A stretch of 36,632 bases of DNA from a virus, in the IMG/VR virus record IMGVR_UViG_3300019766_000005, positions 1-36,632 of that record; one strand, given 5' to 3'. Positions 1 to 36,632 of the stretch are shown piece after piece. Positions within the stretch are counted from its first letter, which is position 1; every line of letters starts with the position of its first letter. Both the position numbers and the translations under genes were made by a program. The notes beneath the pieces are model-generated. The model saw nothing but the letters and a program-made list of their open reading frames with translations. It was not told the DNA's origin and searched no databases.

Positions 1-123
1 CCGTCACTAAACACAATAACTAGGCAATCAATCATATTAAGGTCATTTATTTCATTTCCATAATCATCCTCAAAATGAGATAACTTCTTGCCTTTGTGCT
101 TCGTTACATCCTCACTCAGTATC
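1..123. repeat. Left copy of 123-bp terminal direct repeat
   Basis: This stretch is identical to the last 123 bases of the window. A leftward gene reads in frame across the join made by merging the two copies. The repeat is therefore best read as the overlap of a circular assembly, as expected for a headful-packaged, circularly permuted P22-like genome. A true short terminal repeat is the alternative. Confidence 0.95.
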
Positions 124-125
124 AC
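1..125 (-). CDS. Small hypothetical protein, 5' part of a gene spanning the junction
   Basis: This is the beginning of a 69-residue protein whose remainder lies at the right end of the window. It starts with GTG at 125, inside the end of the upstream gene, with GGGG about seven bases before it. The product begins MILSEDVTKHKGKKLSHFED and ends in YEVKQKCRV. No family was recognised. Its continuity across the joined ends is the best internal evidence for a circular genome. Confidence 0.7.
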   Translation of the reverse strand, partial: MILSEDVTKHKGKKLSHFEDDYGNEINDLNMIDCLVIVFSD

Positions 126-402
126 TTTTTGCCCCTTTATTAATCCTAGCCTCTAAATACTTAATCATAGAGTTCTTGGCTAAATTATCCTTTGAAGCTG
201 TGTGAAGCATTTGCTCAGTTAAGTTGAATTGCTCACTAAGGCTTTCAAGCTCAGCCGTAACAGCCTTGTATTTACCCATAAGAACAGAATAAGCCCGCTC
301 TACTTCTAAAGCCCGCTCTTCCCATTTTTTAGCATAATCAGCCTTTGGCACTTCCTGCCATTGATCATTTGCATCACGGCGATAGTAGAGCGTCTTAGGC
401 AT
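112..402 (-). CDS. Hypothetical coiled-coil protein (96 aa)
   Basis: This soluble protein of unknown function begins MPKTLYYRRDAND and is rich in Glu, Lys and Leu. A predicted coiled coil runs from about residue 25 to 85. An in-frame upstream ATG at 429 exists but overlaps the preceding gene. The ATG at 402 lies 13 bases after that gene's stop and has a weak AGAAAGAA ribosome site, so it was preferred. It is the fourth gene of the leftward operon, and the next gene starts inside its last codons. Confidence 0.65.
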   Translation of the reverse strand: MPKTLYYRRDANDQWQEVPKADYAKKWEERALEVERAYSVLMGKYKAVTAELESLSEQFNLTEQMLHTASKDNLAKNSMIKYLEARINKGAKSDTE

Positions 403-415
403 GGAATCATTCTTT

Positions 416-739
416 CTATACCGTAGCATTTACAAACACTCCAATGAAATCCTGTTTAGTGCGGGTATCCATATCCCATGACTGGATAGTTTCAATGTTC
501 TTTTTGTCCGCCAACTCTTTCGCCTTGTCTTTATCGGCAATAGTCTTAGCTCGGAAAGCCTCAGTTTTGATCTCTTCAAAATACGGATGGCTCGACATAA
601 TCGGATAGCCAGTGATGGCCACACCATAAAGCTCTGTATCAATAAATAACTGAGCTGGAATGTGATTACCTGTCATTTTGTAGAAGTCACGACAGGCGGC
701 GCTTAGGTTGGCTGTGTTTAGCTGTACTGTTTGAATCAT
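416..739 (-). CDS. Hypothetical protein (107 aa)
   Basis: This is a soluble 107-residue protein beginning MIQTVQLNTANLSAACRDFY, with a charged, Lys- and Asp-rich stretch at about 65-85. It has no membrane segment or recognisable motif. Its ATG overlaps the stop of the preceding 55-residue gene (ATGA), so translation is probably coupled. Leftward early-type genes of this kind in P22-like phages are usually accessory host-takeover genes, but nothing here shows the function. Confidence 0.65.
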   Translation of the reverse strand: MIQTVQLNTANLSAACRDFYKMTGNHIPAQLFIDTELYGVAITGYPIMSSHPYFEEIKTEAFRAKTIADKDKAKELADKKNIETIQSWDMDTRTKQDFIGVFVNATV

Positions 740-903
740 GGTAATTTCCTTTTTAAAAATGTTAGCACTTCTTGAAAAGCGTTAATTTGCATATTGTTAT
801 CATTGGCCCAGTCATCGGCGGCCAATACTAAGTTATCAACCATACTGCAAAATGATAACGACATGGCATCATAATGTTGGCTTAGTGTTTGGTATAGGCT
901 CAT
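736..903 (-). CDS. Small hypothetical protein (55 aa)
   Basis: This short leftward frame starts MSLYQTLSQHYDAMSLSFCS and ends FQEVLTFLKRKLP. It fills exactly the gap between its two neighbours and shares ATGA stop/start overlaps with both, which is strong evidence that it is translated. The predicted product is soluble, acidic in the middle and basic at the end. The family is unknown. Confidence 0.65.
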   Translation of the reverse strand: MSLYQTLSQHYDAMSLSFCSMVDNLVLAADDWANDNNMQINAFQEVLTFLKRKLP

Positions 904-1094
904 TTCTCAAATACCTGAAAAACCGCATTAATAGTGCTATCCAGAATCTTTTTAAAGATAAGGCCAATACCTATCCAAAAGATCATTGCAAATACCTCCA
1001 ATCCCGTAATGCCTGATTTAGCATAGGCGGATACTGCGATAATGCACCAGCATACTGTTAAGAATGCGATTAGACGCTTAATGTTTTGTTTCAT
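900..1094 (-). CDS. Small membrane protein (64 aa)
   Basis: This is the first gene of the leftward operon. The product has two hydrophobic segments, at about residues 9-25 and 30-48, and a basic start (MKQNIKRL), so it probably sits in the inner membrane. Its ATG follows AAGGGG-type sequence (CAAGGGGTTAAAC). It lies about 55 bases downstream of a paired-operator promoter. A role in superinfection exclusion or holin-like activity is possible but not shown. Confidence 0.65.
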   Translation of the reverse strand: MKQNIKRLIAFLTVCWCIIAVSAYAKSGITGLEVFAMIFWIGIGLIFKKILDSTINAVFQVFEK

Positions 1095-1140
1095 GTTTAA
1101 CCCCTTGTTTGTGTGTTTTTAAAGAATAGCAGTCATTATT

Positions 1141-1198
1141 TATTTCGCATTGGCAAAAACTACCAACTTTATTGATATTTATTAGCAATTTCTTACAA
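1141..1198 (-). promoter_or_regulatory. Paired 17-bp operator and promoter for the leftward operon
   Basis: Read leftward, a perfect TTGGTAGTTTTTGCCAA (1166-1150) is preceded 32 bp upstream by a weaker copy, TTGTAAGAAATTGCTAA (1198-1182). The bases after the proximal copy, TGC then GAAATA, fit the extended -10 position seen at sister sites, although this hexamer is weak. The first gene of the operon starts about 50 bases further on. Confidence 0.7.
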
Positions 1199-1202
1199 AG
1201 CT

Positions 1203-1234
1203 AAAAAAGCCCCTTTGATATTAATCGCAGGGGC
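1203..1234 (-). terminator. Rho-independent terminator (leftward)
   Basis: Leftward, GCCCCT and AGGGGC form a 6-bp GC-rich stem around a 14-base loop and are followed directly by six T. It would end the structured RNA transcribed from about 1558. Confidence 0.85.
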
Positions 1235-1320
1235 AAACGGTCTAACTTAGAGGAAGTAATCACAAGTGTAAGCATCTACTCAAATACTTACCCGCTGATT
1301 ACTATGGGCCTAATATTAAA

Positions 1321-1428
1321 GGGCGGTGTCATGGAGTCGAACCATGTTGACCTAGCCTTGCCTTTCACCTTCTCAGGATTCGAACCTGACAGCTATAACA
1401 AGCACCCGCACACCACTTAAAACCGCCC
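1321..1428 (-). other. tRNA-like domain with two T-arm-like hairpins
   Basis: On the minus strand, a 7-bp acceptor-like stem GGGCGGT/ACCGCCC closes a 108-nt domain. It contains two 5-bp stems with canonical T-loops: TCAGG-TTCGAAT-CCTGA (1389-1373) and CATGG-TTCGACT-CCATG (1346-1330). If the first is read as an anticodon arm, U33 is present and the anticodon would be CGA. Two extra bases separate the second T-arm from the acceptor, and the D-region is about 12 bases too long. It is therefore not an ordinary tRNA, and a decayed tRNA or a mimic is possible. Confidence 0.55.
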
Positions 1429-1564
1429 TAGATGCTCACGCATGTAGTTGACGGGCAACTCAACACCTCCTTTTCAGAAAGTCATCCGCATAGAGTCTTG
1501 TCTATGCACAAGCAGTCTATCCCGCTGTCACCAATTTAAAAGTGGCTCCGTAACCACAAGACAA

Positions 1565-1593
1565 ATACTAGCAGCGCCAATGCGCACATGCAA
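1565..1593 (-). promoter_or_regulatory. Leftward promoter of the structured RNA
   Basis: Read leftward, TTGCAT is followed after 17 bases by TAGTAT, preceded by TGC, giving an extended -10. Transcription would begin near 1558. A GCCAATGCGCACATGCA operator copy fills most of the spacer, so a bound repressor would block RNA polymerase here. Confidence 0.55.
1576..1592 (+). promoter_or_regulatory. Class-2 operator copy 1
   Basis: The sequence GCCAATGCGCACATGCA differs by one base from the copies at 1651 and 10154. It lies inside the leftward RNA promoter and 75 bp from copy 2. It is a candidate binding site for the Arc-like protein encoded just downstream. Confidence 0.6.
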
Positions 1594-1650
1594 TTCTAAA
1601 CACATTCAAAGATTCGATATATAACACCTAGAACCTATCGAAAGATTAAC

Positions 1651-1679
1651 GCCAATGCGCATATGCAAAGTGCTATATT
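1651..1679 (+). promoter_or_regulatory. Class-2 operator copy 2 and promoter of the RHH gene
   Basis: GCCAATGCGCATATGCA is followed six bases later by TATATT, which is preceded by TGC (extended -10). Spacing from operator to -10 is the same as at 10154. The operator would cover the -35 and spacer region, the geometry of a self-repressed promoter. The RHH gene starts about 28 bases downstream of the -10. Confidence 0.65.
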
Positions 1680-1706
1680 GTAGGTGTAATTAACGGAGCT
1701 ATCCAA

Positions 1707-1910
1707 ATGAAACAACAACTTACAACCCGCTTTAATAAGCCAAAACTAGAAACACGCGCCCGATCTATTGCACACGGTACAGGTTTAACTATGAGCGATA
1801 TCAACCGAGCGGCTTTGAATATCGGCCTTGATAAACTGGAATGCTTAAAGGCGGACTACCCTAATAAGTTCGAGCAATTTGTACTTGATAATCAGGAGGT
1901 TAAACTATGA
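1707..1910 (+). CDS. Arc/Mnt-like ribbon-helix-helix DNA-binding protein (67 aa)
   Basis: The 67-residue product fits a ribbon-helix-helix repressor. A short strand (QLTTRF, residues 4-9) is followed by helix A (about 12-26, PKLETRARSIAHGTG) and helix B (about 29-45, TMSDINRAALNIGLDKL). Such proteins, including P22 Arc and Mnt, dimerise, insert the strand into the major groove and bind short palindromes. Its promoter carries two nearby copies of a 17-bp operator, so autoregulation is likely. A third copy at 10154 suggests that it also controls the recombination genes. ATG follows ACGGAGC. The next gene overlaps its stop (ATGA). Confidence 0.75.
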   Translation: MKQQLTTRFNKPKLETRARSIAHGTGLTMSDINRAALNIGLDKLECLKADYPNKFEQFVLDNQEVKL

Positions 1911-2215
1911 ATAAGCACAGCAAGTACCGCCCATTGATGGATGATATTCAAAACAAGATATGCAATGCCGAAATAGGCGTTACTGGCCTTTATAGATTGA
2001 TGCTTGAAACGCTAGATGAAGCCGAGCAAGAGTTGGCCACCCTCAAAGCATCAATACCTAAGATCAAGGCGGATGCTGTGCTGTCGCTAATTGAAGCAAT
2101 AGAAGGTGCAATTGATAATGACTTTATAAGCATAAAGGAAGTTGAAGAGATGCATCTTGAGGATTTTTGTGAGCTAGCTAAGCGACACGCCAACAAACTG
2201 GAGGCCGGAGAATGA
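1907..2215 (+). CDS. Hypothetical helical protein (102 aa)
   Basis: This acidic, largely helical protein has no cysteines of note beyond two scattered ones and no membrane segment. Coiled-coil-like runs lie at about 30-50 (ETLDEAEQELATLKASI) and 60-80. It starts inside the stop of the RHH gene with a GGAGG-type ribosome site (TCAGGAGGTTAAACT), so the two are co-translated. A partner role for the DNA-binding protein is possible but unsupported by homology. Confidence 0.65.
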   Translation: MNKHSKYRPLMDDIQNKICNAEIGVTGLYRLMLETLDEAEQELATLKASIPKIKADAVLSLIEAIEGAIDNDFISIKEVEEMHLEDFCELAKRHANKLEAGE

Positions 2216-2385
2216 ATAAAATTAACATGATAATAGCAGCTTTCGCGGCGCAGTCATTATTGGTGAATGATAGCCCGATAAAAACAAAAGAGAGAAGGAA
2301 AAAGCAGTGCCTACAGTGCGGAGCGGCGCACACTCACAATAATAGTTTTTGCAGTCGAGAGTGCTGCAAGGGGTATAGGAAATGA
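2212..2385 (+). CDS. Small zinc-finger protein (57 aa)
   Basis: The frame begins MNKINMIIAAFAAQS and ends with CLQCGAAHTHNNSFCSRECC. Its CxxC...CxxxC spacing is typical of small phage treble-clef or zinc-ribbon proteins that bind Zn2+. The first part is hydrophobic and the middle is basic (KTKERRKKQ). It overlaps the preceding gene by four bases after GGAG, and the next gene overlaps its stop, which supports translation. Confidence 0.65.
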   Translation: MNKINMIIAAFAAQSLLVNDSPIKTKERRKKQCLQCGAAHTHNNSFCSRECCKGYRK

Positions 2386-2495
2386 AATGCGCTCACTGCA
2401 ATAAACGACTATGGTTTTGGCAAAGCCAAGCCATAGTCGGGAAAAGGTTAGGTCAAACCTGTGTCATCCACATTAAATGCTTAGAAGCGTGGTAA
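2382..2495 (+). CDS. Very small zinc-ribbon protein (37 aa)
   Basis: The predicted product MKCAHCNKRLWFWQSQ... carries CxxC near the start and C...HxxxC near the end (TCVIHIKC), a complete four-ligand zinc ribbon in 37 residues. It overlaps the preceding gene by ATGA. Standalone mini zinc ribbons are common in phage accessory regions, and their targets are mostly unknown. Confidence 0.6.
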   Translation: MKCAHCNKRLWFWQSQAIVGKRLGQTCVIHIKCLEAW

Positions 2496-2500
2496 TTAAA

Positions 2501-2734
2501 ATGAAATTCAAAGAAAAGCGCGGTAACGTATTCGTATTTAATGGCGGCTATGCTGGGGGTGAGTTGGAGGTACTAAGCACAAAGCTAGACGGTGTAATGA
2601 AAGGGATTACGCATAAGGGCGTAGTGGTTTGGAAAGATATGGATATAGATACACTAGGGGATATAGTCCCATACCAAGACATACAAACAGCAGTAAACCT
2701 AATGCAGATTTTGATTGATGAGGGGTTGGTATGA
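2501..2734 (+). CDS. Hypothetical protein (77 aa)
   Basis: The product begins MKFKEKRGNVFVFNGGYAGG and has alternating hydrophobic residues suggesting a small beta-rich fold up to about residue 50, then a helix. The start at 2501 was chosen because the in-frame start at 2477 lies inside the preceding zinc-ribbon gene. The next gene begins over its last codon. The family was not recognised. Confidence 0.6.
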   Translation: MKFKEKRGNVFVFNGGYAGGELEVLSTKLDGVMKGITHKGVVVWKDMDIDTLGDIVPYQDIQTAVNLMQILIDEGLV

Positions 2735-2880
2735 ATGATATGACACTAATTGCATTATTTCTTGGCGCTTTTTCATTATCGTTAATAGTATCGACTGTTG
2801 TCTTGTGTTTGAAATTGGATGACGCTTACATAGAAATAAATAAACTTAAACTAGATATAAAACAAAAGGATATGGCATGA
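2731..2880 (+). CDS. Small single-span membrane protein (49 aa)
   Basis: One hydrophobic segment spans about residues 5-27. It is followed by a charged helical tail (DDAYIEINKLKLDIKQKD) that could form a short coiled coil in the cytoplasm. It overlaps both neighbours by ATGA-type junctions and follows AGGGG. The shape resembles small phage inner-membrane proteins such as i-spanins or exclusion proteins, but the location among early genes makes a lysis role unlikely. Confidence 0.6.
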   Translation: MNDMTLIALFLGAFSLSLIVSTVVLCLKLDDAYIEINKLKLDIKQKDMA

Positions 2881-3203
2881 ATATCACAAAAGAGCAGATT
2901 GTATATTGGCTAAATAATAACGGGATTCAATCCGTTAGCGATCAAGACCTAGTTAATGTCATGGAGCAATGCTTCAACGACCTTTCGCCTAAGTGGGTTA
3001 GTGTTGATGACAGGCTGCCTATATTAAGAAATGAAGGCAAGCATACTCAAGTTAGAGTTCTTGCGACAGACGGTTATGAAGTCTGCGAGATAAGCTTTCA
3101 CTCAGGCAGTGTTCCTACAGATTGGTATGAATGGAGTGAGTACGGAGATATTGAGCCAAATCTTATTACACACTGGGTGCCACTACCAGAACCACCTAAA
3201 TAA
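2877..3203 (+). CDS. DUF551-domain protein (108 aa)
   Basis: The C-terminal part carries the DUF551 pattern. WVSVDDRLP lies at about 41-49, a variable beta-rich middle follows, and ITHWVPLPEPPK is at the end. DUF551 proteins are frequent, non-essential-looking phage and prophage proteins of unknown biochemical role. The N-terminal 35 residues are an acidic helical extension. It is translationally coupled to the membrane protein before it. Confidence 0.75.
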   Translation: MNITKEQIVYWLNNNGIQSVSDQDLVNVMEQCFNDLSPKWVSVDDRLPILRNEGKHTQVRVLATDGYEVCEISFHSGSVPTDWYEWSEYGDIEPNLITHWVPLPEPPK

Positions 3204-3243
3204 CCCACAGCCACTACTAAGCGGCTTTATACAAAGGACAAAC

Positions 3244-3615
3244 ATGATCACATTAGAAAGAATACTCAAATACATCAAAGAAGACATTACAGGCGATGGC
3301 TCAATCACTTTTGATAATGATGAAGATTTGGCAATGTACGTTTTAACCTGTGTTGATAATCTAGCCCCAAGACGTACAGAGCAGGATTTAATCGACAGAC
3401 TGGCAAGTAGAACCCGAAAGGTTGAGCGCCTAGAAGAAAGCAACAAAAAACTAACAGGTGACAACAAAGCAAAGAATGGGCTAATAAACAGCCTCAAAGA
3501 TAGAAACATAAGACTAAAAGCTAAGCTATCTCATATGATTGATCTAACGCCTAATTCGTATGATAAGATCGAGGCGTTAATGGCTATAGCAGAAGATAGT
3601 AAATATTTAGATTAA
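3244..3615 (+). CDS. Hypothetical coiled-coil protein (123 aa)
   Basis: The product begins MITLERILKYIKEDITGDGS, followed by an acidic segment and a long basic coiled coil at about 50-100 (SRTRKVERLEESNKKL...KDRNIRLKAKL). The start at 3244 follows AAAGGAC and lies after the DUF551 gene. An earlier in-frame start at 3109 would overlap that gene in another frame and was rejected. The function is unknown; the heptad pattern suggests a dimer. Confidence 0.6.
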   Translation: MITLERILKYIKEDITGDGSITFDNDEDLAMYVLTCVDNLAPRRTEQDLIDRLASRTRKVERLEESNKKLTGDNKAKNGLINSLKDRNIRLKAKLSHMIDLTPNSYDKIEALMAIAEDSKYLD

Positions 3616-3624
3616 GGGGTTGAT

Positions 3625-3807
3625 ATGATCAAGTTAATTAAAAAGAAGTATGAATGCTATATGATAAGAAAAGCAGCAAAAATACTAATAAACAGAAATG
3701 TTAAAAGAAGCAAATACACCTCAAGAAAAGATAACAATACTATATGGGTGATGGGTGAAAAACTAGAGGCGATTGCACACCGAGTTAATAACGAATACAA
3801 AGATTAA
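3625..3807 (+). CDS. Small basic hypothetical protein (60 aa)
   Basis: The protein is strongly basic (MIKLIKKKYECYMIRKAAK...), which would suit nucleic-acid binding. It follows the coiled-coil gene after nine bases, with AAGGGG as ribosome site, and is the last gene of this rightward run. An intrinsic terminator overlaps its stop codon. Confidence 0.6.
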   Translation: MIKLIKKKYECYMIRKAAKILINRNVKRSKYTSRKDNNTIWVMGEKLEAIAHRVNNEYKD

Positions 3808-3825
3808 GGGCTTAGGCCCTTTTTT
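3806..3825 (+). terminator. Rho-independent terminator
   Basis: AAGGGC-TTAG-GCCCTT forms a six-pair stem with a tetraloop, followed by a T run. It begins at the stop codon of the preceding gene and closes the first rightward operon. Confidence 0.85.
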
Positions 3826-3836
3826 ACGCCTATTTA

Positions 3837-3858
3837 GTACCGTAATCAATTACGGTAC
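3837..3858. repeat. Perfect 22-bp palindrome
   Basis: GTACCGTAAT, two central bases (CA) and ATTACGGTAC form a perfect inverted repeat just beyond the terminator. No gene or promoter is obvious at this point. It could be a protein-binding site or a cruciform. Confidence 0.8.
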
Positions 3859-3937
3859 CATAACCTAAGTCATTGAATTTAAACAAACCTTCACGATACC
3901 GATGCAATCCTAATAAACTCAGAAAACCTTCAAGCAT

Positions 3938-3967
3938 AAAAAACCCGCCTTTCTTTCGATTGGCGGG
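3938..3967 (-). terminator. Rho-independent terminator (leftward)
   Basis: Leftward, CCCGCC and GGCGGG form a 6-bp GC stem around a 12-base loop and run into six T. It would end transcription of the small leftward membrane-peptide gene. Frames running through it (3830-4012) are therefore unlikely to be real. Confidence 0.85.
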
Positions 3968-4031
3968 TAAACCTAAATTTGAGGTGATTAGTTCCAATAT
4001 GGAACCAGCCATAGCCTATGGTTTGTATAAC

Positions 4032-4136
4032 CTACTCTTTCCAACCGTTTTCCTTTGCGTATGACTTAAGCATAAAGTGAACCATTGCATAACCGAGCGG
4101 AAGTCCGATCGCTAGAATAATAAGTACCTTTTCCAT
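4032..4136 (-). CDS. Very small membrane peptide (34 aa)
   Basis: The product is MEKVLIILAIGLPLGYAMVH followed by 14 mostly polar residues: one transmembrane helix with a charged tail. The evidence is the signal set around it. It has a TATAAT extended -10 promoter about 50 bases upstream, AAGGGG eight bases before the ATG, and an intrinsic terminator downstream. It is a monocistronic leftward unit. Small single-span phage peptides of this sort can be toxins, exclusion factors or holin regulators; nothing here decides which. Confidence 0.6.
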   Translation of the reverse strand: MEKVLIILAIGLPLGYAMVHFMLKSYAKENGWKE

Positions 4137-4184
4137 ATTAACCCCTTAATTTATTTTACGGGTTGACGTTGCGCCCGTTGCTTA

Positions 4185-4213
4185 ATTATACACAAAGGGG
4201 TTTAAAATAGTAA
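4185..4213 (-). promoter_or_regulatory. Leftward promoter of the small membrane peptide
   Basis: Read leftward, TTACTA is followed after 17 bases by a perfect TATAAT preceded by TG one base upstream (GTGTATAAT). It diverges from a rightward TATAAT about 40 bp away. Confidence 0.6.
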
Positions 4214-4229
4214 ATGGTTAGCATATAAT
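4201..4229 (+). promoter_or_regulatory. Rightward promoter of the structured RNA
   Basis: TTTAAA and TATAAT (4224-4229) are separated by 17 bases, giving a start near 4236. The first stretch of RNA carries no gene, only the interlaced complementary segments described separately. Confidence 0.5.
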
Positions 4230-4235
4230 CACCTT

Positions 4236-4358
4236 AACGCTTCCGCCAAGGCGTGCTTTAATTAGAAATATAGAAAGGTTTTAAGAGTGTGGTTAAAGGT
4301 AGCGAACTTGGCGGTTTGTTATTTCTAGCCTTCAACTACACTCTTAAAGCCTTTTTTT
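4236..4358 (+). ncRNA. Structured small RNA ending in a 26-bp hairpin
   Basis: This noncoding unit of about 123 nt ends in seven T. Positions 4274-4299 and 4329-4354 can form 25 of 26 base pairs (two wobbles), far longer than a normal terminator stem. Its 29-base loop holds CTTGGCGG (4307-4314) and TATTTCTA (4320-4327). These are exact complements of CCGCCAAG (4243-4250) and TAGAAATA (4263-4270) in the 5' part. The order A-B-C-A'-B'-C' means that the three pairings cross. Alternative folds or a multi-pseudoknot are therefore possible. It may be a regulatory RNA or an attenuator; the family is unknown. Confidence 0.55.
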
Positions 4359-4746
4359 ATGCCTATCTAAAACACCCTTTCAAGAAGCCTACGGGCTATC
4401 AGTCCATAGTGAGTTGTCACTAAAAGTGCGAACGGGTAAACCAACGGCCAGCACCATAAACACGGCGAGACAATAAACAACAAGTTATCAGGAAATGCGC
4501 TTTAGTCCGGCGCGATTGGCTTTCTAAGCCTTTAAAACAGCTAATGTGGTGATATCTAAGGGGAGTAGTGACCCCGAAGTGTAGCGGGTTTCATATCTCC
4601 CGTGGTCTATGCCCTATTTAATACGACCAAAATTGAATATAGCTGATAAATAATAACTGATAATACAATTAGATTAAGTTCTACAGTGATGTTCCTAGGT
4701 ATCACCCTATGGGACTAAAATGTGAACTATTGCCTAAAGGAAAGTA
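4359..4746 (+). other. Gene-free stretch with further hairpins
   Basis: No frame of useful length with a ribosome site was seen. Short stems are visible: AGCC-TACG-GGCT with a UNCG-type loop (4386-4397), TAGTGA-GTTG-TCACTA (4407-4422), GGCTT-TCT-AAGCC (4518-4530) and GGGG/CCCC (4560-4575). The base composition is richer in GC between 4380 and 4600 than nearby. It may be a structured RNA, a replication origin or a packaging signal; none can be shown. Confidence 0.4.
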
Positions 4747-4804
4747 TTGTAAGAATTTATCAATAAAAACCATTAATTTTGGTAGTTTTTGCCACTACAT
4801 AAAG
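4747..4804 (+). promoter_or_regulatory. Paired 17-bp operator and promoter for the ParB/PAPS-reductase genes
   Basis: A distal TTGTAAGAATTTATCAA (4747-4763) lies 32 bp before a proximal TTGGTAGTTTTTGCCAC (4779-4795). CATAAA three bases after the proximal copy is the likely -10. The coding region begins 57 bases after the proximal copy, with AAGGGGT before the ATG. Confidence 0.7.
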
Positions 4805-4851
4805 AAAATTATTAATCTAAACTAATCAAACACTAACCAAAGGGGTAAGAC

Positions 4852-5994
4852 ATGAAATCAGAACAAGCTATTAACTTTAAAATGCTCGAAGCTTTATTTG
4901 ATGAAATGGAGCTAGATCAAAAGGTGGATGAAATAAACAACATAAGGGAGTTTTTGCATAGTCACAGCCCATTCAAGAATGAGCCTGTTGATTTTGTTAA
5001 ATGGGTTAAAAATGACAATGTTGTTTCTAATGATTACAACCCAAACAAGGTTGCACCAACGGAAATGAAGCTTTTGGAGCTTTCAATTGTTAATGATGGT
5101 TACACACAGCCTATTGTCTCATGGTCGAACAAGGACAAAAATGCAATCGAAGTAATTGATGGCTTTCACCGTAATCGCGTTGGCCGAGAGTCAAAGGCTG
5201 TTAATCAGCGTGTAATGGGGTTTCTCCCTGTAGTGGATATACGCAAAGAGCAAAGCGGTAAAAATGACCGTATGGCATCAACAATCAGACACAACCGTGC
5301 GCGCGGTAAACATCAGATTGATGCTATGTCTGAAATTGTAATTGAGCTGAAAAACCGTAATTGGAGAAACTCAAGGATTGCCCGTGAATTAGGTATGGAT
5401 GAAGAAGAGGTTTTACGATTATGTCAGATATCAGGCCTTGAGCATCTTTTCTCTGATAATGACTTTTCAAGATCATGGGAGGCGGCTGATTCTGCTGACT
5501 CATGGGAACCGATAACGGATAACGTAAGTGAAGAGGTGGTTGACTCTTTCCGAATCCCAAATGAAGGTAAAGGTGGGCGAATTTTCCACACCTATCATGG
5601 GTGGGAATGCCATAAAGCTGGGTTTTACGCTTCTGGCGTTAGTGGAAAAACAGAGAAGGAGTGTAAGGAGGAGTACTGCAAGTTTCTTTCTGATTGCGAT
5701 AAGTTTGCATCGACACTAGAAAAAGTCATCACAGAATGGAAAACATCTTGCGAGCACTACCTTACAAACTTTGCAATGAACCGAATAGCTTGGCTTGGAC
5801 AGGCGGCGGCTTGTTATTCTGAGGGTTTGCCGTCTAAATATTGCAGTGGGTTTAATTTGCTCACAAAAGAGCAGCAGGAAGCAGCAAATAACGTAGCTCT
5901 AATTTATTTAAATAAGTGGCTGACCTCTAATGGCCGTGAAGAAGTTGGAATGGATGAAGCTTTGAGTGCTGGCAGACAAGTGGAGATTTACTAA
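4852..5994 (+). CDS. ParB/Srx-domain protein, IbrB-like, with extra C-terminal domain
   Basis: Residues about 45-155 form a ParB/sulfiredoxin-type domain: GYTQPI (83-88), the box IDGFHRNRVG (102-111) and STIRHNRARGKH (143-154). A helix-turn-helix follows at about 167-190 (WRNSRIARELGMDEEEVLRL). The order and the next gene match the IbrB/IbrA pairs of Enterobacteria and their phages. Residues 235-380 are an addition with a segment around NRIAWLGQAAACYSEGLP, which resembles small standalone phage proteins, so this looks like a fusion. ParB-type domains bind DNA and some hydrolyse CTP or nick DNA; activity here is not shown. Its stop overlaps the next start (TAATG). Confidence 0.8.
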   Translation: MKSEQAINFKMLEALFDEMELDQKVDEINNIREFLHSHSPFKNEPVDFVKWVKNDNVVSNDYNPNKVAPTEMKLLELSIVNDGYTQPIVSWSNKDKNAIEVIDGFHRNRVGRESKAVNQRVMGFLPVVDIRKEQSGKNDRMASTIRHNRARGKHQIDAMSEIVIELKNRNWRNSRIARELGMDEEEVLRLCQISGLEHLFSDNDFSRSWEAADSADSWEPITDNVSEEVVDSFRIPNEGKGGRIFHTYHGWECHKAGFYASGVSGKTEKECKEEYCKFLSDCDKFASTLEKVITEWKTSCEHYLTNFAMNRIAWLGQAAACYSEGLPSKYCSGFNLLTKEQQEAANNVALIYLNKWLTSNGREEVGMDEALSAGRQVEIY

Positions 5995-7211
5995 TGAGTA
6001 AAAAGATTTACACAGATACAAGTGTTCTTGCGGCAGCTCAGGCAAGAATAAGCGAATCATTTGATAATTTTGAACGCCTTTATATTTCATTTTCAGGTGG
6101 TAAGGATTCGACAGTGATGACCCACCTTGTATTGAAGGAGGCTATAAAGAGGGGGCGAAAGGTTGGGCTTTTGATTATAGACTTAGAAGCTCAATATACG
6201 GCAACTATTGATCACATTCGTGAAATGGTCGAATTATATAAGGATCACATTGATCTTCACTGGTTTTGCGGCGAGCTACTTTTGCGAAATGCTGTGAGTG
6301 ATTATGAGCCAAAATGGGTGTGCTGGGATGAAGAGAAGAAAGACATTTGGGTGAGAGAGAAGCCAGAAGAGGCAGCGGACTTAACTCAATATCCATTCTA
6401 CGTGCCTAAGATGGAATTTGAAGAGCTTATGGTTATCTTTGGTAAATGGTACTCAAAAGGCCAGCCTTGTGGTGCGTTTATTGGTATCAGGTCTGATGAA
6501 AGCCTGCATCGTTACAGAGCTATTGTTTCCGATAAAACTGGAATGATGATGAATGGACGGAAATGGACAACCAAAGTGGCTAAAGGATTGTTTAATCTTT
6601 ATCCTATTTACGATTGGCGCACTGAAGATATTTGGCTTCTTCATGCTAAAAACCAAGATCTTTGTTACAACAAAATCTACGATATGATGACCAAGGCAGG
6701 GGTTAAGTTTTCAAACCAGCGACTATGCCAGCCTTTTGGTGATGATCAAAAAAAGGGTTTATGGCTTTATCATATACTTGAAGCGGACACTTGGTATAAA
6801 TTAATAAACCGTGTAAGTGGTGTGAACTCCGGTGCCTTGTACTGCCAAGATACAGGAAATATCACTGGTAGCCAGAGTATATCAAAGCCAGATAGCCATA
6901 CATGGGAGTCTTATACAAACTTCTTATTAAAATCTCTTCCTAAAAAAATGCAGGACAATTACAGGGAGCGTTTTGTTAAGTTTATATCTGGGTGGAAAAA
7001 GAGAGGCTATAACTCAATTCCTGATTTTGCCCCTCATGACCTTGAGGTTAAACAATGGGCGCCTTCTTGGCGTAGAATGTGTCGATGTATTTTGCGTAAT
7101 GACTACTACTGCAAAGGCCTTGGACAAACACAGCCCAAATCAGAGGCATACGGGAAATACAAAGCACTAAAAGAGGTGGAGAAAATAAATGAATCAATTA
7201 GCAGTATTTAA
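5994..7211 (+). CDS. PAPS-reductase-like PP-loop protein, IbrA-like (DUF3440 type)
   Basis: The PP-loop motif SGGKDS at 34-39 marks the ATP-pyrophosphatase/PAPS-reductase superfamily, which includes CysH and the phosphorothioation protein DndC. GIRSDESLHRYR (164-175), the QRLCQPFGDD segment near 245 and a Cys-rich C-terminus (MCRCILRNDYYC, about 366-377) match the larger IbrA/DUF3440 group. CysH enzymes reduce sulfate esters; DndC and tRNA-thiolation relatives adenylate or sulfurate nucleic acids. With a ParB-like partner and no sulfate-assimilation genes, nucleic-acid modification or a regulatory role is more likely than assimilation. It is co-translated with the ParB-like gene, and the next start lies 20 bases inside it. 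Confidence 0.85.
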   Translation: MSKKIYTDTSVLAAAQARISESFDNFERLYISFSGGKDSTVMTHLVLKEAIKRGRKVGLLIIDLEAQYTATIDHIREMVELYKDHIDLHWFCGELLLRNAVSDYEPKWVCWDEEKKDIWVREKPEEAADLTQYPFYVPKMEFEELMVIFGKWYSKGQPCGAFIGIRSDESLHRYRAIVSDKTGMMMNGRKWTTKVAKGLFNLYPIYDWRTEDIWLLHAKNQDLCYNKIYDMMTKAGVKFSNQRLCQPFGDDQKKGLWLYHILEADTWYKLINRVSGVNSGALYCQDTGNITGSQSISKPDSHTWESYTNFLLKSLPKKMQDNYRERFVKFISGWKKRGYNSIPDFAPHDLEVKQWAPSWRRMCRCILRNDYYCKGLGQTQPKSEAYGKYKALKEVEKINESISSI

Positions 7212-7512
7212 TGATTCAGCCTATAAGATGCCGTTAAAGGACGGCACCTTATTTGAGCTGCAAGACAATGATTTAATTATGTTTAAGCAGGTATACACGG
7301 CCATAAACGTTGATTTTGAGCTTAGAAAGATGATTGCTTGGCTTGTGTCAAATCCAAGCAAGCGCAAGACTAGGCGCGGTGTTATGAAGTTTATAAACGG
7401 GTGGTTAAGTCGAGCTAAACCTGAGCCTATTAATCAACAACAAAGCCAACGACAGTACATACAAAACACGACATTAGAGCAAAGGCTTAATGATGACAGT
7501 TGGGCTTGTTAA
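7189..7512 (+). CDS. Small protein with phage replication-type C-terminal motif (107 aa)
   Basis: The segment WLVSNPSKRKTRRGVMKFIN followed by GWLSRA (about 47-72) is the motif found near the end of many phage replisome-organiser and DnaT-like proteins (W..NP.KRKT.RG...F...WL.R). The usual larger N-terminal winged-helix region is missing; the whole protein has only 107 residues. The start overlaps the end of the PP-loop gene. It is the only recognisable replication-related gene in the phage. It may help load host replication proteins or bind DNA; this is inference. Confidence 0.65.
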   Translation: MNQLAVFNDSAYKMPLKDGTLFELQDNDLIMFKQVYTAINVDFELRKMIAWLVSNPSKRKTRRGVMKFINGWLSRAKPEPINQQQSQRQYIQNTTLEQRLNDDSWAC

Positions 7513-7573
7513 TCCGCCAATTGCAAAAGAGCCGGCAATATCACGACTACAGGAAATGAGGGCGCAGTTATGA
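7490..7573 (+). CDS. Possible tiny protein (27 aa)
   Basis: The frame MMTVGLVNPPIAKEPAISRL... starts inside the preceding gene, has AAAGG five bases before its ATG, and its stop overlaps the next start (ATGA). The tight packing supports translation, but the length makes it uncertain. Confidence 0.4.
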   Translation: MMTVGLVNPPIAKEPAISRLQEMRAQL

Positions 7574-7776
7574 CAAAAGCTGAATTTTTAAATTCAAGTT
7601 ATGGAGGAAAAGATAAGGTTAAATACAAAGGCTTGATTTATGATATTTATCAGGTTGATTTTGAAGAGCGGCTATTCGCGATAAATCAGTACAACGATGA
7701 AGATAATTTGTCGTGGGTTAGATGTGAAAACGTTGAGTTTATACCTTGGAATAACCATAAGGCTTTGCTAAACTAA
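7570..7776 (+). CDS. Small hypothetical protein (68 aa)
   Basis: The protein begins MTKAEFLNSSYGGKDKVKYK and has the look of a small beta-barrel (KYKGLIYDIYQVDFEERLF...LSWVRCENVEFIPW). Similar short proteins with a K.KYKG.IY..., VDF..., ...WVRCENVEF pattern occur beside replication genes in other phages. The role is unknown. It is likely co-translated with the tiny frame upstream. Confidence 0.65.
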   Translation: MTKAEFLNSSYGGKDKVKYKGLIYDIYQVDFEERLFAINQYNDEDNLSWVRCENVEFIPWNNHKALLN

Positions 7777-7784
7777 CCAAATCG

Positions 7785-7866
7785 GTAGTCGTGCACTGGT
7801 AAATATAATGAGAGCATTTTGTGGGCTTACCTTTGGGCCGCACGAACGCAAATGTAAGCCTCTCAC
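7785..7866 (+). ncRNA. C4-like antisense RNA region upstream of the antirepressor gene
   Basis: A long hairpin is evident. TGAGAG (7809-7814) pairs with CTCTCA (7860-7865) and GGCTTAC (7824-7830) pairs with GTAAGCC (7854-7860), sharing the C at 7860. TTTG (7832-7835) then pairs with CAAA (7849-7852). The 13-base loop contains GCACGA (7840-7845), the exact complement of TCGTGC at 7789-7794, so a loop-tail interaction is possible. P1, P7 and P22 keep a small C4/sar-type RNA just before the antirepressor gene to block its translation. Position and structure suggest a similar RNA here; sequence family membership is not proven. Confidence 0.5.
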
Positions 7867-7885
7867 CATCACAAAGGCATATCAA

Positions 7886-8563
7886 ATGAATCTAATTCAA
7901 TCTCAAATAAAAGTAATGACAAGTCACGAGATCGCCGACCTCACAGGTAAGCGCCATCCAGATGTTAAGCGTGACATAGTAAACATGCTTAATGACTTGC
8001 AAGAAGATGTGAGCAGATTTGCTCATACCTATCTAGACACACAAAATAGAAAGCAAACACAATACCACTTAGACAAACTGCATACAGAATGCTTGTTAAC
8101 CGGATATAGCGCAAAAGCTCGCATGATGGTTATAAAGCGCTGGCAAGAGCTAGAAGCTAAAGAAATTGAAACGCCAGAGCAATTAATGGCCCGCGCCTTA
8201 ATATCTGCTCAATCTGTCATTGAGGATAAAAACCGCCAGCTAGAAGAAGCCAAACCCGCTATTGAGCTGCATGAATCAATCGTAAATGACGATAGCACCC
8301 TATGTATGCGTGATGCTGGTAAAAAATTACAGGTTAAGCCTAACAAGTTTGTGGAATGGCTACGGGTATCCAAGTATTTAACCTATGACAATATCGCCTA
8401 TCAGTCACACATCAACGCTGGATACCTAGTTTTAAGTACTACAGAGCAGAACGGCAAACCTCGCACTAATACCCGTGTAACTGGGAAAGGCTTTGCGCAC
8501 TTTGGCAAGAAAATAGCGGAATTGCGTTTTGTTAATCCTACTCACGAAATCTTTTATAAATAA
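7886..8563 (+). CDS. Rha-family regulator / antirepressor with KilA-C-like domain (226 aa)
   Basis: Residues 1-95 match the phage Rha domain: VMTSHEIADLTGKRHPDVKR and, near 60-90, a TQYHLDK...LLTGYSAKARMMVIKRWQELE segment. The second half (about 130-225) resembles the KilA-C/antirepressor domain (TLCMRDAGKKLQVKPNKFVE..., GYLVLSTTE...TRVTGKG). Such proteins act as antirepressors or phage-specific regulators. The start at ATG 7886 follows AAAGGC and coincides with the family's N-terminus. An upstream in-frame start would place translated sequence inside the structured leader. The leader probably controls its expression. Confidence 0.85.
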   Translation: MNLIQSQIKVMTSHEIADLTGKRHPDVKRDIVNMLNDLQEDVSRFAHTYLDTQNRKQTQYHLDKLHTECLLTGYSAKARMMVIKRWQELEAKEIETPEQLMARALISAQSVIEDKNRQLEEAKPAIELHESIVNDDSTLCMRDAGKKLQVKPNKFVEWLRVSKYLTYDNIAYQSHINAGYLVLSTTEQNGKPRTNTRVTGKGFAHFGKKIAELRFVNPTHEIFYK

Positions 8564-8564
8564 T

Positions 8565-8622
8565 TTGTAAGTTTTTGCCAATAAATAACCCTGATTTTGG
8601 TAGTTTTGGCCAATGCTATACA
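8565..8622 (+). promoter_or_regulatory. Paired 17-bp operator and extended -10 promoter
   Basis: A distal TTGTAAGTTTTTGCCAA (8565-8581) lies 32 bp before a proximal TTGGTAGTTTTGGCCAA (8597-8613). TGC and TATACA follow directly, an extended -10 at 8617-8622. The next start codon is 40 bases downstream. Confidence 0.8.
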
Positions 8623-8662
8623 GGGTTAAAACTGGATAATGGCTTAAAACAAAGGGGGATTT

Positions 8663-8890
8663 ATGCAGGTAAGAGGCGAGCAAGTAGCAAACAGTAAATT
8701 AACCGCTGATCAGGTTAAAGCAATACGAGAAAAGCGCGTAGAAGCTATCAAACAGCGTGAAGAGCTAGATCAGTACATTAACATGCGAAAGATAGCAGAA
8801 GCACACGGAGTGGCTAAAAGAACAATTAGCGACTTATTAAACGGTATCACATGGAATCATATCGAAGGGGTGAAAGATGAAACCAACTAA
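8663..8890 (+). CDS. Small helix-turn-helix protein (75 aa)
   Basis: This DNA-binding protein has the segment YINMRKIAEAHGVAKRTISD at about 38-57. It is followed by LLNGITWNHI, the same ending seen in HTH modules attached to phage HNH endonucleases. The first part (LTADQVKAIREKRVEAIKQR) is a helical hairpin. Here the module stands alone. It directly follows one of the paired-operator promoters, making it one candidate for the protein that binds those operators. AAGGGGG precedes the ATG. Confidence 0.7.
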   Translation: MQVRGEQVANSKLTADQVKAIREKRVEAIKQREELDQYINMRKIAEAHGVAKRTISDLLNGITWNHIEGVKDETN

Positions 8891-9359
8891 AGAGCAGTTA
8901 GCAGATCCTAAATGGTGGGATGAGAACTCAAAAGGGTATGATTATGTTTTTTACCTTGAAAGAAATGACGAGTACCTATTTGCTGATGATAATGGAGAAG
9001 GCAGCAACTTTAGATTAATAGCGGGCGGGGCAGGATGGCAACTACTAGCCAAACGCCCAGAGCCAGAGTGGGTGCCGGAGGTTGGTGATTGCGAGGTAAG
9101 ACTTGGCAAGTCATGGGTGAAATGCAAGGTAGACTATATTTGCGATCAGTACATTGTTGTGCTTATGTATGGTTCAAATACGTATGAAGCATTAGTACGG
9201 GGCTACTATGAATTCCGCCCAATCAAAACCCAGCGCGAGGAGTTTATAGAAGAGGCAAAATCCAGAATTAAAAACATGGATGCAGACGATATTATATTGT
9301 CTGGCAAGCTATACGACGCAGGTTGCCGCTTCGATTTAACTGAAAAGGATGGTGAGTGA
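8877..9359 (+). CDS. Hypothetical protein (160 aa)
   Basis: The product begins MKPTKEQLADPKWWDENSKG and is mixed alpha/beta. A central region (EWVPEVGDCEVRLGKSWVKC..., about 60-85) has the look of a small SH3- or OB-like barrel of the kind found in short phage accessory proteins. The C-terminal 45 residues are helical and charged. It overlaps the HTH gene by 14 bases. No enzyme motif is visible. Confidence 0.65.
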   Translation: MKPTKEQLADPKWWDENSKGYDYVFYLERNDEYLFADDNGEGSNFRLIAGGAGWQLLAKRPEPEWVPEVGDCEVRLGKSWVKCKVDYICDQYIVVLMYGSNTYEALVRGYYEFRPIKTQREEFIEEAKSRIKNMDADDIILSGKLYDAGCRFDLTEKDGE

Positions 9360-9505
9360 TGAAATTAAATAATGGCTATATATTTATATGCGCATGGCTG
9401 CCTCATGTAGCTTTCTTAAATATGCATACGTTTACTTTTGCAATGGTTGTTAGTGTTGCGATTATTGGCGATTTTATTCGTAAGGACATAGGCCGGACAT
9501 TATGA
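9359..9505 (+). CDS. Small membrane protein (48 aa)
   Basis: The product, from MKLNNGYIFICAWLPHVAFL to DFIRKDIGRTL, has one or two hydrophobic segments (about 6-20 and 24-39) and a basic end. It overlaps both neighbours by short stop/start junctions, as expected for a translated gene in this densely packed run. The function is unknown. Confidence 0.6.
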   Translation: MKLNNGYIFICAWLPHVAFLNMHTFTFAMVVSVAIIGDFIRKDIGRTL

Positions 9506-9696
9506 AACTAGACGGTGATAAGTTGCTGGCGGATTTGGATAAAAAATCAAAGTACATTAAAGATATGCTAAATAGTCCGTCAGGCCAGTGTTTTGATATT
9601 GATTATATAGGCTCTATGAAAGATAAAATTGCAGAGCTTGATAATATCGCCAACAAGATAAGAAGCGGAAACTACACAATAAAGGAGAATAAATAA
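9502..9696 (+). CDS. Small helical protein (64 aa)
   Basis: This charged, mostly helical 64-residue product begins MKLDGDKLLADLDKKSKYIK and ends YTIKENK. It has an internal Cys and heptad-like spacing. Overlaps with the preceding membrane-protein gene and the next gene support expression as one unit. The family was not recognised. Confidence 0.6.
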   Translation: MKLDGDKLLADLDKKSKYIKDMLNSPSGQCFDIDYIGSMKDKIAELDNIANKIRSGNYTIKENK

Positions 9697-10136
9697 TGTA
9701 TTTCGGAATGGAACCAAGCCTAAACCTAAGCGCAAAAATGGTTTTATGCGAGGCTGAGCTAAAACGAATTCGCCAAGGTAAGCTAAAAGGCTCAAGCTTT
9801 GAGACTAGCAAGGGCTTTAAATGTATTCACAGCCATCACGGCAATAAGATTAACCGCGGCACATATCGCACAATAGAAGCTTGCAATGCACGATGGGATA
9901 ACTGCGAAATAGAGCGCGAAATAGAAAACCTTAAGTTGCGCTTAAGAGCTAGAGGATATCAGGTAAGCAATACAGGCAAGCAAACAAAGTACGTTGTTAA
10001 GATGCCCGATGGTTATAAGTCATTTGCAAATGAAGAGGTTGCGCGCTTGCAGTATGAGACTTTAATTAAGGAAGAAGTTGAAGAGTTAGAAGCAAAGCTA
10101 ATACCTATCGACAAAGCCGATATAATTTGTAAGTAA
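9696..10136 (+). CDS. Hypothetical basic protein (146 aa)
   Basis: The protein has a segment, GFKCIHSHHGNKINRGTYRT (about 44-63), that resembles the AP2/HNH-associated DNA-binding fold. It is followed by a basic helix and a second beta-like stretch (KYVVKMPDGYKSFANEEVAR) of similar outline, so an internal repeat of a small DNA-binding module is possible. Start TAATG overlaps the preceding stop, with AAAGGAG before it. The function is unproven. Confidence 0.55.
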   Translation: MYFGMEPSLNLSAKMVLCEAELKRIRQGKLKGSSFETSKGFKCIHSHHGNKINRGTYRTIEACNARWDNCEIEREIENLKLRLRARGYQVSNTGKQTKYVVKMPDGYKSFANEEVARLQYETLIKEEVEELEAKLIPIDKADIICK

Positions 10137-10153
10137 TCTATCTAATATTTAGC

Positions 10154-10182
10154 GCCAATGCGCATATGCATTACGCTATAAT
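10154..10182 (+). promoter_or_regulatory. Class-2 operator copy 3 and promoter for recombination genes
   Basis: GCCAATGCGCATATGCA (10154-10170) is followed after six bases by a perfect TATAAT (10177-10182), the same operator-to-minus-10 spacing as at 1651. The recombination gene begins 28 bases downstream with AGGGGT as ribosome site. Binding of the Arc-like protein would repress it. Confidence 0.7.
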
Positions 10183-10209
10183 TAGCTTACACAAACACAG
10201 GGGTGAATT

Positions 10210-10983
10210 ATGACAGACAATAGCAATATGAGTATTTGGAAGTCATTTCCAAAGACTGATGAAACTTACACAAAGGTGGCAAGTGAAGGTGGCAGAAAGC
10301 TAACGAGCGTAACGCCTGTATATATGGTAAAGCTTGCAACTGAGGCGCTAGGGCCAATTGGTCAAGGTTGGGGCTATAGTATAATTGAGGAGCGCTTTGA
10401 TAATACTAAACCGATTTTGCTAATCGAAGGCGATAAATCAAAAGGCGTTGCGCCTGTATATATGATGGATAATGGTCAGATAGTATGGGAAAAAACCCAT
10501 ACCGTAGTAATGGAAATGTGGCACGGCACGAAAGAAAACACATTTATCCAGTACGGCCACACAAAATACAGCTACATGACAAATACTGGCAAATTTTACG
10601 TTGATCATGAGTATGGCAAGAAATCAGTGACAGATGCTATGACCAAATGCCTAAGCTTAATCGGTGTGTGTTCTGATATTTACATGGGTGAGTTTGATGA
10701 CGCCAACTATCGCAGCGTTGCCAAGCTAGAAAATGACCTCAAAAAAGCAGACACAAACGACAAAGTCTATCATCAAAAAGTAGAAGAGCTTAGAACTTAT
10801 GTAAAAGAAATGGCAGTGCAGATCTCGATGTGCCCAACTATTGAAGCGATGCAGAAGGTAATTAATGTCGCTTATGGCAAGGTGCATCGCGAATGCCCGT
10901 TATTAAGTTTAAATCCAGAAGAAGAAAGACAGGCGTTAGATAACGCATACATGGAAAACGAAGCAAAAATCAAAGGAGCATAA
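10210..10983 (+). CDS. Rad52-like single-strand annealing protein (257 aa)
   Basis: The N-terminal 160 residues resemble Rad52/Sak/ERF-type phage annealases: VYMVKLATEALGPIGQGWGY (about 38-57), a beta-hairpin region and KSVTDAMTKCLSLIGVCSDI followed by YMGEFDD (about 138-165). These proteins form rings and anneal complementary strands during phage recombination. It is grouped with an SSB and a NinG-like nuclease, the usual partners. The C-terminal part is helical and variable. The protein is cytoplasmic. Which subfamily is closest needs a profile search. Confidence 0.75.
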   Translation: MTDNSNMSIWKSFPKTDETYTKVASEGGRKLTSVTPVYMVKLATEALGPIGQGWGYSIIEERFDNTKPILLIEGDKSKGVAPVYMMDNGQIVWEKTHTVVMEMWHGTKENTFIQYGHTKYSYMTNTGKFYVDHEYGKKSVTDAMTKCLSLIGVCSDIYMGEFDDANYRSVAKLENDLKKADTNDKVYHQKVEELRTYVKEMAVQISMCPTIEAMQKVINVAYGKVHRECPLLSLNPEEERQALDNAYMENEAKIKGA

Positions 10984-10985
10984 AA

Positions 10986-12041
10986 ATGAGTGAGCAAAAC
11001 GAACTAATCGTAATTGAAGAAGTTAAAGCTGTTGAAGTTTTTACCAATCAAGGCATTAAGCCATTAATTGAAATGGTAAGAGAAAAGGCATTATCAGAAG
11101 TGCCAGACATGACCACTAAAAAAGGCCGTGACCGCGTTCGATCGCTAGCGGCTAAAGTTGCAAAAACAAAGACAGCGCTTGATGGCTTAGGTAAAGATCT
11201 AACTGAGGATTGGAAAAAGCAAGCAAAGGTTGTGGATAATTCTCGCAAGCTTATGCGAGAAGAGCTTGATTCCATTCGTGACGAAGTTCGAGCGCCTCTT
11301 ACTGAGTATGAGAACCGTGAAAAAAACCGAGTGGCGGCTCTTGATGCGTTTTATGACAATATTGTTAGTTTATCTAAAACGGTAAACGTTGAGCTCGATC
11401 AGCCTTATACGGTCCAAGAGCTTGAAGCTAACCTAGCAAAACTTGAGTCCGTTGTTGTGGACGATTCACTTGAAGAGCGTGAGCTTGATTGTATTAAGGC
11501 AAAGGCTCGCGGTATCGAAAAACTAAACTCCACAATCGAAGAAATCAAAGAGCGTGAGCAGCGAGAGCGAGAGCTTGAAGAATTACGCATCAAGCAGGCA
11601 GAGCAAGAGCGCATTGAGCGTGAACGCCAGATTGCAGAAGAGGCAGCGGAAAAGGCGCGTGAGGAAGCTGCAAAGCTTATCGTTAAGCAGCAGCAAGAAG
11701 CTGAGGCCCGTGAAGCTCAGGCAAAGCGTGATCTTGAGCAAGCAGAAGAGCGCGCAAAGCAAGCTGCTATTCAGGCTGAGCAACAAGCTAAGCAAGCGCA
11801 AGAGCGTGCAGAACGTGAAAAGCAGGCCGCTATTGAAGCGGAAAAAGCCCGCCAAGAAGCAGAGCAAAAACGTTTAGTTCAAGAAGCTGAGGCCCGTGAA
11901 GCTAACATTAAGCATAAAAAGAAGATTAACAACGAAGCCATGCAGAGCTTTATCGATGGAGGCTTATCAGAAGAAGCCGCTAAAGCAGTGGTGACACTGA
12001 TTGCCAAGGGATTAATTAAGCACACTAAAATTTCATACTAA
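10986..12041 (+). CDS. Long coiled-coil protein of the recombination operon (351 aa)
   Basis: After a soluble start (to about residue 60), residues 60-330 are almost entirely charged helix. A strikingly repetitive Glu/Arg/Gln/Ala-rich coiled coil fills about 180-300. Comparable proteins (DUF1351-like or unnamed) sit next to annealase and SSB genes in many phages; their role is not settled. A structural or scaffolding role in recombination is inference. The last 35 residues (QSFIDGGLSEEAAKAVVTLI...) form a small conserved-looking domain. It starts two bases after the annealase stop. Confidence 0.7.
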   Translation: MSEQNELIVIEEVKAVEVFTNQGIKPLIEMVREKALSEVPDMTTKKGRDRVRSLAAKVAKTKTALDGLGKDLTEDWKKQAKVVDNSRKLMREELDSIRDEVRAPLTEYENREKNRVAALDAFYDNIVSLSKTVNVELDQPYTVQELEANLAKLESVVVDDSLEERELDCIKAKARGIEKLNSTIEEIKEREQRERELEELRIKQAEQERIERERQIAEEAAEKAREEAAKLIVKQQQEAEAREAQAKRDLEQAEERAKQAAIQAEQQAKQAQERAEREKQAAIEAEKARQEAEQKRLVQEAEAREANIKHKKKINNEAMQSFIDGGLSEEAAKAVVTLIAKGLIKHTKISY

Positions 12042-12125
12042 ATGAACGACAAAGAAGTAAAAGAGCTGCTAGCACAACTAGCAGCGGACACTAAAAACGA
12101 ACTAACCAAAATGGGGTTAATATAA
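12042..12125 (+). CDS. Possible tiny protein (27 aa)
   Basis: The frame MNDKEVKELLAQLAADTKNE... exactly fills the gap between the coiled-coil and SSB genes. Its ATG begins one base after one stop and its own stop overlaps the SSB start (TAATG). It may serve only to couple translation. There is no clear ribosome site. Confidence 0.45.
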   Translation: MNDKEVKELLAQLAADTKNELTKMGLI

Positions 12126-12610
12126 TGGCTACAACAATAACAGGTAAGCTAAATAAGGCTGCTAATGAATTTCAAGCTGGTGCTTATACTGGCTTTGGTA
12201 TCCGTCTAGGTAAGCAGTATTACGACCGCGAAACAAAGCAGAAAGAATGGACTAATTACGAAGCGGCGGTATTCTCAAATAACACCCAGCAGATTGAGTT
12301 CTACCGCTCTAATCTAGTTGAAGGTGCGGTTGTTGAGATCACGGCAGAAGCTGAAAAGGTTAAGCAGTTTCAAGGCAATAACGGATTAGTGTTAAGTATT
12401 GAGCTGATTGATTGTAAGCTTGGTTATGTGCACTCAGGACAGCAACAAGGTTACGCACAACAACCACAACAAGCACCACAGCAGCCACAATACGCTCAAC
12501 AACCTTACACCGGCCAGCCGCAACAAATGCCTAATAGTAATCCTAACTACGATTACGCAGCCGCACAGAACGGAGCACCTCAAGGAAATTTCAACCAGCC
12601 CCAGCGGTAG
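12125..12610 (+). CDS. ssb: Single-stranded DNA-binding protein, short form (161 aa)
   Basis: Residues 1-100 fit the OB-fold of phage SSB proteins (TGKLNKAANEFQAGAYTGFG..., WTNYEAAVFSNN..., VVEITAEAEKVKQF...). Residues 105-160 are a flexible Gln/Pro-rich linker. The zero-frame stop ends the protein in NFNQPQR, without the acidic tip that SSBs use to recruit partner proteins. That tip (DDFDDDIPF) is encoded just downstream in the -1 frame, reached through a slippery heptamer, so a 191-residue long form is expected. It coats single strands during replication and recombination. Its neighbours are the annealase and NinG-like nuclease. Confidence 0.85.
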   Translation: MATTITGKLNKAANEFQAGAYTGFGIRLGKQYYDRETKQKEWTNYEAAVFSNNTQQIEFYRSNLVEGAVVEITAEAEKVKQFQGNNGLVLSIELIDCKLGYVHSGQQQGYAQQPQQAPQQPQYAQQPYTGQPQQMPNSNPNYDYAAAQNGAPQGNFNQPQR

Positions 12611-12699
12611 GGGTGCAAGTACCGCCAAGGTCTAATGCATTTGATGACTTTGATGATGATATTCCCTTTATGCGGATAATGAACGAATATATTTATTAA
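12586..12699 (+). other. -1 frameshift site and SSB tail extension
   Basis: The heptamer A-AAT-TTC (12586-12592) is in the exact X-XXY-YYZ register of the SSB frame. Slipping back one base gives 35 further residues, QPAPAVGVQVPPRSNAFDDF followed by DDDIPFMRIMNEYIY, with no intervening stop. A hairpin GCGGTA/TACCGC with a 10-base loop begins 11 bases after the heptamer and could stimulate slipping. The alternatives are a natural frameshift mutation or a one-base sequencing loss in the preceding A3T3 run. Confidence 0.7.
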
Positions 12700-12711
12700 G
12701 GAGATATGAAA

Positions 12712-12903
12712 ATGAGTATAACTAAATTTGGTAAAATAACTGAAAAAGATGGTGATTTACTGGTAGAGGGATTCACCTTCGATGGTGTTGATAGTTATAG
12801 AGATGCAATGCTATGTTTGCGTGATTATATAGTTGAAGCTATTGATACTGCTGTAAAGAGTAATGACATAGAGACTAATAATTGCACTATTACTGACATA
12901 TAA
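12712..12903 (+). CDS. Small hypothetical protein (63 aa)
   Basis: This acidic protein starts MSITKFGKITEKDGDLLVEG. AAGGAG lies only two bases before an in-frame ATG at 12706, but eight bases before this one, so 12712 is the better start. Predicted beta then helix. It follows the SSB tail end by 12 bases. No family was recognised. Confidence 0.55.
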   Translation: MSITKFGKITEKDGDLLVEGFTFDGVDSYRDAMLCLRDYIVEAIDTAVKSNDIETNNCTITDI

Positions 12904-12919
12904 CCCAGAGGTAACGAGT

Positions 12920-13126
12920 ATGAGCGGAGCGAAAGTCTCTTTTAAGCGACTTGTTAAAAGCTTTCTTTGCCGCCACGACTGGGATACGAATCTTGTGTTC
13001 TGTGGTAGCAGGAACACCCACCGAGAGATTAAAAGCTGCCACAAGTGCAAAAAATCTATCACTCTGTTTTCTGGAAATCGTCAGGAGTGGTACGACTACA
13101 ACGGTCTTGGTGAGGCAAAGAATTAA
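12920..13126 (+). CDS. Small zinc-binding-like protein (68 aa)
   Basis: The product has CRHDW at 17-21, a middle Cys and CHKC at about 40-43 with flanking His. This arrangement is seen in small phage proteins of the RNA-polymerase- or nuclease-associated zinc-ribbon type (LVKSFLCRHDW...SCHKCKKS). The start has a weak AGAGGTAACG ribosome site 17 bases after the preceding stop. Metal binding is inferred from residues only. Confidence 0.55.
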   Translation: MSGAKVSFKRLVKSFLCRHDWDTNLVFCGSRNTHREIKSCHKCKKSITLFSGNRQEWYDYNGLGEAKN

Positions 13127-13134
13127 CTTATAAC

Positions 13135-13174
13135 AACACGATACAGGGCGGCGCGTCCCTGTGATCTCAGTGTT
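13135..13174 (+). other. Long hairpin between genes
   Basis: AACAC/GTGTT, then GAT/ATC, then ACAGGG/CCCTGT form nested stems with one small bulge and an eight-base loop. No T run follows, so it is not a classic terminator. It may be an mRNA-processing or protein-binding site. Confidence 0.5.
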
Positions 13175-13196
13175 ATTAAATAAACAAAGGTGATTT

Positions 13197-13370
13197 ATGA
13201 TTGAAAACATACAACAAACAGCTTTATTAATTGCGGTTATTCTTTTTGTGATTATAAGCAAAACGAAATACGACTCATATCATTACCTAGTGGCGGGATT
13301 AATGATTTTATCTTTTTGGCTTTCTTTTGCTGTTTTGCTAGGTACGACATTCATTAGGATTTGGCAGTGA
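13197..13370 (+). CDS. Small two-span membrane protein (57 aa)
   Basis: Two hydrophobic segments (about 8-20 and 30-52) are separated by a basic turn (SKTKYDSYHY), predicting a hairpin membrane protein. AAAGGTG precedes the ATG. The next gene starts inside its last codons. Holin-like topology is noted, but the gene is far from the lysis genes. Confidence 0.6.
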   Translation: MIENIQQTALLIAVILFVIISKTKYDSYHYLVAGLMILSFWLSFAVLLGTTFIRIWQ

Positions 13371-13798
13371 CCACGGTTAACAGCGATAAAAGCCTTGAAG
13401 AAGTAATAAGTCTTTTACGCCAAAGTTACGCAGAATATAAGTACTTGGATGTTGAGATAAAAGTACAAGGCAAAGCTAGGAGTGGGCAGCAAAGAAAAGC
13501 ACTCCAAGTCTACTGTCAAAAAATGGCTGAAAAGCTTAATGATGCAGGAATTGATCATGCTGAATGGGAGTGCTATTTAAGGGACAGAGGCTTGGAAACC
13601 CATTGGACTGAGGATTCATTTAAGGGGTTATTTAAGTCATACGCTGGGTATTTATATCCCGAAATCATAAATAAAAAAGGTGAGCCAAAAACAAGCAAAC
13701 TAAAGCGCGACCAGATGACAAAAGTGTATGAATTGGTAAACATGCGAATAAGTACACTTTGGGGATGCGGTATGCAATGGCCAAGTAATGAGAGGTAA
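13367..13798 (+). CDS. NinB-like / recombination-accessory protein (143 aa)
   Basis: The segment ARSGQQRKALQVYCQKMAEK followed by LNDAGIDHAEW (about 37-68) matches a family of phage proteins near nin-type genes (S..Q..ALH.Y...LAE.LNDAG). It continues with the characteristic W..., K.L.K..., ...VYELVN ending. They are often described as NinB-related, but the link is distant and the biochemical role uncertain. GTG at 13367 was chosen over the TTG at 13361 because TTAGGA is then correctly spaced. It lies directly before the NinG-like nuclease gene. Confidence 0.55.
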   Translation: MTTVNSDKSLEEVISLLRQSYAEYKYLDVEIKVQGKARSGQQRKALQVYCQKMAEKLNDAGIDHAEWECYLRDRGLETHWTEDSFKGLFKSYAGYLYPEIINKKGEPKTSKLKRDQMTKVYELVNMRISTLWGCGMQWPSNER

Positions 13799-13800
13799 AT

Positions 13801-14220
13801 ATGGGTATTAAAGTAAATCCAGCAGATCAAGCGTTTAGTAAATGTGTAAGAGCAGCTAACGCTTACACTTGCTATAAGTGCGATGTTCAGTATGACAGAT
13901 CTAGTTCAGGTCTGCATTGCTCGCATAATTTCTCACGCCGTCACCGCACTATTCGATGGTGCAAGGAAAATGCCCTACCTTTGTGCTTTGGGTGTCATCA
14001 GTGGTTTGGTGGCAATCCAGCAGACTCAGGGCAATGGCTAGAGCAGGAGATAGGCGAGGGCGCTATTCAGGTATTAAGAGAAAAGCGTGATTCAAAGGTT
14101 AAGGTGTCAAAACTAGAAGAAAAGGACATAGCAAAGCATTACCGAGAGCAGTTAAAAGCTATCGAGAAAAAGCGTGATTCTGGCCAAACCGGATACATTG
14201 ATTTTGAAAGCTGGCAGTAG
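13801..14220 (+). CDS. NinG/Rap-like recombination nuclease (139 aa)
   Basis: Residues 15-75 carry CYKC, LHCSHNFSRRHRTIRW and LCFGCHQWFGGNP. This Cys/His set is typical of lambda NinG (Rap), a zinc-containing nuclease that cuts recombination intermediates. The C-terminal third (VLREKRDSKVKVSKLEEK...) is a charged helix, as in the family. It starts two bases after the NinB-like stop. Together with the Rad52-like protein and SSB it makes a full phage recombination set. Confidence 0.8.
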   Translation: MGIKVNPADQAFSKCVRAANAYTCYKCDVQYDRSSSGLHCSHNFSRRHRTIRWCKENALPLCFGCHQWFGGNPADSGQWLEQEIGEGAIQVLREKRDSKVKVSKLEEKDIAKHYREQLKAIEKKRDSGQTGYIDFESWQ

Positions 14221-14278
14221 TTGGTAGTTTTTGCCAATGATTTAGCTTTAATTTGGTAGTTTTTGCCAGTGATAAAAT
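14221..14278 (+). promoter_or_regulatory. Paired 17-bp operator and extended -10 promoter
   Basis: A perfect TTGGTAGTTTTTGCCAA (14221-14237) is followed 32 bp later by a near-perfect TTGGTAGTTTTTGCCAG (14253-14269), then TGA and TAAAAT (14273-14278). This is the strongest pair in the genome. It begins one base after the preceding stop and drives the small-gene block starting at 14323. Confidence 0.85.
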
Positions 14279-14322
14279 AAGAATAAGCACTACAATTAAT
14301 TTGTAATCACAGGAGATCAGCC

Positions 14323-14517
14323 ATGCACGACAAAATAAAACTAATACGCGAAGCATTAAACGCCGCACAGGATGCAGAGATAAAGCTATCAGGATTAGCA
14401 ATCGAAGCATTGAAAGAAGTAAACGAGTACCTATTCTCAGTAGAAGAGCAAATTCAAGCACTTGAGAGTGAGCTGGAAGTATTGAATATCGAAAAAGGAG
14501 CAATACCACATGGATAA
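14323..14517 (+). CDS. Small helical protein (64 aa)
   Basis: The product is acidic and almost fully helical with a heptad pattern (MHDKIKLIREALNAAQDAEI...EEQIQALESELEVLNIEKG), so it is probably a dimeric coiled coil. It is the first gene after a paired-operator promoter, with CAGGAGATC as ribosome site. The next gene overlaps it by eight bases. The role is unknown. Confidence 0.65.
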   Translation: MHDKIKLIREALNAAQDAEIKLSGLAIEALKEVNEYLFSVEEQIQALESELEVLNIEKGAIPHG

Positions 14518-14842
14518 CCATGATATTAAACTTAGGGCATGGGATGGCAGATTTAATCAATTTGTATATTTCAATGCTCTTTCAGGTTTACACAGCCTAG
14601 AACCAAAAGCGCCCACCATGCAATACACTGGATACAACTATAAAGACACAGAAGAAAAAATGTTTACTGGTGATGTGGTTTATATCGCAGGACTTGGAAA
14701 TTGTGAAATTGGAATTGATAAGTTTTACGGAATAGTGGCTATTCAGGGTAAGTATGAGACACCGCTAATTGATTGTATATTAGAAGGTGACTACCCAGTT
14801 AAACTAGGTGATAAATATCAAAATCCGGAGCTATTAAAATGA
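14510..14842 (+). CDS. YopX-family protein (110 aa)
   Basis: The YopX pattern is clear: IKLRAWDGRFNQF at 6-18, MQYTGYNYKDTEEKMFTGDV (about 37-56) followed by GNCEIGIDKFYGIV, and NPELL at the end. These small beta-barrel proteins are widespread in phages, and their function is not established. AAAAGGAG lies before the ATG, and the next gene overlaps its end by four bases. Confidence 0.8.
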   Translation: MDNHDIKLRAWDGRFNQFVYFNALSGLHSLEPKAPTMQYTGYNYKDTEEKMFTGDVVYIAGLGNCEIGIDKFYGIVAIQGKYETPLIDCILEGDYPVKLGDKYQNPELLK

Positions 14843-15021
14843 TTAAGGATGATAAAGAGCAAGGCAAAGGCATATTAGCCTTTATATGTATGATTATGTT
14901 TTTAGCTATATTCTTTTTTGTGAGTAATGAGCACTTTAAAGAAGAGCTAAAGGTTCAAACTGGAACGCCTAAGTATGATGCAAAGGCGCAACTAATAGCG
15001 GCAGGGGTGATAGAGGATTAG
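14839..15021 (+). CDS. Small single-span membrane protein (60 aa)
   Basis: A basic start (MIKDDKEQGKG) precedes one hydrophobic helix at about 12-30 (ILAFICMIMFLAIFFFVS) and a soluble tail of about 30 residues ending IAAGVIED. The orientation and size resemble inner-membrane spanin or exclusion proteins. The next promoter's first operator overlaps its stop codon. Confidence 0.6.
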   Translation: MIKDDKEQGKGILAFICMIMFLAIFFFVSNEHFKEELKVQTGTPKYDAKAQLIAAGVIED

Positions 15022-15073
15022 CAAAAACTACCAAGCAAAGGTCAAACTTGGAAGATTTGGCCAATTACACTAC
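15018..15073 (+). promoter_or_regulatory. Paired 17-bp operator (inverted pair)
   Basis: TTAGCAAAAACTACCAA (15018-15034, reverse orientation) is followed 30 bp later by TTGGAAGATTTGGCCAA (15048-15064). The predicted -10 position (TTA CACTAC) is weak. A CATAAT/TACAAT stretch near 15088-15096 may serve instead for the gene at 15118. Confidence 0.6.
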
Positions 15074-15117
15074 CCATCTAATCCCGCATAATACAATCTC
15101 AATCACAGGGGTACATT

Positions 15118-15366
15118 ATGAAATTCACACTAGAGCAAGCAATACACGAAAACGTAAAAATCATGCTAATTGATAGCTCAATTGACACTCAATCAGATAT
15201 GAATTGCGCAGTGGATGCAATTAGAGCATTTGATGAGATGATGTTAAGCGTAGGGGTGTTTAACGATACAGAGCATATGTATTTACTTGTAAATGGTCAG
15301 CCTATTGATTATGCGCAAGTCACTAATGAAGATGATTTGTTAAAGTTGCTGGAGGTGCAAGTATGA
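15118..15366 (+). CDS. Hypothetical protein (82 aa)
   Basis: This acidic alpha/beta protein begins MKFTLEQAIHENVKIMLIDS and has no motif that was recognised. Clear ribosome site CAGGGGT. It opens a run of overlapping small genes ending at 16161. Spacing and composition match the surrounding phage genes. Confidence 0.65.
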   Translation: MKFTLEQAIHENVKIMLIDSSIDTQSDMNCAVDAIRAFDEMMLSVGVFNDTEHMYLLVNGQPIDYAQVTNEDDLLKLLEVQV

Positions 15367-15578
15367 AAAACGCAGATATGCCAGCAATGCCATTTGAAGG
15401 CTGTCAAAATAATGGTATTCAGCCGTCATCAGGACTAACCAAGCGCGAACACTTTGCAGCTATGGCTATGCAGGGTCTTTTAGGCTCATTTGGTGTTCAT
15501 GATGTCACTGCTTATGATGAAATTGCCAGTGATGCAGTTATGGCAGCAGACGCACTACCAAAGGAGCTAGAAAAATGA
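15363..15578 (+). CDS. Small phage protein of the 'GLTKREHFAAMAMQGLL' family (71 aa)
   Basis: The start MKNADMPAMPFEGCQNNGIQ and the core GLTKREHFAAMAMQGLLGSF match a very common short phage protein in which A.PAMP..., GLTKRE.FA..AMQGLL and ...A..AD.L are conserved. Its role is unknown. It overlaps the preceding and following genes by four bases each, indicating coupled translation. Confidence 0.75.
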   Translation: MKNADMPAMPFEGCQNNGIQPSSGLTKREHFAAMAMQGLLGSFGVHDVTAYDEIASDAVMAADALPKELEK

Positions 15579-15934
15579 AACTAACACGCGAGCAAGTGTC
15601 ACAGCTTAGTGATGTAGAGCTTAATCTGGCTATGATTTGGTTGTACTGGGATAAGAAAATACAAAAGAATTACACTTACATGTGCAGTCTTTATAAATTT
15701 GGTTTGCTTAAGACTAAAATAGAATACTTAACCGACTACAACCTGACTATGCCGCTGGTGATCAAACACAAAATATTGCACTCGATTCACTATTGCGCCA
15801 GTGGATTGGATGATAAGCCAATATACAAGGCTTACGGTCAATTTAAGTGCAGAACAGAATCAGAATATTGTCCTGCATTGCTTAGAGCTTATTGTGAATG
15901 CCTTGTGCTAATAGCAATGGAGCGTGAAGAGTGA
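15575..15934 (+). CDS. Hypothetical protein, possibly NinX/DUF2591-like (119 aa)
   Basis: The outline (LTREQVSQLSDVELNLAMIW, a DYNLTMPLVIKHKI segment near 53-66 and ALLRAYCECLVLIAMEREE at the end) resembles NinX/DUF2591 proteins. In that family a short acidic N-terminal motif is followed by a D(Y/W)...P.I...I block and a helical end. The match is loose. It is cytoplasmic, and NinX function is unknown. Confidence 0.5.
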   Translation: MKLTREQVSQLSDVELNLAMIWLYWDKKIQKNYTYMCSLYKFGLLKTKIEYLTDYNLTMPLVIKHKILHSIHYCASGLDDKPIYKAYGQFKCRTESEYCPALLRAYCECLVLIAMEREE

Positions 15935-16161
15935 GCGATGCTGAGCAATACCCAGAAAAGATACGACAATGCCATAACAAGCTAATGACCATGCAAGCTA
16001 ACAGACTTAATGAAATGGAGTTAGAAATAGGTACTAAGTCATTACGAGCACTAGAGAAGATGATTAAGCATCTATCTAAAAGCGGTGATGGTGAGGTATT
16101 AAGAATGGCATTAGAAGAAAGAAACCGGATAAGCGAGTATCTGTATTCTATAAACAAGTAA
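15931..16161 (+). CDS. Small helical protein (76 aa)
   Basis: The product is charged and helical throughout (MSDAEQYPEKIRQCHNKLMT...), with a likely coiled coil at about 15-45. GTGAGCG-type sequence at the start overlaps the previous stop. No family is recognised. It is the last gene of this overlapping block. Confidence 0.6.
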   Translation: MSDAEQYPEKIRQCHNKLMTMQANRLNEMELEIGTKSLRALEKMIKHLSKSGDGEVLRMALEERNRISEYLYSINK

Positions 16162-16188
16162 TACACAGGATATTAACAGGGGTTAGAG

Positions 16189-16740
16189 ATGAGATTAAGA
16201 AAGGGCAATAAAGATCATTTAGATATGATCAAAACTAAAAAGCCAGCAATTATTAGGGATAATAAAGTTGGAACTGTATTTTATATTGGTGATTGCTATG
16301 AAAAACCAAAAAGCAAGATTGAAGATTGGTTTAATAGAAAGCCTATAAAATGGTCAACAAGAAGTATGCTTGATCACCCTAGTTATCTTGCTGACTTAAA
16401 AGGGCCGTTTATTTGTCTGAATGTAGATTGCGGGCTTCTTAGTTATCGCCATTATTTTTATATGCAAGATTTCAAAACACACAATGAGCTAAAGGAGCGC
16501 ATCAAGGGGGAAATTGCCACTGTACAGCCTGTCTTTAATGACTACAGCCTTGGAAAGGAGAGCCTTAAGTCAGCAGAGGAAAGGCTTGGGATAATAAAAT
16601 ACGGCTCTAGAGATAAGAAAAAGATTGAATCAAAAGAGACTTATGACGAGCCTAGTGGTAGTACAGTAGCATTGCTTAGTATTCTTGGTTTGGTGGCTTT
16701 TTGTCTTGCTATTTACTCTATTGTTTCAGTTGGCGGCTAG
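16189..16740 (+). CDS. Hypothetical protein with C-terminal membrane anchor (183 aa)
   Basis: About 150 soluble residues of mixed alpha/beta character (for example WSTRSMLDHPSYLADLKGPF near 52-71) are followed by a charged linker. One hydrophobic helix lies at the very end (about 160-180, VALLSILGLVAFCLAIYSIV). This is a tail-anchored layout with the bulk probably in the cytoplasm. CAGGGGT precedes the ATG. The function is not recognised; host-membrane interference is one possibility. Confidence 0.6.
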   Translation: MRLRKGNKDHLDMIKTKKPAIIRDNKVGTVFYIGDCYEKPKSKIEDWFNRKPIKWSTRSMLDHPSYLADLKGPFICLNVDCGLLSYRHYFYMQDFKTHNELKERIKGEIATVQPVFNDYSLGKESLKSAEERLGIIKYGSRDKKKIESKETYDEPSGSTVALLSILGLVAFCLAIYSIVSVGG

Positions 16741-16753
16741 GTACAATCGGAGG

Positions 16754-16790
16754 GGTTAGATTTTATTCTTTAAAATGGTAGAATCTGACC
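16754..16790 (+). other. 12-bp hairpin upstream of small-gene cluster
   Basis: GGTTAGATTTTA and TAGAATCTGACC pair over 12 positions (two G-U) around a 13-base loop that contains TAAAAT. There is no T run after it. It lies between a stop codon and the lysine-rich peptide gene. It could be an operator, an RNA-processing signal or a weak terminator. Confidence 0.5.
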
Positions 16791-16810
16791 ATTAATCAAA
16801 AGGTGACAGC

Positions 16811-16921
16811 ATGAAAACCACAACAAAGAAGCCAACAAAGAAAACAAAGAAGCCAGCAAAGAAAAAGACGATTGCAGCATCAGGCGGGAATGGAAAACAA
16901 CGGAAGCCGGATTATGCTTAG
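16811..16921 (+). CDS. Lysine-rich basic peptide (36 aa)
   Basis: The product MKTTTKKPTKKTKKPAKKKT... is about one-third lysine with a histone-H1-like KKPxKK pattern, so it should bind nucleic acid or be very extended. AAAGGTGACAGC precedes the ATG at good spacing. The next gene begins inside it in another frame. It is too short for family assignment. Confidence 0.55.
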   Translation: MKTTTKKPTKKTKKPAKKKTIAASGGNGKQRKPDYA

Positions 16922-17384
16922 TATAGTATCCCCTGTTCTATTAGTTTTTGTGGTTATGTTGTCATTAGCTGGGCAAGCATGGCATAGGCTGCTATGCGCT
17001 ATAATGGTTATTGTCCCCACAGTTATTCATTATTATTTTTTTGATAGTGAGACAGGGGCTGTATATTACGGCTCAGCAATGGGATTTAGCGCACTTACGA
17101 TAGCATTGCTTCAATTTATTAAGCCAAACGGCAAGCCCTCTGAATTAGTTGTCCATCTTCAAATTATCTCTTATGCGTTATTAATGGCTAACATAGCAGG
17201 CTACTTTATGTGGTATGCCTATATATCACCTGCGTGGTACAATGGAATATGTTTATTCCTTGCAGTTATAGAAGCTGCTAGGCTATTGATTCATACCGAC
17301 GGCGATAAAAAAGATGGAATTGATGGCCGCTATTATAATTTCAATAATAATGCTAATAAGCGCGGCTTGGGTAGTGGGGGCTAA
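16890..17384 (+). CDS. Multi-span membrane protein (164 aa)
   Basis: Four to five hydrophobic segments fill residues 5-130 (for example SIVSPVLLVFVVMLSLAG and LCAIMVIVPTVIHYYFF). A polar Asn/Gly-rich tail follows (YYNFNNNANKRGLGSGG). GGCGGGA precedes the ATG at 16890; an earlier in-frame TTG has no good site. It is followed six bases later by a single-span holin-like gene. Location just before the terminase genes, where many phages keep holins, suggests a lysis or membrane role. Confidence 0.6.
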   Translation: MENNGSRIMLSIVSPVLLVFVVMLSLAGQAWHRLLCAIMVIVPTVIHYYFFDSETGAVYYGSAMGFSALTIALLQFIKPNGKPSELVVHLQIISYALLMANIAGYFMWYAYISPAWYNGICLFLAVIEAARLLIHTDGDKKDGIDGRYYNFNNNANKRGLGSGG

Positions 17385-17389
17385 TATCT

Positions 17390-17596
17390 ATGAACGACAT
17401 AAAGCAGCAAATAGTCGAGCCGATATTAACAAACCCTAAGACTCAGGCATTAGTGGCCAGCTCTACTGTAGGAATAAGCGCAGGCTCAAGTACCATGGAA
17501 AGCTTGCAAAACATATTTGGGTTATTAGGTATGGTGCTAGGCTGTGTGCTTAGTGCGGTATTAATATATAAGAATTTAAAAGAGCTTAAAAAATAA
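17390..17596 (+). CDS. Holin-like single-span membrane protein (68 aa)
   Basis: A polar N-terminal half (MNDIKQQIVEPILTNPKTQA...) precedes one transmembrane helix at about 42-60 (IFGLLGMVLGCVLSAVLIY) and a short basic tail (KNLKELKK). Size, single helix and basic end fit class III-type phage holins, though no specific family was identified. It sits directly after the multi-span protein and upstream of terminase. The peptidase gene lies at the other end of the late operon. Confidence 0.5.
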   Translation: MNDIKQQIVEPILTNPKTQALVASSTVGISAGSSTMESLQNIFGLLGMVLGCVLSAVLIYKNLKELKK

Positions 17597-17608
17597 CAGG
17601 GGTGTTAT

Positions 17609-17749
17609 ATGGGTTCCATAAAAGATATTAAAACTGGTGATAAAATAGCCATAGAAGGCTTAAATGTATCACCTACTGGGAAGATGTATTTTGGCAAGAA
17701 AAAGAAAACAGGTAGAAAAAAGCCAGACCATATTTTAATTGCTAATTAA
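17609..17749 (+). CDS. Small basic protein (46 aa)
   Basis: The product MGSIKDIKTGDKIAIEGLNV... has a beta-rich first half and a run of lysines (GKKKKTGRKK at about 29-38). CAGGGGTG before the ATG is a strong ribosome site. It may bind nucleic acid. It is the last gene before the terminase leader. Confidence 0.6.
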   Translation: MGSIKDIKTGDKIAIEGLNVSPTGKMYFGKKKKTGRKKPDHILIAN

Positions 17750-17763
17750 ACGGTTTCTAGTGC

Positions 17764-17816
17764 GCCTCAGGCTAGACTAAAACCCCTGTGATACTGAGGC
17801 AACCTTTAACAGGGGT
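17764..17816 (+). promoter_or_regulatory. Possible H-type pseudoknot masking the small-terminase ribosome site
   Basis: GCCTCAG (17764-17770) pairs exactly with CTGAGGC (17794-17800), and ACCCCTGT (17782-17789) pairs exactly with ACAGGGGT (17809-17816). The order A-B-A'-B' is a classic H-type pseudoknot with linkers of 11, 4 and 8 bases. The last segment includes AGGGGT, the ribosome site of the gene starting at 17827. Folding would therefore hide it. A regulatory role is inferred. Confidence 0.55.
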
Positions 17817-17826
17817 AGTGGATATT

Positions 17827-18261
17827 ATGGAAACAGGCAGACCAACTAAGTACAAAGAAGAATACGACAAGCAAGCATATTTGCATTGCAAGCTAGGGGC
17901 GGCTGATAAAGAATTAGCTGCTCTTTTTAGTGTTTCCGAGTCAACGCTTAATAATTGGAAGCATGACCACCCAAGCTTTTTGGAGTCCCTAAAAAAGGGT
18001 AAAGACGAATTTGACACTAATGGTGTTGAAAATGCCTTACTTAAACGCGCTCTAGGTATGAGTGTGGTAGAGACTCGATTGAATGGTGGTGGCGATGATG
18101 ACCAAGCCTCCGCAGCAGTAGAAACAACAAAAGAACTGCCACCTGACCCTACCGCTTGTATATTCTGGCTTAAGAACCGTAGACCTGAAAGATGGCGCGA
18201 TAAGCAAGAGCAAGTACAGGTTCAAATGTCTCATGAAGAATGGCTTGAAAGTCTTAAGTGA
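17827..18261 (+). CDS. Terminase small subunit (144 aa)
   Basis: The product begins METGRPTKYKEEYDKQAYLH, with a helix-turn-helix at about 22-45 (AADKELAALFSVSESTLNNW) and a C-terminal PTACIFWLKNRRPERWRDKQ. All are typical of phage terminase small subunits, which form rings, recognise the packaging start on DNA and stimulate the large subunit. ATG at 17827 was chosen because a longer frame would start inside the leader pseudoknot. Its stop overlaps the large-subunit start (TGATG). Confidence 0.9.
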   Translation: METGRPTKYKEEYDKQAYLHCKLGAADKELAALFSVSESTLNNWKHDHPSFLESLKKGKDEFDTNGVENALLKRALGMSVVETRLNGGGDDDQASAAVETTKELPPDPTACIFWLKNRRPERWRDKQEQVQVQMSHEEWLESLK

Positions 18262-19787
18262 TGGATAAGCGCCAGCAGTTGAAGGATGACTTCGAGTTTT
18301 ATTCTAGGAATTGCCTTAGAATTAGAACAAAGCACCAAGGTTTAATGCCTTTGGTGCTTAACAGCGCTCAGAAGTACATCCACGACAAGCTCCAATCCCA
18401 AATAGAAAAGAATGGCCGTGTTAGGGCTATTATCCTAAAAGGTCGCCAGCAGGGTATGTCTACCTATGTTGAGGGCCGCTTCCTATGGAAAACCACACAC
18501 AATAAAGGTGTTCGAGCTTTCATACTTACGCATGAGGGTGAATCAACTAACGCACTTTTTGAAATGACAGAGCGTTATTACTCAAACCTACCTGAGTTTG
18601 TTAAGCCATCAGTGGGTGCCGCTAACGCTAAAGAGCTTCATTTTGATTTATTAGATTCTGGCTACAAGATCGGTACAGCAGGAAACAAGGCGGTAGGTCG
18701 CGGCCAGACTATTCAATACTTTCACGGCTCAGAAGTAGCCTTTTGGCAGAACGCCTCAGAGCATACAAAAGGGGTTATGCAGGCGATACCTGATGCTGAT
18801 GGAACTGAGGTTATATTTGAGAGCACGGCTAATGGTGTTGGCAACTTCTTCCATGAGCAATGGAAGTTAGCAGAAAAAGGATTATCTGAGTTTGAGCCTA
18901 TCTTTGTTCCTTGGTTTTGGCAGGATGAATACACAAAGAAAACACCAGAAGGATTTACACCGACTGATGATGAATTAAAGTTAATTGATCAGTATGGCTT
19001 AACACATGCCCAATTAATGTGGAGGCGATCAAAGATTGCAGAGCTAACCACTGACGGTATGGATGGTGAAAAGGCTTTTAAGCAGGAATACCCAAACAAT
19101 GCAGCAGAGGCCTTTCAGGTATCGGGCGGCGATGGCCTCATAACACCTGATATGTGCTCAAAGGCTAGAATCAATACTGCAAATGGTAATGGCCCGCTTA
19201 TTGTTGGTGTTGACCCGTCTAGGGGTGGGGATAGGTTCGCAACCATTAAGAGGCAGGGGCGCAAACTATATGACCATAAAGCGTATTCTGGCGAAGAATG
19301 TAATGCACTCGGCAAGAATGTAGCTATATGCAAGTCCCTACTTGATACTGTATGTCCAATAGCAGGCAAAAAGCCGGATATGATGTTCATAGATTTTGGT
19401 TCTGGTGCTGATATTGTTGATAGATTGATCGAATTAGGGTATGAGGGTAGAATACGATCTATAAACTTTGGCTCAACAGCGCTAGACCCTGTTAAGTATC
19501 GCAATAAAAGGAATGAGATTTGGGGTGAGATGTCTGAGTGGCTTTGTGATGAATCCATGCCACCTGATATCCCTGATAGCGATGAAATACAGGCTGACTT
19601 ATGCGCAAGCCCTTATGACCGAGATTCTAATGATAGGCGTGTTCTTTGGTCTAAGGATAAGATAAAAAGCAAATACGGATTTAGTCCTGATTACGGTGAT
19701 GCAGCAGCACTAACTTTTGCAGAGCCTATAAGGGTTGATAATATAGATTTGTCAAAACTTCATATAAGTTCTGTCAATAATTGGTGA
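18261..19787 (+). CDS. Terminase large subunit (508 aa)
   Basis: The packaging ATPase and nuclease. The ATP-binding motif GRQQGMST is at 61-68, and FHGSEVAFW (154-162) is the Walker B-type strand. The nuclease domain shows VGVDPSRGGDR (315-325), MFIDFGSGAD (375-384) and GDAAALTF near the end, giving the three acidic residues of the RNase H-like site. The length is close to P22 gp2 (about 500). It works with the small subunit at the portal and cuts headful lengths. The portal gene starts four bases after its stop. Confidence 0.95.
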   Translation: MDKRQQLKDDFEFYSRNCLRIRTKHQGLMPLVLNSAQKYIHDKLQSQIEKNGRVRAIILKGRQQGMSTYVEGRFLWKTTHNKGVRAFILTHEGESTNALFEMTERYYSNLPEFVKPSVGAANAKELHFDLLDSGYKIGTAGNKAVGRGQTIQYFHGSEVAFWQNASEHTKGVMQAIPDADGTEVIFESTANGVGNFFHEQWKLAEKGLSEFEPIFVPWFWQDEYTKKTPEGFTPTDDELKLIDQYGLTHAQLMWRRSKIAELTTDGMDGEKAFKQEYPNNAAEAFQVSGGDGLITPDMCSKARINTANGNGPLIVGVDPSRGGDRFATIKRQGRKLYDHKAYSGEECNALGKNVAICKSLLDTVCPIAGKKPDMMFIDFGSGADIVDRLIELGYEGRIRSINFGSTALDPVKYRNKRNEIWGEMSEWLCDESMPPDIPDSDEIQADLCASPYDRDSNDRRVLWSKDKIKSKYGFSPDYGDAAALTFAEPIRVDNIDLSKLHISSVNNW

Positions 19788-19791
19788 GTAG

Positions 19792-21888
19792 ATGAAAGAT
19801 ATACAAGAAATATTAACGGATTTTAAAGATTCCATCGGCTCATCTTATGATGTTAATCAGCAATGCTTAGAAGATATGGCCTTTGCTCATATCGCAGGTA
19901 TGCAGTGGGTTGGCAGTGATAAAGATCAGTTTGTTAATAAACCCAAGCCTGAAAACAATAAACTATTCAAAAGCATCAACCGCCTATTAGGTCAATATGA
20001 CCGAATGGAGTTGAATGCCCGTATTGCCAGTGCAAGTAATGAGGCAACGGATGAAGATGCAGATTTACTACAAGGCCGCTGGCGTAATGATTTCAATATG
20101 TCCGATGGTGTTGAGGCTTATAGCAACGCAGCTAAAGAGGCATTCTTTGGTGGCTTTGGCGCTGTTAAGGTTGTGGCTAAGTATGAGGATGAAGAAAATC
20201 CAAGTGATGACAACCAGTATCTTTGTATTGAGCCTGTATATTCAGCGGCTAGTTCGGTTGTATTCTCTGCGGGAGCTATTCGCAAGGATAAGCAAGACTC
20301 AAAGCAAGGCTGGCACTTAGTAAAAGTTAATCGCAAAACAACTGAGGAGGAGTTTGGTGTTGATCTATCGTCATTCCCTCAGTCTACACATGATAACTTC
20401 TTTAGTTGGTGCGGTGATTCAACCAAAGATGTATATGTGGCTCATTACTATGAGGTCATTGAAAAGAATTTAACCGAGTATCAATTTGAGCTTGAAGGCC
20501 AGCAATTGATTATTACCACTGGCGACGGTATTAAAGACCAGTTTGGCGACAAGGTAACAAGAGCTGAGCTTGATGAGCTGAAAGAGTTATTGGAATACAA
20601 AACAACCCGCCGCAAAGTTAAATATGTTGAATATGCTTTAATGTCGGGCGATAAGTTTTTAATTAAGCCAACCAAGACCCCTTTCAAGTCTATCCCTATC
20701 ATTCCCCAGTATGGCTACCATGTAGTTATTAACGGTGAAGAGCACTATTGCGGTGAAGTGGCTAGGCAGCGTGATAATCAGCGCTTCCTAAATATGGGCT
20801 TTGGCTCAATGATGGAGATAATGGCGCAAAATCAAGTAGCTATTCCTGAATACACACCAGAGCAAGTTAATAAGCACGCTGCATTCCATGCCCGTAAAGG
20901 TATCGACAACCCTCCTTACTTGCTTACTGATGCTATTAAGGATGCTAACGGCAACCCTATCCACTTTGGCCCTATTGGTATGCACCAGCCGCCGCAGCTT
21001 GGGACTGGTCTGGCAAGCGCACTGCAATTCCTTGATTCTAATATCGCAGATCAAGCGGGCACTGGGCAATCTACTTTACCTAGCAATGCAGCAGCCTCAG
21101 CTATTCAGCAGGTTAATGAGCGCCAAGATGATGCTTTCCAAGAATTATTCCAGAATGCTATACAGGCAATTAAAGCGGCCTGTAAAACATGGCTTCCAGC
21201 AGCTCAGAAAATCTACTTCTCTGGCTCGCGTCAAATGCGTATTCAAGGCCCTGATGGTTCTTATAGCCAAGTGGAAACCCTTAAATATGTGATGACAGAT
21301 CAAGGTTATGGCCCTTATAAGAATTCAGCCCGTGGCAAGTATGATGTAACTGTTAAAATGGGCGAGTCTCACAAATCAGTTAAAGAGGCAGAAGCACAAG
21401 CAGCCCGTGAGCTATTGCAATATGCAGACACTTCAACCCCAATGGGCCAAGCGGTTCTTATGTCAGCCGTTCAAGCCACTACTGGCGAAGGCATGGCCAC
21501 AGTTCGCAAGATGGCACGATTCAATGAGATTAAGGTGATGCTAATGGAAGGCATTGACCCTGATATTAAAAACGATGAAGAGCGAGCCTTTGCACAACGT
21601 ACCATTCAGCAAATACAAGCAGCGCAGCAAAGCCAGCAAAACCCACAGGCAATGTTAGCCCAAGCAGAAGCTCAGGCACGAATGATGGAAGGTCAAGCGG
21701 CTATCCAGAATGAAGTGAATGATGCTAAGAAGAATGAGATCGAAGTAGCTAAGCTTCAACTTAAAGACAAAGAGCTGAATATTAAAGCTATCGAGGCGGG
21801 TGTTGATATTGAAAACACCCAAGCCAAGACGCAAGGCGAGTATTTAGACCAAAACATTAAGTTAGCTAAAGAGATAGCGGGGCGCTAA
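19792..21888 (+). CDS. P22-like portal protein (698 aa)
   Basis: The dodecameric DNA entry channel at one head vertex. Its length is close to P22 gp1 (725). The sequence begins MKDIQEILTDFKDSIGSSYD and has the stem/wing region with EEHYCGEVARQRDNQRFLNM near 318-337. The C-terminal 120 residues are Gln/Ala-rich helix (QQIQAAQQSQQNPQAMLAQA...), like the long coiled-coil barrel of P22 portal. Its place after terminase and before scaffold and coat is the P22 order. A terminator overlaps its stop. Confidence 0.93.
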   Translation: MKDIQEILTDFKDSIGSSYDVNQQCLEDMAFAHIAGMQWVGSDKDQFVNKPKPENNKLFKSINRLLGQYDRMELNARIASASNEATDEDADLLQGRWRNDFNMSDGVEAYSNAAKEAFFGGFGAVKVVAKYEDEENPSDDNQYLCIEPVYSAASSVVFSAGAIRKDKQDSKQGWHLVKVNRKTTEEEFGVDLSSFPQSTHDNFFSWCGDSTKDVYVAHYYEVIEKNLTEYQFELEGQQLIITTGDGIKDQFGDKVTRAELDELKELLEYKTTRRKVKYVEYALMSGDKFLIKPTKTPFKSIPIIPQYGYHVVINGEEHYCGEVARQRDNQRFLNMGFGSMMEIMAQNQVAIPEYTPEQVNKHAAFHARKGIDNPPYLLTDAIKDANGNPIHFGPIGMHQPPQLGTGLASALQFLDSNIADQAGTGQSTLPSNAAASAIQQVNERQDDAFQELFQNAIQAIKAACKTWLPAAQKIYFSGSRQMRIQGPDGSYSQVETLKYVMTDQGYGPYKNSARGKYDVTVKMGESHKSVKEAEAQAARELLQYADTSTPMGQAVLMSAVQATTGEGMATVRKMARFNEIKVMLMEGIDPDIKNDEERAFAQRTIQQIQAAQQSQQNPQAMLAQAEAQARMMEGQAAIQNEVNDAKKNEIEVAKLQLKDKELNIKAIEAGVDIENTQAKTQGEYLDQNIKLAKEIAGR

Positions 21889-21900
21889 GCCCCTTATTTC
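21879..21900 (+). terminator. Rho-independent terminator after portal gene
   Basis: GGGGC-GCTAA-GCCCC followed by TTATTT ends the rightward transcript at the portal stop, just where the leftward cassette begins. It would reduce read-through of late transcripts into the opposing genes. Confidence 0.7.
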
Positions 21901-22232
21901 GAAATAATACCCAAAATAACAAAACCAAGTATGGTTATGATTATAATCGACAAGATAAGTAAGTTGTTTTTTGCTTCTATCTCTTCTAGGTGTTTGCGTG
22001 ACAGGTGGTCGTGAAGTCCATCCAATGATCTTTCATGTAGGGCTGTCATGCGTTTGCGTTGCTCCTCAGCATACTTAAAGCCTCGATCGCTTTCTATATT
22101 GCAAAGTTCAATCCATGCTTTTTCATCATCCTTTATAAGTGCTTTTATTTCTTCATATTCCTTTATTGTTATAGTTGCATCGCCAATTTTTGTATCTTCT
22201 ATTTTCTTGTCAATCTTTTGAAGTATGCCCAT
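21894..22232 (-). CDS. Tail-anchored helical membrane protein (112 aa)
   Basis: About 85 charged helical residues (ITIKEYEEIKALIKDDEKAW...) are followed by one C-terminal transmembrane helix (LLILSIIIITILGFVILGII). The frame could begin with GTG at 22241, but ATG 22232 has AGGTGA at good spacing. It is the last of three leftward genes inserted among the head genes. Small membrane proteins in such inserts often block superinfecting phages; that role is inferred. Confidence 0.65.
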   Translation of the reverse strand: MGILQKIDKKIEDTKIGDATITIKEYEEIKALIKDDEKAWIELCNIESDRGFKYAEEQRKRMTALHERSLDGLHDHLSRKHLEEIEAKNNLLILSIIIITILGFVILGIISK

Positions 22233-22233
22233 A

Positions 22234-22365
22234 TTATTCACCTACCCACTTAGAAAACCCCATTAAAAACAATACCATACCTCCGGTCTCTAAATTCCCT
22301 ATATCGCCATGAAATCCAGCTGTCATCATTGAAATACCAAAAACCAGTAGTAAGAATATGTTCAT
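22234..22365 (-). CDS. Small membrane protein (43 aa)
   Basis: The product MNIFLLLVFGISMMTAGFHG... has two hydrophobic segments separated by GDIGNLETGG. It overlaps the upstream leftward gene by ATGA and ends two bases before the next start, with GAGGCAGGC as ribosome site. No family is recognised. Confidence 0.6.
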   Translation of the reverse strand: MNIFLLLVFGISMMTAGFHGDIGNLETGGMVLFLMGFSKWVGE

Positions 22366-22667
22366 TTGCCTGCCTCTATTTTTATGCATTTATCTAGCAT
22401 CCTTAAGGCTGCGCAATACATGCCTACTTCATTATCATAGTAATCAATACCTTCTATTGATATTCCTTGGTGATTGCACATTCCAACTACATTTTTATAC
22501 TTTCCTTTCTGGCCTATCATCATTCCAAATAACAACCCATCGCAATCAAACCAATATATATGAGGCCCATCACTCCATTTGTCACAATGCAAATAAGTTA
22601 CAATTGCTAAATCAAAGGATAGATAATCCTTGCTGTAGATCTTGAATGAATCCCTTATTACTTTCAT
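22362..22667 (-). CDS. Hypothetical protein of the inverted cassette (101 aa)
   Basis: This soluble protein begins MKVIRDSFKIYSKDYLSFDL and is rich in aromatic residues, with seven Cys and several Asp/Tyr pairs (HCDKWSDGPHIYWFDCDGLL). It follows AAAAGGTAAAAC and is the first gene after the leftward half of a divergent promoter pair. Family and function are unknown; an anti-host or exclusion role is possible from the setting only. Confidence 0.6.
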   Translation of the reverse strand: MKVIRDSFKIYSKDYLSFDLAIVTYLHCDKWSDGPHIYWFDCDGLLFGMMIGQKGKYKNVVGMCNHQGISIEGIDYYDNEVGMYCAALRMLDKCIKIEAGK

Positions 22668-22715
22668 GTTTTACCTTTTATTTAGTTGACTGTCCAAGCA
22701 TAACCAACCAACGCC

Positions 22716-22780
22716 ATTAAATCATTGGCAAAAACTACCAACTTTTGCTAGTGCTTGTAAGTTTTTGCTAATCATATAAA
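22716..22780. promoter_or_regulatory. Divergent promoters sharing a 17-bp operator pair
   Basis: TTGGCAAAAACTACCAA (22725-22741) read leftward is followed by TGA and TTTAAT (22721-22716), serving the inverted cassette. TTGTAAGTTTTTGCTAA (22755-22771) read rightward is followed by TCA and TATAAA (22775-22780), serving scaffold and coat. The two operators face outward, 30 bp apart. This is the clearest case of the operator-to-minus-10 rule. Confidence 0.8.
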
Positions 22781-22850
22781 ATACATGAATGCGCCCCATT
22801 GATGCCATAAATCAATGTTATACGTTAGCCATATGAACGGAGAATAAAAT

Positions 22851-23774
22851 ATGGATTCTGGAGATATGTCAGAGATTAAAGAAGAAGCAATTCAACCTGA
22901 TGATGTTGTGGTGACTGAATCAGAGGCAACCGAGGCTACGCCACAAGCTGAGGCAACCGAAGAGGCTGAATTTTATATCGAAGATGAAGGCGACCAGCAA
23001 GAAGAGCCTAAAGACGATAGTGGGATGACGGAAAACCAGCTTAAAGCTGCCTTTAAAGAAGAAAGGGAAAAGCGTAAGCGCAAAAATACTGAGTTAGATG
23101 CTATTAAGGCTGAAAATCAGCGGTTAAGAGAAATAGCAGAACGTGCTGAAAAATTAGCAATTGAAACGGCTGTGGGTAGAAAACCTAGTCCTTCTGATTA
23201 CCTTGACGCTCAGGATTACCATGATGCGCTAGAGGCTTACAATCAGAAACAAGACCAGTTTAAACCCAAAGAATCACAGTCAAATCAAGAGCAGGCACAG
23301 GCTAACTCTTACCAGCTTAGTGATGATCAGGAATTTCATGCTTATAAAGGTCGTGAAGAATTGCGCAAGCATTTCAAAGACTTTGATGAAGCAGAGGATA
23401 GTGTATTTGAGTGGGTAGGCTCACAAGGCTTGCCAACTGAACAGGTTAAGGCTGGCGTTATTGCTTTGACTCACTTACACGATATTGATTACGCGAAAGC
23501 TATTTATGCGATTAATAAGCTACCAGCCCTTAAAGACCGATTGTCAAAAGCCCCAAATGATAAGGCGATTGCAGCGGTATTAAAGGAAGCAGCAAGCAAG
23601 ATCAAAACCCGTCAGGCCGCAAAGATTGACTCTAAACCAGAACCAACGCTTAGCAGCACAGGTTCTATTAGTGTAGCTCAAAAGGCACTAGAAAAGGCGC
23701 GCAAGGATTATGCTGAGAATGCATCAATTGCGAACTTTAAGAAGGTTGTTGCTGCTAGAAAACAACTTAATTAA
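22851..23774 (+). CDS. Scaffolding protein (307 aa)
   Basis: Position before the coat gene, length (P22 gp8 is 303) and composition identify it. It has an acidic disordered start (SEATEATPQAEATEEAEF...), a coiled coil at about 60-105 and a helical C-terminus rich in Lys and Arg (ISVAQKALEKARKDYAENAS). P22-type scaffolds bind coat protein through such a basic C-terminal hairpin, direct procapsid assembly and then leave. A dedicated promoter lies about 70 bases upstream. Confidence 0.85.
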   Translation: MDSGDMSEIKEEAIQPDDVVVTESEATEATPQAEATEEAEFYIEDEGDQQEEPKDDSGMTENQLKAAFKEEREKRKRKNTELDAIKAENQRLREIAERAEKLAIETAVGRKPSPSDYLDAQDYHDALEAYNQKQDQFKPKESQSNQEQAQANSYQLSDDQEFHAYKGREELRKHFKDFDEAEDSVFEWVGSQGLPTEQVKAGVIALTHLHDIDYAKAIYAINKLPALKDRLSKAPNDKAIAAVLKEAASKIKTRQAAKIDSKPEPTLSSTGSISVAQKALEKARKDYAENASIANFKKVVAARKQLN

Positions 23775-23792
23775 ATTTAAAAGGTAAATAAT

Positions 23793-25043
23793 ATGGCTAA
23801 CACATTTAGCAAGGATAAAATGGCTACCCTGTTTGAAGAAACAGCGGCTACTACTTCCTTAAACTTAACCTTGTCTAAATCATTAGACACTTACGATATG
23901 TCGGAAGCTTCTGACAAGGGCCGCACTGATGATGCTGCTGGCTCAGGTGCGGATACTGAGTGGATTCCTCAAGAATACCGCTTTACCGTGCAGGATGGCA
24001 TCGAATCAACGTCTGGTGACTTCCAAGACCTGATTGACCGTAATATCCCAGTGCGCCGCAATAAAGCAAAACGCATTCTTACTCAAATCAAAACTAAAGA
24101 TTTGCGTGACCCGATGCGCTTAGAGCGTGCCAAAAAAGGTATGGCTAAAGATATTGCTAACGCAGTAGATTTGACCGCCTACGAAACAATGCGCAATCGT
24201 GCAAACATGACCTTAGCTTTAACTGGTGACTTCTCTTATGATGATGCAATTCTTGCAGAATCTAAGATGCTTAACCAAGGTTTAGGTCGTTACGATAAGA
24301 AGCTTTGTCTTTCTATCCCTCATTACAATAAAGTGGCCCAAGCACTACAAACTGCAAACCGTGATGTAGCAGTTGAAGGCGCTTTACGTAATGCGATGGT
24401 TGGCAATCTGTCTACTTTCGACACTATGCGCGCTGAATACATTAGCTCTTTAACTGCTAACGCAACTACTGGCTTAACTGTAAATGGCGCTCAGTCTCAC
24501 ACTGTGTCTACCTATGATGGTTCTGGTGATTTCTACCTAGATAACCGTCAAATGACGCTTTCTATCACTGGTGCAACAACCACCAATTTCCCTGCTGGTA
24601 CTAAGTTCACTATCGCTGGCGTTAATGCGGTAAACCCTGAATCACGTAGTGACAATGGCGAGCTTCAAGAGTTCACTGTAGTAACTGCTGGTACTGGTTC
24701 TGCTGTTATCTCGCCTGCAATCATCATTACTGGCCCTTACCAGAACTGTACTGCTGAGGCTGGTGCTGCTGCTGCGATCACCATTCTTAACATTGCAAGC
24801 AACGCGCCTTCACTGTTCTATACCCCTGAGTCTACGTTCTTGGTTCCGGGCTATTTACCAGTTGAACAAGCTGCTGGCGGTGTTGAAACCTTCAACGGTG
24901 TGACTGATAACGGCCTACCAATGCGTATGACTATGTGGTGGGATCCACACGGTGAGGCGCTAAACATCAAGACTTTGATTTTCTTTGATGTTGCAGTTGT
25001 TCACCCAGAGCAAGTGGGTATCATCTTAGACAAACAAGTCTAA
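23793..25043 (+). CDS. Major coat protein, P22-like (416 aa)
   Basis: The capsid subunit, with the HK97 fold expected for P22 gp5 (430 aa). The segment TGLTVNGAQSHTVSTYDGSG to LDNRQMTLSITG...AGTKFTIAGVNAV (about 227-285) lines up with the inserted I-domain of P22 coat (TGITVSGAQSF..., ...ISFAGV). The end MRMTMWWDPHGEALN...VAVVHPEQVGIIL matches the P22 ending in which a peptide-gene name is followed by ARPEAIGV. It follows scaffold by 18 bases and is itself followed by a terminator. Confidence 0.93.
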   Translation: MANTFSKDKMATLFEETAATTSLNLTLSKSLDTYDMSEASDKGRTDDAAGSGADTEWIPQEYRFTVQDGIESTSGDFQDLIDRNIPVRRNKAKRILTQIKTKDLRDPMRLERAKKGMAKDIANAVDLTAYETMRNRANMTLALTGDFSYDDAILAESKMLNQGLGRYDKKLCLSIPHYNKVAQALQTANRDVAVEGALRNAMVGNLSTFDTMRAEYISSLTANATTGLTVNGAQSHTVSTYDGSGDFYLDNRQMTLSITGATTTNFPAGTKFTIAGVNAVNPESRSDNGELQEFTVVTAGTGSAVISPAIIITGPYQNCTAEAGAAAAITILNIASNAPSLFYTPESTFLVPGYLPVEQAAGGVETFNGVTDNGLPMRMTMWWDPHGEALNIKTLIFFDVAVVHPEQVGIILDKQV

Positions 25044-25049
25044 GCAAAT

Positions 25050-25074
25050 AAGGGGCTTAACGGCCCCTTTTCTC
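25050..25074 (+). terminator. Rho-independent terminator after coat gene
   Basis: AAGGGGC-TTAACG-GCCCCTT followed by TTCTCTTT gives a 7-bp stem. It probably limits expression of downstream tail genes relative to coat. Confidence 0.8.
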
Positions 25075-25096
25075 TTTAACTTTATAGGGGTGCAAT

Positions 25097-25405
25097 ATGC
25101 GACACGTTTTTAAACCACAAGGCGCATGGAAAGATCAAGACGGCTTTGAGTACACAGTTAAAGCTATTAACGAACAAGATCATTTGAAGTATCTTCAAGA
25201 TGGCTGGTTTAATTCATTAGGCGATGCTAAAGCTATTCAGCATGAACCAACTGCAAAAGCTATTAATGTAGACGGTGGTGAGCGTGAGCGCTTCCTGCGT
25301 GACGAGATAGTACGAATGAACGGCAAAGCGGGTGGCCGTTGTAGTATGGAAACGCTAGAAGCCAAGTACGCAGAATTGAAAGCAGCGGAAACCGAGGCAG
25401 AGTAA
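25097..25405 (+). CDS. Small virion-region protein (102 aa)
   Basis: This hydrophilic protein lies between coat and gp4-like genes (MRHVFKPQGAWKDQDGFEYT...). Its C-terminus (FLRDEIVRMNGKAGGRCSME) resembles a short motif found in the small head proteins that follow coat genes in other podoviruses. It may be a minor head component. TAGGGGTG precedes the ATG, and the next gene overlaps its stop. Confidence 0.6.
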   Translation: MRHVFKPQGAWKDQDGFEYTVKAINEQDHLKYLQDGWFNSLGDAKAIQHEPTAKAINVDGGERERFLRDEIVRMNGKAGGRCSMETLEAKYAELKAAETEAE

Positions 25406-25866
25406 TGATAACAAAAGGCAAGATTGCAGAGCGCGCGCTTGATAGCTTAGGTATTGGCGGCAATTATGAGTCAGATATGATTGTGCGTGGTATTGATAAC
25501 CTAGATGATATGATGCTTGCATGGGAGCAGGACGGTGTAATTCTTGGTTATAATCATACCAATGAAACAGCCAACCCAAATGATGACTCAGGAATCCCTG
25601 ATTATTCACGCCAAGCCGCAATTTTAAATCTTGCCTGTCAATTAGGTACGGTATTGCGCCTGCCTATTGACCCTCACTTATCTATACGAGCGTCTAACGC
25701 TTATAAGAATTTAATCCCAATAAGCCCACCACAAATGGCGGCTAATCCTTACATGCCTTTAGGTGCAGGCTCTCAGCCTTATTGTGGTTGCACATATCCA
25801 GCGTATCAATCACAGGGTGATACTGAAATTACAACAGACAAAGACTCACCTATTTTAGTGGATTGA
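25405..25866 (+). CDS. Tail accessory factor, P22 gp4-like (153 aa)
   Basis: The N-terminal half matches P22 gp4 in pattern. The helical ITKGKIAERALDSLGIGGNY is followed by DDMMLAWEQDGVILGY (about 33-48), a loop with NPNDDSGIPDYSRQAAILNL, and the Cys of LACQLG. gp4 rings attach under the portal and extend the head-closing tail; in P22 it also has weak muramidase-like activity. Length 153 compares with 166. It overlaps the preceding stop (TAATG). Confidence 0.85.
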   Translation: MITKGKIAERALDSLGIGGNYESDMIVRGIDNLDDMMLAWEQDGVILGYNHTNETANPNDDSGIPDYSRQAAILNLACQLGTVLRLPIDPHLSIRASNAYKNLIPISPPQMAANPYMPLGAGSQPYCGCTYPAYQSQGDTEITTDKDSPILVD

Positions 25867-25868
25867 TT

Positions 25869-27335
25869 ATGACCGGAATAAAGCTAAGCCAGCTAACCAA
25901 GCAAGATACAATTACAGATACTGCTCTAATCCCAATCACTAATTTGGATGGTGTTAGCCGCAATATTAGTTATCAGAATTTTAAAGCCAATCTTGAAAAG
26001 GGCGGCGTTAGTGCAAAAGTAAACAGCGACCCATCATCAGAGGTTGCCGTTGTATCGGTTCAAAATGACAACATCGGTTTGGCTACTAATTCGGCTGGTG
26101 TGCTTACTCTTGATATATCTAAGCTGCCAACAAATGTACCAGTTAATTCTATTAAATATGTCCGCACAGCTGATGATCTAGCAGGGGCCTTAGATAGTTC
26201 GGTTGCCTATGTGCTTGATGGTGTAATTAATATGGGCACGCAGACAGTCCTAGTGCCTGCAACTGGCTTAACAATCATTGGGTTTTCGTTTGATGTGTCC
26301 GGTTTATTCTCTGATCAACCTAACCACACTGTTTTCTCTTCACCAGTAGGTGGTTCGGGCAATCTGTATATACGTGACTTTAAAATCACAACTAATGGAG
26401 CAGGCTCAAAGGTTTACAATCTAACTGACTCCGATGGCCTGCACTCTATTGAAGTGTTAAGCGTAAATTTCGACAACTGCAAAAGCCTTGGCGAGATTAA
26501 CGGATACCGTCAAGGTTTTGAATCTGGCACTGGTCGTATATTTGGTTCACCCGAATTAACCTTAAGCGGCAATTGGGTTGGTGGCTATCGTGCAACATCA
26601 AGCATAGCTGTGGTACTGGATGCTGGCTTTGCTGGCACCTTGTTTAAAGCTGGCGCTGGCTTTGTAATGAACAACCGTTTCTTAACTGATATGAACGTAG
26701 ACCTTCCTGCTGGCGCTTCATTCTCAGACTTTACAACCGCTAACTTCCCGAATCCTTCTACAATTCAGGTCAAAGGCGGCACGTTTACCCGTAATGGGGT
26801 GTCGAATCCTAATGATACAAATATACTTCCAAACCTATCACCTAGTGATCTTGAATGTGACTGGGATAATAACCGAGGCATAGGGAATACATATGTAGGC
26901 GGCACAACGACATTAAGTGGCGAGAGCGTTACAAACATTGTTGCAGCATCTACCTTTTATAATCTTGCTGGTACTTACTCTACTGCTGATTTGCAGCACT
27001 TTGATTCACCCTCTCAAGGCTCATTGCGCCACATAGGCACAAACCCTAGGGATTATAAGATTAACCTATTTTATGTAGTCACAGGCAATTCAGGGGATTC
27101 ACTAAGCCTTAAGATTCAAAAATGGGATGATTCTTCTGCTGGCTTTGTTGATGTAATTACACAAACTAAGGCAGTAAATAACTTGGTTGGCGGCGACGAT
27201 TTAGCATTCTTCAATATCGTCAAAAGTGTGACACTAGATCAAAACGATTACATTAAGCTGCAAATATCAAACAACTCAAACACAAACAACGTAACCGCAA
27301 GGCTAGAATCATTCTACGAGATTGCAGAGCGTTAA
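25869..27335 (+). CDS. Beta-rich fibre-like structural protein (488 aa)
   Basis: The start TGIKLSQLTKQDTITDTALI is a phage-fibre type N-terminus, as in baseplate or head-fibre anchors. The middle (about 95-340) has Gly/Asn/Asp-rich repeats suggesting a beta-helix or beta-prism (LYIRDFKITTNGAGSKVYNL). The C-terminal 130 residues look like a jelly-roll knob. P22 has no gene between gp4 and gp10. It may be a second adhesin, a head fibre or a substitute for the gp26 needle, none of which was otherwise found. ATG 25869 follows the gp4-like stop by two bases. Confidence 0.6.
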   Translation: MTGIKLSQLTKQDTITDTALIPITNLDGVSRNISYQNFKANLEKGGVSAKVNSDPSSEVAVVSVQNDNIGLATNSAGVLTLDISKLPTNVPVNSIKYVRTADDLAGALDSSVAYVLDGVINMGTQTVLVPATGLTIIGFSFDVSGLFSDQPNHTVFSSPVGGSGNLYIRDFKITTNGAGSKVYNLTDSDGLHSIEVLSVNFDNCKSLGEINGYRQGFESGTGRIFGSPELTLSGNWVGGYRATSSIAVVLDAGFAGTLFKAGAGFVMNNRFLTDMNVDLPAGASFSDFTTANFPNPSTIQVKGGTFTRNGVSNPNDTNILPNLSPSDLECDWDNNRGIGNTYVGGTTTLSGESVTNIVAASTFYNLAGTYSTADLQHFDSPSQGSLRHIGTNPRDYKINLFYVVTGNSGDSLSLKIQKWDDSSAGFVDVITQTKAVNNLVGGDDLAFFNIVKSVTLDQNDYIKLQISNNSNTNNVTARLESFYEIAER

Positions 27336-27381
27336 ATATAAGCCTGCGTTATGATTAATTAAAATTACATAAGTGGTATTT

Positions 27382-28965
27382 ATGCAAGAGCTTCCATTAA
27401 ATGGGTTTTATGACTCAGAAAGCCAAAAACTATCAAATAGGCGGTGCATTAATTTTGTGCCACTGCCTAGTGATAATGGCTCATTGTCTACGCTTTCTTT
27501 AATGCCAACGGTTGGTAGGCAGAAAGGAAAGAATATTGATAACAATACTAATGTGCCAGTTGATACCAATGTAAACACAGCTAAGCCAGTAAGAAGTAAC
27601 TCGGTTCAATGGACTGTTAGCAATATCCCAAGCACTGTATTTGTTAAAGATCAGGCTGTGGTCGCAATGGGTGCTAGTGGGCCTTTAAATGTAAGCAGAC
27701 TCCTTAAGTATGATGCTGACACTGTGCAGCCGGATGGTGAGCGGGTGCGAATAGCAGTAAGCCCTAATACAATTGTAATCGTTGGATATGGTCGCAGAGA
27801 TAGCGCATCAGTATCTAACAACTATTACATTCAGTATTCACAAGGCAATGCTTTTAACTGGAACTTACATCCAACCTCATTATCAACAAAGCCAATAGTT
27901 GATGTAGCGTTTCTTGGTGGTCGCTTTTTGTACTGCAATTATGACCCATCAAACCCTAGGGTTTACTATTCTTCCCTTACATCACCAGTAGCTGACCCAT
28001 TAGACTTTATTGCACCAGATGGCAATACAGGCTTATTAAAAGGAATAGAGGTGTTCTCTAATATCCTTTATGTGTTTGGTGAGACTAAAACCTACCTTTA
28101 CCGTGTTTCTGATAATGTGGATTTGCCTTATTCACTTATAGGTTCTGTGGATGTTGGTCTGTATCAGCCTGAATCTAAAGTTATATCTGGCAGTGGAATA
28201 TTCTTTATTGGCAAAACTGCTACAAATAACTACGGCTTATATAAGATAAATGGCGGCTCATTCCAAAAGATAAGTAACCCTGCTATAGAGTTCCAGTTAA
28301 GCAAGAATAATCTTTATGATACTTATGGTGCCACTGATAACGGGAATAATCCTAAGTGGCCAGACTACATTCCTGTATTTAAGATGAATGACAGTGATCA
28401 GGATATTGTTGTATTTAACTCGCCTAAGATATGCCTATGCTTTAGTGAGAGCTATAGCTTATGGCATGAGCGCAAAACATACGGTCGTGATAATTGGGAC
28501 TGTATAGGGTATGGCCTAACCCCAGAGGGGCCCGCGTTTATATCTGACACATGGGCAGAAAATAATACAGGTGGCTATGATACAAATATCTCAGAGGTTA
28601 ATAGGTATAGCGGCCTAGAGCTTGGCAGTCTTGTTAATAGAGAAATGACCAGCTCGCCATTCAACGCCATGAATGACAGAATGATTGTGCCAGAGCTTCA
28701 ACCAATCGCTGAGATTGACTTTAGCGAGCCAGATCAATTATGGCCAGACCCTCAAATAATGATTTCAGTGTCATACGATTACGGTGTCACTTTTGAAAAA
28801 GAGCGCTCACTTGGTACAGGCAGGATAGGTAGTTATAAAGAAAAAACAAGGTTCTTTAATTTTGGATATGTTGACCAAGCATTTACGGTTAAACTTAGGG
28901 TTATGAATCCATACCCCACAAGAATTATCAAGCTTTTAGCTAGAACTGAGAAAGGTATTTATTAA
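27382..28965 (+). CDS. Tail hub / DNA stabilisation protein, P22 gp10-like (527 aa)
   Basis: The start MQELPLNGFYDSESQKLSNR is followed by a beta-propeller-like body: VSPNTIVIVGYGRRDS..., the stretch GIEVFSNILYVFGETKTYLY near 225-245 and, later, SYSLWHERKTYGRDNWDCIG. The C-terminus is FAVTVKLRV-like. These are the features of P22 gp10, which plugs the portal exit together with gp4 and carries the tailspikes. ATG 27382 is chosen over an upstream GTG because the gp10 pattern begins there. It overlaps the next gene by one base. Confidence 0.85.
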   Translation: MQELPLNGFYDSESQKLSNRRCINFVPLPSDNGSLSTLSLMPTVGRQKGKNIDNNTNVPVDTNVNTAKPVRSNSVQWTVSNIPSTVFVKDQAVVAMGASGPLNVSRLLKYDADTVQPDGERVRIAVSPNTIVIVGYGRRDSASVSNNYYIQYSQGNAFNWNLHPTSLSTKPIVDVAFLGGRFLYCNYDPSNPRVYYSSLTSPVADPLDFIAPDGNTGLLKGIEVFSNILYVFGETKTYLYRVSDNVDLPYSLIGSVDVGLYQPESKVISGSGIFFIGKTATNNYGLYKINGGSFQKISNPAIEFQLSKNNLYDTYGATDNGNNPKWPDYIPVFKMNDSDQDIVVFNSPKICLCFSESYSLWHERKTYGRDNWDCIGYGLTPEGPAFISDTWAENNTGGYDTNISEVNRYSGLELGSLVNREMTSSPFNAMNDRMIVPELQPIAEIDFSEPDQLWPDPQIMISVSYDYGVTFEKERSLGTGRIGSYKEKTRFFNFGYVDQAFTVKLRVMNPYPTRIIKLLARTEKGIY

Positions 28966-29270
28966 TGCAGAACCTTAGTGGTAATAGCTTATCAACAGAA
29001 GAGCTTTCAAGTGTACTGGGTGATAGTATTAGGGCTTTCTTGTTTGTGCAGGCTTTACAGGCTGATAACTTACAGATGCCAGCAGTTTACTTGCAAAAAG
29101 ATTGTAAAGTGGTTGGTGGTAATCCTACGTTCCCGCCACTACCTAGTGATAAAATTGGACTAATGTTTTTATCATCAGGCACCTATGAGGCGGCGGTTGT
29201 TGGTGGTGCAGATAAATGGAGGCGATTATATGACGGCACAACATTTGACCCCTCCACTAATATCCCTTGA
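28965..29270 (+). CDS. Small virion-region protein (101 aa)
   Basis: This soluble protein is found between gp10-like and gp14-like genes (MQNLSGNSLSTEELSSVLGD...). Its ending (SSGTYEAAVVGGADKWRRLYDGTTFDPS) resembles the short trimeric knob region of some fibre proteins. TATTAATG overlaps the preceding stop. It could be a minor tail component; the position is where P22 encodes the gp26 needle, but the expected coiled-coil needle pattern is missing. Confidence 0.55.
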   Translation: MQNLSGNSLSTEELSSVLGDSIRAFLFVQALQADNLQMPAVYLQKDCKVVGGNPTFPPLPSDKIGLMFLSSGTYEAAVVGGADKWRRLYDGTTFDPSTNIP

Positions 29271-29721
29271 GGGAGTAAATAGGGAGATAGCTTTTTCCTA
29301 TATGGATGAAGAGCTGAAAGGCAGGGTGTTTCAAGATTATGTTGATTTGTCCATAAACCAGCTTCCAGTTAATTATGAGTATATAGGCTGTTTTATTAAT
29401 GGCGAGTTAATTGGGTTTATCCATCTAGCAAGGTCAAGGCGGTTTATTGTTGATATACATATAAATTTCAATAAACCCAAAAGAGGTTATGCAGCAATAT
29501 TTGCTAAAAAGGTTATTGATAACTTAATGCAAAGAAGCGATATAAACAGGGTGGAATCTGAGATACCCGTTATATATAAAAGCATGTTAAAATTCGTACA
29601 AAATTTAGGCTTTATTGTTGAGGGTGTTAAATCTGAGGCTTTTTTAAAGCACAACAAATGGCATGATTCATACATAATTGGATTAACGAGGAATAAATAT
29701 GGGCAGCTTAAGCATAGATGA
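29230..29721 (+). CDS. GNAT-fold protein, P22 gp14-like (DUF2824 type, 163 aa)
   Basis: The GNAT-like outline is visible: YEYIGCFINGELIGFIHLAR near 42-61, a FIVDIHINFNKPKRGYAAIF segment and FVQNLGFIVEGVKSEAFLKH near 115-135. P22 gp14 (172 aa), a head-assembly-region protein, has the same fold type. The acetyltransferase-like loop (NKPKRGYA) lacks the usual Q/RxxGxG/A, so catalysis is doubtful. Start ATG 29230 has GGAGG seven bases before it; it overlaps the end of the preceding gene in another frame. Confidence 0.7.
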   Translation: MTAQHLTPPLISLEGVNREIAFSYMDEELKGRVFQDYVDLSINQLPVNYEYIGCFINGELIGFIHLARSRRFIVDIHINFNKPKRGYAAIFAKKVIDNLMQRSDINRVESEIPVIYKSMLKFVQNLGFIVEGVKSEAFLKHNKWHDSYIIGLTRNKYGQLKHR

Positions 29722-30397
29722 CTTTGACCCTACAACAGAGTCAGGTTTAGCCAACATAGCAACAGGTGGTCTTTATGAGCTTCAAAAAGACCCAGTAACA
29801 AAGGTTTATGACGAGCTAACTGGTGCGGAGCAAGAGCAGGCCATGAAGGATGCGCTTGCGCAACAACAATCTGCACAAGCTAATCAGCTTGAATTCTTAA
29901 AAGAACAATATGGCGACTTAACAGCAGCTCTTTCACCTTATCGAGAAGCGGGTGAAACATTCCTTCCTCAATTGCAAGAAATGCTAAGCCCAGAAGCCAG
30001 AAGCGAATATATCGCAAATTACTTGCAAGGTGATGAATACCAGCAACTACAACAGCAAGCATCTAATCAACTACTTCAATCAGCGGCTGCTACAGGCAGT
30101 TTAGGCGCTAGTGGCACGCAAGATAGATTAGCCCGTCAATCATTGCAAATGGGCAATCAGTTAGGCGGCCAAGCTTATAATTCAGCATTGGGCAATCTAT
30201 TAACAGGCACTAACCTAGGATTCGGTACATTTGGCACACAGCTTCAAGCTCAAAACCAATTAAACCAAGGCACACAAGCAGGCTTACAAAACATGGGTAA
30301 TCTAGCATTCCAGCAAGCTAGTATTGGTCAAGGCGGGATTCTTGGTGATCTAATGCCACTAATTCAAACTGGCGCGTCAATTTACGGAGCGGGTTAA
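29699..30397 (+). CDS. Internal ejection protein, P22 gp7-like (232 aa)
   Basis: P22 gp7 (229 aa) is ejected with the DNA into the host. This gene has the same length, place and composition: Ala/Gln/Leu/Gly-rich helix with LSPYREAGETFLPQLQEMLS near 80-99 and repeated QLGGQAYNSALGNLL-like segments near the end. The start overlaps the previous gene, with ACGAGGAATAAAT before the ATG. The protein is probably processed or partly unfolded in the virion, as in P22. Confidence 0.8.
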   Translation: MGSLSIDDFDPTTESGLANIATGGLYELQKDPVTKVYDELTGAEQEQAMKDALAQQQSAQANQLEFLKEQYGDLTAALSPYREAGETFLPQLQEMLSPEARSEYIANYLQGDEYQQLQQQASNQLLQSAAATGSLGASGTQDRLARQSLQMGNQLGGQAYNSALGNLLTGTNLGFGTFGTQLQAQNQLNQGTQAGLQNMGNLAFQQASIGQGGILGDLMPLIQTGASIYGAG

Positions 30398-30398
30398 T

Positions 30399-31286
30399 AT
30401 GCCAACTACACAAGAAGTATTAATGGCTGAGCAAATGCGCAGGCAGAATTCACCGCTTGCGCAACTAGCTCAAGTGGGTGGGAATATATTCCAAGGCTAT
30501 CAGAAGAGACAGCAAGCAGAAGGCGCTAAAAAAGGCCAAGCTGCCGCGGCTAACTTCCTGAATCTTGCCGTTCAAAACCCAGATAGGCAGGATGAATACC
30601 TCACTCAAGCACTGCAAGCTGACCCTCAGTTTGTGAAGACGTTCTTTGATGCTAAGAAAGTTCAGGCTGATGCCATGGGTGGCGCAAAGCCTATGACCGA
30701 CTATCAAAAAAGCTCACTTGCTTTAAGAGAGGAGCAAATAGAGCTAGATAAACTTAAGGCCCAGCAAGCGAAAGAATCTAATGACCTTAAAAAACAACAA
30801 CTGCAAATAACAATAGATCAAAAGAAAGCTAAGCTTGAGCAAGATCAAAAAGCAATTGCGGAAAGCGCAAGCAAGGATATAGCCACTTTTGATACCACTT
30901 TAAACACAGTTGATCAGCTAATTAACCATGAAGGCCTAGATGCGGCGGTGGGCAGTTCATCTTTATTTCCTACAATTGCAGGCTCCAAGGCAGCAGACTT
31001 TGAGGCCAAGCTTGAGCAATTAAAAGGGCAGCAGTTCCTAACAGAAGTAACCAAAATGAAAGGAATGGGCGCTCTATCAGAAAACGAAGGTAAAAAGATA
31101 GCAGCAGCGGCGGCAGCTCTTGACCTTAGTATGTCAGAGGAGGCATTCAGAAAAGAATTAGAATACATACAAGAAACAATGGTAAAAGCTAGAAACAAAA
31201 TTGCAGGCAAAATAGGCAGTAATGAAGATAGCTCACCAGCTTTAGAGTTATCACCATCAGCAATGAAATATTTAGGCGGTCAGTAA
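30399..31286 (+). CDS. Internal ejection protein, gp20-like (295 aa)
   Basis: It lies between gp7-like and gp16-like genes, where P22 has gp20. It is shorter than gp20 (471) but similar in character: a Gln/Ala-rich helix at 1-60, a Lys/Gln coiled coil at about 100-150, and a conserved-looking block (AVGSSSLFPTIAGSKAADFE ... GMGALSENEGKKIAAAAAAL, about 187-245). That block also occurs in other phage internal proteins. It is expected to help move DNA across the envelope. Confidence 0.7.
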   Translation: MPTTQEVLMAEQMRRQNSPLAQLAQVGGNIFQGYQKRQQAEGAKKGQAAAANFLNLAVQNPDRQDEYLTQALQADPQFVKTFFDAKKVQADAMGGAKPMTDYQKSSLALREEQIELDKLKAQQAKESNDLKKQQLQITIDQKKAKLEQDQKAIAESASKDIATFDTTLNTVDQLINHEGLDAAVGSSSLFPTIAGSKAADFEAKLEQLKGQQFLTEVTKMKGMGALSENEGKKIAAAAAALDLSMSEEAFRKELEYIQETMVKARNKIAGKIGSNEDSSPALELSPSAMKYLGGQ

Positions 31287-33172
31287 TGGCAACTAGAGAG
31301 CAGCTTATTGAAGGGATGAAGGCGGCCAATGCGGCTGGTGATATTGCGGCAGTTAATGAGATAGCCGCGTATCTTGATACCCTTGAGCAATCACAGCAAG
31401 AACAGCCAAAACAGCAAGTAACAGAAGAAGAGTTTACCCAGCAATACGGTGATATCCCTGATATTGATGGAATCATCGCACCGCAAGAGCCAAAAGAAGA
31501 ACCGACATTAGGCGAGAAAGCGCTAGGTGTGGGCGAGGCCGCATTAACAACTGCTACGGGCGCAGTAGGCGGTACTCTTGGTATGATTGGCGGTACATTC
31601 CAAGGCTTGATTGATGAGATACGCACTGGTGAATTTGGCTCTAATGAGGCTGCAAACCGCATTGAGGCAAAAGCAAATGAGCTTATGTCTGCATTAACTT
31701 ATGCACCGCGCACTGAGCAAGGTCAGGAATATGTTAAAGGAATTGGTGAGGCTGGCGCACAATTGGCTCCATTAGCTGGATTATCCGGCCCATTAGCTCA
31801 GGCTGGCCAGCTTAGTAAGGCAGCAGTACCGCAAGCAAGAGCGGCTATAGCGCCAGCAGCACAGAAGGCAGTTCAAGCGGCTAAACCAGCTCAAGAAGTG
31901 GCTAAAGGTGTATTCCAATATCAAAGCCCAACTAAGCAAAAGATAGCACAAATGCTTGAGGCTAATGTGCCAGATATTGAAACAGCACAGTACAAAATAA
32001 AAACACCATCATCAGGAAAGCAGCAAACTGGATTAGCCAAGGCGCTTAATGCAGGCGGGGCAAAAATAGAAAAAGATAAAATAGCTATTGGCGCTATAGA
32101 TCAAGGCTTTGATGAAGGAGTAATAGCATCAGTCAAAGGCGCTTCTAAGGCTGATAAAACTGATATGCTGCAAATGCTCAACGTATTCGAAAAGGGCAAG
32201 AAAAACCAATTATACGCCGCTAAAAATCGCCCTACAGACATTATTGGTAATAGGGTTTTGCAGTCATTCAACGAAGCTAAAAAGGCAAATAGAAAAGCCG
32301 GTAATGAAATTGATAAAATAGCACGCTCTTTAAAAGGTAGGCAGGTTGAATCTGCGCCTATAGGTAGTCGTTTTATTAATGAACTAAATGATATGGGTAT
32401 AAGTGTATCTGATGATATGAAGCTTATATTTAAAGGCTCGGATGTTGAAGACTTATCAAATGTAGAGAGAACATTATCAACAGTATTCCGTAGAATGACG
32501 GGGGATAAAGCCCCAGATGCTTACGAGCTGCATAGAATGAAACGCTTTATTGATGAACAAGTATCTTATGGGAAGGCAGGAGAGGGCTTAACGGGCAAGG
32601 CTGAATCAGTCTTAAAGTCATTGCGCCGAGATATTGACAGTGTACTCGATGAAAACTTTAAAGATTACGATAAAGCCAACACAATGTACGCTGACACTAT
32701 AGCCGCTATTGATGACATCCAATCAGTAGCAGGGAAAAAGCTTGACCTAACAGGCGAGAATGCAAACAAGGCACTAGGAACGCTTATGCGCCGTGTTTTG
32801 AGTAACGCACAATCTAGGGTTAATGTTGTTGATGCGGTTGCTGGGCTTGATGATATTGCCAAAAAATACCCCTCTCAAATTGCTATAGAAGGGCCAAAAA
32901 TGGCAGGTCGCAAGCCTGATTTAACTCAACTAATACTATTTGCTGATGAACTTGACTCAAGGTTTAAGCCAGTAGCAAGAGGTTCTTTCCAAGGTCAGAT
33001 TGAGCAGGTTGCAGAGCGTGGCCGTCAAATTGCTACAGGTGGAAGCTCTACAATGGCGGCGGCTGATGCAGTAGTAGGCGCAGCGGCAAGAGGTTTAGAT
33101 AAAATTAAAGGTGTAAGTGATCAAAAGGCATTTGCAGCAATGAGAGAATTACTTAAGCAAGGTGATAAATAA
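31286..33172 (+). CDS. Internal ejection protein, gp16-like (628 aa)
   Basis: Its length is close to P22 gp16 (609) and it holds the last place of the gp7-gp20-gp16 trio. It has an acidic N-terminus with IAPQEPKEEPTLGEKALGVG near 65-84. A Gly/Ala-rich amphipathic stretch follows (ALTTATGAVGGTLGMIGGTF, about 86-105) that could insert in membranes. Long helical domains continue to the end. P22 gp16 is needed for DNA passage into the cell. The start overlaps the previous stop by one base. Confidence 0.78.
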   Translation: MATREQLIEGMKAANAAGDIAAVNEIAAYLDTLEQSQQEQPKQQVTEEEFTQQYGDIPDIDGIIAPQEPKEEPTLGEKALGVGEAALTTATGAVGGTLGMIGGTFQGLIDEIRTGEFGSNEAANRIEAKANELMSALTYAPRTEQGQEYVKGIGEAGAQLAPLAGLSGPLAQAGQLSKAAVPQARAAIAPAAQKAVQAAKPAQEVAKGVFQYQSPTKQKIAQMLEANVPDIETAQYKIKTPSSGKQQTGLAKALNAGGAKIEKDKIAIGAIDQGFDEGVIASVKGASKADKTDMLQMLNVFEKGKKNQLYAAKNRPTDIIGNRVLQSFNEAKKANRKAGNEIDKIARSLKGRQVESAPIGSRFINELNDMGISVSDDMKLIFKGSDVEDLSNVERTLSTVFRRMTGDKAPDAYELHRMKRFIDEQVSYGKAGEGLTGKAESVLKSLRRDIDSVLDENFKDYDKANTMYADTIAAIDDIQSVAGKKLDLTGENANKALGTLMRRVLSNAQSRVNVVDAVAGLDDIAKKYPSQIAIEGPKMAGRKPDLTQLILFADELDSRFKPVARGSFQGQIEQVAERGRQIATGGSSTMAAADAVVGAAARGLDKIKGVSDQKAFAAMRELLKQGDK

Positions 33173-35319
33173 TGGCTAATCAAATAAAAGCCCCAATTAA
33201 CTATCCTGTTATTGCAGGTGGTAAAATAGTAGCAGGCGGCTCAGTGCTGTTTGGTCAGCCTAATGTTAAGCCGGATGAAGATAACCCGTCTACACTTAAG
33301 GCGGTTTACCTAGACGCTGCATTGACTCAGCCAGCGCAAAACCCGCAAGGCTTAAGCTCTGATGGTGTATTTGATCAGTCTGATAATGGTGTTTTATTTG
33401 GCTCAAGTGATACGGTTTATTCAATTGTTATTAAAGGAGCCAATAACAAAGAGCTGTCCTACATTCCAGAATATGACTTAAGTGATGCAAACGCAGCAGC
33501 AGCCGCCCAAGATTCAGCCGCAGATGCGGCGTCATCAGAAGCAAATGCGCTAAGCTTTAAGAATCTGACTGAGGCGCTTTATACTGATTTTACCAATCGC
33601 TATTTTGGCGCGTTCTCTTCTGACCCGTCAGTAGATGATTTAGGCAATCCGCCAAATGAAGGCTCTATTTACTTTAATTCCACTTCCAATGTGTTTTTTA
33701 CTTGGACGGATGGCGCATGGGTTAATCACTTCCCATCTAATCCTAATGGGCTTTTAGTTACTGCCACAGGTACGACTACGCCTAGGGCTTTGGGTGATTG
33801 GACTGAAAAAGAGATACTAAGCTATGACACCATCGCTGATGCTAAGGCTGACTTAAAATTAGAAGTTGGACGCAGGGTTAAGACTTATGGTTATTACTCT
33901 ATCGGTGATAGTGGAGGGGCTGAGTATGTTGTTGTTGCAGGTGGCACTGGCACAGACGATGATGGTAGCTTCCATGACGCAGTTAATGGTAATCAATTAA
34001 AATTAGTAATCGGGTCATTTTTCTTGGCAGAGCATTTTGGCACGAATACGTTAGATAGCACCACTCAACTACAGAAGGCTATTAATTTTAGTGAGACTAG
34101 CGCTATACCTATGAGAAGCATAACTGAATTAAACTTAACAGGAGTAGTTCAGATAGGGCAGGCAGCGGAAGTAACCAACTTAGACATACAATTATATGAC
34201 ACTAAGTGTAGTGCTGGTGCTGGCTATAAGATCGGCTCCAATAGTTCCTATGTTAAGCGATCAAAATTTACCTTTGGTAGTGTCACTGGTACAGGGCGTA
34301 TAGCTAATAATGTGGATTTAATCCATATAGAGGCTATGGCGCAATCTAACATAGAGATATCAAACCTGTCTGACAGCAGGAATGGGATACTAATAACCCC
34401 AGCAATAGCTAGTGGTGACAACAGGTGGTGGGTAGGCAGGATCGGGGGCTGTGTTAATGGGATACACTTTGATAATACTGTGAATTTTGGTGGTGGTCAT
34501 GGGCAAAACAATCAGTTTGAGGTGGGGTTAATACTCACATGTAACTACGGCCTAAGAAAAACAATCGACCTCACGGGTTCGCCAATGGATTTAACCTACT
34601 TCCGAGGTGCGCTAGATTTTAATATTACCAATGACATACTTGATAATCAGCCAGACTCTAAATCTACATACGAATTAATGTTTAGTGATGACGGCAATGC
34701 TTATGTTTCTGAATCCTTGGTAGGTGTTGGGATAGAAACGAGTTTTATTATTAAGCATTACCGTGGAGTTGGTTCTAAAGGTATGTTTATAGGTATGGGT
34801 AATGAGACTGCTGGTATATTAAACTATGGCAGAATGCGCGCGTCCAATGTAAACAACATTACTGAGCCTCAGTTTGAAATTAACAACCAAAGTAAATTAG
34901 CTGGAAAAACTTCTAGGTCAGAATACACCCATTCTAACCCAGACCAAACAGGAAAAATAAGAGCCGCGCGCATTGAAAGTACTTATATAGATGAAGATAA
35001 CAGCAACCTAGTCTTTGCGGTGCTAGGTGACGGCAATATACAATCCTTCCTAGCTCTCAATGGGGCTACAAAAAATCTAAATCCCGTCACAGATAACTCT
35101 TTTGATGTTGGCTCATCTACTAAGAGACTCAAGCAATTGTATGCGGTAGATTTAAAGGCGGGAGATGGTAGTACCAAATGGACAACAGGGGCAGGTTCAC
35201 CAGAGGGTAATTTAATAGCTAACATAGGCTCAATATATACTAGAACCGATGGTAGTACAGGGAATACTTTGTATATCAAGGAGTCAGGGACAGGTAGTAC
35301 AGGATGGGTTGCCAAATGA
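33172..35319 (+). CDS. Tailspike protein with P22-type head-binding domain (715 aa)
   Basis: Residues 1-105 match the P22 tailspike head-binding domain in outline: YPVIAGGKIVAGGSVLFGQP, then AVYLDAALTQPAQNPQGLSS, then YSIVIKGANNKELSYIPEYD. Residues about 105-215 are a linker. From about 225 (YDTIADAKADLKLEVG...) a beta-helix of the receptor-binding trimer begins, and the end (SFDVGSSTKRLKQLYAVDLK...) resembles phage fibre tips. The spike recognises, and in P22 cuts, surface polysaccharide; the catalytic residues could not be assigned. It defines host range. Confidence 0.88.
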   Translation: MANQIKAPINYPVIAGGKIVAGGSVLFGQPNVKPDEDNPSTLKAVYLDAALTQPAQNPQGLSSDGVFDQSDNGVLFGSSDTVYSIVIKGANNKELSYIPEYDLSDANAAAAAQDSAADAASSEANALSFKNLTEALYTDFTNRYFGAFSSDPSVDDLGNPPNEGSIYFNSTSNVFFTWTDGAWVNHFPSNPNGLLVTATGTTTPRALGDWTEKEILSYDTIADAKADLKLEVGRRVKTYGYYSIGDSGGAEYVVVAGGTGTDDDGSFHDAVNGNQLKLVIGSFFLAEHFGTNTLDSTTQLQKAINFSETSAIPMRSITELNLTGVVQIGQAAEVTNLDIQLYDTKCSAGAGYKIGSNSSYVKRSKFTFGSVTGTGRIANNVDLIHIEAMAQSNIEISNLSDSRNGILITPAIASGDNRWWVGRIGGCVNGIHFDNTVNFGGGHGQNNQFEVGLILTCNYGLRKTIDLTGSPMDLTYFRGALDFNITNDILDNQPDSKSTYELMFSDDGNAYVSESLVGVGIETSFIIKHYRGVGSKGMFIGMGNETAGILNYGRMRASNVNNITEPQFEINNQSKLAGKTSRSEYTHSNPDQTGKIRAARIESTYIDEDNSNLVFAVLGDGNIQSFLALNGATKNLNPVTDNSFDVGSSTKRLKQLYAVDLKAGDGSTKWTTGAGSPEGNLIANIGSIYTRTDGSTGNTLYIKESGTGSTGWVAK

Positions 35320-35702
35320 TAAGAACCAATAACTTCAACCCAATATCAGACCCTAAGATTCTTTGCACTTGCGGCCATAAAGACTGCGACCAGAGAAGCG
35401 TAGACCAAGAGTCACTGGATAAAATACAGCTTATCCGTGATGACCTTGGCGCGCCTATGGTTATTACTTCCGGTGGTCGCTGCCCTAATCATCCTAATGA
35501 AGTTAAAAAGGATAAGGCAGGTGATCACCAGTTGTGCAAAGCTGTAGATGTGCGCTGTGATAATGTGATTATGGAAACAAAGCTCAAGGTTCTAGCTGGC
35601 AGACATGGGGCAACCCGTGTAGCTGGTGGCGCTTATTGTGGATTTGTCCATATAGCCTTCACTGAAACTGACCGAAAAGACGTACCAACGTGGAGCTACT
35701 AG
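35316..35702 (+). CDS. M15-family peptidase, probable endolysin (128 aa)
   Basis: A zinc D,D/L,D-peptidase of the M15_3 type. TSGGRCPNHPNEV (51-63) precedes GDHQLCKAVDV (69-79, with zinc ligands His71 and Asp78) and GFVHIAF (109-115, His112). Such enzymes cut peptide cross-links in the host cell wall at lysis. There is no signal peptide, so a holin is needed. ATG overlaps the tailspike stop (ATGA); a few residues upstream are not needed. A single-span membrane gene follows directly. Confidence 0.85.
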   Translation: MIRTNNFNPISDPKILCTCGHKDCDQRSVDQESLDKIQLIRDDLGAPMVITSGGRCPNHPNEVKKDKAGDHQLCKAVDVRCDNVIMETKLKVLAGRHGATRVAGGAYCGFVHIAFTETDRKDVPTWSY

Positions 35703-35852
35703 ATGACTAAGCGAATATTGCTGCTCTGGCTATTCTTAATCGGATTAACCTTTGCAGTAGTACTCGCTTTATCTTTCGACATAATCCATTCAATCAAAAC
35801 CAAACTAAGGGGTTTAAAATGCCATTACTTGGAAAAATCGCAACAGCAATAG
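35703..35852 (+). CDS. Small membrane protein of the lysis region (49 aa)
   Basis: The product MTKRILLLWLFLIGLTFAVV... has a basic start and one transmembrane helix (about 5-24), then a short polar tail. It begins immediately after the peptidase stop and overlaps the next gene by 34 bases. A spanin or holin partner is plausible from place and shape; no family match is visible, and there is no lipobox cysteine. Confidence 0.6.
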   Translation: MTKRILLLWLFLIGLTFAVVLALSFDIIHSIKTKLRGLKCHYLEKSQQQ

Positions 35853-36019
35853 GAATGTACTTCCTTAAACGTCATGCAATAGAATTAGCCTTTGACGCTA
35901 TCGTAGAAGCCGCTGAGGCTGGTGCTACTCATACAGAGTGGAAGCTAGACGATAAAGCAGTAAAAGCCCTTAAAGATGATCGAGAAGCTATATTGAAAAT
36001 CGTTAAGGACTTCTTATAA
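35819..36019 (+). CDS. Small amphipathic protein, possible holin accessory (66 aa)
   Basis: The product MPLLGKIATAIGMYFLKRHA... has an amphipathic N-terminal helix (1-30) and an acidic/basic soluble end (LDDKAVKALKDDREAILKIV). AAGGGG precedes the ATG. It is the last rightward gene, facing the leftward operon. Function is unknown; the place beside the peptidase suggests lysis or virion association. Confidence 0.6.
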   Translation: MPLLGKIATAIGMYFLKRHAIELAFDAIVEAAEAGATHTEWKLDDKAVKALKDDREAILKIVKDFL

Positions 36020-36046
36020 GTACAATGCCGCAAGGACGCGGAATAT

Positions 36047-36223
36047 TTATGTGATTGCACCACCTAACGCAAAAAGTAAGAAAATACACATCCAGAATGC
36101 ATTTATCATTAGCCATATCTTAAGCATATCTTTATAGCTATAAGTTTTGCTAACACCAAGCCGTGGTACGCCAAAAAAATACAATAAAACCAATAAAATC
36201 AAAACAACAATGTCTAAAATCAT
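36047..36223 (-). CDS. Small two-span membrane protein (58 aa)
   Basis: Two hydrophobic segments (ILDIVVLILLVLLYFFGVP at about 2-20 and IWLMINAFWMCIFLLFALGG at about 36-55) flank a basic loop (RLGVSKTYSYKD). It is coupled to the upstream gene by ATGA and is the last gene of the leftward operon. This is holin-like topology, but expression is probably early because it shares the leftward promoter near 1150. Confidence 0.65.
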   Translation of the reverse strand: MILDIVVLILLVLLYFFGVPRLGVSKTYSYKDMLKIWLMINAFWMCIFLLFALGGAIT

Positions 36224-36423
36224 TTTAACCCCCGCTTTATCTTTTCATTGTCAGTTGTTGAATGCCTCCACTTAGTGTTTCCTTTGGTGTTCATTTCATC
36301 CCATACTCTATCAGCACAACCCCAGCACATTCCATCTTGCTTGAATTCTTCTGTCGTCATTGATTTGCCGCAAGACTCCCCATAACTGTCTTGGCATTCA
36401 CATATAAGAGCCTTATTTTTCAT
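36220..36423 (-). CDS. Small cysteine-rich protein, likely zinc-binding (67 aa)
   Basis: The product MKNKALICECQDSYGESCGK... contains CxCx(8)C near the start and CWGC at about 33-36, giving enough ligands for one zinc site. The end is basic. It starts two bases after the preceding gene's stop, with GGGTGTGAA before it. No family is recognised; similar mini zinc proteins are common in phage early operons. Confidence 0.65.
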   Translation of the reverse strand: MKNKALICECQDSYGESCGKSMTTEEFKQDGMCWGCADRVWDEMNTKGNTKWRHSTTDNEKIKRGLK

Positions 36424-36424
36424 T

Positions 36425-36632
36425 TCACACCCTGCATTTTTGTTTTACTTCGTATTGAGATAGGTAGCACTCACTGCCTCGCCAATCTTGTGCTATTTTT
36501 ATTTTAGAGCCGTCACTAAACACAATAACTAGGCAATCAATCATATTAAGGTCATTTATTTCATTTCCATAATCATCCTCAAAATGAGATAACTTCTTGC
36601 CTTTGTGCTTCGTTACATCCTCACTCAGTATC
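36425..36632 (-). CDS. Small hypothetical protein, main part of the junction-spanning gene
   Basis: This is the same gene whose start is at 125 when the two ends are joined; only the first two bases of its GTG codon are missing here. The product has 69 residues with a beta-like middle (MIDCLVIVFSDGSKIKIAQD) and no recognised family. It ends just before the cysteine-rich gene, within the leftward operon. Confidence 0.7.
   Translation of the reverse strand, partial: ILSEDVTKHKGKKLSHFEDDYGNEINDLNMIDCLVIVFSDGSKIKIAQDWRGSECYLSQYEVKQKCRV
36510..36632. repeat. Right copy of 123-bp terminal direct repeat
   Basis: Identical to the first 123 bases of the window. Merging the copies leaves a genome of 36,509 bp and restores the junction-spanning gene. 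Confidence 0.95.

Follow-up and report, generated by a model that had tools for sequence, protein, structure and literature searches.

The locus described here lies in IMG/VR virus record IMGVR_UViG_3300019766_000005, which was analysed over its whole length of 36,632 bases (the window) and represents a marine, P22-like podovirus with matched terminase, portal, scaffold, coat and head-closure genes. Two of its genes, ibrB and ibrA (Table 1), are intact and overlap at TAATG. A sequence-only reading of this DNA had reported a ParB-type and a PP-loop ORF joined in this way and had named them IbrB and IbrA. Both points hold, the names being borne out by the match of the first protein to phrog_2159 and of the second to DUF3440 (E 2e-35) and phrog_2302 (E 5.5e-86). 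The two ORFs are a genuine IbrB-IbrA pair, translationally coupled and placed behind an operator pair.

Table 1. Features of the ibrB-ibrA locus (window coordinates).
Feature	Position	Strand	Description
Operator pair before ibrB	4747..4795	+	4747-4763 TTGTAAGAATTTATCAA, 4779-4795 TTGGTAGTTTTTGCCAC, 32 bp apart
ibrB, 380 aa	4852..5994	+	ParB/Srx-fold domain, KorB-like HTH and C-terminal IbrC; ParB-like phrog_2159, E 1.5e-66
ParB N-terminal (NTP-binding) fold, residues 47-151	4990..5304	+	DGFHR and TIRHNRARG.H motifs
KorB-like helix-turn-helix DNA-binding domain (predicted), residues 144-198	5281..5445	+	structural match to 1r71_C
IbrC domain, helical, ~140 aa	5569..5991	+	separate gene in other phages
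ibrA, 405 aa	5994..7211	+	N-type ATP-pyrophosphatase (PP-loop) domain and DUF3440
PP-loop SGGKDS, residues 34-39	6093..6110	+	motif
DUF3440 region of IbrA	6699..7148	+	PF11922, 122.5 bits (gathering cut-off 25)

The large terminase is 75% identical to that of Pseudoalteromonas phage H6/1, which is absent among the listed matches to the window IbrB or IbrA, is annotated without such a pair, and has genes for a replication protein and a DnaB-like helicase. The window ORFs that were scanned include no recognisable DnaB or primase, and the earlier suggestion that the pair occupies the position of replication genes is reasonable, as the next ORF (7189-7512, 107 aa), which overlaps the end of ibrA, is similar to phage replisome organisers in their C-terminal part only. 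Upstream of ibrB, about 1 kb (3808-4851) lacks convincing genes and contains an imperfect 52-nt inverted repeat (4248-4299 / 4329-4380, 77% complementary); this region is possibly a replication origin or a remnant. Rfam and tRNA searches gave no match.

IbrA is also matched by the PAPS_reduct domain (PF01507, E 6e-13, 49.6 bits against a gathering score of 22.5) and is placed by PHROG in the category AMG, and databases annotate it as an auxiliary sulfate-assimilation gene, that is, a true PAPS reductase. Despite these matches, we consider that annotation very improbable. The SGGKDS loop, reported as intact in the sequence-only reading, is indeed intact and is present as S[GA]GKD[ST] in 103/103 diverse homologues, whereas the CysH catalytic motif ECG[ILMV]H occurs in 0/103, and together these make ‘PAPS reductase’ a misnomer. 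Curated CysH models score far below their cut-offs (PRK02090, 25.7 vs 154 bits; TIGR02057, 26.2 vs 254.2), and the ParB partner is near-invariable. Among the window ORFs scanned with PHROGs (short ORFs being covered in part), none was identified as a sulfate-assimilation gene, in agreement with the earlier claim. The curated CysD model also scores IbrA far below its cut-off. The proposed kinship with DndC stands at the superfamily level, but the match is weak (TIGR03183, 18.5 bits against a cut-off of 290.4; the PADLOC DndC model, 24 bits, over fragments), so that sulfuration specifically does not follow.

The predicted structure of IbrA (pLDDT 93.4) has the fold of PAPS/APS reductases (PAPSR), FAD synthase (FADS) and CysD (Z 14-15), with TilS, NcsA and TtuA also among the matches. 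Cysteines C245, C373 and C92 are conserved in 90%, 92% and 76% of the 103 homologues, respectively, the first two in 100% of phage members and in about 80-84% of bacterial members; since they are not universal, there is no universal Fe-S site of the kind that many sulfurtransferases would have. Those members of the superfamily whose PP-loop is intact (CysD, FAD synthase, TilS, DndC) cleave ATP between the α and β phosphates, and by analogy with them IbrA most likely adenylates a substrate.

IbrB is 40-60% identical to phage IbrB proteins, and PF02195 scores 16.3 bits on it, below the gathering score of 26.3. On its predicted structure (pLDDT 87.8), KorB (8qa9_B) superposes over residues 47-195 (Z 15.1, rmsd 1.9, 137 residues) and the KorB DNA-binding domain (1r71_C) fits the HTH with an rmsd of 0.9 over 52 residues (Z 6.4), indicating that IbrB retains a KorB-like DNA-binding architecture; the GERR motif is replaced by DGFHR. 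SerK, SbnI and sulfiredoxin also match, but less well (Z 7-9), SerK (5x0b) reaching Z 7.8 over 84 residues. Neither IbrB nor YbdM is mentioned in a survey of the ParB-CTPase fold from 2025 (PMC12704722). The sequence-only reading described IbrB as ParB/Srx-type, but missed that the protein fuses two parts, one of which is a third component of the module.

This newly recognised third component, named IbrC here, is a distinct helical domain at IbrB residues ~240-380. Its assignment to a known family was rejected, as searches of Pfam, PHROG, PADLOC and PDB sequences gave no convincing match. IbrC is a separate gene in, for example, Microcystis phage Mwe-JY13, Pseudomonas phage Amjad_SA and Pseudoalteromonas phage XCL1123; of 114 phage loci that resemble the window, 111 contain it and 90 have it fused to IbrB. 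Two scans seeded with IbrC recovered all three parts in 71/71 new loci and in 76/80 loci; in the remaining four, a part mostly lay at a contig end or else was undetected. Counts from the scans rest on the best 80 of several hundred matches, the sets share a few contigs, and the related phages among them are not independent. Modules with a standalone IbrC lie on one strand in 76/76 cases, mostly in the orders B-C-A, C-A-B and A-B-C, which are rotations of one cyclic order, with five instances of A-C-B. In bacteria IbrC occurs in 1/80 loci, and in plasmids it was unmatched; a small bacterial gene between A and B was considered as an IbrC relative and rejected, because it belongs to a GNAT-like family.

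Relatives of IbrA were found in 216 phage records (Streptococcus, Flavobacterium, Mycobacterium and others), 605 plasmid records, at least several hundred viral contigs and many bacterial genomes. The E. coli genome matches DUF3440 through YbdN, encoded in an operon with the ParB-like YbdM; given this operon and the hundreds of phage and plasmid relatives, the pair itself was already known. A survey of co-occurrence, which the sequence-only reading had proposed, placed IbrB next to IbrA in 114/114 close phage loci, and the same holds for 79/80 bacterial loci. Purifying selection acts on all three parts (median dN/dS 0.125, 0.103 and 0.143), and A and B are correlated in their pairwise identities (Spearman 0.83). 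Beyond B and C, window-like loci have no further conserved neighbour, the other neighbours being phage replication and recombination genes. A small protein of ~130 aa with no family match stands beside IbrA in seven loci of the distant-phage and bacterial sets (e.g. L404:4631-5026, L128:7594-8004 and L129:7615-7995).

Judged by gene content, distant versions of the module appear to replace partners, using an SNF2-like helicase, a GNAT acetyltransferase or an ectoine-synthase-like cupin, none of which stands beside the window pair. Of 24 paired distant-phage loci that lack IbrC, 18 have an adjacent SNF2-like helicase (Pfam SNF2-rel), as against 0 of 51 that have IbrC (Fisher p 1.4e-12, uncorrected for relatedness). 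In some phages a helicase of another kind, the DEAD type, lies near IbrC-bearing modules, so the exclusion is limited to the SNF2 family. In bacterial loci, the SNF2 helicase occurs in 18-19/80, and 23/80 have a small GNAT-like protein, which is usually encoded between A and B. The cupin, a homologue of L-ectoine synthase (2.5e-20 to 5bxx), is found in 70/154 loci of two phage sets (29/77 and 41/77), either as a separate gene or as an N-terminal fusion to IbrB. Two natural fusions were seen: one ORF (L310:4470-6005) joins a cupin, a sequence looking like a class I methyltransferase, and IbrB, and another (L191:1-633) joins the C-terminus of an SNF2 helicase to a GNAT.

An ATP-pyrophosphatase combined with a DNA-binding ParB-like protein, helicase-type partners and group-tailoring enzymes makes nucleic-acid modification the best reading: the module would carry out an ATP-dependent modification, most likely of DNA, targeted by the ParB-like protein, and we put the probability of this at about 0.45. 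The modification or host-reprogramming module suggested from the letters thus remains the best explanation, strengthened by the KorB-like fold of IbrB and by the SNF2, GNAT and cupin partners. In the proposed model, IbrB (ParB/KorB-type, nucleotide-binding, with an HTH) would bind DNA as a targeting or switching clamp, and IbrA, modelled on other N-type ATP-pyrophosphatases, would spend ATP, by α-β cleavage at SGGKDS, to adenylate and activate the substrate for group transfer. IbrC, fused to IbrB in the window, would serve as an accessory subunit that an SNF2-type helicase replaces elsewhere, and the GNAT and ectoine-synthase-like cupin partners of relatives would further tailor the added group. 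We infer DNA as the substrate, the adenylation chemistry and the identity of the added group, for which sulfur is one candidate; the substrate would most likely be the phage’s own DNA, during early or lytic growth. Against modification stand the lack of an invariant Fe-S site and the literature name, ‘co-activator of prophage gene expression’. In the window, no cysteine desulfurase, dnd/ssp partner or DndD/DndE/SspC-like gene was identified. SF2 helicases are, moreover, common in phage early regions. The literature searched yielded neither a biochemical function nor a modified-nucleoside measurement for IbrA-IbrB. A bolder form of the modification reading, which we offer as a tentative possibility, is that IbrA-IbrB may be the core of an undescribed modular system of nucleic-acid hypermodification shared by phages, plasmids and bacteria; a ParB-type clamp would direct the ATP-dependent addition of a sulfur- or amino-acid-derived group and the partners (IbrC or SNF2 helicase, GNAT, ectoine-synthase-like cupin, methyltransferase) would be swappable.

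The structural matches of IbrA to TilS, NcsA and TtuA raise the alternative that IbrA acts on RNA, like TilS or NcsA on tRNA, and alters translation during infection; tRNA is also a target of GNATs and methyltransferases. We think this improbable, as the better structural matches are PAPSR, FADS and CysD, the obligate partner has a DNA-binding HTH and a ParB fold, and SNF2-type translocases act on double-stranded DNA.

Some information on physiology comes from E. coli, where the CitR ChIP-exo peak confirmed by expression lies at citR-ybdNM (PMC9068703). Deletion of citR raises ybdN (log2 5.5) and ybdM (2.5) and also induces cysA, U, W, N, D, C, J, I, H and tcyP (PMC9068703, Table 1), alongside changes in many other genes, including flagellar and citrate genes; in the parts of that paper drawn on here, the cys genes appear in Table 1 and are not discussed. 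These data are suggestive of a link between ybdNM derepression and cys-regulon induction, which may point to sulfur use. The same cys response would fit a role in small-molecule metabolism, in which IbrB would be a free amino-acid kinase like SerK or SbnI, both ParB-fold kinases in its fold list, and would make an amino-acid- or sulfur-derived metabolite together with IbrA and the GNAT or cupin, the latter being an ectoine synthase homologue. We think this improbable as well, because IbrB has a ParB/KorB HTH and matches KorB far better than SerK, the genes are placed among replication and recombination genes, and an SNF2 helicase is one of the partners.

The window also carries a set of dispersed operators. 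Two 17-bp dyad-like sites precede ibrB, and an identical pair, with the same spacing and RBS context, precedes a leftward operon at 1151-1198 (-). The stronger of the two sites recurs in the window: the 16-mer TTGGTAGTTTTTGCCA has 11 occurrences at ≤3 mismatches, against 0.74 expected, a count reached in 0/100 shuffles. The 17-bp operators, mostly paired ~29-32 bp apart, stand before at least six transcription units, which suggests a genome-wide regulon of a phage regulator; dyad-like operators of the TTGGTAGTTTTTGCCAA type lie at 1151-1198(-), 4747-4795, 8565-8612, 14221-14268, 15019-15063 and 22726-22770. The dedicated operator-pair promoter of the sequence-only reading therefore survives as an operator pair but not as a dedicated one, and the module falls within the regulon of the phage’s own regulator; its expression during lytic growth is probable. 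As KorB has dispersed sites, IbrB was considered as the binder of these operators and rejected, because the 16-mer at ≤2 mismatches is found in only 2/114 other IbrB-bearing loci; at ≤3 mismatches it is absent from the IbrB-less H6/1. Missing from nearly all other IbrB phages, the operators are not a conserved IbrB site and more likely belong to the window phage’s own regulator.

This bears on gene regulation through IbrB, the main rival of modification, in which IbrB would be a VirB/KorB-like nucleotide-switched DNA-binder activating or repressing phage and host genes and IbrA would supply or sense a nucleotide or small-molecule signal. The KorB-like N-domain and HTH would suit such a role, IbrAB reportedly raises the expression of eib prophage genes (Sandt 2002, as cited in PMC7649339), and VirB is described as a ParB-type CTP-dependent anti-silencer (PMC10770331). 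Regulation nevertheless seems unlikely: it leaves unexplained the conserved ATP-pyrophosphatase with DUF3440 in every copy and the GNAT, cupin and SNF2 partners, and the near-absence of the window’s operators elsewhere speaks against it. It could also be a consequence of modification.

The family is large and mislabelled. In hundreds of phages IbrA and IbrB are labelled ‘PAPS reductase’ and ‘partition protein’, both of which mislead, and phage ecology work counts them among sulfur-metabolism genes. If DNA modification is true, it would amount to a new anti-restriction or epigenetic chemistry in phages of very different bacteria, and the function can be tested in a standard laboratory strain, E. 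coli K-12, through its homologue ybdNM.

Compared with known systems, the window pair is a confirmed member of the IbrA/IbrB family with a variant architecture. Like IbrA/IbrB of E. coli and its prophages and YbdN/YbdM, it consists of a PP-loop and DUF3440 protein beside a co-directional ParB-type protein (~40% identity), but the order is reversed (B then A) and IbrB has a C-terminal IbrC, which is absent from 79/80 bacterial loci. KorB, Noc and ParB share with IbrB an N-terminal NTP-binding fold followed by an HTH; IbrB, in contrast, lacks GERR, has IbrC where ParB has its C-terminal dimerisation domain, and no ParA partner was found among the window ORFs scanned. The phosphorothioation systems Dnd, Ssp and BREX-4 (DndC, SspD, BrxP) share with IbrA the N-type ATP-pyrophosphatase of the PAPS-reductase superfamily, and Dnd includes a ParB-superfamily member, DndB, as the window does in IbrB, whereas IbrA has no invariant cysteine set and falls far short of the DndC model. 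In Dpd, DpdB of the ParB family accompanies DpdA in 7-deazaguanine modification of DNA (PMC6392294; PMC12839542), a parallel pairing of a ParB-superfamily protein with a nucleic-acid-modifying enzyme of which phage versions exist; the partner in the window, however, is a PP-loop enzyme and not the TGT-like DpdA. IbrB was rejected as a DpdB orthologue, the likeness being at the superfamily level only. On the best reading, the module may resemble Dpd and Dnd in its working while belonging to neither. Fusobacterium phage phiFN37 carries IbrA-IbrB-helicase plus a second ParB-like gene, which adjoins a queuine tRNA-ribosyltransferase and a queuosine-precursor transporter in a DpdB/DpdA-like set (L050:10745-13054).
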